Source: Micavibrio sp.
Lineage (GTDB): Bacteria; Pseudomonadota; Alphaproteobacteria; UBA9219
Assembly (NCBI GenBank): GCA_020718105.1
Contig: DYDA01000021.1
Span: 1-39,527 of the forward strand
Direction: 5' to 3'
DNA length: 39,527 bases
Shown in pieces: positions 1 through 39,527 of the stretch (position 1 is its first letter; each line of letters opens with the position of its first letter). The position numbers and the translations under genes are program-made. A model generated the notes under the pieces. The model saw nothing but the letters and a program-made list of their open reading frames with translations. It was not told the origin of the DNA and ran no database searches.

Positions 1-49
1 GCGTCCTTGCGGATAAAGCAATCCCAACTCTTGAAGTGCGAGGAGTATA
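1..49. repeat. 49-bp repeat, inverted copy at the other window end
   Basis: Bases 1-49 are identical to the reverse complement of 39477-39525. Read outward, both window edges run into the same sequence. A dispersed repeat at which assembly stopped is the simplest reading. It lies just downstream of fabH. A short hairpin (TTTCC-TTC-GGAAA, 57-69) lies between it and the fabH stop codon. Confidence 0.9.
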
Positions 50-69
50 AAGACCTTTTCCTTCGGAAA

Positions 70-1047
70 TTATACGCGAACCAGCGCCGCGCCCCATGTA
101 AAGCCGCCGCCCATAGCGTTCATAAGGACAAGGTGGCCTTTTTGGATGCGGCCATCGCCCACCGCTGTTGCCAAGGCAAGGGGAATAGACGCCGCCGAGG
201 TATTGGCATGGCGATCAATCGTCATCACCACGCGCTCTTCTGGCAAATGCAGCTTTTTGGCGATGCCCTCGATAATGCGGCGGTTCGCCTGATGGGGGAC
301 GAGCCAGTCCACGGCCTCTGCCGTTAGGCCGTTGGCGGCCAAGGCCTCGTCCACAACCTCGGAAAGCCGTGTCACGGCATGGCGGAAAACCTCGCGCCCG
401 TCCATGCGTAAATAGCCAAACGTCCCCGTCGATCCAACCCCGCCATCAACAAAAAGATGGTCATACTGGCTGCCATCCGAATGAAGATGCGTTGAAAGAA
501 TGCCGCGATCCGCCACCGTGCCTGCGCCTTGCGCGGCCTGCAAAACAACCGCGCCTGCGCCATCGCCGAACAGGACGCACGTTGTGCGGTCGCTCCAATC
601 CAACAGGCGCGAAAGTGTCTCCGCGCCGATCACAAGCGCCGTTTGGGCTTGCCCCAAACGAATGAAATTATCCGCCACCGTCAGCGCATAAACAAAACCA
701 GAGCACACGGCCTGCACGTCAAACGCAAACCCGCGTGTGATGCCAAGGTTGCCTTGCACCCTTGCTGCCGTGGAAGGAAAAACATTGTCGGGCGTTGTCG
801 TCGCCACGATCACCAGATCAACCGCACCGATGTCCACGCCCGCCTGCGCAAGCGCTGCCCGCGCAGCTTGCGTTGCCAAATCCGATGTTTTTTCGTCCTT
901 GTCTGCAATGTAACGCTGGGCGATGCCTGTGCGCTGAACGATCCATTCATGCGAAGTTTCAACCCCACGCGCTGCCAAATCGTCATTGGTGACAACTGTC
1001 CTTGGCAACGCACTGCCACAGCCCAACAGAACGGAACGTGTCACCAT
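70..1047 (-). CDS. fabH: 3-oxoacyl-ACP synthase III (FabH)
   Basis: Cytoplasmic condensing enzyme that starts type II fatty acid synthesis by joining acetyl-CoA to malonyl-ACP. About 325 residues, normal for the family. The full catalytic triad is visible: Cys115 in AVCSG, His252 in VPHQANRR and Asn282 in HANTSAAS; the glycine-rich C-terminal [10 protein letters not shown] is also present. The ATG at 1047 overlaps the plsX stop as TGATG and has AAGAGG upstream; a GTG three bases earlier is an alternative start. It is the last gene of rpmF-plsX-fabH in this window; in many alphaproteobacteria ihfA follows, but here the window ends. Translational coupling to plsX is likely from the overlap. Confidence 0.97.
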
Positions 1048-2144
1048 CACGAAGCCTCTTCCGTCAAGGCGATAGAATCGATGGTCACGGTGCGATCCTC
1101 GTCAGCCGAGCCATAATGCCGCGCCAATTCTTGCTTGATACGATCATTAAAGCGATGAGCGACAAGATCGTGCGCGACGCCGATGGCGTTGGCAAAGCCT
1201 TCGGGATCTGTCCCTCCATGACTTTTCACACAAACGCCTTGAAGCCCCAAAAACATCGCCCCGTTATAACGACGAGGATCAACGCGCAGACGCATTTTCT
1301 TTAAGCAGCCTCGCGCAAAGAGATAGCCTATTTTTCCCATCAGCGAACTTTGAAGCGCTTGCTTTAGCATGTGCGCCATAAACTTGGCCGTGCCCTCTGC
1401 CGCTTTTAGCGCGATGTTGCCGCTAAACCCATCCGCCACGATCACATCAACCGCGCCTTCCATGATATCGTTGCCTTCGACATAGCCTTGGAAAACACCT
1501 GGCAAGGGACGCTCGCGCAAGATAGCCGCGGCCGTTCGCACTTCGTCATGGCCTTTCATTTCCTCAACGCCAATGTTGAGAAGCCCGATAGACGGTTGCT
1601 CCACGCCCAAAACGGCATTACAGAAAATCGCGCCCATTAAGGCAAATTGCACAAGATTTTCGGCGTCGCACTCAAGGTTTGCGCCCAAATCCAGAACCAC
1701 GCATTCACCGCGCTGGGTCGGGAACACCGTCGCAATCGCGGGGCGATCAATGCCTTGCATGGTTTTTAAAACAAACTTGGCCATGGCCATCAGCGCGCCC
1801 GTATTGCCCGCCGATACGATGCTAGAGGCTTCCCCCGCCGCAACGGCATTAATCGCGAGCCGCATGGACGATTGGCGCCCCTGCCTCAACGCCAAAGAGG
1901 GTTTCATTTCTGGAGAAATACAAGAAACTGTGTGGCGAAGCTCGCATCGAGCCTCAAGCGCAGGATAACGGTTCAGGTGAGGGCGTACCTGTGCCTCATC
2001 CCCAAAGACGATAAAGGAAAGCTTGGGATAACGCTCAAGCGCAAGCGCAGCCCCCGCCATAACCATGGCCGAGCCATCGTCGCCGCCCATAGCATCCAAC
2101 GCAATGACCATGGAGGTATCAGCGAATTTTGGTGCAAGTGTCAC
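1047..2144 (-). CDS. plsX: phosphate acyltransferase PlsX
   Basis: Makes acyl-phosphate from acyl-ACP for phospholipid synthesis (PlsX/PlsY route); peripheral membrane enzyme. About 365 residues, typical length. Family signatures visible are [10 protein letters not shown] near the N-terminus, [27 protein letters not shown], and [12 protein letters not shown]. The chosen start is GTG at 2144, preceded by a G-rich GGGGGT about five bases upstream; an in-frame ATG at 2111 (just before VIALDAMGG) lacks a Shine-Dalgarno. It lies 24 bases after rpmF and overlaps fabH by one base, so the three genes look like one transcript linking ribosome protein supply with membrane lipid synthesis, as known in other bacteria. 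Confidence 0.96.
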
Positions 2145-2168
2145 GGGGGACCCCCGTTACTGGATGAA

Positions 2169-2354
2169 TTAGGAAGCCGACTTCGACTTGACAACAGCGC
2201 GGCCATCATAGTGACCACAAGCCGCACAAACATGGTGTTGAAGCTTGGGTTCGCCGCAGTTCTTGCACTCAGCAACGCCAGTCGCTTCAAGGGCATGATG
2301 CGAACGACGCATATCACGAACGGACTTCGATGTTTTTCTTTTAGGAACAGCCAT
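2169..2354 (-). CDS. rpmF: 50S ribosomal protein L32
   Basis: Small zinc-ribbon protein of the large ribosomal subunit, 61 residues. It begins [20 protein letters not shown], the usual L32 N-terminus, and has the two CXXC pairs (CKNC and CAAC) that bind zinc. The longer open frame upstream (to 2414) is rejected because the conserved start is MAVPKRK. First gene of the rpmF-plsX-fabH operon. A plausible promoter lies about 60 bases upstream (2416-2443). Confidence 0.97.
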
Positions 2355-2415
2355 AGCAAACTCACGAAAAAATAAAGCGCGCCACCGGCAATCGGTAGCT
2401 GCGCGACAAGGCAAG

Positions 2416-2443
2416 ATTTTAGGGCAAAAGCAGGAAAATGCAA
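2416..2443 (-). promoter_or_regulatory. putative sigma70-type promoter of rpmF-plsX-fabH
   Basis: On the minus strand TTGCAT (2443-2438) and TAAAAT (2421-2416) are separated by 16 bases. This would start transcription about 55 bases before rpmF. Found by eye only. Confidence 0.45.
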
Positions 2444-2612
2444 GAGAAAAGAGAAAAAGAGGGAAAAAACAAGTTAAAAGAGCAAAAACGCAGGGTTAGC
2501 GGCCTTAACGCCACAAAAAGGATAGGCTCTTCTTTTGCTTGATGAAAGTATTACGAAATTATAGAACGCGGTGGGCATTGCTCAAAACCATTAAAATGAA
2601 AGGTCATACAAA

Positions 2613-2789
2613 ATGGCAACCATGGAAAACGAAAAAGAACAACAAACACCCTTCATTCCACCAGAGCCTCAATGGAGTCCCGTAGGAATCCGTCGCGATG
2701 GCGTTTTTAGACCCAATCCTCAAGAAGCGGCGCGTCGTGAAGAAATCCGTCGTCGCTCCATGATGGAAGCCACAGGCCCTTATTTGTAA
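2613..2789 (+). CDS. hypothetical small protein, 58 residues
   Basis: Short open frame MATMENEKEQQ...EATGPYL of 58 residues. It has a good Shine-Dalgarno (AAAGG, eight bases before the ATG). Composition is coding-like: a Pro-rich central part (FIPPEPQWSPVG), then a strongly charged stretch with Arg/Glu runs (AARREEIRRRSMME). No membrane segment or signal peptide. A second ATG four codons in is possible. It is divergent from rpmF and convergent with the cold-shock gene. A weak promoter-like pair TTGCTT / ATTATA (2535-2563) lies upstream. I do not recognise the family; possibly a small conserved alphaproteobacterial protein. Confidence 0.6.
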   Translation: MATMENEKEQQTPFIPPEPQWSPVGIRRDGVFRPNPQEAARREEIRRRSMMEATGPYL

Positions 2790-2806
2790 TACGACGCGTT
2801 CTCGTC

Positions 2807-3316
2807 TTAAATAAGTTCAACCGATACGGCTTCGCGGCCTTTGGGGGATGTGTGGACGGCCATCTTAAGGCGCTGTCCTGCATTCAAGTCTGCAAGCCCA
2901 AGACGCACGACAAGGCTTTTGTGAACAAAGATATCTTTGCCGCCATCGTCAGGCGCAACGAACCCGAATCCTTTTTCAGGCTTAAACCACTTTACGGTTC
3001 CCATCATATCTTCTGTGGGGCCTGTGGGGATAGGGTGGGGCGATTGAGATTCCGGCGGAACTTCGCCTTGCCCTAGAACGGATATAATCCGAAGGATTTG
3101 GCGTCCCTTAGGCCCATCGTCCATTTCAACCAGAAGTTTTGTTCCTTCTGCAATTTGCTGAAGCCCTGCGCGAGTCAAAACAGACACATGCATGAAAGCA
3201 TCAGGCGAATTGTCAATGGGCGCGACAAAGCCAAAACCTTTTGAAAGGTTGAACCACTTTACCGTAGCTTCAACCTGAACTCCTTGATCGGGAGCCGAGA
3301 AATCACAAGATGACAA
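2807..3316 (-). CDS. tandem cold-shock domain protein
   Basis: Single-stranded nucleic acid binding protein, probably an RNA chaperone in the cytoplasm. 169 residues with two complete cold-shock domains, about residues 13-83 and 103-169. Each has the RNP1 core KGFGFV and an RNP2-like motif (DAFMHVS and DIFVHKS). A proline-rich linker (EVPPESQSPHPIPTGP) joins them. Double-domain Csp proteins are common in alphaproteobacteria and are often induced in stationary phase rather than by cold. The start is a TTG at 3316: an in-frame stop lies four codons upstream and GAGG sits about seven bases before the TTG. It is monocistronic, between two plus-strand genes. Confidence 0.93.
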   Translation of the reverse strand: MSSCDFSAPDQGVQVEATVKWFNLSKGFGFVAPIDNSPDAFMHVSVLTRAGLQQIAEGTKLLVEMDDGPKGRQILRIISVLGQGEVPPESQSPHPIPTGPTEDMMGTVKWFKPEKGFGFVAPDDGGKDIFVHKSLVVRLGLADLNAGQRLKMAVHTSPKGREAVSVELI

Positions 3317-3486
3317 CGGATGACCTCACGCAAGTAAAGTAAAACAAAAAGTAGGCCATTATTATCCGTTTTCTTCGTTTAAACAATGGGGATTCTTGAA
3401 AAGGGCATCGGCGGGCTTAACATTCAGCATTTATTAGGTTTCTTATCATAAAATAGGGGTGTCATTGATAAAGGTGCAAGGACGCC

Positions 3487-4356
3487 ATGACAAAGAAAAC
3501 AACAGGAAAGTTGCTGAAATTCCGTGCCTTTTTGGCGCGTGGCGGCTTTTTTGTGCTTTGCTGTGCGTTTGTGGCGCTGTTTTCTTTTTCTGGCAAGGTG
3601 GCTCAAGCCCAATCGCAAGACCCTTTTGCCTTTGGCGCGAAGTGGGTTGATCTGGACGCTTTCGAAGAAAATCAGAAAAAGGAAGAAGAGGAAGCGGCGC
3701 GTCCCATCGTTGAAGAAACGAAGCCGCCCCAGTTGGCTTCCTCTGCCGTGCCAGCGAAAGCCGAGCCTGTGCGCCCTTTGAATCTGCCGTCCTTACCGAC
3801 GATGACAAGCGATCATGGTCTTTTTGTGGAATCAACGGAAGAGGAGCGGGCGCGTTTTTGGAACGTCGCGCAAAATCATGATTGGAAAAGCATAGAAACG
3901 GCTGAGCAGGAATCTGTTATTGCGGCTAATGTCGAACAGCTGATTAACATTTTGGGGCGTGATCCGTTTAAGGTGCGCTATGCTTCGCTGCCCAGTCCTT
4001 CCATTCAATCCATGCTGGCTTCGCGTGTTTCTACGGCTATCCTTGATCGTGAAGCGAAGGTGCGTAAGGCCGAAAAAGAGGCCGCCGCCAAACCTGTTAT
4101 GGCGCAAAAGAAGATCGATCCCGCCGTGCAAAAAGAAACGAACCAAGCCTGTGAGGCTTTTGCTGATTATCGTCGTCGTCAGCTTGAGGCCATGGAAAAC
4201 GACCGCAAGACTTTGGCCGCTTTGCAATCGGCGCTGACCGAAATGGGGTTGTCAAAAGACTTGAACTTTATGACGAAAACAAGCGGCGTTTTGGCTTCTC
4301 AAATGCAAGAAGCGGCGACGCAAAAGGGCGAAACACTCACCACGCCGATTCCTTAG
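3487..4356 (+). CDS. hypothetical exported protein
   Basis: 289 residues. The N-terminus has a basic stretch (KLLKFRAFLARGG), a hydrophobic core (FFVLCCAFVALFSF) and a likely signal peptidase site after AQA near residue 41. The mature part begins with an acidic coiled segment rich in Glu and Lys, then a proline-rich region, then helical Ala/Lys/Glu-rich sequence with one late Cys (NQACEAF). ATG has AAGGA five bases upstream. The stop codon overlaps that of the convergent gene downstream. I do not recognise a family; a periplasmic, mostly helical protein is the most that can be said. Confidence 0.72.
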   Translation: MTKKTTGKLLKFRAFLARGGFFVLCCAFVALFSFSGKVAQAQSQDPFAFGAKWVDLDAFEENQKKEEEEAARPIVEETKPPQLASSAVPAKAEPVRPLNLPSLPTMTSDHGLFVESTEEERARFWNVAQNHDWKSIETAEQESVIAANVEQLINILGRDPFKVRYASLPSPSIQSMLASRVSTAILDREAKVRKAEKEAAAKPVMAQKKIDPAVQKETNQACEAFADYRRRQLEAMENDRKTLAALQSALTEMGLSKDLNFMTKTSGVLASQMQEAATQKGETLTTPIP

Positions 4357-5270
4357 CCGCGCTGCGCTTTGCGTTCGTCAATGGCGCGGTGCATGGCCTC
4401 GAAAAAGGCCGCATGCGAGTCTTTCAATCCCCAAGGGTCTTTCGTAAAAAACGTCTCAAGCCGCTCAAACGATTTGGCGTCAATGCCGCCCGCGTTAAAC
4501 AAAGTGGGCTTGTCCATCAGATAGGCTGCCGCCCATTCTGGCGCGCCCTTAAAGAACAGGCGAATTTCTTCCAGCGTTTTGGCGTCGATCAAGCCGTCTG
4601 CTTGCGATTGTTCGAAAAAGCCTGTGTCGATGGTATTCAGCGTCACGACCTTTTGCCCATTGGCTTTCAGGCGATCCGTGCCGACGTTGCCGCGCACATT
4701 GACGGAGACGGTTCCGACGCAGGCCAGTCCTGCCTTTTCAAGGATGGGCAGCCACGCATCGAAATAGCTGGCGGCGTTGTTGATCAGGTCGGCGACATGA
4801 AGCGCGACCTCGCCCATGGCCAGAGGCTTCTCACAGTAAAAATCGCCGTTTTTGAACAGATAAACGTGACGAAGGCCCATCAGTTTGGCCATCGGGATGG
4901 AAAACAGCCAATCGCGCCGCTCTCCGCCCGAAATTATTGAAAACGAATCGTTAGGGAACGACTCTTTCGTCTTGGCCACCATTGTTTCAATAATGTTTTG
5001 AAAGGTTGCATCGGCGTTAAACGCGTCCATGATCATCGTCTCTAGTTTTTGCGCACGCTGGGCCGCCGTCGGCGTTTGTGCCACAATCGCCGTGATTTGC
5101 TTAAGCAGAGAGGCGGAGAGGTCCTTGCCGATCACAAGCTCAGTATTCACATAAAATGGCCCTGGAACGCTGGCGGCATACCAGAAGATGGGGCCTGTCT
5201 CGTGGTTCCAGATGGAGACGGCCTTGGTGTCGTGAATACGTTTGAGCATGGCAGCGGGGGATAGGATCAT
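4353..5270 (-). CDS. phosphoribosyltransferase-like protein (OPRT-related)
   Basis: 305 residues. The layout recalls orotate phosphoribosyltransferase: PGPFYVNTE near the N-terminus, SIISGGERRDWLFSIPMA as the hood/phosphate-binding region, and GLRHVYLFKNG as the following strand. The position where the PRPP signature (two acidic residues followed by TTGGS-like) should lie reads ALHVADLINNAASY, so the acidic pair and the Thr/Gly loop are not conserved. It may therefore be a divergent or catalytically altered relative. ATG at 5270 has AGAGG nine bases upstream. Its stop overlaps the stop of the convergent exported-protein gene. No pyrimidine genes are nearby. Assignment is by motif resemblance only. 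Confidence 0.55.
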   Translation of the reverse strand: MILSPAAMLKRIHDTKAVSIWNHETGPIFWYAASVPGPFYVNTELVIGKDLSASLLKQITAIVAQTPTAAQRAQKLETMIMDAFNADATFQNIIETMVAKTKESFPNDSFSIISGGERRDWLFSIPMAKLMGLRHVYLFKNGDFYCEKPLAMGEVALHVADLINNAASYFDAWLPILEKAGLACVGTVSVNVRGNVGTDRLKANGQKVVTLNTIDTGFFEQSQADGLIDAKTLEEIRLFFKGAPEWAAAYLMDKPTLFNAGGIDAKSFERLETFFTKDPWGLKDSHAAFFEAMHRAIDERKAQRG

Positions 5271-5615
5271 GGGAAAAAGCCTCTTTCGATTCTTGTTCTG
5301 AAAAACACCCTACCATGAAAGGATAACGGCTTTGAATCAACAGAAAAACATGACTTTATAGACAAGATGAATTAAGTTTAGGCTGTAAGGTCGTTTTCGC
5401 TGAAATAGAATCACCCTCCCCCTGCGGGAGGGTCGAAATTGCACAGCAATTTCGGGGAGGGGTTTGATGAGCCCGACGGGCAAGATAACCCCTCACCTGC
5501 GAAAACTAAGGACTTACTATGTAAGTCCAAGTTTTCGCTTCCTCTCCCGCAAGGGGAGAGGGTTTTCTATTTTGCGAAAAAGAGCCTTGAAGCGTTTTCT
5601 TTTACGGTAAGACTT
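5271..5615. other. 345-bp non-coding gap with a repeat block
   Basis: This gap separates two divergent genes. Its middle is the palindromic repeat block at 5411-5563. An open frame running in from 5439 is in frame with ldcA but translates the repeat and is not considered coding. No clear promoter was identified for either neighbour. Confidence 0.7.
5411..5563. repeat. composite palindromic repeat block (CCTCTCCC family)
   Basis: Four nested or adjacent hairpins: CCCTCCCCCTGCGGGAGGG at about 5413-5431; CGAAATTGC-ACA-GCAATTTCG just after; a long near-perfect hairpin at 5499-5538 (arms GCGAAAACT..GGACTTAC and its complement); and CCTCTCCCGCAAGGGGAGAGG near 5541-5561. The outer C-rich and G-rich arms also pair across the block. 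Related G/C-rich arms occur in the 164-bp element at 23609-23772. Confidence 0.8.
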
Positions 5616-6566
5616 ATGATTCAGTCCTTTTTTCCACCGCTTCTTCCCCCTCAAGGCAAGGTCGGCATCGTCGCGCCTAGTCGGTGGCCAAGTCAGATTA
5701 TGCTGGATCATTTGGTCGAGGCGGTTGAGGCGAGTGGCTATCAGGTTGTCGTTCACAAACAATGCTCTTTAAAGAACGGAACGCTGGCGGGTAGCGATGC
5801 GGAGCGGGCGCAAGCTTTGATGGACATGTTCGTTGATCCTTCGATTAAGGCTATCTTGTGCGCACGTGGGGGCAGCGGCGCGATGATGGTGATTGATCGC
5901 CTCGATTATGATCTTATTCGTCAAAACCCTAAGCCAATTGTCGGGGTGTCCGATTTGACGGCTCTTTTACAGGCCATCACAAACCAAACGGGTATGGTGA
6001 CTTTTCATGGGCCCGTTGGCTATAATTTTCTTCCGTCAGAGTATGAGCTTGACACGCACGAACATCTTTTTTCCATGATTGGAGAGGGCTTGGCCACGCG
6101 GCAGCTTTCTTTGCCCTTGATTGAGGTTGAGCGTGCGGGCACGGCGCAAGGGCGGTTGGTCGGGGGCAACATGTGTTTGCTTGAGGCCCTGATTGGTACG
6201 CCCTATGACTGGGCGGGAGACGGCGCTATTTTATTTATTGAAGAAGTGAATGAGCCTTTGTACCGTATCGAACGGATGCTGGCTCATTTTCGTCTTGCCG
6301 GAAAGTTTAAGGGCGTTCGTGCCGTTTTGGTGGGCGAGATGGTGGGAATTCCCGAAGAAATACCAGAAAAAATGGAAAACGGTGATGTGCCCTATGGCCG
6401 CACGCTTAAACAAATCATGCTCAAACATCTTCCGCCGGACATCCCCTTGGCGTTTAACGTGCCGTGCGGGCATGGGCGGCATTTGATGACGTTCCCTGTT
6501 GGCGCGTCTGTGTCTTTGACCTTGAAGCAAGGGCAAAGCGTTATGGAGGTGACCTCTTGCAGCTGA
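5616..6566 (+). CDS. ldcA: LD-carboxypeptidase, peptidase family S66
   Basis: Serine peptidase that removes the terminal D-Ala from tetrapeptide stems of peptidoglycan during recycling; cytoplasmic in the known enzymes. 316 residues. Catalytic residues are recognisable: nucleophile Ser112 in GVSDLTALL, Glu209/Glu210 in FIEEVNEPLYRIERM, and His286 in PCGHGRH. ARGGSGAM matches the family GG motif. Start chosen at the ATG 5616 (MIQSFFPP), because the upstream in-frame sequence is repeat DNA and LdcA proteins begin near VGIVAPS; the Shine-Dalgarno is weak. Its end overlaps the next gene by ten bases, so translation is probably coupled. Confidence 0.92.
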   Translation: MIQSFFPPLLPPQGKVGIVAPSRWPSQIMLDHLVEAVEASGYQVVVHKQCSLKNGTLAGSDAERAQALMDMFVDPSIKAILCARGGSGAMMVIDRLDYDLIRQNPKPIVGVSDLTALLQAITNQTGMVTFHGPVGYNFLPSEYELDTHEHLFSMIGEGLATRQLSLPLIEVERAGTAQGRLVGGNMCLLEALIGTPYDWAGDGAILFIEEVNEPLYRIERMLAHFRLAGKFKGVRAVLVGEMVGIPEEIPEKMENGDVPYGRTLKQIMLKHLPPDIPLAFNVPCGHGRHLMTFPVGASVSLTLKQGQSVMEVTSCS

Positions 6567-7819
6567 TCAAAATCGATCAAACGCTTCTTGACGAAATGGT
6601 GCAAAAACACACCATGTTCCGCGCGGCGCGAATGGGCGGGATGCGTGCTATTTTGGCGTATCACGATTTGTCGGGGCTTAATCTGGCGGGGCATGATCTC
6701 TCGCACGCTGATTTCACGGGCGCGATGCTGTGTCAAACCGACTTGCGTGATACAAAGCTGGATTATGCCAATTTGTTCAGCGCCGATGTGCGCCTTGCCC
6801 AGATGCAAGGCTCTAGCCTTGTGCGTGCCGATTTGCGCGGCATTTGCATGCGCGGCGCTCAATTGGTTGGCGCGGATATGACGGATGTGGATCTGCGCGA
6901 AGGCACGATAACGACGCGTGAGGGCGTGCAGATGATCCCCGGAACCAGCGCCTTGCCCATGGCGGGCAATGGTATGGCGGATTTAAGCGGCGCGAACCTT
7001 TCCCGCGCCAAGTTGTCGGGTGCGATTGCCAACAATTGTGATTTCAGCGATGCGACGATGCGCGGATGCAAAATTGTTCGCGCCAATTTGCAAGGCGTCA
7101 ATATGGCGGGCGTTGATCTGCAAGATGCGGATTTAAGCATGTGCGATGTGAAGGGTGCGAACCTACGCGGCGCGATTTTGATCAACGTGACGACCAATGC
7201 GACCAAGCTGGACGAAGCTTTTACCGAAGGGGCGCTGACCGAAGCGCCGATGGGACCGACGGCTAAGGACTTGCCGGAATCGTTGGCGGATTGTTTGCGT
7301 CAGCATATGATCTGGCTTGGCAGTGATGGTAGAAACGGGCGGCGGCTTGAGATTGATTATTTCGATTTGCGCCGTTCTCCGTCCATGGCAAGGGCGTGCC
7401 TAAGCATGATGCGTGGGCGCGGCGCGACGCTGTATGGCCTTGATTTCTCGGACGCGCAAATGCAGGTGGCCGATATGTGCGAGGCGGATTTGCGCCACGT
7501 CAATTTTGCCCGTGCTGATTTGCGCGGCAGCGATTTTTCAGGCGCGAATTTTTGCAACGCGACCTTGCAAAGCACGCAGTTGCAACCCTTAGAGGTGAGC
7601 GCAAACCGTGTGGTTGTGACAAACCTTAGCGGCGCGTTTTTGCGCTATGCTAATTTATCTGAATCGAACTTAAAACAGGTGAATTTTAGCAGCGCGGATT
7701 TGACGAACGCGAATTTCCTTGGTAGCGATTTGACGGATGCGGTGTTTACGGATGCCAAGATGGCTGGCGCGCGCCTTTCCCCAGCGCAGCAAAAACAAGT
7801 CAACAAAACGATCAAATAA
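6557..7819 (+). CDS. pentapeptide-repeat protein
   Basis: 420 residues, mostly A(D/N)LXX repeats predicted to form a right-handed quadrilateral beta helix. There are two repeat blocks: roughly residues 25-210 (with a loop GVQMIPGTSALPMAG) and 285-405. Between them is a non-repeat helical segment (DLPESLADCLRQHMIWL). Start: TTG at 6557 with a strong GGAGGT six bases before it, inside the end of ldcA; the first ATG is several codons later and has no such site. The function of such proteins is diverse. Position between a cell-wall peptidase and a glycosyltransferase gives only a weak hint of envelope work. No transmembrane segment seen. Confidence 0.88.
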   Translation: MQLIKIDQTLLDEMVQKHTMFRAARMGGMRAILAYHDLSGLNLAGHDLSHADFTGAMLCQTDLRDTKLDYANLFSADVRLAQMQGSSLVRADLRGICMRGAQLVGADMTDVDLREGTITTREGVQMIPGTSALPMAGNGMADLSGANLSRAKLSGAIANNCDFSDATMRGCKIVRANLQGVNMAGVDLQDADLSMCDVKGANLRGAILINVTTNATKLDEAFTEGALTEAPMGPTAKDLPESLADCLRQHMIWLGSDGRNGRRLEIDYFDLRRSPSMARACLSMMRGRGATLYGLDFSDAQMQVADMCEADLRHVNFARADLRGSDFSGANFCNATLQSTQLQPLEVSANRVVVTNLSGAFLRYANLSESNLKQVNFSSADLTNANFLGSDLTDAVFTDAKMAGARLSPAQQKQVNKTIK

Positions 7820-7834
7820 AAGAAAGAACCAATC

Positions 7835-8869
7835 ATGGCGCGGATCGCTTTTCTTGACGACAGCTTCCCCTTTACGGGCGCGTCTTTGCGCGAAGGCCCT
7901 TTGGGTGGCATTCAAACGGCGACGGTGATGCTGGCGCAGACGCTGGCGGCGCGAGGCCATCGCGTTGCCGTTCATGGCATGGTGGCAGCGGATGAAAAAG
8001 TGAACGGCGTTTTATATCGCCCTCTCTTCACACCGTGGGGGGAACATTATGATTTGCTGATTGCCAATTGCGTGGCCAAGTTGTTTGCCCACGCGCAGGG
8101 GCACAGGCGTGCCCTGTGGCTGCATGGTCCTGCGCGTTACATGCGCAAGCCGCGCCATTTGTTGCCCTATCTGCGCTTTCACCCCTCGTTGGTTTTTCTG
8201 GGTGATTACCATCGCGCAACGTGGCCGCACTGGATCCCGCCTTTTAATCCCGCGCTGATACCGCATGGCGTGGGGGAGCCTTTTACTTCAACGCCTGCGC
8301 TGGCTGCGCCGCCTGCGCCATCCGCGCTTTTTCTGTCCAACCCGCGCCGCCACCTTGATTGGGTTTTGGACGTGTGGGCGCGATTCATTCATCCCGCCAT
8401 GCCGCAAGCAAAGCTTCATGTCTATGCGGGGCGCAGCAACTATGGCTTGCGCAAGGACGATAAGCTTGAAAAAGCGTTGGCGCATGCCGAGGGTTATGCG
8501 TCCATGGGCGTCGTGTTGCACGATCCTTTGCCCAAAGAGGCTTTGGCGGGGGCTATGCAAAACAGTCGCGTGATGCTTTATCGCGGCGATGAGGGCGAGA
8601 CGTTTTGCTTTGCGGCAGCGGAAGCGCAAGCGGCGGGCTTGCCGCTGGTGACGGCTGGTCTTGGATCGCTTTGTGAGCGCGTGATCGATGGACAGACGGG
8701 CTTTATCCGGCAAAACCCTGAAGCCTTCGCGCAGGCTGCTTTGCGGCTTTTGCAGGACGACTTGTTGTGGAAGGAACAGCACGCCGCCGCGCAAGCCACC
8801 CGCGCTGCGTTGTCGTGGGAGGCCGTGGCTGCCGCATGGGAAGAGCGTTTCGGGTTGGAGCGTCCATGA
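7835..8869 (+). CDS. glycosyltransferase, GT4-like (GT-B fold)
   Basis: 344 residues. N-terminal GT4 pattern: MARIAFLDDSFPF followed by GPLGGIQTATVMLAQTLAAR, the glycine loop and helix of the acceptor domain. The C-terminal domain has GETFCFAAAEAQAAGLPLV, an EX7E-type nucleotide-sugar motif, then ERVIDGQTGFI. This fits a retaining transferase using a nucleotide-sugar donor. The acceptor cannot be told. The gene starts 15 bases after the pentapeptide gene and ends in an ATGA overlap with mutL, so it is part of the same transcript. Confidence 0.88.
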   Translation: MARIAFLDDSFPFTGASLREGPLGGIQTATVMLAQTLAARGHRVAVHGMVAADEKVNGVLYRPLFTPWGEHYDLLIANCVAKLFAHAQGHRRALWLHGPARYMRKPRHLLPYLRFHPSLVFLGDYHRATWPHWIPPFNPALIPHGVGEPFTSTPALAAPPAPSALFLSNPRRHLDWVLDVWARFIHPAMPQAKLHVYAGRSNYGLRKDDKLEKALAHAEGYASMGVVLHDPLPKEALAGAMQNSRVMLYRGDEGETFCFAAAEAQAAGLPLVTAGLGSLCERVIDGQTGFIRQNPEAFAQAALRLLQDDLLWKEQHAAAQATRAALSWEAVAAAWEERFGLERP

Positions 8870-10644
8870 CGTTGCGCCGCCTGCCTTTGACATTGGTGAA
8901 CCGCATCGCAGCGGGCGAGGTGGTGGAGCGTCCCGCCGCTGCCGTGAAAGAGCTTGTTGAAAACGCGCTGGACGCTGGCGCGACATCGATTGACATTACG
9001 CTGCGCGAAGGCGGGCAGGCGCTTATCCGTGTGGCGGATAATGGCGCGGGCATGACGCGTGATGAGTTGACCTTGTGCATTGAGCGTCACGCGACGTCCA
9101 AGCTTCCTGATGAGGATCTGTGGAATATCCAAAGCTTTGGTTTTCGTGGCGAGGCTTTGCCTTCCATCGGCGCGGTGGCGCGGCTGAGCCTTACCAGCCG
9201 TGCACGCGGCGCTGATGAAGCGTGGCATATTGGCGTGGAGGGCGGTGAGGTTATGGCCGCCTCGCCTGCCGCATTGCCCGAAGGTACGGTTGTCGAGGTG
9301 CGCGATCTTTTCTTTGCAACGCCTGCGCGGCTCAAGTTTCTAAAAGCGCCGCGCACCGAAGCCGAAGCGGCGCGAGAGATGATTGAGAAAATCGCGATGG
9401 CGCATGAGGACGTGGCCATCACGCTGACCGAAGATGACCGCCGCCCCGTGCGCTATGGCGCTTCGCCCGCGCTTCTTTCCGTGCCGGAAAAGCGGCGTGA
9501 GCGTTTGATCGCCGTTTTGGGTGATGCGTTTATGGACAACGCCGCGTCGTTGGATTTTGAGCGCGATGGCTTGCGTCTTTCCGGCTACGCGGGGTTGCCG
9601 ACATGGCATCGCCCGACAACGCGCCATCAGTATTTGTTCGTCAATGGCCGCCCCGTGCGCGATAAGGTTTTGATGGGCGCGGTGCGCGGCGCGTATGGCG
9701 ATCTGCTCCCCAGTGGGCGGCATCCGGCGGTTGTTTTGTTTTTGGATGTGCCTGCGCGTGAGGTGGACGTGAACGTGCATCCCACGAAGGCAGAAGTACG
9801 CTTTCGTGATAGCGGGCGCGTGCGCGGCCTTATCGTCACGGCTATCCGTCATGCGCTGGACGGGGCAGCGCAGTTTACGACCAGCGCGTTGACGCCCACC
9901 GCGATGACGATGATGCAGAGCGAGGCTGCGCCCGTGTTTTCCTATCGGCCCTCATCGCCGTCCACATCATCGTATCCAAGTGGTTTTACGGAACATATAC
10001 TGGATAATGCCATGCCACCGCAGGCAAGGACCACGCAAAGCGAAGCGCCGGTGTCTTCCTCGTTCGGGCGATTGGGCGCGGCGGTGGCTCAAACGCACGG
10101 CACGTTTATCATCGCGCAAACGGATGATGGGTTGATGATCGTCGATCAACACGCGGCGCATGAGCGCATCGTTTATGAAAAGATGAAGGTGGCGCTGGCA
10201 GCGGGCGGCGTGAAAAGCCAGATTCTCTTGATCCCCGACGTGGTAGAGCTTGGCGCGGGCGCGGCTTCGCGGTTACTTAGCGCGGCGCAGGATTTGGCGC
10301 GGCTTGGCCTTGTCATCGAAGGCTTTGGCGAGGGCGCGGTGCTGGTGCGCGAAACGCCTGCGCTGATCGGGCAACTGCCTGTTAAGGAACTGCTGGCCGA
10401 TTTGGCGGAGGAGCTGGCGGAAAACGAAACGTCGCGGGCTTTAGAAAAACGGATTGAGGCGCTGTGCGCCCGCATCGCGTGCCATGGTTCGGTCAGGGCG
10501 GGGCGTAAGCTGAACGTGGATGAGATGAACGCGCTGCTTCGCCAGATGGAGGAAACGCCCAACACGGGGCAATGCAACCATGGCCGCCCAACCTATGTTG
10601 AGTTGAAGCTCACCGACTTGCAGAAATTGTTTGATCGGCGGTAG
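8866..10644 (+). CDS. mutL: DNA mismatch repair protein MutL
   Basis: Couples MutS mismatch recognition to strand incision. 592 residues. N-terminal GHKL ATPase motifs: ELVENALDAGAT, DNGAGM, RHATSKL and FGFRGEALPSI. After a Ser/Thr/Pro linker (about 340-400), the C-terminal domain carries the endonuclease metal motif DQHAAHERIVYE (from about 427), ACHGSVRAG, and CNHGRP (near 570). This MutL should therefore nick DNA itself, as expected for bacteria lacking MutH. ATG overlaps the preceding stop as ATGA; a longer in-frame start at 8767 is rejected since MutL begins at RRLPLTLVNRIAAGEVVERP. Last gene of the ldcA operon, followed by a terminator. Confidence 0.97.
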   Translation: MTLRRLPLTLVNRIAAGEVVERPAAAVKELVENALDAGATSIDITLREGGQALIRVADNGAGMTRDELTLCIERHATSKLPDEDLWNIQSFGFRGEALPSIGAVARLSLTSRARGADEAWHIGVEGGEVMAASPAALPEGTVVEVRDLFFATPARLKFLKAPRTEAEAAREMIEKIAMAHEDVAITLTEDDRRPVRYGASPALLSVPEKRRERLIAVLGDAFMDNAASLDFERDGLRLSGYAGLPTWHRPTTRHQYLFVNGRPVRDKVLMGAVRGAYGDLLPSGRHPAVVLFLDVPAREVDVNVHPTKAEVRFRDSGRVRGLIVTAIRHALDGAAQFTTSALTPTAMTMMQSEAAPVFSYRPSSPSTSSYPSGFTEHILDNAMPPQARTTQSEAPVSSSFGRLGAAVAQTHGTFIIAQTDDGLMIVDQHAAHERIVYEKMKVALAAGGVKSQILLIPDVVELGAGAASRLLSAAQDLARLGLVIEGFGEGAVLVRETPALIGQLPVKELLADLAEELAENETSRALEKRIEALCARIACHGSVRAGRKLNVDEMNALLRQMEETPNTGQCNHGRPTYVELKLTDLQKLFDRR

Positions 10645-10686
10645 GGAAGAAGCGGGGGCTCACCTGTCTTCCCTTTGTTTTCTTTT
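10644..10686 (+). terminator. rho-independent terminator after mutL
   Basis: GGGAAGA (10644-10650) pairs with TCTTCCC (10667-10673), and is followed by TTTGTTTTCTTTT. The hairpin begins on the last base of the mutL stop codon. The 16-base loop is fairly long but the U-tract is good. Confidence 0.65.
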
Positions 10687-10710
10687 CCCAAGGAGTCACA
10701 CCCTTGTTGT

Positions 10711-11391
10711 TTAAGGGTGCGGCGCAGGAGCAAAAGCCTTGTCCCCCGTGGCAGAAGGCGCAATCGATCTTAACAGGGTAAATTTATTGATCGCCTCTTC
10801 AATAACTTTGACATCAATTTTATAGTTCTGTTTTTCGTTGCCTTGAAAGGGGCTCTCTTTGATTCGTTGCGCAAGCTGTTGATTGATGGCCGCAACCATT
10901 TGTTTTTTACGAAATTCGATGGCTTCGTTTTTTGTCGCCAAGGCTATGGGGCTGCCCGTGTTGGGATCCATCGCGACTTTGACGGCGGGGTTGCCGCTTT
11001 TTAGATCATTGAGGGTGACAGGTTTTTCAAAACTGACTTCATAAGGGCGAGGGTCTTCATCGCCTTGCAGTTTGATCATTGGCGTTGTGTAGCCATCGAT
11101 CATGGGATTGTTGTCTTTGTCTCTTAAAACGACGGGCTTGCCGTTTTTTATAACGGGCTCGCCTTTTTCATCCAACGCCACGGCAAAACGAACATAAAGG
11201 GCGTTTTCATCTTTTTCGATGGTCGCGGCGGGCGCTGCCAATTCCTCTGGAATCGCGATGATTTCGGGCTTTGGTTTTAGCGTCAGCGCTTCATCTGTTT
11301 CGGGGTCTTTGGCGCAAGCGGGCAGGGTCGCCGCAGCGGTTAGAAGCGCCGCGTATTGTATAAACTGACGGCGATTGAAGGGAATGGTCAT
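10711..11391 (-). CDS. Tat-type signal lipoprotein, unknown function
   Basis: 226 residues. The N-terminus MTIPFNRRQFIQYAALLTAA has a twin-arginine motif (NRRQF), and LPAC provides a lipobox with Cys near residue 25, so export by Tat and lipidation are predicted. The mature part is polar, with several KNGKPVVL/DKDNNPMI strands and a helical C-terminal part (KKQMVAAINQQLAQRI) ending in AFAPAPHP. The start at 11391 has GAGG six bases upstream; the TTG at 11403 is less likely. A hairpin CACCCTT-AAGGGTG surrounds the stop codon. It stands alone between mutL and aspS. No family recognised. Confidence 0.75.
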   Translation of the reverse strand: MTIPFNRRQFIQYAALLTAAATLPACAKDPETDEALTLKPKPEIIAIPEELAAPAATIEKDENALYVRFAVALDEKGEPVIKNGKPVVLRDKDNNPMIDGYTTPMIKLQGDEDPRPYEVSFEKPVTLNDLKSGNPAVKVAMDPNTGSPIALATKNEAIEFRKKQMVAAINQQLAQRIKESPFQGNEKQNYKIDVKVIEEAINKFTLLRSIAPSATGDKAFAPAPHP

Positions 11392-11573
11392 CAAAAACCT
11401 CAAAGAAAATCATTTGTTAAAAAGCGTCTTAGCCTAGGCAGTGTACACGAAAAACGCCCCTTTTTTCAACTTTGAAAGCATTAAAAGGCAGGCCTTTTGG
11501 CTCTTTAAGCATTGCTCTTGCTCGCGCCTCGTTATAAAAGCGTGCGTTAACCTTTTTTATTGGAGTTTTTACG

Positions 11574-13373
11574 ATGCATCCTTATCGCACGCACACCTGT
11601 GGTCAACTTCGCGCCGAACACGTCGGGCAGACGGTTCGTTTGTCGGGCTGGGTGAACCGCAAGCGCGATCACGGCGGCTTGCTGTTTATCGATTTGCGCG
11701 ATCACTATGGCATGACGCAGTGCGTGATCGATATGTCCAGCCCGCTTATGAACGTGGTGGAGCATGTGAAGAACGAAAGCGTCGTGACGGTGACGGGTAA
11801 GGTCGTTGCGCGTCCCGATGAGACGTTGAACGAAAGGCTGCCCACGGGCGCGGTAGAGCTGGATATCGCGGAGTTCGTGGTGCAAAGCGCAGCGGATCCT
11901 TTGCCGATGCAGGTGAATGCCGAGGCCGACACGGGCGAGGACGTGCGCTTGACGTATCGCTTCCTTGATCTGCGCCGCGAGAGTTTGCAACAAAATATGC
12001 GGTTGCGCTCGGACGTGATTGCCTCACTGCGTCGCCGGATGTGGGAGCAAGGCTTTCGCGAATATCAAACGCCGATCCTCACCTCGTCCTCGCCTGAAGG
12101 GGCGCGCGATTATCTGGTGCCAAGCCGCGTGCATCCCGGTAAGTTCTATGCGTTGCCGCAAGCGCCGCAGCAGTTCAAACAATTGCTGATGATTGCGGGC
12201 TATGATCGCTATTTCCAGATTGCGCCTTGCTTTCGCGATGAGGATGCGCGAGCGGATCGCAGCCCTGGCGAATTCTATCAGTTGGATTTTGAGATGAGCT
12301 ATGTCACGCAGGACGACGTGTTTAACACGATTGAGCCGGTTCTTCATGGCGTGTTTGACGAGTTTGGCGGCTTCCGCCGCGAGGCGAAGCCTGCCGTAGA
12401 TGGCATTCCTTTCTGCCGCATCGCGTATGATGAGGCGATGTTAAAGTATGGCTCGGACAAACCCGATTTGCGTAACCCGCTTGTGATTGTGGACGTGACA
12501 AGCGTGTTCAAGCGTGATGATGTTGAGTTCCGCGCCTTTCGCTCCACCATTGATGCGGGCGGCGTTGTTCGCGCCATTCGCGCCCCAAAGGTTTCCGATA
12601 AGCCGCGCAGCTTTTTTGACAAGCTGAACGATTGGGCGAAGGATATCGGCGCACCCGGCCTTGGCTATATCGTGTTTGAAAACGGCGCGGGGAAGGGGCC
12701 TATCGCCCGCTTTGTTGGCGAGGAAGCGCAAAAGGAATTGCGTGCGCTGACGGGCTGCGAGGATACCGACGCCGTGTTCTTCGTATGCGACAAACCCGCT
12801 ACCGCCGCGAAGATGGCGGGGCAGGCGAGAACAAAAATTGCGCAGGATATGGACATTATCGAGAAAAACGCGTTCCGCTTCTGCTGGATCGTGGACTTTC
12901 CGATGTTCGAGTATGATGAGGAACGCAAGAAGATTGACTTCTCGCACAATCCCTTCTCGATGCCGCAAGGCGGTCTAGAGGCTTTGGAAACGCAAGACCC
13001 GCTTACCATCAAGGCGTATCAGTACGATATTGTTTGCAATGGCATCGAGTTATCGTCAGGCGCGATCCGCAACCATTTGCCGGAAGTGATGTATAAGGCT
13101 TTCGCGATTGCGGGCTACTCCGCCGAAAATTTGGAAACGCGCTTTGGCGGGATGCTTTCCGCGTTGAAGCTGGGCGCGCCGCCGCATGGCGGCTCCGCCC
13201 CTGGTATTGATCGCATCGTGATGCTGCTGGCCGATGAGCCGAACATCCGTGAGATCATCGCCTTTCCGCTCAATCAGCAGGCGCAGGATTTGATGATGCA
13301 AGCGCCCAACGTGGTGGATGAAGATCGCCTACGCGAGCTCCATATCCGCCTGTCGCTGCCGGTGAAAAAATAG
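11574..13373 (+). CDS. aspS: aspartyl-tRNA synthetase
   Basis: Class II synthetase charging tRNA-Asp. 599 residues, full bacterial length with N-terminal OB-fold, GAD insertion domain and C-terminal catalytic parts. Motif 2 is [20 protein letters not shown] and motif 3 is [12 protein letters not shown]. The anticodon-binding domain reads [15 protein letters not shown]: His33 is at the place where E. coli has Leu. His there is associated with non-discriminating AspRS, which also makes Asp-tRNA-Asn for the GatCAB amidotransferase; this is inference, since tRNA-Asn enzymes are not in the window. GGAG lies nine bases before the ATG. The stop codon lies in the start of a heptanucleotide repeat array. 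Confidence 0.97.
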
Positions 13374-13399
13374 AGGTTAGAGGTTGGGGGTTAGAGACG
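13372..13399 (+). repeat. degenerate heptanucleotide array 1
   Basis: Four 7-base units read AGAGGTT, AGAGGTT, GGGGGTT, AGAGACG. The array begins inside the aspS stop codon. Similar arrays are at 13751-13783, 36361-36395 and 38585-38612. Confidence 0.7.
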
Positions 13400-13443
13400 A
13401 GGGAATGCGTGAAGCTTCGGCTTCGATGTCCTTGGCTCACAAT

Positions 13444-13539
13444 TGTACCCTACTGCGTCATCCCGCTGAAAAGCGGGATCCAGAGGCGCAGACGCTTACC
13501 ACTGGATCCGTTTTCGCGGGGATGACGCTAAAGGGTACA
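13444..13539. repeat. 96-bp palindromic element with TGTACCCT ends
   Basis: The ends TGTACCCT and AGGGTACA are perfect inverted repeats; inside them CGTCATCCCGC pairs with GCGGGGATGACG, and GGATCCA with TGGATCC. The CGTCATCCC(C)GC core is the same as in units at 34660-34748 and 36430-36459. Resembles a small non-autonomous element or REP-type palindrome. Confidence 0.8.
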
Positions 13540-13576
13540 GGAAGAAGAAGCTTTTATAGTCAAATCGGATAGTTTC

Positions 13577-13686
13577 CGTCATCGCGAGCGACTGCAAGGA
13601 GCGTGGCGATCCATCTCCTGAAGGGGCAGCAAGGTCGATGGTGAAAAGCGCAGGAGATGGATTGCTTCGCTGCGCTCGCAATGACG
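13577..13686. repeat. 110-bp palindromic element (GCGAGCG...ATCCATCTCC family)
   Basis: Outer arms CGTCATCGCGAGCG and CGCTCGCAATGACG pair, as do ATCCATCTCCTG and CAGGAGATGGAT. A half copy (44 bases, about three mismatches) in reverse orientation is at 36507-36550, and a 123-bp relative is at 38419-38541. Confidence 0.8.
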
Positions 13687-13750
13687 ATACAGGGAGTTAT
13701 GGAAATAAGTTGGTTTGATTATAAAAGAAACCTCTCTCCGTCATCCTTCT

Positions 13751-13783
13751 CTAACCCCTGAACTCTGAACTCCAACCTCTCCC
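13751..13783 (-). repeat. degenerate heptanucleotide array 2
   Basis: On the plus strand the units are CTAACCC, CTGAACT, CTGAACT, CCAACCT, then CTCCC. The array ends exactly at the stop codon of the minus-strand chemoreceptor gene. Read from that gene, the G-rich strand is downstream, as after aspS. Confidence 0.7.
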
Positions 13784-15286
13784 TTACGCCCGAACCTTTT
13801 CCAAGAACGTCTTGACCTTCTGGCTGAGAAGGCCGGATTGGTTGGTCAATTTATTGGCGGCCGCTTGCACTTGCGTTGAAATGGCGCCCGTTTCTTCGGC
13901 GGCGCGGCTGACGCCGCTGATCGTGCGTGATACATCACGTGTTCCCGTGGTGGCTTCGGCGATGTTGCGGGCAATTTCTTGCGTTGCCGTTCCTTGCTCC
14001 TCAATCGCGGCGGCGATGCGCGTTGAAACCTGATTAATCCCAACGATGGTTTCGCGAATCTTTTCAATTTCGCCCACGGCAATGCTTGTGGCTTGTTGAA
14101 CGCTGCCGATTTGATTGGTGATGTCTTCTGTCGCTTTGGCTGTTTGGGTCGCCAGCGATTTGACCTCGCTGGCCACAACGGCAAAGCCTTTGCCCGCTTC
14201 GCCCGCCCTTGCCGCTTCGATGGTCGCATTGAGCGCCAGCAAATTCGTCTGGCTGGCAATCTCGCCGATCAGGCTGATAACGCGGCCTATCTTCTCGGCG
14301 GTTTCGGCCAAATCGCGCACCGTCTTATTGGTCGTGTTGGCTTGTTCAACGGCTTTATGCGTGATGTCCGAGGATTCTGTCACCTGACGGCTAATCTCGC
14401 CAATGGAAGCCGTGAGCTCCTCTGTGGCCGTTGCAACCGTTTGCATGTTCGATGAGGTTTGCTCAGCCGCCGCCGCAACGGTTCCCGTCAGCTTGTTCGA
14501 CTCTTGCGATGTTGAAGCCAGCGTATCGGCGGACGCTTTAAGCTCATGGGCTGATGTTGTCACATCATCCACAACTATTTTGACGCTCTCTTCGAAATCT
14601 TTGGCGAGGGTTAGCATTTCCTCGCGCCGTTGTTTCATAGCGCTCAGCGTGATCCATGCCAGAAAGCCATAGGCCAGCGTCAGGCCTAAAAACGCGATGA
14701 GGATGTGATTCTTTTTGACGGCAGAGGTATCCGAAATCATCCCTTCATTTTGGTTGTTGATGCCCGCTTCAACCAACGTCACAAGGTTTTTAAGGTGATT
14801 AATAATTTGGGTTCGTTTGTCACGCGAGTCGTTGACGGTGCGATCCAGCGTGTCGTTGTATTGCGCCTTATCGATCAGACCAAAAACAGTCGTGCCCAAT
14901 TCGGTATATTTTTGAGTTTCTTTTTGAATGTCTTGCAGAACAAGAAGGCGATCAGGGGCTTCGTTGATTTTGGTGAGCCCCTCAATATGCTTAAGGAACT
15001 CCTCCGTTTTTGTTTTAAAAAGAGCCTGCTGCTTTTCTATTTCTGTTTTTTCATTCAAGGTCGGCGCGGCGCGTAAAATGGTTGCGATGTCGTTGACGAT
15101 CCCCATGCTTTCCATGATCAGGATGCTTTGTTTCACTTCGATGGCAATGATGTGTTCGGATGAGGCCAGAATGTTTGTAAAGCCTTGCCTTGCCGTCACC
15201 ACGATGACGATGCAGACCAAAAGAACCAGAACCTGCGGAATAAAAACTTTAAAAAGCAAGCTGCTTTGCGTCCACCAGCGAAACAT
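13784..15286 (-). CDS. methyl-accepting chemotaxis protein
   Basis: Inner-membrane chemoreceptor, 500 residues. TM1 is about residues 10-32 (VFIPQVLVLLVCIVIVV); a periplasmic four-helix-type ligand domain covers about 33-190; TM2 is HILIAFLGLTLAYGFLAWI. A short HAMP-like linker follows, with no clear full HAMP. The cytoplasmic coiled coil has the conserved tip [20 protein letters not shown]. Start ATG at 15286 (MFRWWTQ) has GGGAGA about five to six bases upstream; the GTG 30 bases earlier lacks one. There are no che genes nearby. It lies beside the pilus cluster, convergent with aspS, so a link with surface motility is possible but unproven. Ligand unknown. Confidence 0.92.
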   Translation of the reverse strand: MFRWWTQSSLLFKVFIPQVLVLLVCIVIVVTARQGFTNILASSEHIIAIEVKQSILIMESMGIVNDIATILRAAPTLNEKTEIEKQQALFKTKTEEFLKHIEGLTKINEAPDRLLVLQDIQKETQKYTELGTTVFGLIDKAQYNDTLDRTVNDSRDKRTQIINHLKNLVTLVEAGINNQNEGMISDTSAVKKNHILIAFLGLTLAYGFLAWITLSAMKQRREEMLTLAKDFEESVKIVVDDVTTSAHELKASADTLASTSQESNKLTGTVAAAAEQTSSNMQTVATATEELTASIGEISRQVTESSDITHKAVEQANTTNKTVRDLAETAEKIGRVISLIGEIASQTNLLALNATIEAARAGEAGKGFAVVASEVKSLATQTAKATEDITNQIGSVQQATSIAVGEIEKIRETIVGINQVSTRIAAAIEEQGTATQEIARNIAEATTGTRDVSRTISGVSRAAEETGAISTQVQAAANKLTNQSGLLSQKVKTFLEKVRA

Positions 15287-15518
15287 GAGATTCTCCCTTT
15301 TGTTGCTTGCCTTCACTTTTAATAAGTAGAACGATAAAAAAAGGTTACCGTATTAATATGATTGTATGTCTTATGCGTAATATAGATATGTAATAGTGGC
15401 GTATGCATTTTGGTTTTGATTGTCATAGCTGAGCTTGAATACATTTGTATTATTGCCCTCAATTGACGGGAACTCTCCCTTTGCGTTTTTGGTTAAAAAT
15501 GAGTATCAATCCCCTTCC

Positions 15519-16445
15519 ATGAGTGTCCTGTTTAATGCCCTTCACAAAGCGGCGCGTGATTACAGAAGCCAGAAAGCTCCTGTTCTTGTTCCGCTGTTGT
15601 CCTTGCATCCTGCTTTCTCATTACGAAAGCGGGTTCTGTTTTTTTCTGTTCTGGGGGCTCTTCTTTTCGGTGTCATAGGTATGCTTTCTCTTTCTGGCGG
15701 TGAGGTGGCCGTTGCGAAAGAGGGGGGCTTCAAACCGAACGTTGTCCCTGTGTCTTTACCGGTTAAGGCGAGCGTTCCTTTAAAAAATGCGCGGAAAATG
15801 CAAGAGGACGAGCCGCTTGGCATTGCCCTGTCCGAAGGCAGTCAATCTTCTGAAGTTCAGGATAAAACCGTTAGGGCGGCTCCAGCGCCTGTTGCAAAGA
15901 CGGGTGTGTTGATTGCCGTGACGAGGGCTGAAAAAAAGGTTGAAAACAGCGAGGATGAAGCGGGCGGCGACATGTTATCACGTGCGCGCAAAGCCGCGCA
16001 AAAAGGCGCTTGGGATACGGCGCTTAAGCTTTATAGCACGATTTTGAAAAAGGATCCGCATAACCAAGCGGCGCTGCAAGGTACGGTGGCTGTTCTCTCG
16101 CAGCGTGGTGGCGATGAGGATTTAGAGGCGTTGGACGCGTTGGCTGAAAAAGCCCCTTCGATGGCTTCGCTTCATGCGGCGCGCGCCCGCATTTTAGTGA
16201 GGCAAAAAGATACGATAGAGGCGCTGACCGCTTGGCAACAAGCCGTCGCGTTGGATCCCAAAAATAAAGACTATCGTTTGGGTTTGGCGATTTTAAATGA
16301 TAAGTTGGGGCGGCAGAGCGAAGCGCTCAAACTTTATCGCGCCATTCCCAAACCGTTGCCGCCTGAAGCGCAGCGTCGCTTGGATTATTTGGCATCGCAT
16401 GAGGCGTCATCGTCTATGGATAACGCGAGTGAGAGCGAAGAGTAA
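15519..16445 (+). CDS. MshN-like TPR protein of the pilus cluster
   Basis: 308 residues. It starts MSVLFNALHKAARDY, a motif typical of small cytoplasmic tails of pilus/secretion TPR and GspB-like proteins. One transmembrane segment (VLFFSVLGALLFGVIGML, about residues 39-58) is followed by a polar linker and a C-terminal TPR region (about 150-290: AQKGAWDTALKLYSTILKKD, LEALDALAEKAPSMASL, EALTAWQQAVALDPKN). The periplasmic TPRs may hold the secretin or pilus parts. The ATG at 15519 is chosen on the family N-terminus even though its Shine-Dalgarno is poor; a TTG at 15435 opens the longer frame. The ATPase gene follows nine bases downstream. Confidence 0.78.
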   Translation: MSVLFNALHKAARDYRSQKAPVLVPLLSLHPAFSLRKRVLFFSVLGALLFGVIGMLSLSGGEVAVAKEGGFKPNVVPVSLPVKASVPLKNARKMQEDEPLGIALSEGSQSSEVQDKTVRAAPAPVAKTGVLIAVTRAEKKVENSEDEAGGDMLSRARKAAQKGAWDTALKLYSTILKKDPHNQAALQGTVAVLSQRGGDEDLEALDALAEKAPSMASLHAARARILVRQKDTIEALTAWQQAVALDPKNKDYRLGLAILNDKLGRQSEALKLYRAIPKPLPPEAQRRLDYLASHEASSSMDNASESEE

Positions 16446-16453
16446 AAAGAGCC

Positions 16454-17341
16454 ATGCCTTTTTTATCGCATTTTGGCCTTGCCTCCTACCCCTTTGGGCT
16501 GACGCCTAACCCTGATCTTTATTATCCTTGGGTGGAAACGGAATCGCTTTTGGCAGCGCTTAAGTTTTCTATCACGCGTGGCGATGGCCTTTTAAAGATT
16601 GTGGGTGAGGTCGGCAGCGGTAAGACCCTTTTGTGTCGTTTGCTGTTGGACAGCTTAAACCAAATGCCGATTGATCTTGCTTATATCAACGCGCCCGTGG
16701 CGATCCGGCCTGAAGCGCTGCCTGCTTTGATCGCCCATGAATTCGGCGTGAAGCGCAAGGCGGGGCAAGACGAGGGGGAGGCGCTTCGCGCCTTTCTGTT
16801 GGCAAGGCATGCGCAGGGCCGTCGTTGTGTTCTGGTGATCGACGAGGCGCAGGCGCTGGGTGCGGCGGGGCTGGAGGTCGTGCGGCTTCTCTCAAATCTT
16901 GAGACGGAAACCGACAAGCTGTTGCAGATTGTTTTGTTCGGGCAGGCGGAGCTTGACCGGCTTTTGCATCAGAAGGCCTTGCGCCAGATTTTACAACGCA
17001 TCCATTTCAGCTTTATGACACGTCCGTTTCCGCGTGAGGTTGTGGATTCGTACATTCGTTTTCGCTTAGAACATTGCGCGGTGAAGGCGGGCAAGGGGCG
17101 GCACAAGAAAAGCGCTCTTGGCGTTTCCTTTGCGCCGCAGGCCACCGCGATGATTGCGAGTGCCAGTGGCGGCCTGCCGCGCCTTGTGAACGTCTTGGCC
17201 GATAAAGCCTTGCTGGCGGCCTATGCGCAGGGCGCGACGCTGATTGAGCCCGCGCACGTTCGCGCCGCGCGTCGCGAGACGCAGGGCCTTGCGTGGCCGT
17301 GGGGTTTGATTAGTAAATTCCTTCCATCACGGCGCCTGTGA
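16454..17341 (+). CDS. MshM/ExeA-like AAA ATPase
   Basis: 295 residues. Starts MPFLSHFGLASYPFGLTPNP, the usual ExeA/GspA/MshM opening. Walker A is GEVGSGKT (about residue 52-59), Walker B is CVLVIDEAQAL, and sensor-like sequence continues with LSNLETETDKLLQIVLFGQ and a C-terminal helical domain with GGLPRLVNVLADKALLAA. No transmembrane segment or peptidoglycan-binding domain, as in MshM rather than full ExeA. The family helps place the secretin in the envelope using ATP. It follows the TPR gene as in the msh order M-N (reversed here). Its 3' end overlaps the convergent small exported-protein gene by 32 bases. Confidence 0.9.
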   Translation: MPFLSHFGLASYPFGLTPNPDLYYPWVETESLLAALKFSITRGDGLLKIVGEVGSGKTLLCRLLLDSLNQMPIDLAYINAPVAIRPEALPALIAHEFGVKRKAGQDEGEALRAFLLARHAQGRRCVLVIDEAQALGAAGLEVVRLLSNLETETDKLLQIVLFGQAELDRLLHQKALRQILQRIHFSFMTRPFPREVVDSYIRFRLEHCAVKAGKGRHKKSALGVSFAPQATAMIASASGGLPRLVNVLADKALLAAYAQGATLIEPAHVRAARRETQGLAWPWGLISKFLPSRRL

Positions 17342-17711
17342 GAAGGTTGAGGCTTTGGTTGGGGCGGAGAATGACCTCGCGGGGTTCTTTCTCGCCTCTC
17401 ATGAGGATGGACAGGCGCACGCTTTCCGGCTCGACGCTTAAAATGTGAAGGTTGGGGCGATCCGTTTGCGGCGTCCACTTTTCGCCTTGCAGCCATACGA
17501 TCCATTGATCAGGCCCGACATAAACAAGGCTGCCGCAATGAAGAACATGCTTGGCTTGCGTGAGCAAAGTGGACCCTTCGCGGCGCAAGGCCGTTTCAAT
17601 TTGCCAGAGTTCTTGGGGTGAGTAAAACAGCGAGGTCGCTGCATCCTGCGCCTGAAGGGGGGTGGGGACGACAAGGATAAGCGCGGCAAGGAAAAGAACT
17701 TTTTTCCTCAT
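17310..17711 (-). CDS. MshK/PilP-like small exported protein
   Basis: 133 residues. Signal peptide MRKKVLFLAALILVVPTPLQAQ, likely cut after LQA. The mature part is a short beta-rich domain: HCGSLVYVGPDQWIVWLQG...RLSILMRGEKEPREVILRPNQSLNL. Position after the PilO/MshJ-like gene and this size match MshK, a PilP-related periplasmic link to the secretin. The ATG overlaps the preceding stop as ATGA. An ORF-wide start at 17747 would lie in the neighbour and is rejected. Last gene of the minus-strand pilus operon. Homology is inferred from position, size and signal, not from strong motifs. Confidence 0.7.
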   Translation of the reverse strand: MRKKVLFLAALILVVPTPLQAQDAATSLFYSPQELWQIETALRREGSTLLTQAKHVLHCGSLVYVGPDQWIVWLQGEKWTPQTDRPNLHILSVEPESVRLSILMRGEKEPREVILRPNQSLNLLTGAVMEGIY

Positions 17712-18310
17712 GGCGAGGCCGCTTCTTGGGGCGCGTTGGTTAGCCACAGAAATTGCGCTGTGACATGGAGGTTCAGCGCGGCCAGCGGTGAGGCATCGTT
17801 ATGAGTGATAGGTTTGATGGAGAGTTGTTGCAGATCAAGCCTGCCGCCCAGCGCGTTGAGGTGAGAGAGAAAGCCAAGGATATCGTTATCATGGGGCGCA
17901 TCGGCGTCCAGTGTTAGGGTGCTTTGCACAATGCCTTCAATGCCTGTGAAGGAACCTTCGCCCATCCACGCTTGTGCGGCAGAGAGAAGATAGTTCACGT
18001 TAAACAAACGCGCTGAAGCCGCGACGCTCTCAAGACGCTGTGACATTTGTTGGCGATCACTGGGCGCCAAGAAAGTTTCGATATCGCTGGGGCTCAGCGT
18101 GCCATCGATGGTTTTGGCTGTTTGTAGGTCTGCTTCAAATTGTACTTTTTGTTGGGCAAGGATAAAGAAGCGCTCCGCCAGTTCGTTTTGCGTAAGGCTT
18201 AGGCGAGAGTGCATGAAATGCGCGATGCGTGGCTCCATCAGCACAAGCAAAACAGCGCAGAAAAACCCTGTCATCCATGCGCGATGATAAAGCCATTGGG
18301 GACGTGTCAT
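17708..18310 (-). CDS. MshJ/PilO/GspM-like pilus assembly protein
   Basis: 200 residues: short cytoplasmic N-terminus, one transmembrane helix (MTGFFCAVLLVLMEPRIAHFM, about residues 13-33), a coiled coil (NELAERFFILAQQKVQFEADLQTAK), then a ferredoxin-like periplasmic domain ending DLQQLSIKPI...LNLHVTAQFLWLT. This is the plan of PilO, GspM and MshJ, inner-membrane partners of the PilN/GspL-type protein. It overlaps both neighbours by ATGA, so translation is coupled to the MshI-like gene upstream and the MshK-like gene downstream. Confidence 0.8.
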   Translation of the reverse strand: MTRPQWLYHRAWMTGFFCAVLLVLMEPRIAHFMHSRLSLTQNELAERFFILAQQKVQFEADLQTAKTIDGTLSPSDIETFLAPSDRQQMSQRLESVAASARLFNVNYLLSAAQAWMGEGSFTGIEGIVQSTLTLDADAPHDNDILGFLSHLNALGGRLDLQQLSIKPITHNDASPLAALNLHVTAQFLWLTNAPQEAASP

Positions 18311-19800
18311 GGCGCTTTCCTTTCGATCATGAATGTCGCTGTGGCCTTGGCTCCTTCGTTTTGGTTTTGGCTGGAAAGCGGTGCGTTGGGGGAAGGGGCG
18401 CGTGCGCTGCCCGTGACGGTGACGGCATAATCCGGCAGGCCGTCTTGTAGGGCGCGCAGCAACGCATCAATCTGAAGGCTGTTTTGATCGCGCTCAAGGC
18501 TGGTAAGTGTGGCGTTTTTTTCTTCCCCTTCTGGCTTGAGCAGCTTGATCTCAAGGATGAGGCGGTTCGGTTGCCAGTCCAGCGCGGTCGCCTTGGCGCG
18601 GCCTTGCAACAGGGGGGCTACCTCTTCCAACAGAGCGACAACATCGGGAGGCTCGTTTTGAAATAAGCGCCTGCGTTCGACGGCTTTGCGTAAGGTGGCC
18701 AGCGTTTGCGCATCATCGCCTGTCGCCGCGCTTGCTTGCGAGTCCCTAAAGCTTGTCTCAAGCCTTTGCACACTTTGGCGCGCTGCGCTTACGGCTCTTT
18801 GGCTTTTGATAAGAAGGGCGGCGTCTATACTTATCATCACAAAAAGAAGAGCTAAAACGAGGCCTGTCGTGATAAGCCCCATGCGACGGATAAGCGCCGC
18901 CTTATAAAGCATCCGCGTTTTCGGCGTCATCAACACAAGAGAGGGCCGTCGTTTTTGCGCCAGCGCAAGAAGGTGCACAAGATCGCTGTAAGGGTCTTGT
19001 TCAGGTGGCGCAAAAGGCAGGCCTAGCTTAACCGCCGCTTGGTGGGGCGTGAAGAAGAGGCGCGTGGTGACATCCATCGGTGTGACGGCCAATGATTCAT
19101 GTGTGGCGGATGGCATTACGGCGACAAGTGTTAGCGGTTCATCAGGAACTAGGCCAAAACGCGCCAGATAATCGCGCAAGGCTTTGACCTCAAGGGCGAT
19201 GGTGGAGGCGATAAGCCCCGCGCTGGCCGAAGATGGGGGCGTGGAGGTCAGGCGCGTGAAGACCAGTTGGCCATCGCGTGTGGCGATGAAACGGGTGCGC
19301 CCTGTTTTCTGTTGCGTCAGGCAAAAGGCCCAGCCCTTTGCCGCCGTAGGCTCAAGCTGCGCGGCTAGGCTTGCGCTTTCCATGGGCAGAAGGCTGACAA
19401 AACCCGATAAGGCAGGGCGCGTCTTCAGCCGCTCAAACCAAGCTGTTAGCGCGGCGTTTTCTTGGATGGCCACGAGCGTCGCGGTTTTGTTTTTTCTTTG
19501 CAAGAAGCCTTTCATTTCGGCCTGTTCAAAAGCGCTTTGCAATCGCCGCATCAAGATTTTAGTGCGATCCCAAAAGGCCAGCGATGGCAGCGTCTCTGTT
19601 TTATAAAGTTGAGCTTGTCCGTCATAAAGGATCAAGACGGGCACGCGTGGCGCAAGATTTAATTCGTGCATGATCGCACTTGTTTCGCCTTGATCGTTGT
19701 TGGCGGCAAAAACCGGATGAGCGTCTTTCAGATGCGCGGGCGGCAGCAAAAACGCGCCTTTGTCGCCGATCAAAAGAAGAAAGAGGCGTTTTGCGTTCAT
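18307..19800 (-). CDS. MshI-like PilM-PilN fusion
   Basis: 497 residues. The N-terminal 330 residues resemble the actin-like cytoplasmic domain of GspL/PilM proteins (LFLLLIGDKGAFLLPP..., GRTRFIATRDGQLVFTR). A single transmembrane helix at about 345-368 (MGLITTGLVLALLFVMISIDAALL) is followed by a coiled coil and a small periplasmic PilN-like fold ending VTGSAR...KATATFMIERK. So it joins PilM and PilN roles in one chain, as MshI or GspL do. Start MNAKRLFLLL at 19800 has GGGGA nine bases before it and lies four bases after the gspF-like stop; the longer frame to 19887 overlaps that gene too far. Confidence 0.82.
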   Translation of the reverse strand: MNAKRLFLLLIGDKGAFLLPPAHLKDAHPVFAANNDQGETSAIMHELNLAPRVPVLILYDGQAQLYKTETLPSLAFWDRTKILMRRLQSAFEQAEMKGFLQRKNKTATLVAIQENAALTAWFERLKTRPALSGFVSLLPMESASLAAQLEPTAAKGWAFCLTQQKTGRTRFIATRDGQLVFTRLTSTPPSSASAGLIASTIALEVKALRDYLARFGLVPDEPLTLVAVMPSATHESLAVTPMDVTTRLFFTPHQAAVKLGLPFAPPEQDPYSDLVHLLALAQKRRPSLVLMTPKTRMLYKAALIRRMGLITTGLVLALLFVMISIDAALLIKSQRAVSAARQSVQRLETSFRDSQASAATGDDAQTLATLRKAVERRRLFQNEPPDVVALLEEVAPLLQGRAKATALDWQPNRLILEIKLLKPEGEEKNATLTSLERDQNSLQIDALLRALQDGLPDYAVTVTGSARAPSPNAPLSSQNQNEGAKATATFMIERKAP

Positions 19801-19804
19801 GCTT

Positions 19805-21022
19805 TTACATCCCCTGTGCCAAAGGGGCGAGTGAGCCATAAACAGGCCCCAGAACGGCCAGAACGATCCACGCCAAAAGCCCGCCAACCAGAAGCGTGAG
19901 CGCAGGTTCTAACGCGCCAAGGAAGGTATCGATGGCTTCCTTCGCCTGTGCCTCGTAGCTCAACGAGATCGAGTCAAGAACGGTTTGAAGCGTTCCGCTT
20001 TTCTCGGCGATGATAAGGCGCTGCGTGATAAGGGGATCGAAAAGAAAGGCGGTTGCTTGGGATAAGGGAAGGCCTGTAAGCAATCTATCGCTGGCTTCCA
20101 AAATCTGCACCTCTAGCGCGGCGTTGCCGCTGGCCTGTGCCGCTGTTCTTAAAGCATCGGGCAGGGAAAGCCCTGCTTTGATCAGAAGGGCAAAGCTTCC
20201 CGTTAGACGCGCCAGCGCCGTTTTGTGAAACAGGGAGCCGATCACAGGAAGAGAAAGCAGAAGGCGATCCGTCGTGAGTTTAACAGCGTGATGGCGACGG
20301 CGCAAATTGATGAGGGGGAGAAGGAGGGTTAGCGTTGCAAGCGGCAACGCCCACCATAAAATGGAAAAGAGATGAGCGCTGTGAATTAAAAAGCGTGTCA
20401 TGGGCGGCAAGGTTGTGCCCAAACTTGTCAAAAAGGCGATGAGTTGCGGCACGACGAACGTCATCATAAAACCCGTCACGCTTAAGGCGAGGGCCAAAAG
20501 AAAGAGGGGATAACGCACGGCGCGGCGCAGTTGTTTTTTGATCGCTTGTTGTTCTTGAAGATGGCGGGTGAGGCGCGTGAAGGTTTGCGCAAGATCGCCG
20601 TTTTTTTCGCCAGCGTGAAGAATGGAAAGGGCGATGCCATCAAAAAAGAAAGGGAGCGATTCAAAGCTTTGCGTGATGGATGCACCTGCCAGAAATGTTT
20701 TCTCAACAGCTTCTAAATGATGGCGCAGATTAACATCGCCGGCGGCGCGAAGAACGTGGTGCAGCGCTTGCGCGAAGGGCATGCCGGTGTTGAGGAGATC
20801 GCGCAGTTGGCCGCAAAGGAGAGTGCGATCCTCTCCGCGTAGCGTGGGTTTGAGAGGATTGATCCAAAGAAAGGCCCCCCCCTCGCGCCGTTCGCGGGCG
20901 TCAATCAGCTCCATGTCTTGCCCGCGCAAAAGGACGGCCAAATCGTTTTCATTGGCAGCTGTCATAAGGCCTTTTTGCAACTGCCCCGCCGCGTTCACGG
21001 CGCGATAGGCATAGGCTGTCAT
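19805..21022 (-). CDS. MshG/GspF-type inner-membrane platform protein
   Basis: 405 residues, the usual length. Begins MTAYAYRAVNAAGQLQKGLM, the standard GspF/PilC N-terminus. Two T2SSF domains: about 68-190 and 270-395. Hydrophobic segments YPLFLLALALSVTGFMMTFVVP, LFSILWWALPLATLTLLLPL and LTLLVGGLLAWIVLAVLGPVYG cross the inner membrane. Conserved RLTGSFALLIKAGLSLPDAL and AEKSGTLQTVLDSIS are seen. The protein passes conformational change from the ATPase to the growing pilus. ATG overlaps the ATPase stop as ATGA. Confidence 0.95.
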   Translation of the reverse strand: MTAYAYRAVNAAGQLQKGLMTAANENDLAVLLRGQDMELIDARERREGGAFLWINPLKPTLRGEDRTLLCGQLRDLLNTGMPFAQALHHVLRAAGDVNLRHHLEAVEKTFLAGASITQSFESLPFFFDGIALSILHAGEKNGDLAQTFTRLTRHLQEQQAIKKQLRRAVRYPLFLLALALSVTGFMMTFVVPQLIAFLTSLGTTLPPMTRFLIHSAHLFSILWWALPLATLTLLLPLINLRRRHHAVKLTTDRLLLSLPVIGSLFHKTALARLTGSFALLIKAGLSLPDALRTAAQASGNAALEVQILEASDRLLTGLPLSQATAFLFDPLITQRLIIAEKSGTLQTVLDSISLSYEAQAKEAIDTFLGALEPALTLLVGGLLAWIVLAVLGPVYGSLAPLAQGM

Positions 21023-22761
21023 GGGCGCCCCCGTGTCAGATCAACGGCGCGACGTAGGTCGTCTATCGCGATATCGCCAGCGGCCACACGCATTAGGCCA
21101 TCTTGTTGCATCGTGAGAAAACCATCGCAGCGGGCGGCATCCAGCAGCGCGGCGCGGGGTGCCCCCGTCGCGATCAGATCATCGAGCGCGGGCGTGATGG
21201 GCAGTGCTTCGGCAATCACGGTGCGCCCCATGCGACCCGTATGACCGCACGCCTCGCAGCCATTGGCTTCGCTCAGTCGCGGTGCATCAAGGCCAAACGC
21301 GCTAAAAAGGGCGGCCTCTTCGGCGGTTGCTTCGCTTTCGCGCTTGCAATGGGGGCAAAGCGTTCGCACAAGGCGTTGGGCGATCAGTCCCGACAGATGA
21401 CCCGATAACACACGTGGGTTCAGGCCAAGATCGATAAGGCGCGGCAGCGCCCCCAGCGCATCGTTGCTGTGCAGCGTTGTATAGACTTGATGCCCCGTCA
21501 TCGCGGCGCGTAGCGCCATTTGCGCGGTTTCCGGATCGCGGATTTCACCGATCAGGATAATATCGGGATCCATGCGAAGAATGCCGCGCACGCCTGCGGC
21601 GAAATCAAGGCCTTGGTTTTCAGCAATCGAGGTCTGGCGGATAAGCTCTAATTGATATTCAACAGGCTCTTCCAACGTCGCGATATGAACGTCGGGCGTG
21701 CTGATTTTCTTCAGCATAGAATAAAGCGTCGTCGTTTTGCCGCTGCCCGTTGGCCCCGTCACCAGCGTGATGCCTTGCGGTTTTTCGGTCATGGTCTGAA
21801 GCCGCGCCAATGTCGCTGCGTGATAGCCTAACGCTTCCAACGGACGCAGGGACTTTTTGTGATCAAGCAGGCGCACAACAATGGTTTCGCCCCACACCGT
21901 CGGCATAATCGCCACGCGGCAATCGATGACGCTGCCGTCCTGTTGTTTTTGAAAACGGCCATCTTGGATGCTGCGCGTGTCAGCGATATTCATGCCCGCC
22001 ATGATTTTCAGGCGATGCGAAAGCGCAGGCCAGTGTGTCAAGTGGATGGCGCGGATTTGGTGAAGCTGCCCATCAAGGCGAAAGCGCACGCGGGCAAAGG
22101 ATTCCTCTGGCTCAAAATGAATATCGGATGCGCCCTGCCGGATCGCATCGGCCAGCAGATGATCGACAAGACGAATGACGGGATGTTCAACTTTAATGGC
22201 GGCAGGCGTTGCGGTGGATTCGATTTCCTGAAGCAGGTCATAAAGGTTATCGGCGCGTTTTGTCAGCTGATTTAAAAAAGACTCGATGGCGGTTTTTGTG
22301 ACAACGTGCAGCGCCAGCGTTGTCGCTTGCGGAAAAGCGCGTTTGATATCGTCAATCGCGACCAAATCGAATGGATCGGCCAACGCGACGGTCAGGATCC
22401 TGCCCTTTTGATCAAGGGGGAGCGCCATCGCGCTTCTGACTTGATGGGGCGAGAAACGCTCCATCAGCGTCAGATCGGGCGTAGCCGTATCCAAGGACAA
22501 AAAGGAAAGCCCCGCATGAGCCGCCAGCGCCTTGGCAAGGCCTTCTTGATCCAAAAAGCCAAGAGCAACAAGCGAGCCGCCCAGCATAAGGCTTGTTTTC
22601 TTTTGCTCGTGCAGCGCGATGTGAAGTTGATCGGGCGTGATGATGTTCTCACGCACCAGACGCTCACCAAACCGGATCGGCGCGCGTAAAGCGGGAAGGG
22701 CTTCGACTTCGTCGTCTAACCTTTCATCGTCAAGAGCATAGGATCGGGCGGTTGCTTTCAT
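21019..22761 (-). CDS. MshE/GspE/PilB-type assembly ATPase
   Basis: 580 residues, complete. N-terminal MshEN-type domains (GERLVRENIITPDQLHIALHEQ, then LGGSLVALGFLDQEGLAKAL). The C-terminal hexameric ATPase has Walker A GPTGSGKTTT (about 335), Walker B MDPDIILIGEIRDPETA, and the His-box MTGHQVYTTLHSNDA. A tetracysteine zinc site is formed by CPHC and CEAC. The MshEN region in related proteins can bind cyclic di-GMP; whether this one does cannot be told. Start ATG 22761 has GAGAAG close upstream and follows the pseudopilin stop by six bases; the ATG at 22773 is an alternative with no Shine-Dalgarno. Confidence 0.95.
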   Translation of the reverse strand: MKATARSYALDDERLDDEVEALPALRAPIRFGERLVRENIITPDQLHIALHEQKKTSLMLGGSLVALGFLDQEGLAKALAAHAGLSFLSLDTATPDLTLMERFSPHQVRSAMALPLDQKGRILTVALADPFDLVAIDDIKRAFPQATTLALHVVTKTAIESFLNQLTKRADNLYDLLQEIESTATPAAIKVEHPVIRLVDHLLADAIRQGASDIHFEPEESFARVRFRLDGQLHQIRAIHLTHWPALSHRLKIMAGMNIADTRSIQDGRFQKQQDGSVIDCRVAIMPTVWGETIVVRLLDHKKSLRPLEALGYHAATLARLQTMTEKPQGITLVTGPTGSGKTTTLYSMLKKISTPDVHIATLEEPVEYQLELIRQTSIAENQGLDFAAGVRGILRMDPDIILIGEIRDPETAQMALRAAMTGHQVYTTLHSNDALGALPRLIDLGLNPRVLSGHLSGLIAQRLVRTLCPHCKRESEATAEEAALFSAFGLDAPRLSEANGCEACGHTGRMGRTVIAEALPITPALDDLIATGAPRAALLDAARCDGFLTMQQDGLMRVAAGDIAIDDLRRAVDLTRGRP

Positions 22762-22766
22762 GCTTC

Positions 22767-23603
22767 TCACCATGTCGTTTGACAGGCGGGATTGCCAAGA
22801 GCGGTGACCAGCGCGTCGCGCCCCGCATAAACCATCACGTCATCATAGGGCGCGGTTGGATCGTTTGAAAAGGGCGCGTCAACAAACGCCAGATCGCCGT
22901 TGGCGTTGCAGCGCTCAAACCCGCCTGTGGCTGTGCAAGGCGTCAGAGCGCCTTTAAAGAGATGATCATTAAGGCCTGCGCTGACGGAGGGATCAGCCTT
23001 AAACGCGCCAAAGCCGTTCGCGCCGTGGCTAAGGAACAGGATGGAGGCTTGTTGCGTGCCGCCGCCAACGGTTGCGACAGCAATGCGATTAGAGGAGGGC
23101 AGGTTGGCTCGGCACAAACCCTTGCGGCTTTCGCCGGTCACGCAAGGGGCTGGATCGCTGGCTAAGCAAAGCGCGGTTGGCGGCACGACGCCGAAGTTGA
23201 TGGTCAGCGCAGGATCAACGCGCATCGTGATCCAACGTCCCCAACCGTCCTTGGCTATTTGCTGGGGTATGCCGAGAGAGATAAAGGGCACGATGCCCTC
23301 GGCCACAGAACAAGTGCCGCAAGATGACGTAACGGTATCGCCGCGCACGCGCCCAAAGCTCGCATCTGTTGTGGCGGCTGGCGTGGGGCAGGGTAGGCAG
23401 CCGTTGGCTTGGACAAAGGCGGTCGTCGCCCTCATTAAGGCTTGCAGATTGCTTTGCGTGGTGCTGGTTTGCATGCTTTGGCGAAAGACGGTCAAGGCGG
23501 GGAAAACGATCATGATCACAAGCCCGACAACGACCAGCACCATGCTCATCTCGGCAAGGGTGAAGGCTTTTCTATTATCAAAAAAGATTGTCCGTAAGGG
23601 CAT
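22767..23603 (-). CDS. Cys-rich type IV pseudopilin
   Basis: 278 residues. Short basic leader MPLRTIFFDNRKA, then FTLAEMSMVLVVVGLVIMIV, the prepilin helix with Glu at +5; position -1 is Ala instead of Gly, which prepilin peptidases tolerate. The body has GCLPCP after the helix, and many further Cys (SSCGTC, ALC, APC, GLC, TPC, ERC, ACQ) that could form disulfides. Long for a pilin, so a minor or tip-like subunit similar to MshO/MshP-type proteins is plausible. Open frame continues upstream to 23831 through a repeat, but the leader demands the start at 23603. Its Shine-Dalgarno, GGGGGAGGG, lies in the repeat end. Confidence 0.85.
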   Translation of the reverse strand: MPLRTIFFDNRKAFTLAEMSMVLVVVGLVIMIVFPALTVFRQSMQTSTTQSNLQALMRATTAFVQANGCLPCPTPAATTDASFGRVRGDTVTSSCGTCSVAEGIVPFISLGIPQQIAKDGWGRWITMRVDPALTINFGVVPPTALCLASDPAPCVTGESRKGLCRANLPSSNRIAVATVGGGTQQASILFLSHGANGFGAFKADPSVSAGLNDHLFKGALTPCTATGGFERCNANGDLAFVDAPFSNDPTAPYDDVMVYAGRDALVTALGNPACQTTW

Positions 23604-23608
23604 GGCTT

Positions 23609-23772
23609 TTCCCTCCCCCTTGCGGGGAGGGATAGGGAGGGGGGGGCGACGCTGAGCTGAGGCGGGGACGGTCAAAAACAAAGTCGATATTTTCTTCTTA
23701 ATCGTACTCCCCCCTCCCTTGCTCCCACTGCTATCGCAGTGGTCACTTTCCCTCCCCGCAAGGGGGAGGGAA
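23609..23772. repeat. 164-bp element with perfect 24-bp inverted ends
   Basis: The left end (23609-23632, TTCCCTCCCCCTTGCGGGGA...) and the right end (23749-23772) are exact inverted repeats of 24 bases. Inside is a smaller hairpin CCACTGC-TAT-CGCAGTGG near 23726-23743. It occupies nearly all the gap between the two pilin genes. No transposase. It resembles a non-autonomous palindromic element; its end gives the ribosome binding site of the pseudopilin gene. Confidence 0.85.
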
Positions 23773-23815
23773 GGGATTGCTTTTATGGTTTTGCGAAGGA
23801 ATCGCTTCATTGATC

Positions 23816-24472
23816 TTATATCCTTACGCACATCGTATAGGTGTTGTCGTCGCTGTAGGTCGCTGTGGGCGCGTTCGCGCTGCTGCCCGTGGCGTTGGTG
23901 TAGGGCGTGGATTGAATCGCGCCTGCGTTGCTTGTGCCATCGTCCAGCCGCGCATCGATGGCTTGCGCTGCGCCCGCCGTGACTTTATCCATGCATAAAA
24001 CGGTGGTGGTGAACACGCCGCCGAATGCGCCGTTTTGAAAACCAAACACGCCGCCGAAAGGATTAGGCGGTTGAATGGCCGTCGTGCCGCTTGTGACTTG
24101 GTTCTTCACAAGTCCTGCTGCGCGAAGATGCGCCCAAACGTGAAGGCTCTCGCTGGCTGTTCCTGTTGTGCTTGTTGTGTCAAACGAGCTGGCCGTGCCG
24201 ATCTTGCCATCGTTGTTGCCGTTCGTGCTTTGCGTCATGGAGGGAAAGCGCGTTGTCGCGCTGGGGTCGTCTCCTGGCATCGTGCCATAGTTTTGGGTAT
24301 AAGTTTGCAGTTGCCCTTGATAGGCTTGAATGCCGTTGATCGCGTTCGTGATGCGGGCGTTTTGGATGATTTGCTGTCCCGTCAAAACGCCGCCGATAAT
24401 AAGGCCGATGATGACCAAAACGATGGACAGTTCAACAAGCGTAAAACCAGATTGCGTCGTTTTGTTTTTCAT
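23816..24472 (-). CDS. type IV prepilin, major-pilin type
   Basis: 218 residues. Leader MKNKTTQSG is cut before FTLVELSIVLVIIGLIIGGV, a textbook prepilin site with Gly at -1 and Glu at +5. After the N-terminal helix (to about NAINGIQAYQGQLQTYTQNYG) come Asp/Gly-containing loops (MPGDDPSATTRF, NGNNDGKIG) and a Ser/Thr/Gly/Ala-rich globular domain. Two Cys (VLCMDK and TMCVRI at the extreme C-terminus) may form the usual D-region disulfide. It lies 13 bases after the secretin stop with GGAG before the ATG. Likely the abundant subunit, since the repeat downstream may separate it from the assembly genes. Confidence 0.92.
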   Translation of the reverse strand: MKNKTTQSGFTLVELSIVLVIIGLIIGGVLTGQQIIQNARITNAINGIQAYQGQLQTYTQNYGTMPGDDPSATTRFPSMTQSTNGNNDGKIGTASSFDTTSTTGTASESLHVWAHLRAAGLVKNQVTSGTTAIQPPNPFGGVFGFQNGAFGGVFTTTVLCMDKVTAGAAQAIDARLDDGTSNAGAIQSTPYTNATGSSANAPTATYSDDNTYTMCVRI

Positions 24473-24485
24473 TTTCTATCTCCGT

Positions 24486-26339
24486 CTAGCGCTGGGGTAG
24501 GGGAAGAGGGCGGGGGTCGCTGTTGTACTTTTTATAAAGAGCCGTATCGGCTTTATCGGGCGTGGCGTTGTTTAAAATAGTGGCGCGAAGCAGGATCACC
24601 AGCTCGCTGGTTGTACCTTGGTTATCGCGTGATTTGGCAAGGTTGCCGACGATGGGCAGCGCATCAAACGGTGGAATGCCTTGATCCGAGTTTTCCGAGC
24701 TGTCTTGCATCAATCCGCCCATCACCGCGACTTCGCCCGATTGCAGTTGCAGAACGGAGTCCATCTCGCGCACCGCCAGAACGGGGATTTGCGATTGAAT
24801 GGGGTTGGTCACGCCCGCGTTCGCAGCGTTCAGCCCTATCGAAGGATCGTTTACGCGATCAATAACGCGCGAGATCGTGGGGCGCAGCGTCATCGTCACG
24901 CGGTTCGTATCGTTGTTGATGGCGGGTTGCACCGTCATGACAAGCCCGACGGGAACGGTGCGTGGCGTGCTGGAAAACACGGGCGTTCCCGATACGACAA
25001 CGCCCGCCGCGTTGGTGGTGGTGGGAAACTGCGCCGATGTCAGAAAGTATACTTCGTTGCGGGCGACTTTTAACACGGCGGTCTGATTGTTCATGACCGT
25101 CAGGCGCGGCGAGGAGAGAACGCGCGTCGTGCCGAACGTGCGGACAAGGTTGAGAATGCCGTTAAAGTCCTTGGTATCAAGGGACGCTGTAAAAAGACCC
25201 GATGAGGCGGCCGTCATCGCCGCGCCCACGCCCGGCGCGCCAAAGTTGGCGGCAAGGCCCGTTGCGCCTTTAAAAAGGGTTGACCAATTCACACCGCTTT
25301 GAAACTCATCGGATAGCTCAACCTCAACGATACGCGCCTCGATCAAAACTTGTGAGGAAGCTTTGTGATCAAGGCGCGTTAAGAACGTGGCGACGGCCTC
25401 TTGCTGGCGGCTGTTGCCAAAGACGGTGATCAATCCTGCTTGACGATCGATGCTGTAATTGGACTCTGGTTTTGCATCGCCTGCGCGTCCTGTCGTCAGC
25501 GGCTTATTCTTGATGGCGGTGGCAAGAACCTGTGGCAGCGATTTTTCAACTTCGCTCCAGAAATCAGCGTCTGAGCTTCCGGCAATTTTCGAGGTGGAGT
25601 TGTTGTCGCTTCCGCTTTTGCCGCTACCATTGCCGCTGCTATTATTGCTGCCGCTGTTGCTGTTGCCCGCCACGTCAACGTCAAAAACATTGGTGGCGAT
25701 GGTCACTTCGCTGGTCGTCTTGCGCGAAAGGCTGAGGTGATCAAGGGCATAGGTTTGCTGATACGGCTCATCCATTTCAATGCGGATAAAATCGCCATCG
25801 GCTTTGTAACGCAGCCCCGCAAGGTCGCAAATGCGGCGCAAAACGGTGTCAAAGGGCTGGTCATGCGCGGTAAAAATAATGCGGCCCTCAATGCGCGGAT
25901 CAATCTCTAGGTTCACTTCGCCCTCGCGGCCAAGCTCAATTAAAATGTCGCGCAAGGGAACGGAATCCGAAATCGTCACGCTGACTTTTTTATCCGGCAA
26001 GTCGGGGCTGTACAGGCTTTCAGGAAAAAGAGCTTCGGGCAGCGCAGGAATGGGTGGCGGCGCGTCTAGCGATAAAGCAGGCAGGGACAACAAAGCCTCT
26101 TCTAAATCGGGAAGAGGCGGCTGTTCTTCAGGGGCGTTTTTTTCTTTTTTCTTGGGCTCGCCGCGATGGCGCAAGGCCAGATAATCCTCACGATCCATAT
26201 TGCCAGCAGGATCAATTTTGTCAGGAGGAAAAGTATTGGTGCAAGAGACTAAAAAGAGACACAGGCTCAAAACAGTCAAAGGCGTCTTCAACAAAGCACT
26301 CACGCGTAACCGTTCCCGTTTCTTTTTCAACAAAAGCAT
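24486..26339 (-). CDS. MshL/PilQ/GspD-type outer-membrane secretin
   Basis: 617 residues. Lipoprotein signal with lipobox LVSC near residue 33. A proline-rich linker is followed by an N0/STN-like domain (VSVTISDSVPLRDILIELGREGEVNLEI) and a secretin N1-type domain broken by a Gly/Ser/Asn-rich insertion (about 225-255). The C-terminal secretin channel (about 330-595) has VPVGLVMTVQPAIN and the closing signature GEVAVMGGLMQDS...GIPPFDALPIVGNLAKS. It forms the outer-membrane pore for the pilus. Start at 26339 lacks an obvious Shine-Dalgarno; a GTG 12 codons later is possible. First gene of the minus-strand pilus operon. Confidence 0.93.
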   Translation of the reverse strand: MLLLKKKRERLRVSALLKTPLTVLSLCLFLVSCTNTFPPDKIDPAGNMDREDYLALRHRGEPKKKEKNAPEEQPPLPDLEEALLSLPALSLDAPPPIPALPEALFPESLYSPDLPDKKVSVTISDSVPLRDILIELGREGEVNLEIDPRIEGRIIFTAHDQPFDTVLRRICDLAGLRYKADGDFIRIEMDEPYQQTYALDHLSLSRKTTSEVTIATNVFDVDVAGNSNSGSNNSSGNGSGKSGSDNNSTSKIAGSSDADFWSEVEKSLPQVLATAIKNKPLTTGRAGDAKPESNYSIDRQAGLITVFGNSRQQEAVATFLTRLDHKASSQVLIEARIVEVELSDEFQSGVNWSTLFKGATGLAANFGAPGVGAAMTAASSGLFTASLDTKDFNGILNLVRTFGTTRVLSSPRLTVMNNQTAVLKVARNEVYFLTSAQFPTTTNAAGVVVSGTPVFSSTPRTVPVGLVMTVQPAINNDTNRVTMTLRPTISRVIDRVNDPSIGLNAANAGVTNPIQSQIPVLAVREMDSVLQLQSGEVAVMGGLMQDSSENSDQGIPPFDALPIVGNLAKSRDNQGTTSELVILLRATILNNATPDKADTALYKKYNSDPRPLPLPQR

Positions 26340-26385
26340 TGTCTATTACATGCGGATGAACGAAACTGGACGGAATAGGGGCGTA

Positions 26386-26391
26386 TGTCAA
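26386..26391 (-). promoter_or_regulatory. TTGACA, possible -35 element of the pilus operon
   Basis: A perfect TTGACA on the minus strand, about 50 bases before the secretin start. No good -10 hexamer follows at 16-18 bases, so a promoter here is uncertain. Confidence 0.25.
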
Positions 26392-26412
26392 AACATTAAC
26401 GCTCGCAGGGGT

Positions 26413-26441
26413 TGTGGATAACCCCATTTATCTGTGGATAA
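26413..26441 (-). promoter_or_regulatory. pair of perfect DnaA boxes
   Basis: TTATCCACA occurs twice on the minus strand (26421-26413 and 26441-26433). Both match the DnaA box consensus and their starts are exactly 20 bases apart. They lie between the end of rlmB and the secretin gene, 74-102 bases upstream of the secretin start, with no AT-rich unwinding region, so regulation is more likely than an origin. Confidence 0.6.
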
Positions 26442-26442
26442 A

Positions 26443-27732
26443 TTACCCCCTTTGCCTCTTCACCTCATACAGCGCGATGGCGGTGGCGTTAGAGACGTTG
26501 AGGCTGCCGATACGCCCGCCTGTGGGAAGGCGCGCAAGATCATCACAGCGTTCACGCGTCAGACGGCGAAGGCCTTCGCCTTCCGCGCCCATGATCAGCG
26601 CGACGCGGCCATCTGAAAGCTTGGATTCGCATAAATCCTTTTCGCCTTCCTCGGCCAAGCCGACGCACCAGAAATTCTCGGCCTTCAAGGCATCAATTGT
26701 TCGCGCGATGTTGATGACAGAGATAAGCGGCACATGCTCGGCCGCGCCGCTGGCGGTTTTGGCCATGATGCCCGTCGCTGATGGCGCGTTGCGCTCGGTC
26801 ACGATCACAGCGCCCGCGCCAAAGGCGGCGGCAGAGCGCAAAATCGCGCCGACATTGTGCGGGTCGGTGACTTGATCCAAAATGATGACCAGCTCTGGCG
26901 CGTTCTCTTGCCCCAGCAGATCGTCAAGGCTCATCTCTGGCAAAGGGTCAACTTCTAGAGCAACGCCTTGATGCACGCTGCCATGCGGCAGGAAATGCTC
27001 GATGTCCGCTTTTTCGGCGTGCAGCGGAGAGGGGCGCGTCAGGTTCTTGGCCGTTGCCTCGTCAAGCGCTTCCTTGATAGAGACCTGTCCGGCCTCGGTC
27101 GTCCATAGGCGATAGCACTTGCGCTTGGGGTTAAGCCACGCCTCGCGCACGGCATGAAGCCCCCACAGAAGAACGCCTTGCCGTTGAAGGCTCTCGCGCT
27201 TGGGCTGCATCGTAGGGCGACGCTTTTCAAAGGAGCGAGGCGCAGCGGCGGAGAGGGTTGGTGTGGCGGCCTCGCGGGGCGGAGCGCGACGCGGGCGCTT
27301 GTCTGTAGTGCTGGGGCGGCGTGCATCATCCCGAGTACCAAACGCAGGCTTCTTGGCAAAGCGCGAGGTTGGGCGCGAGGAAGGTTTACGCGTTTCTCCA
27401 CGCGGCGCAGCTTCTTCGGCGCGGTCGAAGCGGCGAGGACGCTTGTCCGCATCTCTGCCGCTGCTTCTGCTGGTCGTGCGCTCCTCATCCCGATTGCCGA
27501 ACGCAGGCTTCTTGGAAAAGCGTGAGGTTGGGCGTGAGGTCGGTTTGCGTTCTTCTCCCGATGAAGCGCCTTCCCCAGCGCGATCAAAGCGGCGGGGGCG
27601 CTTGTCCGCCGAGCCTTCCGTCTTGCGGCCACCCGAAGGCTTGCTAAAGGACTTTCCAAAAGAAGGGCGCTTGGCGCCATTAGAGGGGCGTCCTGTGGGT
27701 TTGCCTGTTGGCTTACGCGGGCTGCTTTTCAT
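26443..27732 (-). CDS. rlmB: 23S rRNA 2'-O-methyltransferase, TrmH/RlmB family
   Basis: SPOUT methyltransferase, 429 residues. The C-terminal 245 residues match RlmB: LWGLHAVREAWLNPKRK (substrate domain), LDQVTDPHNVGAILRSAAAFGA (motif 1), LIMGAEGEGLRRL (motif 2) and LPTGGRIGSLNVSNATAIALYE (motif 3, knot). RlmB methylates G2251 in E. coli. The N-terminal 185 residues are disordered, very Arg/Lys/Ser/Pro-rich and internally repeated (DKRPRRFDRA and RPTSRFxKKPAFGxRD twice, 53 residues apart). Such tails may bind RNA. Start ATG 27732 is the only one before the repeats. Single-gene unit beside tRNA-Tyr. Confidence 0.92.
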   Translation of the reverse strand: MKSSPRKPTGKPTGRPSNGAKRPSFGKSFSKPSGGRKTEGSADKRPRRFDRAGEGASSGEERKPTSRPTSRFSKKPAFGNRDEERTTSRSSGRDADKRPRRFDRAEEAAPRGETRKPSSRPTSRFAKKPAFGTRDDARRPSTTDKRPRRAPPREAATPTLSAAAPRSFEKRRPTMQPKRESLQRQGVLLWGLHAVREAWLNPKRKCYRLWTTEAGQVSIKEALDEATAKNLTRPSPLHAEKADIEHFLPHGSVHQGVALEVDPLPEMSLDDLLGQENAPELVIILDQVTDPHNVGAILRSAAAFGAGAVIVTERNAPSATGIMAKTASGAAEHVPLISVINIARTIDALKAENFWCVGLAEEGEKDLCESKLSDGRVALIMGAEGEGLRRLTRERCDDLARLPTGGRIGSLNVSNATAIALYEVKRQRG

Positions 27733-27792
27733 GATTTTTAGCTTTCTTGTGACAATCTTTGAGAATTTGTGCCCTACTCAAGCCTGTGGGAT

Positions 27793-27821
27793 TGACAAGC
27801 GCAAGTAAAATCCGTTATTTG
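27793..27821 (+). promoter_or_regulatory. putative promoter of tRNA-Tyr
   Basis: TTGACA (27793-27798), 17-base spacer, TTATTT (27816-27821). The start site would be about 27 bases before the tRNA. Confidence 0.55.
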
Positions 27822-27854
27822 GCTGCTTCCCATTGTGATGTGGGACAAAAATGT

Positions 27855-27940
27855 GGAAGGGTGGCCGAGTGGTTAATGGCAGCAGACTGTAAATCTGCCC
27901 TCTAACGAGTACACAGGTTCAAATCCTGTCCCTTCCACCA
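27855..27940 (+). tRNA. tRNA-Tyr: tRNA-Tyr (anticodon GUA)
   Basis: Full cloverleaf drawn by eye: acceptor GGAAGGG/CCCTTCC, D-arm with GTGGTTAA loop, anticodon stem GCAGA/TCTGC with loop CTGTAAA, long type II variable arm (about 14 bases), T-arm ACAGG-TTCAAAT-CCTGT, and encoded CCA. 86 bases. A run of seven T follows directly, then a perfect hairpin TTTTTGCGC-TTC-GCGCAAAAA. Confidence 0.96.
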
Positions 27941-28039
27941 TTTTTTTGCGCTTCGCGCAAAAAGTGCCGCGACGTAGCCCGAAGGGCGTAGGCGGGCTCT
28001 CGCTTCCGCGCAAGCTACGGAAGCCGCCCTCTTCCACCA
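27941..28039. repeat. palindromic insert flanked by a 9-bp copy of the tRNA 3' end
   Basis: CTTCCACCA, the last nine bases of the tRNA, is repeated at 28031-28039. Between lie the hairpin at 27943-27963 and a second one with arms GGCGG..CTTCCG and CGGAAG..CCGCC. Looks like a small element inserted at the tRNA end with duplication, or chance. Confidence 0.5.
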
Positions 28040-28047
28040 CCTATCCA

Positions 28048-28551
28048 TCATGACTTGATCAACGTCTTTACATCCTTCAGCAACAAGAACATATGATACG
28101 GGTCTGTTGGTGAAGGGATAAAATCAAAATGTTCGTAAAAGGCGCGAGCGGCATCGTTTTTGGCATGAACGGCAAAAGCGCGGATGCCAGCGATATCGGC
28201 GGCTTGCATTGTGCGCCGCAAAGCGTCTTTCAATAATCCCGCACCGATCTCCTGTTTCTGCCAATCTATATTAACCGCCAAGCGCGCAAGCAGCATGATG
28301 GGGACAGGGTGTTGTGCTAGACCTTTTGTTATACGACGCGGTGACTCTTCGGGGGCAACTTGTCCAACGGTCAAAGTGTAAAATCCGATGATAGTGCCAT
28401 CGGCCAAGCCAACATAAGTTTGTGAAGCGTTGGAAAGCTGATTGATAAGAGCGTAACGAGAGAGAAAACGATTCAGTTCCTCATTCCCACAGTCAAAGCC
28501 ATCGACGCTATGTTGCTGCCCTAGTTTCTCAATTGAAAAGCGAATGGACAT
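28048..28551 (-). CDS. GNAT-family acetyltransferase toxin (TacT/AtaT-like)
   Basis: 167 residues. N-terminal FSIEKLGQQHSVDGFDCGNEELNRFL is the hallmark of GNAT toxins paired with DUF1778. The acetyl-CoA core shows LLARLAVNIDWQKQEIGAGLLKDAL (Q/RxxGxG/A-like loop) and AFAVHAKNDAARAFYEHFDFIP. Known members acetylate charged tRNAs and stop translation; the target here is unknown. It starts six bases after the antitoxin stop. Downstream on its strand is the strong hairpin next to tRNA-Tyr. Confidence 0.9.
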   Translation of the reverse strand: MSIRFSIEKLGQQHSVDGFDCGNEELNRFLSRYALINQLSNASQTYVGLADGTIIGFYTLTVGQVAPEESPRRITKGLAQHPVPIMLLARLAVNIDWQKQEIGAGLLKDALRRTMQAADIAGIRAFAVHAKNDAARAFYEHFDFIPSPTDPYHMFLLLKDVKTLIKS

Positions 28552-28557
28552 GAGAGG

Positions 28558-28839
28558 CTATTTTCTATCAAAAACGCTTTGTTTTTGAAAAAGCTTCTTA
28601 AGCCTCGGCAGTTCGCGGGGCTGTGCTTCAAGCGCTTCCATGAAAAGCTTCCATTGTTTGGCGTTGAGCGCAAAAGATTGGCGGTCCGCCAAAGTTTCTT
28701 CAGCACGAGAAAGGGCACTCTCAAGAACGAACTCGCTCACAGAGCGTTTTGATGCTCTGGCAGCATTCTTCAAAATCTGCTTGGCGTGACCTGATAAACG
28801 AAGGTCAAGTTTTTCCGTTCGCGTGGTTTGTGTCTGCAT
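28558..28839 (-). CDS. DUF1778 (RHH) antitoxin
   Basis: 93 residues. N-terminal ribbon-helix-helix DNA-binding domain (TEKLDLRLSGHAKQILKNAA then KRSVSEFVLESALSRAEE), followed by a C-terminal toxin-binding tail with FALNAKQWKLFMEAL, the typical DUF1778 ending. Start ATG 28839 has AAGGA eight bases upstream. It precedes the toxin, as usual, and should repress its own promoter; a perfect 12-bp palindrome overlapping the -35 fits this. Confidence 0.9.
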   Translation of the reverse strand: MQTQTTRTEKLDLRLSGHAKQILKNAARASKRSVSEFVLESALSRAEETLADRQSFALNAKQWKLFMEALEAQPRELPRLKKLFQKQSVFDRK

Positions 28840-28881
28840 GGGGGGGCATCCTTGATAATATAGACAGTTGAGGATCATTGT

Positions 28882-28910
28882 ATCATAAATGCCTGACATT
28901 GTCATGACAA
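28882..28910 (-). promoter_or_regulatory. toxin-antitoxin promoter with palindromic operator
   Basis: Minus strand TTGTCA (28910-28905), 17 bases, TATGAT (28887-28882). The -35 is half of the perfect palindrome TTGTCATGACAA (28910-28899), and a further TGTCA half-site follows. The likely binding site of the DUF1778 antitoxin. Confidence 0.65.
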
Positions 28911-29121
28911 AAAAGAAGGCCATTTTTGGCCTTGCTAAAGATTAACAAATTAACCAACGGCGAAAGCAAAAAGGAGCCTTGACGAGGCTGGGGGCTTTCT
29001 GACACCATTGAAGGCATGAAAGCTTTGAACAGAAAAATAACCTGCCCCGCCGCTGCGTGTTGTTGATCCACCTTCGCGCGCGCTTGGTTTATTCCCTTTT
29101 TCTGTTTTTATGAGGCTTCCC

Positions 29122-29925
29122 ATGGATCATCCCTCTTCTTCCGCCAGCGTTGTTTGGCAAAGTCTTCGCTCTGAATCCCGTTACTTTGTCGGTAAGGGCG
29201 ACCCTGTCGCTGCTGCCTTGTTGCGCCTGTTTGAGGTGTCGTCAGGGCTGGGCGATATGCTTTCCCGTCTTCTGGCCTATCAGTTGGCTAGCCCTTTTAT
29301 CGATTACGATTCTTTGCGGCGATTATTGGCCGAGGCCTTTGATGGTGAGCCCTCCGCTATCGATCAGGCGGCGCGTGACTTATTGGCGGTCAGGGCTCGC
29401 GATCCAGCGGCAGAGGGGCTTTTGCGTCCCTTACTGTTTTTCAAAGGCGTGCAGGCGATCCAAACCTATCGCGCCGCGCATGTGTATTGGCACCGTGGGC
29501 AGCGCGACACAGCCCTGTATTTGCAAAACCGCTCCAGCGTCGTGTTCGGCGTAGATATTCATCCGGCGGCACAGTTGGGCGCGGGGCTTATGATGGATCA
29601 CGCGACGGGCGTGGTGATCGGCGAGACGGCGGTCGTGGAGGACGATGTCTCGATCCTGCACGGCGTTACGTTGGGCGGCACGGGGCATGAGCATGGCGAC
29701 CGTCATCCCAAGGTGCGGCGAGGCGTCATGCTGGGCGCGGGCGCGAAAGTCCTTGGCAATATCGAGATAGGGCAGGGAGCCTGCATCGCGGCGGGAAGCG
29801 TGGTGCTAAAAGCCGTTCCGCCGCATGTCACGGTGGCGGGCGTGCCTGCGCAAATCGTGGGTCGTCCCCGTAGCGAAGATCCCGCCAAAGCGATGGATCA
29901 GATGGTGGACGTGGCTGGCGGTTGA
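29122..29925 (+). CDS. cysE: serine O-acetyltransferase
   Basis: Acetylates L-serine for cysteine synthesis; cytoplasmic, hexameric. 267 residues: N-terminal helical domain with DPVAAALL and FKGVQAIQTYRAAHVYW, then a left-handed beta helix of hexapeptide repeats (GVDIHPAAQLGAGLMMDHAT, GVVIGETAVVEDDVSILHGV) with catalytic DIHPAA Asp/His and DHATG His. The flexible C-terminus lacks an obvious CysK-binding Ile end. Start at 29122 (MDHPSS) chosen because GAGG lies six bases before it; ATG at 29110 has none. Convergent with the chemoreceptor, 11 bases apart. Confidence 0.94.
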   Translation: MDHPSSSASVVWQSLRSESRYFVGKGDPVAAALLRLFEVSSGLGDMLSRLLAYQLASPFIDYDSLRRLLAEAFDGEPSAIDQAARDLLAVRARDPAAEGLLRPLLFFKGVQAIQTYRAAHVYWHRGQRDTALYLQNRSSVVFGVDIHPAAQLGAGLMMDHATGVVIGETAVVEDDVSILHGVTLGGTGHEHGDRHPKVRRGVMLGAGAKVLGNIEIGQGACIAAGSVVLKAVPPHVTVAGVPAQIVGRPRSEDPAKAMDQMVDVAGG

Positions 29926-29936
29926 ACCGGTAAAAG

Positions 29937-32048
29937 TTAGGCCGCTTTGACGCGTAGAAGGAAGTTATCAACTTCGACTTTAAGTTTTTCGGACTGCTGC
30001 GAAAGTTCTTTGGCCGCGCCCAGAACTTCTTCTGATGAGTGGCGGGATTCTTCTGCGGCGTGTGTCACGCCTTTGATGCTGTCCGTGACGTCCCTTGTTC
30101 CTTCCGCGACTTGTCCCGCGCTTTTGGCGATTTCTTGCGTTGCGGCGGTTTGCTGCGTGACGGCAGAGGCAATGTTGGCCGATGCCGCGTTGATTGAATC
30201 CACGATAGAGCCAACGGCCTCGATGACCTGAATGGCATCATGAGCAACAATTTGAATGGTGTTGATCTTGGAAGTGATTTCTTCTGTCGCTTTGGCCGTT
30301 TGATTAGCAAGGTTCTTGACCTCAGAGGCGACAACCGAAAAGCCCTTGCCCATTTCACCTGCTCGTGCGGCTTCAATCGTGGCATTAAGCGCCAAAAGAT
30401 TGGTTTGCGAGGCAATATCGCTGATCAATTTCACCACATCGCCTATTTCGGAGGAGCTTGTTGCCAGACTGCGAACCGTTTCATTGGCCTTGTTTATTTG
30501 ATCAACAGCTTGTTGCGCTTTATCAGAGGAATCATTCACAAGACGCGATATCTCTCCGATGGAGGACGTTAGCTCTTCGGCGGCAGAGGCGACCATTTGG
30601 ATGCTAGAGGAGGTTGCGTTGCTGGCCATCACAACGTGCGATGATTGTTCGCTTGTCTCGCTAGAGATATGGGCAAGGCCTTCTGCGCTGGCTTGAAGTT
30701 CTGTGCCAGCGGAGGCGACGGTTTGCACGATGTTGCCAACGCTGCCTTCAAAGTTGGTCGCCACGTCCATGATGGCCTGCCTTTTTTCGATGGTGGCTTG
30801 TTTGTCTTTTTCAATTTGTTCGCCCTTAAGTGCTTCGATTTTAAGAGCATTGTCCTTAAAAACTTGGATAGAGGAAGCTATCTCGCCGATTTCTGAACGC
30901 GCCTTGGTATAGGCAATGCTCACGTTTAAATCGCCCTTGGCTAAGGTGAGCATTGTTCCTGTCAGGATTTTGAGGGGCGCGGTAATGGTGCGGCTAATGA
31001 TCAAAAAGAAGACGAGGGACGCTACAACGCCTGCTAACGATACGAAAAGGGAATGGATTTGTTGTTGCCTGTAATCGGCAATGCGAACCGATAACAATGC
31101 ATCCAGATCGTTATAGCCTTGCCCCAGAAAAGAGGCTGATGTGGTTATCGCGTCGGCGATAGCCGTATCGAAAGAAGACGCTGGCACGTTTTCGCCTTGA
31201 GCGATTTTATTCAACATCAAGCTAAGCGTTTTGCTCTTTTCATCATAAGGGGAGAGAACGCTGGGCGCGTTTTTCTGATAAGCTTCATGCAAACCATAAA
31301 AGTTTTTGTCTTCTTTGAGGGAGGTATCCATATCGGCGTCTATGCGCGCACTATCGGCCTCGGACAACATCCGCGCCATGACGGCGGCCTCAGTCATTGC
31401 CTCTTTATCCAAAGAGCCTGCTGAAAGTTTGGAGTAAAAGGTTGAGCCTATCACTGAAAGACGATCCAGTGTTTGCGGCAGCGCCAAAAGGGTCACATCC
31501 ATCAGGTAATAGCTGTCCAAATCGGGATCAAGGATTAGGTTTGAGGTATCGCCTGAATGGGCGATCAGGCCGCGCAAATCTGCGATGAACGATGCGGCAT
31601 CGCTATCGGGTGTTGTGCTGGCTTTTTCTTTGACCATGGCGGCAAGAGCTTCCCATTTGCCAATGATAAGATCCATTTTGAGCGATTCACGTTTGCGGCT
31701 TTTTAGCCCCTCTTCGGTAAATTGAAGAGCCTCACCAACGGCGCTTTGCGCCTTTTTAAGATCGGTCAAAGCGGTGTCAATGACGCTGACCCGCTCTGTC
31801 ACAGTTGCGCGATCCTCATGGCCTGCGCGGGCTTTGGCAAGCTCAACGCGAAGCTGCGCGGCGGCGATAAGCATTTGGGAAACGGGGCGTTGATATAAAT
31901 TGCCCTTCATTTCTTGCGTGGCAAAGGTGATGTTGCTGCCAATGCTGTTATAGGCGCTTAGGCTGGCAAAGCCCAAGGTGATCATAAACAGCATCAAGCT
32001 CAGCAAAAGACGTGAGCGGATAGATAGGTTGTTGAATAGAGCCAGCAT
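29937..32048 (-). CDS. methyl-accepting chemotaxis protein with HAMP domain
   Basis: 703 residues. TM1 is about 12-32 ([17 protein letters not shown]); a long helical periplasmic domain covers about 33-310; TM2 is [24 protein letters not shown] domain follows ([21 protein letters not shown]...[17 protein letters not shown]), then the signalling coiled coil with tip [20 protein letters not shown]. Start ATG 32048 ([13 protein letters not shown]) has AAGGA ten bases upstream. The tail FLLRVKAA lacks a CheR-docking pentapeptide. Ligand unknown; no che genes nearby. Confidence 0.93.
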
Positions 32049-32157
32049 GATGCGAGAATCCTTGTCGATTCGAGTCAAAGAAGATAGCTCACGATGCCTT
32101 TGTTATGGTAAATTTAGTCTTAATTTATATGGTTTTGGTCGCCCTTCGGGCGATGGA

Positions 32158-32664
32158 TCAGACGGTGGTGAATTGAGGGTAATGGACCCGCTTGCTTTCA
32201 GCATGATCAGCGTTGTGAGGCCTAGAGGGTAGAAGGCCGTAGCGTCGCGCTTCACGCGCAATGGTTTCCAAGGCGGCATCTATTTGCGATGTCAATGTCT
32301 CATCTGTCGGTTTCACTGGCTGGCAAAGGGGATCATGGTTGCAATGGAGTAAATGAAAGAAATGGTTGGCATGCGTAAAAATCGTTCCCTTTTTTGATGA
32401 TACGTTATGCCCAATTGTGAAAGAAAAGTAGAGGGGCGCTAATTTACCATTGTTATAGCTCAAAGGGCCGCTTGGAACATTTGTATTGAAAACGCTGCGG
32501 AGTTCGCCAGTTTTATTGAGACTGTGATAGTATCGAACCCCAGATTCATGATGGTTTGTCAGGCTATCAAGGCCTTCCTTAAAGCGCGTTATAGCGTTTT
32601 CTATCTCATAGGCGGCAAAAGGGGACTGGTTCTCTGGGAAAAGAAAGGGGAGGTGGACCGTCAT
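32158..32664 (-). CDS. hypothetical protein
   Basis: 168 residues. No signal peptide or membrane helix. There is a His/Cys-rich stretch (THANHFFHLLHCNHDPLC) and a helical C-terminus (LTSQIDAALETIAREARRYG). Sequence looks more AT-rich than neighbours by eye, which may mean recent arrival. ATG 32664 (MTVHLPFLF) is chosen because GAGG lies nine bases upstream; the frame could extend to 32736. I do not recognise it. Confidence 0.6.
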   Translation of the reverse strand: MTVHLPFLFPENQSPFAAYEIENAITRFKEGLDSLTNHHESGVRYYHSLNKTGELRSVFNTNVPSGPLSYNNGKLAPLYFSFTIGHNVSSKKGTIFTHANHFFHLLHCNHDPLCQPVKPTDETLTSQIDAALETIAREARRYGLLPSRPHNADHAESKRVHYPQFTTV

Positions 32665-32760
32665 GGAATAAGACCTCATAAAACAGAATCGCGAAAAACA
32701 ACGAGTCATACTGACAATTTTTTTACTGCAATTCAATAGGACAAGCAGGCTTTTGAAAAA

Positions 32761-34023
32761 TTATTTCTTGGTAAACCGTGCGGCCAGCTCCATGTGCGGG
32801 GACCATAAAAATTGGTCAACGGGCAGCAGCTTTTCAAGAGTATAGCCGCCCGCCATCAGTATTTTGGCATCGCGTGCAAAGCTGGCGGGATCACAGCTGA
32901 CGGCCACGATTTCAGGGACATTGCTTTGAGCCAAATGGGTGGCTTGAGCTTTAGCGCCGCCGCGTGGTGGATCAAAGATCACCAGATCATAGTCGTTGCT
33001 TTCGCCAGCCGTGAAAGGATCGCCGATCAGGTTGCGTAGGCTGACTTGATAGCGGCTTGTTGCCCTTGTTTCGCGTTGCAAGGCCTCAATGGCGGGGCCG
33101 TCCAGATCAACAAAGTGGACGTGCTTGGCATTTTCAAAAGACAATCCAAAAGTGCCAAGGCCGCAGAATAAATCCAAGACGCGTGTTCCCTTGTCATCAT
33201 GGTTGGTGGCAAAGTTGATCAAAGCGGTTTCTCCGGCCTCGGTCGCTTGCAGGAAGGACGCGGGGGGAAAAGGCAATTGCGCCGCGCCAAAGCGAACCAT
33301 AAGCGGCGCAGCATGGGCAATGGGCTCAACAGGGCTGCGATCCCATTTGCGCCAAGAGAGATGGGCAACGCCTAAGGCTTGAGCCAGCGCGGCTAGATTG
33401 TGCCGTTGATCCATCCCTAGTTTTGGGCCGCCGATCATCACGACATCAAGCCCATCGGGCAGAGCCGTTACCTGAACGTCGCAGCCCATGTCTGGCGGTA
33501 GCCAAAGGGGTAGGTGTTTTTTTAATGGTTCTAAAAGATTGTTAATCGCGGGAACCATAACACTGCACATAGAGAGCGGCACGATGGTGTGGCTGCGCCA
33601 TTCGTTAAAGCCAAGCGTAAGAACCCCCTTTTTGTCGCACTGCGCGACAAAGCGCGCGCGCCTGCGCGTTTGGGTTGCCGTGGTTACAACAGGAAGCATA
33701 GAGGGCAGGGGGATTCCTGCGCGCGCCAAGGTTTGTTGCAACTGTCCCAGTTTGACGTTGGTATAGGCGCTGTCTTTCATGTGTTGGAACTGGCAGCCGC
33801 CGCATTTTGAAAAATGAACGCAAGGCGGGACGTTGCGAAGAGAACACTGGATAAGAATTTCCAAAAGCTGGCCACGCTTGACCATGTTGTCGTTATCGGG
33901 AATAGAGGCGCGAACGCGCTCGCCCGTTAAAGCGCCCGCGATGAAAATGGTTTCGTTGCCATGATGGGCGATACCATCGCCTTGCGTGCCCACATCGTCA
34001 ATCGTGAGTTCCAAAATGGTCAT
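32761..34023 (-). CDS. class I RNA uracil-C5 methyltransferase (RlmD/TrmA family)
   Basis: 420 residues. N-terminal TRAM-like domain (LTIDDVGTQGDGIAHHGNETIFIAGALTGE), then CVHFSKCGGC, the CX5CXXC iron-sulfur cluster motif of RlmD/RlmCD proteins. The SAM domain has VLDLFCGLGTFGL, FVDLDGPAIEAL, FDPPRGG, and VSCDPASFARD with catalytic Cys; the closing Glu is in SPHMELAARF. It likely makes m5U in 23S rRNA; which position cannot be said. Divergent from the TrmH-like gene, so two RNA methyltransferases share this intergenic region. Confidence 0.92.
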   Translation of the reverse strand: MTILELTIDDVGTQGDGIAHHGNETIFIAGALTGERVRASIPDNDNMVKRGQLLEILIQCSLRNVPPCVHFSKCGGCQFQHMKDSAYTNVKLGQLQQTLARAGIPLPSMLPVVTTATQTRRRARFVAQCDKKGVLTLGFNEWRSHTIVPLSMCSVMVPAINNLLEPLKKHLPLWLPPDMGCDVQVTALPDGLDVVMIGGPKLGMDQRHNLAALAQALGVAHLSWRKWDRSPVEPIAHAAPLMVRFGAAQLPFPPASFLQATEAGETALINFATNHDDKGTRVLDLFCGLGTFGLSFENAKHVHFVDLDGPAIEALQRETRATSRYQVSLRNLIGDPFTAGESNDYDLVIFDPPRGGAKAQATHLAQSNVPEIVAVSCDPASFARDAKILMAGGYTLEKLLPVDQFLWSPHMELAARFTKK

Positions 34024-34043
34024 AGCGGTTTTTGTTTTGCTTT

Positions 34044-34072
34044 TTGATTTATAAGGTGAGGCACAGTATAGT
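34044..34072 (+). promoter_or_regulatory. putative promoter of the TrmH-family gene
   Basis: TTGATT (34044-34049), 17 bases, TATAGT (34067-34072). Transcription would start about 34 bases before the ATG at 34113. Confidence 0.55.
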
Positions 34073-34112
34073 CATGCTTCGTTAATAATTAGTGCAAAAA
34101 AGGACGACATCA

Positions 34113-34598
34113 ATGCGGGGTTATTTTGGCGTAGGCGTGGAAGGCATCAGCAAAAGCTTTAATCTTGGGAATCTGGTGCGTACGTCCCATTCCTTTGGGG
34201 CTAGCTTTTTCTTTACGATTGGCTCGGCCTTGAATTATCAGAATATCCGCGCATCGGACACGTCGCATGCGGCGATCCATATGCCTTTTTATGCCCATGA
34301 AAATGTCGAAGCCTTCACGCTTCCCGATGATTGTTCGTTGGTGGGGGTGGAGCTTTTGGACGAGGCGGTGGATTTGCCGACGTTCCGCCATCCTCTTCGC
34401 GCCGCCTATGTTCTGGGGCCAGAGAAAGGCAACCTGTCGCCTGAGCTGGTGGCGCGGTGCGATCATATCGTGAAAATCCCGATGAAGTTTTGCGTCAACG
34501 TCGGCGTGGCGGGGGCTTTGTGCCTTTATGACCGTATGATCTCTCTTGGCTCGTTTGCGGAGAGGCCCGTTACTCAAGGCGCACGCGTGAAGAGGTAA
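34113..34598 (+). CDS. TrmH-family (SPOUT) RNA methyltransferase
   Basis: 161 residues, a minimal SPOUT domain without a separate substrate domain. Motifs: SFNLGNLVRTSHSFGA (motif 1), AAYVLGPEKGNLSPEL (motif 2), and IPMKFCVNVGVAGALCLYDRM (motif 3, the knot with the conserved Asn). Likely 2'-O-methylates a tRNA or rRNA ribose with SAM; the target is unknown. Start at 34113 (MRGYFGVG) has AAGGA nine bases upstream. Confidence 0.88.
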   Translation: MRGYFGVGVEGISKSFNLGNLVRTSHSFGASFFFTIGSALNYQNIRASDTSHAAIHMPFYAHENVEAFTLPDDCSLVGVELLDEAVDLPTFRHPLRAAYVLGPEKGNLSPELVARCDHIVKIPMKFCVNVGVAGALCLYDRMISLGSFAERPVTQGARVKR

Positions 34599-34659
34599 TC
34601 TTGTCCCAGCTTTGGCCTATACCAACGACCCGATGACTTGAATCATTGAGAAAGAAAAC

Positions 34660-34748
34660 AAACGGGATTCCCGCTTACGCGGGAATGACGGATTTGTTTT
34701 TAATGTCAATCCACAAGTGTCATCCCCGCGAAAGCGGGGATCCCGTTT
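34660..34748. repeat. inverted pair of CGTCATCCCCGC palindromes
   Basis: Two small palindromes in inverted orientation: 34660-34690 (CCCGC-TTAC-GCGGG core) and 34719-34748 (CCCCGC-GAAA-GCGGGG core). The second is identical over 30 bases to 36430-36459. Frames through it read as the familiar spurious IPAYAGMT peptides. It lies between the convergent TrmH-family and phaZ genes and could end both transcripts. Confidence 0.85.
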
Positions 34749-34786
34749 CCTTGTTTTTAAATGAGTCATTTCAAAAGGCGGATTGC

Positions 34787-36043
34787 TTATTCCCCTGTGG
34801 CGCTATGCTTGCGGATGAATTGATGGATGAGCGGCTGGATGTTGTTGCGCCATTTGCGCCCGTTAAACACGCCATAATGGCCGACGCCAATTTCCAAATG
34901 GGATTGCTTTTTTTCTTGCGGAAGGTTGCTGCAAAGCGCCAGCGCCGCCCGCGTGTGCCCTGCGGGGGAAAGGTCGTCCAACTCGCCTTCAATGGTAAGG
35001 AGCGCCGTCTTCGTGATGGCGGCGGGGTTCACCTTGCGGCTGCGCCAGACGAACGAGCCGTTCGCTAAATCGTGCCGCTGATAGGCGCGTTCGATGTACT
35101 GAAGGTGGAATTCTTCTGGCACATCCATCACGGCCAGAAACTCGTCATAGAAATTTTCATGCGCTTCAATAGCGTCATCGTCGCCGCGCACAAGGTGGCG
35201 ATAATACTGGTCTTGCTCGGTGATATGACGATCAAGCGACATGGCCATGCGATCAAGAAGCTGCATCATGCCGGGATAAACGCGCCGGAACGCGCCCGCG
35301 TAATAGGGCGGAACCATTTGGATTTGCGCGGCGCGAAACCACGACAGGGAATGGTTTTTGGCCTCTTCGCTAAAAGCGCAGGGCTGCTCCCGCGCATCGA
35401 TGGGGCCGCCGATCAAGGTCATGGACAAAGGCGTGACAGGCGTTTCTTGCTCGGCCAAAAGCGCCACCGCGCACAAGGTTGAAAGCGACGCTTGGCTAAT
35501 CGCAAGAAGATGAAGGTCAGAGCCAAGGTGCCCAATCACGTCCATCAGATAACCAATTTGATCCTCAAGATCGAAAGAACCTTGCGAAAGAGGCACGTTT
35601 TTCGCATCGATCCAATCCGTTATGTAAACGTCATGGGACGGCAGCATGGCTTCAATCGTGCCGCGCATAAGCGTCGCAAAATGGCCCGACATAGGTGTGA
35701 TGATCAAAAGCTTCGGGTCGCCTGCCAAGTGTTGAACGATTTCGGGATGGTTGGCGCCGCGCTCAAAATGCAGCAAGTGGCAAAACGGCGTCTTTTGAAC
35801 TGTCTTCATTTCGACAGCAATAGGCTCGCCGCGAAACTTTGTGGTTTTGATGTTGAAGGCGGGTTTTTCATGAAAGCGCGTGCTGCGCTCAAACAGCGCG
35901 GCTTGCGCTGCCAAAGCACGGCCACATTCGCAACGCGAGGCAGGGCATCGGGCGCTTTTCAGCGTTTGCGCCATAAACCGCGCCACGCCATTCCACGGCG
36001 CAAGCGCCATATTTTGCAGATCAAGAAACTGGTACAGGAACAT
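34787..36043 (-). CDS. phaZ: intracellular polyhydroxyalkanoate depolymerase
   Basis: Breaks stored PHB/PHA in granules. 418 residues starting MFLYQFLDLQNMALAPWNGV, the usual PhaZ opening. The alpha/beta hydrolase core follows: LLIITPMSGHFATLMRGTIE, DVYITDWIDAKNVPLSQGSF, and the nucleophile elbow LLAISQASLSTL. Catalytic Asp is likely in EGELDDLSPAGHT and His in GVGHYGVFNG. Family members usually have Cys at the nucleophile; here it appears to be Ser. An alternative ATG lies at 36076, and the start has no clear Shine-Dalgarno. No PHA synthase or phasin nearby. Confidence 0.9.
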   Translation of the reverse strand: MFLYQFLDLQNMALAPWNGVARFMAQTLKSARCPASRCECGRALAAQAALFERSTRFHEKPAFNIKTTKFRGEPIAVEMKTVQKTPFCHLLHFERGANHPEIVQHLAGDPKLLIITPMSGHFATLMRGTIEAMLPSHDVYITDWIDAKNVPLSQGSFDLEDQIGYLMDVIGHLGSDLHLLAISQASLSTLCAVALLAEQETPVTPLSMTLIGGPIDAREQPCAFSEEAKNHSLSWFRAAQIQMVPPYYAGAFRRVYPGMMQLLDRMAMSLDRHITEQDQYYRHLVRGDDDAIEAHENFYDEFLAVMDVPEEFHLQYIERAYQRHDLANGSFVWRSRKVNPAAITKTALLTIEGELDDLSPAGHTRAALALCSNLPQEKKQSHLEIGVGHYGVFNGRKWRNNIQPLIHQFIRKHSATGE

Positions 36044-36360
36044 CGAATCACAGGGAACAAGAAGAGAAGGTGGCATCAGCCTATTATGGTTAACGACACC
36101 TGTAAACAGGCGGTGTTGGGTGAGGGCGCTGAAAATTGCCAATTTTGGATCCAAAATCGGGCGAAGTTTACAAAAGTGTTTTGAATCAATGGCTTAGACA
36201 TGGCCGAAAATCGAGTCAGTTTTCTTGTATTTCAAAGGGTTACGGCATTAACTTTGAGCGGAAGGCGATTGAGTGGCACAATCCCACGCTCCGCTCAACC
36301 ACAGACGATATCTTTTTGCTAACGCATTGATAGAAAAGGATTTTGGTTTTGCTGATTAGG

Positions 36361-36395
36361 GGGATTCAGGGGGCAGGGGGTAGGGTTCAGGAGTT
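36361..36395 (+). repeat. degenerate heptanucleotide array 3
   Basis: Five 7-base units: GGGATTC, AGGGGGC, AGGGGGT, AGGGTTC, AGGAGTT. Unlike the other arrays it does not touch a stop codon. Confidence 0.65.
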
Positions 36396-36429
36396 GCCCC
36401 TTTTCGTCATCCCACCCTTTCCTCTTTTC

Positions 36430-36459
36430 GTCATCCCCGCGAAAGCGGGGATCCCGTTT
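36430..36459. repeat. CGTCATCCCCGC palindrome, copy
   Basis: Identical over 30 bases to 34719-34748. Followed by a T-run, so on the plus strand it looks like a terminator although no plus-strand gene precedes it. Confidence 0.85.
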
Positions 36460-36506
36460 TTTTGAATCATTTTATATGGCGTAGGCTATATGACGAAGGG
36501 GGGACG

Positions 36507-36550
36507 GCAGGAGATGGATTGCCACGCTCCTTACAGTCGCTCGCAATGAC
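36507..36550. repeat. half copy of the 110-bp palindromic element
   Basis: About 44 bases match the reverse complement of 13577-13620 with about three differences. The other arm is missing, so this is a truncated copy. Confidence 0.8.
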
Positions 36551-36580
36551 GGGGGGGCAATAGAAGGAGAAAGCACCGTC

Positions 36581-38368
36581 CTATTCCTTTGCCTTCATCC
36601 ACCACAGGCTTTCGATATCCAGCCCGTATTGGGGATTGACGTCGGGCATGGCGAGTTTATCCCAATACGCGATGCGATACGCGCCAAAGTTCCAGTGCGG
36701 AATGACGTAATGCCCCCACAACAAAACGCGATCAAGGGCGCGGCATAGCGTCACCAGCTCAGCGCGATCTTTGGCATGGATCAGTTTTTCGATCAGCGCG
36801 TCCACGACGGGATCGTGCACGCCGATCAGATTGCGGCTTCCTTTTTGATCTGCCTTGGCGCTGCCCCAGAAATCGCGCTGCTCATTACCGGGTGAGAGAG
36901 ACTGGCCAAAGACATGAACCGTCATATCAAAATCAAAGCCATCGATCATGTTCTGGTACTGCGAGCTATCGACGACGCGAAAGGTCGCTTGAATGCCAAG
37001 GCGCTCAAGATTGCGCAGGAACGGTTGCACCCAACGCTCAAACAGCGGTGAGCTATCGACAATCTCAAAGCGGAAAGGCTCGCCTTTGTCGTTCACCAGT
37101 TGGCCGTTTTTCAATGTCCATCCGGCTTGCGCAAGGAGGGCTGTGGCTTGCCGCAGATTATCGCGCGCATCGCCGCTGCCGTCCGTCTTGGGCGGCTCAT
37201 AGGTTTGCGTGAAAACCTCATCAGGAAGGCTCCCGCGATAAGGCTCCAGCACCTTCACTTCATCGGCAGAGGGCAGGCCGCTGGAGGCTAATTCGGAATT
37301 GGCGAAGTAGCTTTTGGTGCGCGTGTACGCGCCAAAGGCCAGCGTCTTATTCCCCCATTCGAAATCGAAGGCAAGGGCGAGCGCCTGCCTCACGCGCTTG
37401 TCTTGAAACATCGGGCGGCGCGTGTTCATCACAAAGCCCTGCATTCCAGCGGGCAGCTCGTTCTTGATTTCTTTTTTGATCAGGCGGCCATCTTTGACGG
37501 CAGGCGTGGCATAGGCGCTCGCCCAATTCTTGGCGCTGTTCTCCAAGCGGAAATCATACTTGCCCGCCAAAAGCGCTTCAAGCGCCACGGTCGCATCGCG
37601 ATAGTAATCGACGATGATGGTATCAAAGTTATAGCGCCCTTTGTTCACGGGCAGATTCTCACCCCACCAATTGGGTGCGCGGCGATAGGTGATGGTGCGT
37701 CCCGCCGTGAAACTTTCGATCTTATAAGGCCCGCTGCCCAGCGGTGGCGTGAGCGTTGTCGCGGCAAAATCTTTGCCCTGCCAATAGGCTTTGGAGAGGA
37801 TGGGCATCTGCCCCATGATGAGCGGCAATTCGGCGTTGCCAGCGTTTTTAAAGGTGAATTTCACGTCGTTTTTTGACGTTTTTTCGACCGTTTTGACGTC
37901 TTTATAATAGCTGCGATAGAATGGATGGCCCTTCTCGCGCAACGTCTCAAACGAAAAGACGACATCGTCGGGCGTGATGGGCGTGCCGTCTTGAAACTTT
38001 GCTTCAGGCCGAAGCTCATACGCGACCCACTGCTTATTGTCGCCCACCGTTACGCTTTTCGCAACGCGGCCATATTGGCTGAACGGCTCGTCTAGCGCGC
38101 TTTCCATCAGCGTCTCAAAGACCATCGAAGACTCGGCGGCGGCTTGGCCTTTCAGGATAAAGGGATTGAGGTTATCAAACGTGCCAATCGCGGCCAGACG
38201 CAACGCGCCGCTTTTGGGCGCGTCGGGGCTGGCATAATCAAAATGCGTGAAGCTTGCCGCATATTTCGGCGTGCCATGCAAAGCGAGGCCGTGCGCGGGC
38301 GTAGCCGCGCTGGCTGGCGTGGTGATAAGCAGGGCAAGGAGGGTGAGAAGCGGGGCAAGATGGGGCAT
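36581..38368 (-). CDS. peptide/oligopeptide-binding protein, YejA-like (SBP family 5)
   Basis: Periplasmic solute-binding protein, 595 residues. Signal peptide MPHLAPLLTLLALLITTPASA. The mature start HGLALHGTPKYAASFTHFDY and ASPDAPKSGALRLAAIGTFDNLNPF are characteristic of YejA-type proteins; the family 5 fold continues with WVAYELRPEAKFQDGTPITPDDVVFSF-type sequence and ends YGLDIESLWWMKAK. It would bind peptides for an ABC importer (YejBEF), but no permease or ATPase gene is adjacent. The start at 38368 is chosen on the signal peptide; the frame to 38512 reads through a repeat. Confidence 0.9.
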   Translation of the reverse strand: MPHLAPLLTLLALLITTPASAATPAHGLALHGTPKYAASFTHFDYASPDAPKSGALRLAAIGTFDNLNPFILKGQAAAESSMVFETLMESALDEPFSQYGRVAKSVTVGDNKQWVAYELRPEAKFQDGTPITPDDVVFSFETLREKGHPFYRSYYKDVKTVEKTSKNDVKFTFKNAGNAELPLIMGQMPILSKAYWQGKDFAATTLTPPLGSGPYKIESFTAGRTITYRRAPNWWGENLPVNKGRYNFDTIIVDYYRDATVALEALLAGKYDFRLENSAKNWASAYATPAVKDGRLIKKEIKNELPAGMQGFVMNTRRPMFQDKRVRQALALAFDFEWGNKTLAFGAYTRTKSYFANSELASSGLPSADEVKVLEPYRGSLPDEVFTQTYEPPKTDGSGDARDNLRQATALLAQAGWTLKNGQLVNDKGEPFRFEIVDSSPLFERWVQPFLRNLERLGIQATFRVVDSSQYQNMIDGFDFDMTVHVFGQSLSPGNEQRDFWGSAKADQKGSRNLIGVHDPVVDALIEKLIHAKDRAELVTLCRALDRVLLWGHYVIPHWNFGAYRIAYWDKLAMPDVNPQYGLDIESLWWMKAKE

Positions 38369-38418
38369 GGCAACCAGTTTATGATTTAGGGAAGAGTGTA
38401 GACTGTTTTTTCTTTCAG

Positions 38419-38541
38419 CGTCATTGCGAGCGGAGCGAAGCAATCCAGCTGCGCCGCGTCTGCGGCGCGAATGAGTCTTATGCCGCGCAGACGCGCGGCG
38501 CTGGATCGCCACGTCGGCCTAACGGCCTTCTCGCGATGACG
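38419..38541. repeat. 123-bp palindromic element, relative of the 110-bp element
   Basis: Ends CGTCATTGCGAGCG and CTCGCGATGACG pair; the inner arms CCAGCTGCGCCGCG-TCTGCG and CGCAGA-CGCGCGGCGC form a strong GC-rich hairpin. It fills half of the gap between the SapC and YejA-like genes. Confidence 0.8.
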
Positions 38542-38584
38542 GACTCTATTTGCTTTTAAAGGAAAGGGGAAGCTATAGCTTCCC

Positions 38585-38612
38585 CCGAATCCTGAATCCT
38601 GATGGCTGAATC
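38585..38612 (-). repeat. degenerate heptanucleotide array 4
   Basis: Units CCGAATC, CTGAATC, CTGATGG, CTGAATC on the plus strand, ending five bases from the stop codon of the minus-strand SapC gene. The G-rich strand is again downstream on the coding strand. Confidence 0.7.
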
Positions 38613-38617
38613 CTTTT

Positions 38618-39376
38618 TTACCCTTGCTCTTTCATGGAAGACAGGGCGATGAGGTTCTGCCAGCGATGCGAGGAGAGGAGGTGCGCGAAGATAAGACCTA
38701 TCCAGCCCTTGCGCCGCCAGCTAAGATAGACATTATCGGGCAGCAGATCGAACTTTTTGGGATCGATGACTTGAAAGCCCGCCAATTGCAGCTTAGAGCC
38801 GTTGGGCATGTCGATCTGCGCATCGTTGGGCATCAGCAGGTTGTAGTCCTTCAGCGCTTTGACGAACTCGTCTGTGGCTTCGCCTTGTTGACGCAAGGAG
38901 GCGCAAAAATTCATGGCACTTTGCGTGAATTGCGTTGGCTTGCCATCCTTAAACAGCGCGTATTCGCCGCTTGTGCCCAGCATCTCGCTGGTTTCATCGA
39001 TGCACAGGACGTATTGCTTTTGGTTGGGATCATCCATCAACAGGAATGGGTAGCGGCGGACATAAGCGGGCAAATAGCTGCCGCCCAGCCATTGGCCGTT
39101 CTCATCCAAAAACAGATTGCTGTCGTTCGTCAGGCCAACCACGGCGGCGGGAACAGGGGAATCGCCTGCCGCAAAAACGATGGGGTAATGCGCGGCGGCC
39201 ATTGGAAACTCATCGACCAGCAAGGGGATGGCGTTTGTCTTGGCGGCGAAGTTGAAATGTTTGGGGGCGGAGACGAACAAAGACGAATCGTGCTCAATAT
39301 CCAAGGGGCGGATCGAGCTGTAGAACATGGGCATATCGGGGGCCGCTTGCGTCGTGTTTTGTGGGGTCTCGGTCAT
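38618..39376 (-). CDS. SapC family protein
   Basis: 252 residues, matching the SapC family (named after a Campylobacter surface-layer operon): MFYSSIRPLDIEHDSSLFV, then FAAKTNAIPLLVDEFPMAAAHYPIVF, NLFLDENGQWLGGSYLPAYVRRYPF, and a C-terminal LSWRRKGWIGLIFAHLLS. No signal peptide. Its biochemical role is not known. Start ATG 39376 has a strong AAGGAG five bases upstream; the GTG at 39382 overlaps that site. Confidence 0.92.
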   Translation of the reverse strand: MTETPQNTTQAAPDMPMFYSSIRPLDIEHDSSLFVSAPKHFNFAAKTNAIPLLVDEFPMAAAHYPIVFAAGDSPVPAAVVGLTNDSNLFLDENGQWLGGSYLPAYVRRYPFLLMDDPNQKQYVLCIDETSEMLGTSGEYALFKDGKPTQFTQSAMNFCASLRQQGEATDEFVKALKDYNLLMPNDAQIDMPNGSKLQLAGFQVIDPKKFDLLPDNVYLSWRRKGWIGLIFAHLLSSHRWQNLIALSSMKEQG

Positions 39377-39476
39377 TGTCACTCCTTAAAAAGAATCTGA
39401 AACTTGTGCTGGGGATTTTAACCGCTGATAGGGGCGGGAAGGCAAGCAGATTCTGATTGTTAACATCTTTTCCTTA

Positions 39477-39525
39477 TATACTCCTCGCACTTCAAGAGTT
39501 GGGATTGCTTTATCCGCAAGGACGC
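39477..39525. repeat. 49-bp repeat, inverted copy of the window start
   Basis: Reverse complement of bases 1-49, without mismatch; only two bases follow before the window ends. Lies upstream of the SapC gene, about 100 bases from its start. Confidence 0.9.
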
Positions 39526-39527
39526 TG

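Follow-up and report, generated by a model that had tools for sequence, protein, structure and literature searches.

A compact MSHA-like gene cluster in an uncultured alphaproteobacterium that probably encodes a type IV pilus machine

Results

An intact ten-gene cluster of MSHA type

What machine is encoded by a ten-gene cluster of MSHA type at 15,519-26,339 of the window (the whole stretch of DNA analysed, 39,527 nucleotides) from an uncultured alphaproteobacterium? An earlier reading of the bare letters, here called the sequence-only reading, recognized ten MSHA-type genes, spoke of a "reduced pilus or a secretion machine", and proposed as checks phylogenies of the secretin and ATPase, profile comparisons, and a search of the genome for pilD and pilT. 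All ten open reading frames are free of internal stops, and their assignments held in independent tests. Between the two products named, a pilus is favoured as the probable one over a secretion machine working with a pseudopilus, which we consider unlikely. The features of the cluster are:

15519-16445, plus strand: N, MshN, membrane-anchored TPR protein, 308 aa
16454-17341, plus strand: M, MshM, AAA ATPase of GspA/ExeA type, 295 aa
17310-17711, minus strand: K, MshK, exported HR-domain protein, 133 aa from ATG, with an alternative GTG at 17747
17708-18310, minus strand: J, MshJ, PilO-like inner-membrane protein, 200 aa
18307-19800, minus strand: I, MshI, fused PilM/PilN-like protein, 497 aa
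19805-21022, minus strand: G, inner-membrane platform protein, 405 aa
21019-22773, minus strand: E, assembly (extension) ATPase with MshEN domain, 584 aa
22767-23603, minus strand: P2, Cys-rich type IV prepilin-like protein, short-leader ATG start
23608-23774, no strand: REP/MITE-like element between P1 and P2
23816-24472, minus strand: P1, type IV prepilin, 218 aa
24486-26339, minus strand: L, MshL-type secretin, 617 aa, lipoprotein signal (LVSC)

The genes L-P1-P2-E-G-I-J-K follow one another on the minus strand, while N and M lie on the plus strand and converge on K, with K and M having exactly 32 bases in common, as the sequence-only reading had described. Overlaps of 4 bases (K/J, J/I and G/E) and 7 bases (E/P2) resemble those of a tight operon. 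The REP/MITE-like inverted repeat spans 167 bp, and its 30-nt arms are 93% complementary (0 expected by chance). Promoter and terminator scans stayed at chance level, and an Rfam search returned tRNA only.

The secretin and MshM are of MSHA type, and the ATPase and platform form their own clade

The MSH model of Denise 2019 makes mshA, E, G, L and M mandatory and treats MshI, J, K and N as accessory. L matches the Pfam Secretin model (2e-28) and TIGR02519 MshL (2e-63); despite a score of 214 bits, below the curated NCBIfam equivalog cut-off of 250, it is an MshL-type secretin. Its hhalign match to MshL was 1.5e-69 versus 3.5e-21 to GspD, and in the secretin tree it groups with MshL and away from PilQ and GspD (100/98), and so not with the T2SS or T4aP. 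M is likewise an MshM AAA ATPase (AAA_22, 3e-25; hhalign 4e-76) and shares 36-42% identity with the MshM proteins of gamma MSHA loci.

E matches PF00437 (2e-114), PF05157 MshEN (1.5e-15), and NF053729 (56.8 bits, cut-off 38), its MshEN domain scoring above curated cut-offs. Because a first ATPase tree contained very long branches (4.7 for the ATPase on contig C42), it was rebuilt without them. E falls in an alpha/beta clade (100/98) outside gamma MshE, and AU tests holding it with GspE, PilB, or MshE gave p values of 0.056, 0.045, and 0.028, all borderline. The ATPase thus shows no clear affinity to either T2SS or T4aP, and it does not nest within gamma MshE. The c-di-GMP motifs of its MshEN domain are degenerate, the second above all, but the MshEN fold is kept, and nucleotide control of E is therefore possible.

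G matches PF00482 (5e-42) and sits in an alpha/beta clade (100/99) that is not nested within gamma MshG. Its best NCBIfam score is with the GspF model, a point that favours a secretion machine.

I, J, K, and N match their MSHA counterparts best

Because I, J, and K had no match in Pfam or NCBIfam, profile-profile comparison (hhalign) was needed, for which position-defined MSHA, T2SS, and T4aP reference sets were used. For each of M, N, I, J, and K, the best match was the MSHA counterpart and not one of the T2SS and T4aP controls tried, and the assignments of I, J, K, and N in the sequence-only reading, made partly from position, are thereby upheld. I matched MshI at 7.8e-10 (4.6e-12 when the alpha profile was widened; the runner-up stood at about 4e-4), J matched MshJ at 6.8e-7 (next 4.5e-4), and K matched MshK at 1.1e-4 / 4e-4 (next 0.019 / 0.06). 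N has TPR matches, an hhalign match to MshN of 1.4e-10 (3-member profile, mostly TPR region), and an N-terminus, MSVLFNALHKAARDYRSQK, similar to MshN starts. The accessory MshI, MshJ, MshK, and MshN are thus all represented in the locus, from the hhalign matches and from the predicted folds of J and K.

The AF2 model of J (pLDDT 80) found its best PDB match in PilO (2rjz, VIA Z 10.5). For the K model (pLDDT 83.5), the top VIA matches were GspB (Z 7.4), GspC (6.1), and PilP (5.1-4.6), and each of the first nine was either an HR-type domain or a machine component, from GspB/GspC/PilP and Dot/Icm entries. With Foldseek alone, K had no significant match (best E 0.32); HR domains rose to the top only in the VIA second look. 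Since a Z of 7.4 is within the range of chance arrangements, the modelled GspB/GspC/PilP-like fold of K is taken as support and not as proof. An hmmsearch of PDB sequences with the profiles of J and K returned nothing meaningful, and PADLOC returned nothing for either protein.

Two pilins, one probably major and one probably minor

As first read, the cluster holds two pilin-like genes only and neither a PilT nor a peptidase gene. P1 matches PF07963 above the cut-off (2e-6) and has a class III leader, QSG|FTLVELSIV. Its N-terminal helix is strongly conserved, and an IDxxLDDG-like motif and a C-terminal Cys are conserved across 19 relatives; its demonstrated likeness to MshA covers the N-terminal helix. 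P1 is probably the major pilin. P2 scores below the Pfam cut-off for N_methyl (0.0013) and above the cut-off of 16.3 for TIGR02532 (19.7 bits), and it has a conserved NGC(L)PCP motif and a conserved E5; position -1 is G in 11/13 aligned rows and A in the window. It is a probable minor or tip pilin. None of the minor pilins customary in MSH loci (B, C, D, O, P, and Q) was seen here, nor were MshF and MshH.

The rest of the genome: peptidases, PilT-family ATPases, and other filament systems

Three A24 prepilin peptidases are encoded elsewhere in the genome and none in the cluster. MSH loci are generally without a prepilin peptidase (PMC6668835), and its absence here, which the sequence-only reading had remarked on, is a normal trait of such loci. 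A PilD-like gene at C42:44040-44813 (Pfam A24) matches PilD of a Micavibrio-type MSHA cluster (36%, 6e-25). The genome also has three divergent PilT-family ATPases outside the cluster, about 30% identical to PilT. According to PMC9815625, V. cholerae MSHA uses the shared PilT. The pilus considered here may also retract; as its motors, the three PilT-family ATPases are not supported: their scores of 111-122 bits fall short of the cut-off (319), and they lack AIRNLIR.

PF04350 (PilO) and PF05134 (T2SSL/GspL) had no match in the genome, which speaks against a PilMNOPQ alignment complex of a type IVa pilus and a GspL/GspC/GspM platform of a T2SS; I, J, and K are also closer to MSHA proteins than to GspL, GspM, and GspC. 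The cluster's parts are therefore not leftovers of a T4aP or T2SS. Because the genome is without a T4aP, the machine may instead pull in DNA, and the missing PilO and the PilT-family ATPases fit such a role. Vibrio MSHA, however, is an adhesin and not a competence pilus, and the ATPases lack AIRNLIR and lie outside the cluster; we regard DNA uptake as improbable.

A secretion machine, in which a short periplasmic pseudopilus would push folded proteins through L and so stand in for a T2SS, deserves more weight than DNA uptake, though we still hold it unlikely. T2SSL was detected neither here nor in 12 other alphaproteobacterial genomes, five of them with Micavibrio-type clusters; among the genomes searched, only one of Oxalobacteraceae gave a match. 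The Micavibrio aeruginosavorus genome has been described as having a 'functional' T2SS without GspC, G, H, and K that is up-regulated in prey attachment (PMC3189940), and this incomplete T2SS could be the same machine. Against this, the secretin, M, N, I, J, and K are all MSHA-like, the locus is without GspC, GspL, GspM, or a full pseudopilin set, and P1, a 218-aa pilin with its conserved N-terminal helix and C-terminal Cys, hints weakly at a long pilus.

A proposed pilus machine

We therefore return to the pilus: the locus probably encodes the whole of an MSHA-like type IV pilus machine, in compact form, belonging to an alpha/beta sister lineage of gamma MSHA. In the proposed mechanism, P1 (major) and P2 (minor or tip) would be inserted in the inner membrane and cut by a peptidase whose gene lies outside the cluster, the PilD-like one on contig C42 being the likeliest candidate. 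A hexameric ATPase E would drive the platform G, which would add pilins at the filament base. I, J, and K would connect E and G via the periplasm to the secretin: I may recruit E through its cytoplasmic PilM-like part, J would be the periplasmic component resembling PilO, and K may touch the secretin with its HR domain. A filament so formed would exit through the lipoprotein secretin L, which M and N, as an ExeA/ExeB-like pair, may help through or onto the peptidoglycan. Its function may be adhesive.

An alpha/beta lineage of MSHA-like clusters

Because the same gene block recurs in independent genomes (roughly 26-76% protein identity), the cluster is more than a chance assembly. The gene order of the window cluster is repeated in relatives, and E-G-I-J(-K) is also found in other alphaproteobacteria and Oxalobacteraceae; the arrangement earlier called rearranged is the one normal for the lineage, and local rearrangement was dropped as an explanation. 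L and E are both present in 28/32 order relatives and both absent in 3/32, including a 100%-complete genome of the same genus. Within one uncultured alphaproteobacterial order the lineage is widespread; across the class its occurrence is scattered, and cultured Oxalobacteraceae and Rhodospirillaceae have it too.

According to a large survey of type IV filaments, MSH had previously been recognized under that name in gammaproteobacteria alone; the survey adds Chrysiogenetes and Epsilonproteobacteria, and its sentence on the range of MSH mentions neither Alpha- nor Betaproteobacteria (PMC6668835). In the open-access literature we found nothing on point for MSHA in Alphaproteobacteria and no sighting of a filament in this lineage. 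The MSHA-like lineage of alpha- and betaproteobacteria has received little or no prior attention, and its cultured carriers in Oxalobacteraceae and Rhodospirillaceae make it testable. The peculiar T2SS of Micavibrio predators may find a new explanation in it, and it connects a pilus with an ABC transporter module.

Comparison with known systems

We compared alpha/beta MSHA-like clusters of Oxalobacteraceae, Sulfuricella, Rhodospirillaceae LM-1, and Micavibrio sp. RYN_474. They are alike in secretin clade (100/98), in ATPase or platform clades, in the E-G-I-J(-K) order, and in a fused I. Clusters of Micavibrio, LM-1 (some Rhodospirillaceae), and Oxalobacteraceae add an ABC-transporter module, Micavibrio-type clusters have PilD and two PilT-family ATPases as well, and the window cluster has none of these; in betaproteobacterial clusters, unlike the window, M adjoins L. 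Neither the window's genome nor any of 32 order relatives yielded the auxiliary protein of the ABC module. Because the Micavibrio-type and betaproteobacterial clusters carry extra parts, the earlier label 'reduced' is justified against them, and solely against them. These missing parts, the Ala at the cleavage position -1 of P2, and the splitting or loss of the system in some order relatives might point to a once larger cluster in decay, but with ten intact frames and a block kept across the order such decay seems very improbable.

A tentative wider proposal, to which we give somewhat less than even weight, is that an alpha/beta branch of type IV filaments is sister to Vibrio MSHA and has fuller forms with the ABC module, that the Micavibrio 'T2SS' is this machine, and that the window holds its minimal form. 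An ABC transporter, PilGHI, has been proposed in the Myxococcus T4aP locus (PMC6060248), which the Micavibrio-type and betaproteobacterial clusters resemble in having an ABC transporter within a type IV pilus locus, a likeness of placement.

The window cluster shares with the type IVa pilus (PilMNOPQ) a J with predicted PilO fold and a PilM+PilN-like I, but the genome has no PilO-family match and the secretin is not PilQ. With the T2SS (Gsp) it shares a homologous ATPase, platform, and secretin, and predicted folds of J and K like those of GspM/GspL and GspB/GspC; unlike the T2SS, the locus is without GspC/L/M or a GspG-K set, and no T2SSL was detected in the genome. The gamma MSHA of Vibrio and Shewanella has the order mshH-I-J-K-L-M-N-E-G-F-B-A-C-D-O-P-Q, from which the window cluster differs in its order L-P1-P2-E-G-I-J-K with M-N convergent, its two pilins, an ATPase and platform in their own alpha/beta clade, and degenerate MshEN motifs. 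It resembles gamma MSHA in having counterparts of I, J, K, L, M, N, E, and G together with prepilins, an MshL-type secretin, an MshEN domain on the ATPase, and a locus without a prepilin peptidase.

The ten genes form an intact and divergent MSHA-type locus

The sequence-only reading had described ten MSHA-type genes, with K and M converging in a 32-base overlap. ORF listing and direct reading found all ten, with intact frames and no internal stops, and direct reading confirmed the overlap. The block L-P1-P2-E-G-I-J-K (secretin, two prepilins, ATPase, platform, fused PilM/PilN-like, PilO-like and exported HR-domain protein) lies wholly on the minus strand and is tightly packed; most neighbouring genes overlap by 4 to 7 bases or are separated by short gaps. 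The exception is the 212-base P1-P2 spacing, where an element of two near-palindromic units, 25-30 nt each, is inserted between both pilin genes:

23608-23774, inside the P1-P2 gap: REP/MITE-like inverted repeat, 30-nt arms, 93% complementary

P2 is best read from the ATG at 23603, with the leader MPLRTIFFDNRKA preceding FTLAE; most P2 relatives have Gly at -1. A methyl-accepting chemotaxis protein-like gene (13784-15316), divergent from the TPR gene N, adjoins the cluster.

Pfam and NCBIfam profiles matched L (MshL, 2e-63; Secretin, 2e-28), E (T2SSE, 2e-114; MshEN, 1.5e-15; an MshE-related c-di-GMP domain at 56.8 bits, above the cut-off of 38), G (T2SSF, 5e-42), the AAA ATPase M (AAA_22, 3e-25) and N (TPR), and found pilin signals in P1 and P2; I, J and K gave no match. 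The system is divergent, because no protein reached the NCBIfam equivalog cut-offs for MshL, PilB, GspE or GspF.

Profile comparison used MSHA reference loci from gammaproteobacterial-type genomes picked by TIGR02519, which showed the canonical arrangement, I-J-K-L-M-N-E-G and then the pilins, and control PilMNOPQ and Gsp loci from genomes in the same set, with reference genes assigned by position and length. I, J and K, previously named as MSHA components, each had the corresponding Msh profile as their best hhalign match: I with MshI (7.8e-10; PilN 4.6e-4, GspL 1.3e-3, PilM 0.06), J with MshJ (1.7e-4; PilN 8.9e-4, PilO 0.01, GspM 0.04) and K with MshK (1.1e-4; PilP 0.02, GspC 0.38). N matched MshN at 1.4e-10 and M matched MshM at 4e-76. 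Adding members from the larger alphaproteobacterial (Micavibrio-type) MSHA-like clusters to the profiles brought I to 4.6e-12 and J to 6.8e-7, with K still at 4e-4. AlphaFold modelled J (pLDDT 80) as a ferredoxin-like domain with a long helix at the N-terminus; the top PDB match of this model was PilO 2rjz (Z 10.5, 98 residues, 3.0 A), ahead of GspL/GspM domains. The model of K (pLDDT 83.5) contained a beta domain closest to GspB 4wfw (Z 7.4, 24% identity), followed by GspC (Z 6.1) and PilP (Z 5.1 to 4.6).

Secretin, ATPase and platform place the locus in an alpha/beta lineage

In the secretin tree, L fell inside an alpha+beta clade (100/98), and this clade together with gamma MshL was split from PilQ+GspD (100/98), bearing out the proposed MSHA affinity. 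E likewise fell inside the alpha+beta-operon clade (100/98) and G in the alpha/beta clade of the platform tree (100/99). In the ATPase tree GspE and PilB grouped (85/76), and gamma MshE stood on their side, opposite one made up of alpha/beta and a third MshL-bearing group (99/97). With the root assumed between T2SS/T4aP and the rest, both the secretin and ATPase trees read (MSHA gamma, (alpha/beta, third group)). AU tests constraining alpha/beta E with GspE, PilB or MshE gave p values of 0.056, 0.045 and 0.028, and the ATPase alone is not decisive.

V. cholerae MshE binds c-di-GMP through two 24-residue motifs (PMC5013675). The window E has RFGERLVRENIITPDQLHIALHEQ as its first motif, where Asn stands in place of one key Gly, and MLGGSLVALGFLDQEGLAKALAAH as its second, which lacks the Arg and Gln; neither matches even the relaxed motif of that study, and c-di-GMP binding is uncertain.

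The locus is widespread in its order and variable in arrangement

Of 32 genomes from the order, 28 carried the secretin and 29 the ATPase. Three lacked both. One of these, G003, is a near relative in the same genus whose genome is 100% complete, and the system is therefore dispensable. Under random placement, ignoring relatedness, all three E-less genomes would fall among the four L-less ones with probability 4/4960. One locus (L084) has the entire L-P1-P2-E-G-I-J-K block with M and N reversed, and three (L070, L087, L229) have most of this arrangement. In some members the cluster appears to be divided, since the ATPase of G010 sits on a different contig. The nearest named records were MAGs labelled Micavibrio aeruginosavorus (SulCav), Rhodospirillaceae UBA8914 and UBA9219. 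MshL-type secretin genes without MSHA neighbours occurred in Holosporales-like or small genomes (L077, L078, L080, L134 and others), several with ATPase genes elsewhere.

Micavibrio-type clusters (L247, L249, L253, L254, L266) share the E-G-I-J-K order with I fused; Oxalobacteraceae and Sulfuricella have E-G, then fused I and a J-like gene. Four Oxalobacteraceae loci (L272, L271, L277, L288) hold two back-to-back E/G pairs: a gamma MshE/MshG-type pair on the opposite strand, and an alpha/beta-type pair within the M-L-N-E-G-I-J operon.

Other filament systems and candidate partners

The window's genome (G000) encodes four secretins, eight T2SSE-family ATPases and three A24 peptidases; PilO and T2SSL had no match in it. 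Contig C12 holds a Tad set and, at G000:C12:67000-79500 (L057), a T4b-like set with PilN-type secretin, PilS-type pilin, large GspE-like ATPase and DotB-like ATPase (395 bits; cut-off 463). A third type IV pilus-like set of secretin, ATPase, platform and pilin (G000:C42:84100-93600; L059:4103-13565) has a very divergent ATPase, with an end branch of 4.7 outside all reference families. Three paralogous, divergent PilT-family ATPases (G000:C3:17225-19282 and G000:C13:1974-2999), two of them in tandem, share 44-50% identity mutually and about 30% with PilT, and the AIRNLIR motif is absent from all three. A relative (36%) of the Micavibrio-type PilD, at C42 44040-44813, is by homology the best candidate for processing P1 and P2.

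Larger clusters and comparison with known systems

Micavibrio-type clusters additionally encode an ABC ATPase, an ABC-2-like permease, a periplasmic protein, two PilT-family ATPases, a PilD with an N-terminal A24_N domain, and an AraC-type regulator whose N-terminal part is hydrophobic; this regulator occurs in MSHA-like clusters of several alphaproteobacteria. The Oxalobacteraceae loci contain genes related to the ABC ATPase, the permease and the periplasmic protein, and Rhodospirillaceae LM-1 contains genes related to the latter two. The periplasmic protein was not detected in the window's genome, nor in any of 32 order relatives.

ABC module (ATPase, ABC-2-like permease, periplasmic protein) in MSHA-like clusters
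L247:1-15513, L253, L254, L266: Micavibrio-type
L287, L275, L267, L281: Oxalobacteraceae
L268; L082: further loci

Because the larger versions carry added genes, the window cluster is the compact form of its own lineage. The locus is real and complete, codes for an MSHA-like type IV filament system and belongs to an alpha/beta sister lineage; we infer that it forms a pilus.

The Micavibrio genome paper described a T2SS without GspC, G, H and K (PMC3189940). This may be the MSHA-like machine described here, because T2SSL had no match in five genomes carrying Micavibrio-type clusters, one labelled Micavibrio sp.; the suggestion comes from these genomes rather than from M. aeruginosavorus. The variant is new, and the kind of system, an MSHA-like type IV filament, is already known. 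Myxococcus T4aP loci include a proposed ABC transporter, PilGHI (PMC6060248), and the Micavibrio-type and Oxalobacteraceae clusters resemble them in carrying ABC-transporter genes.
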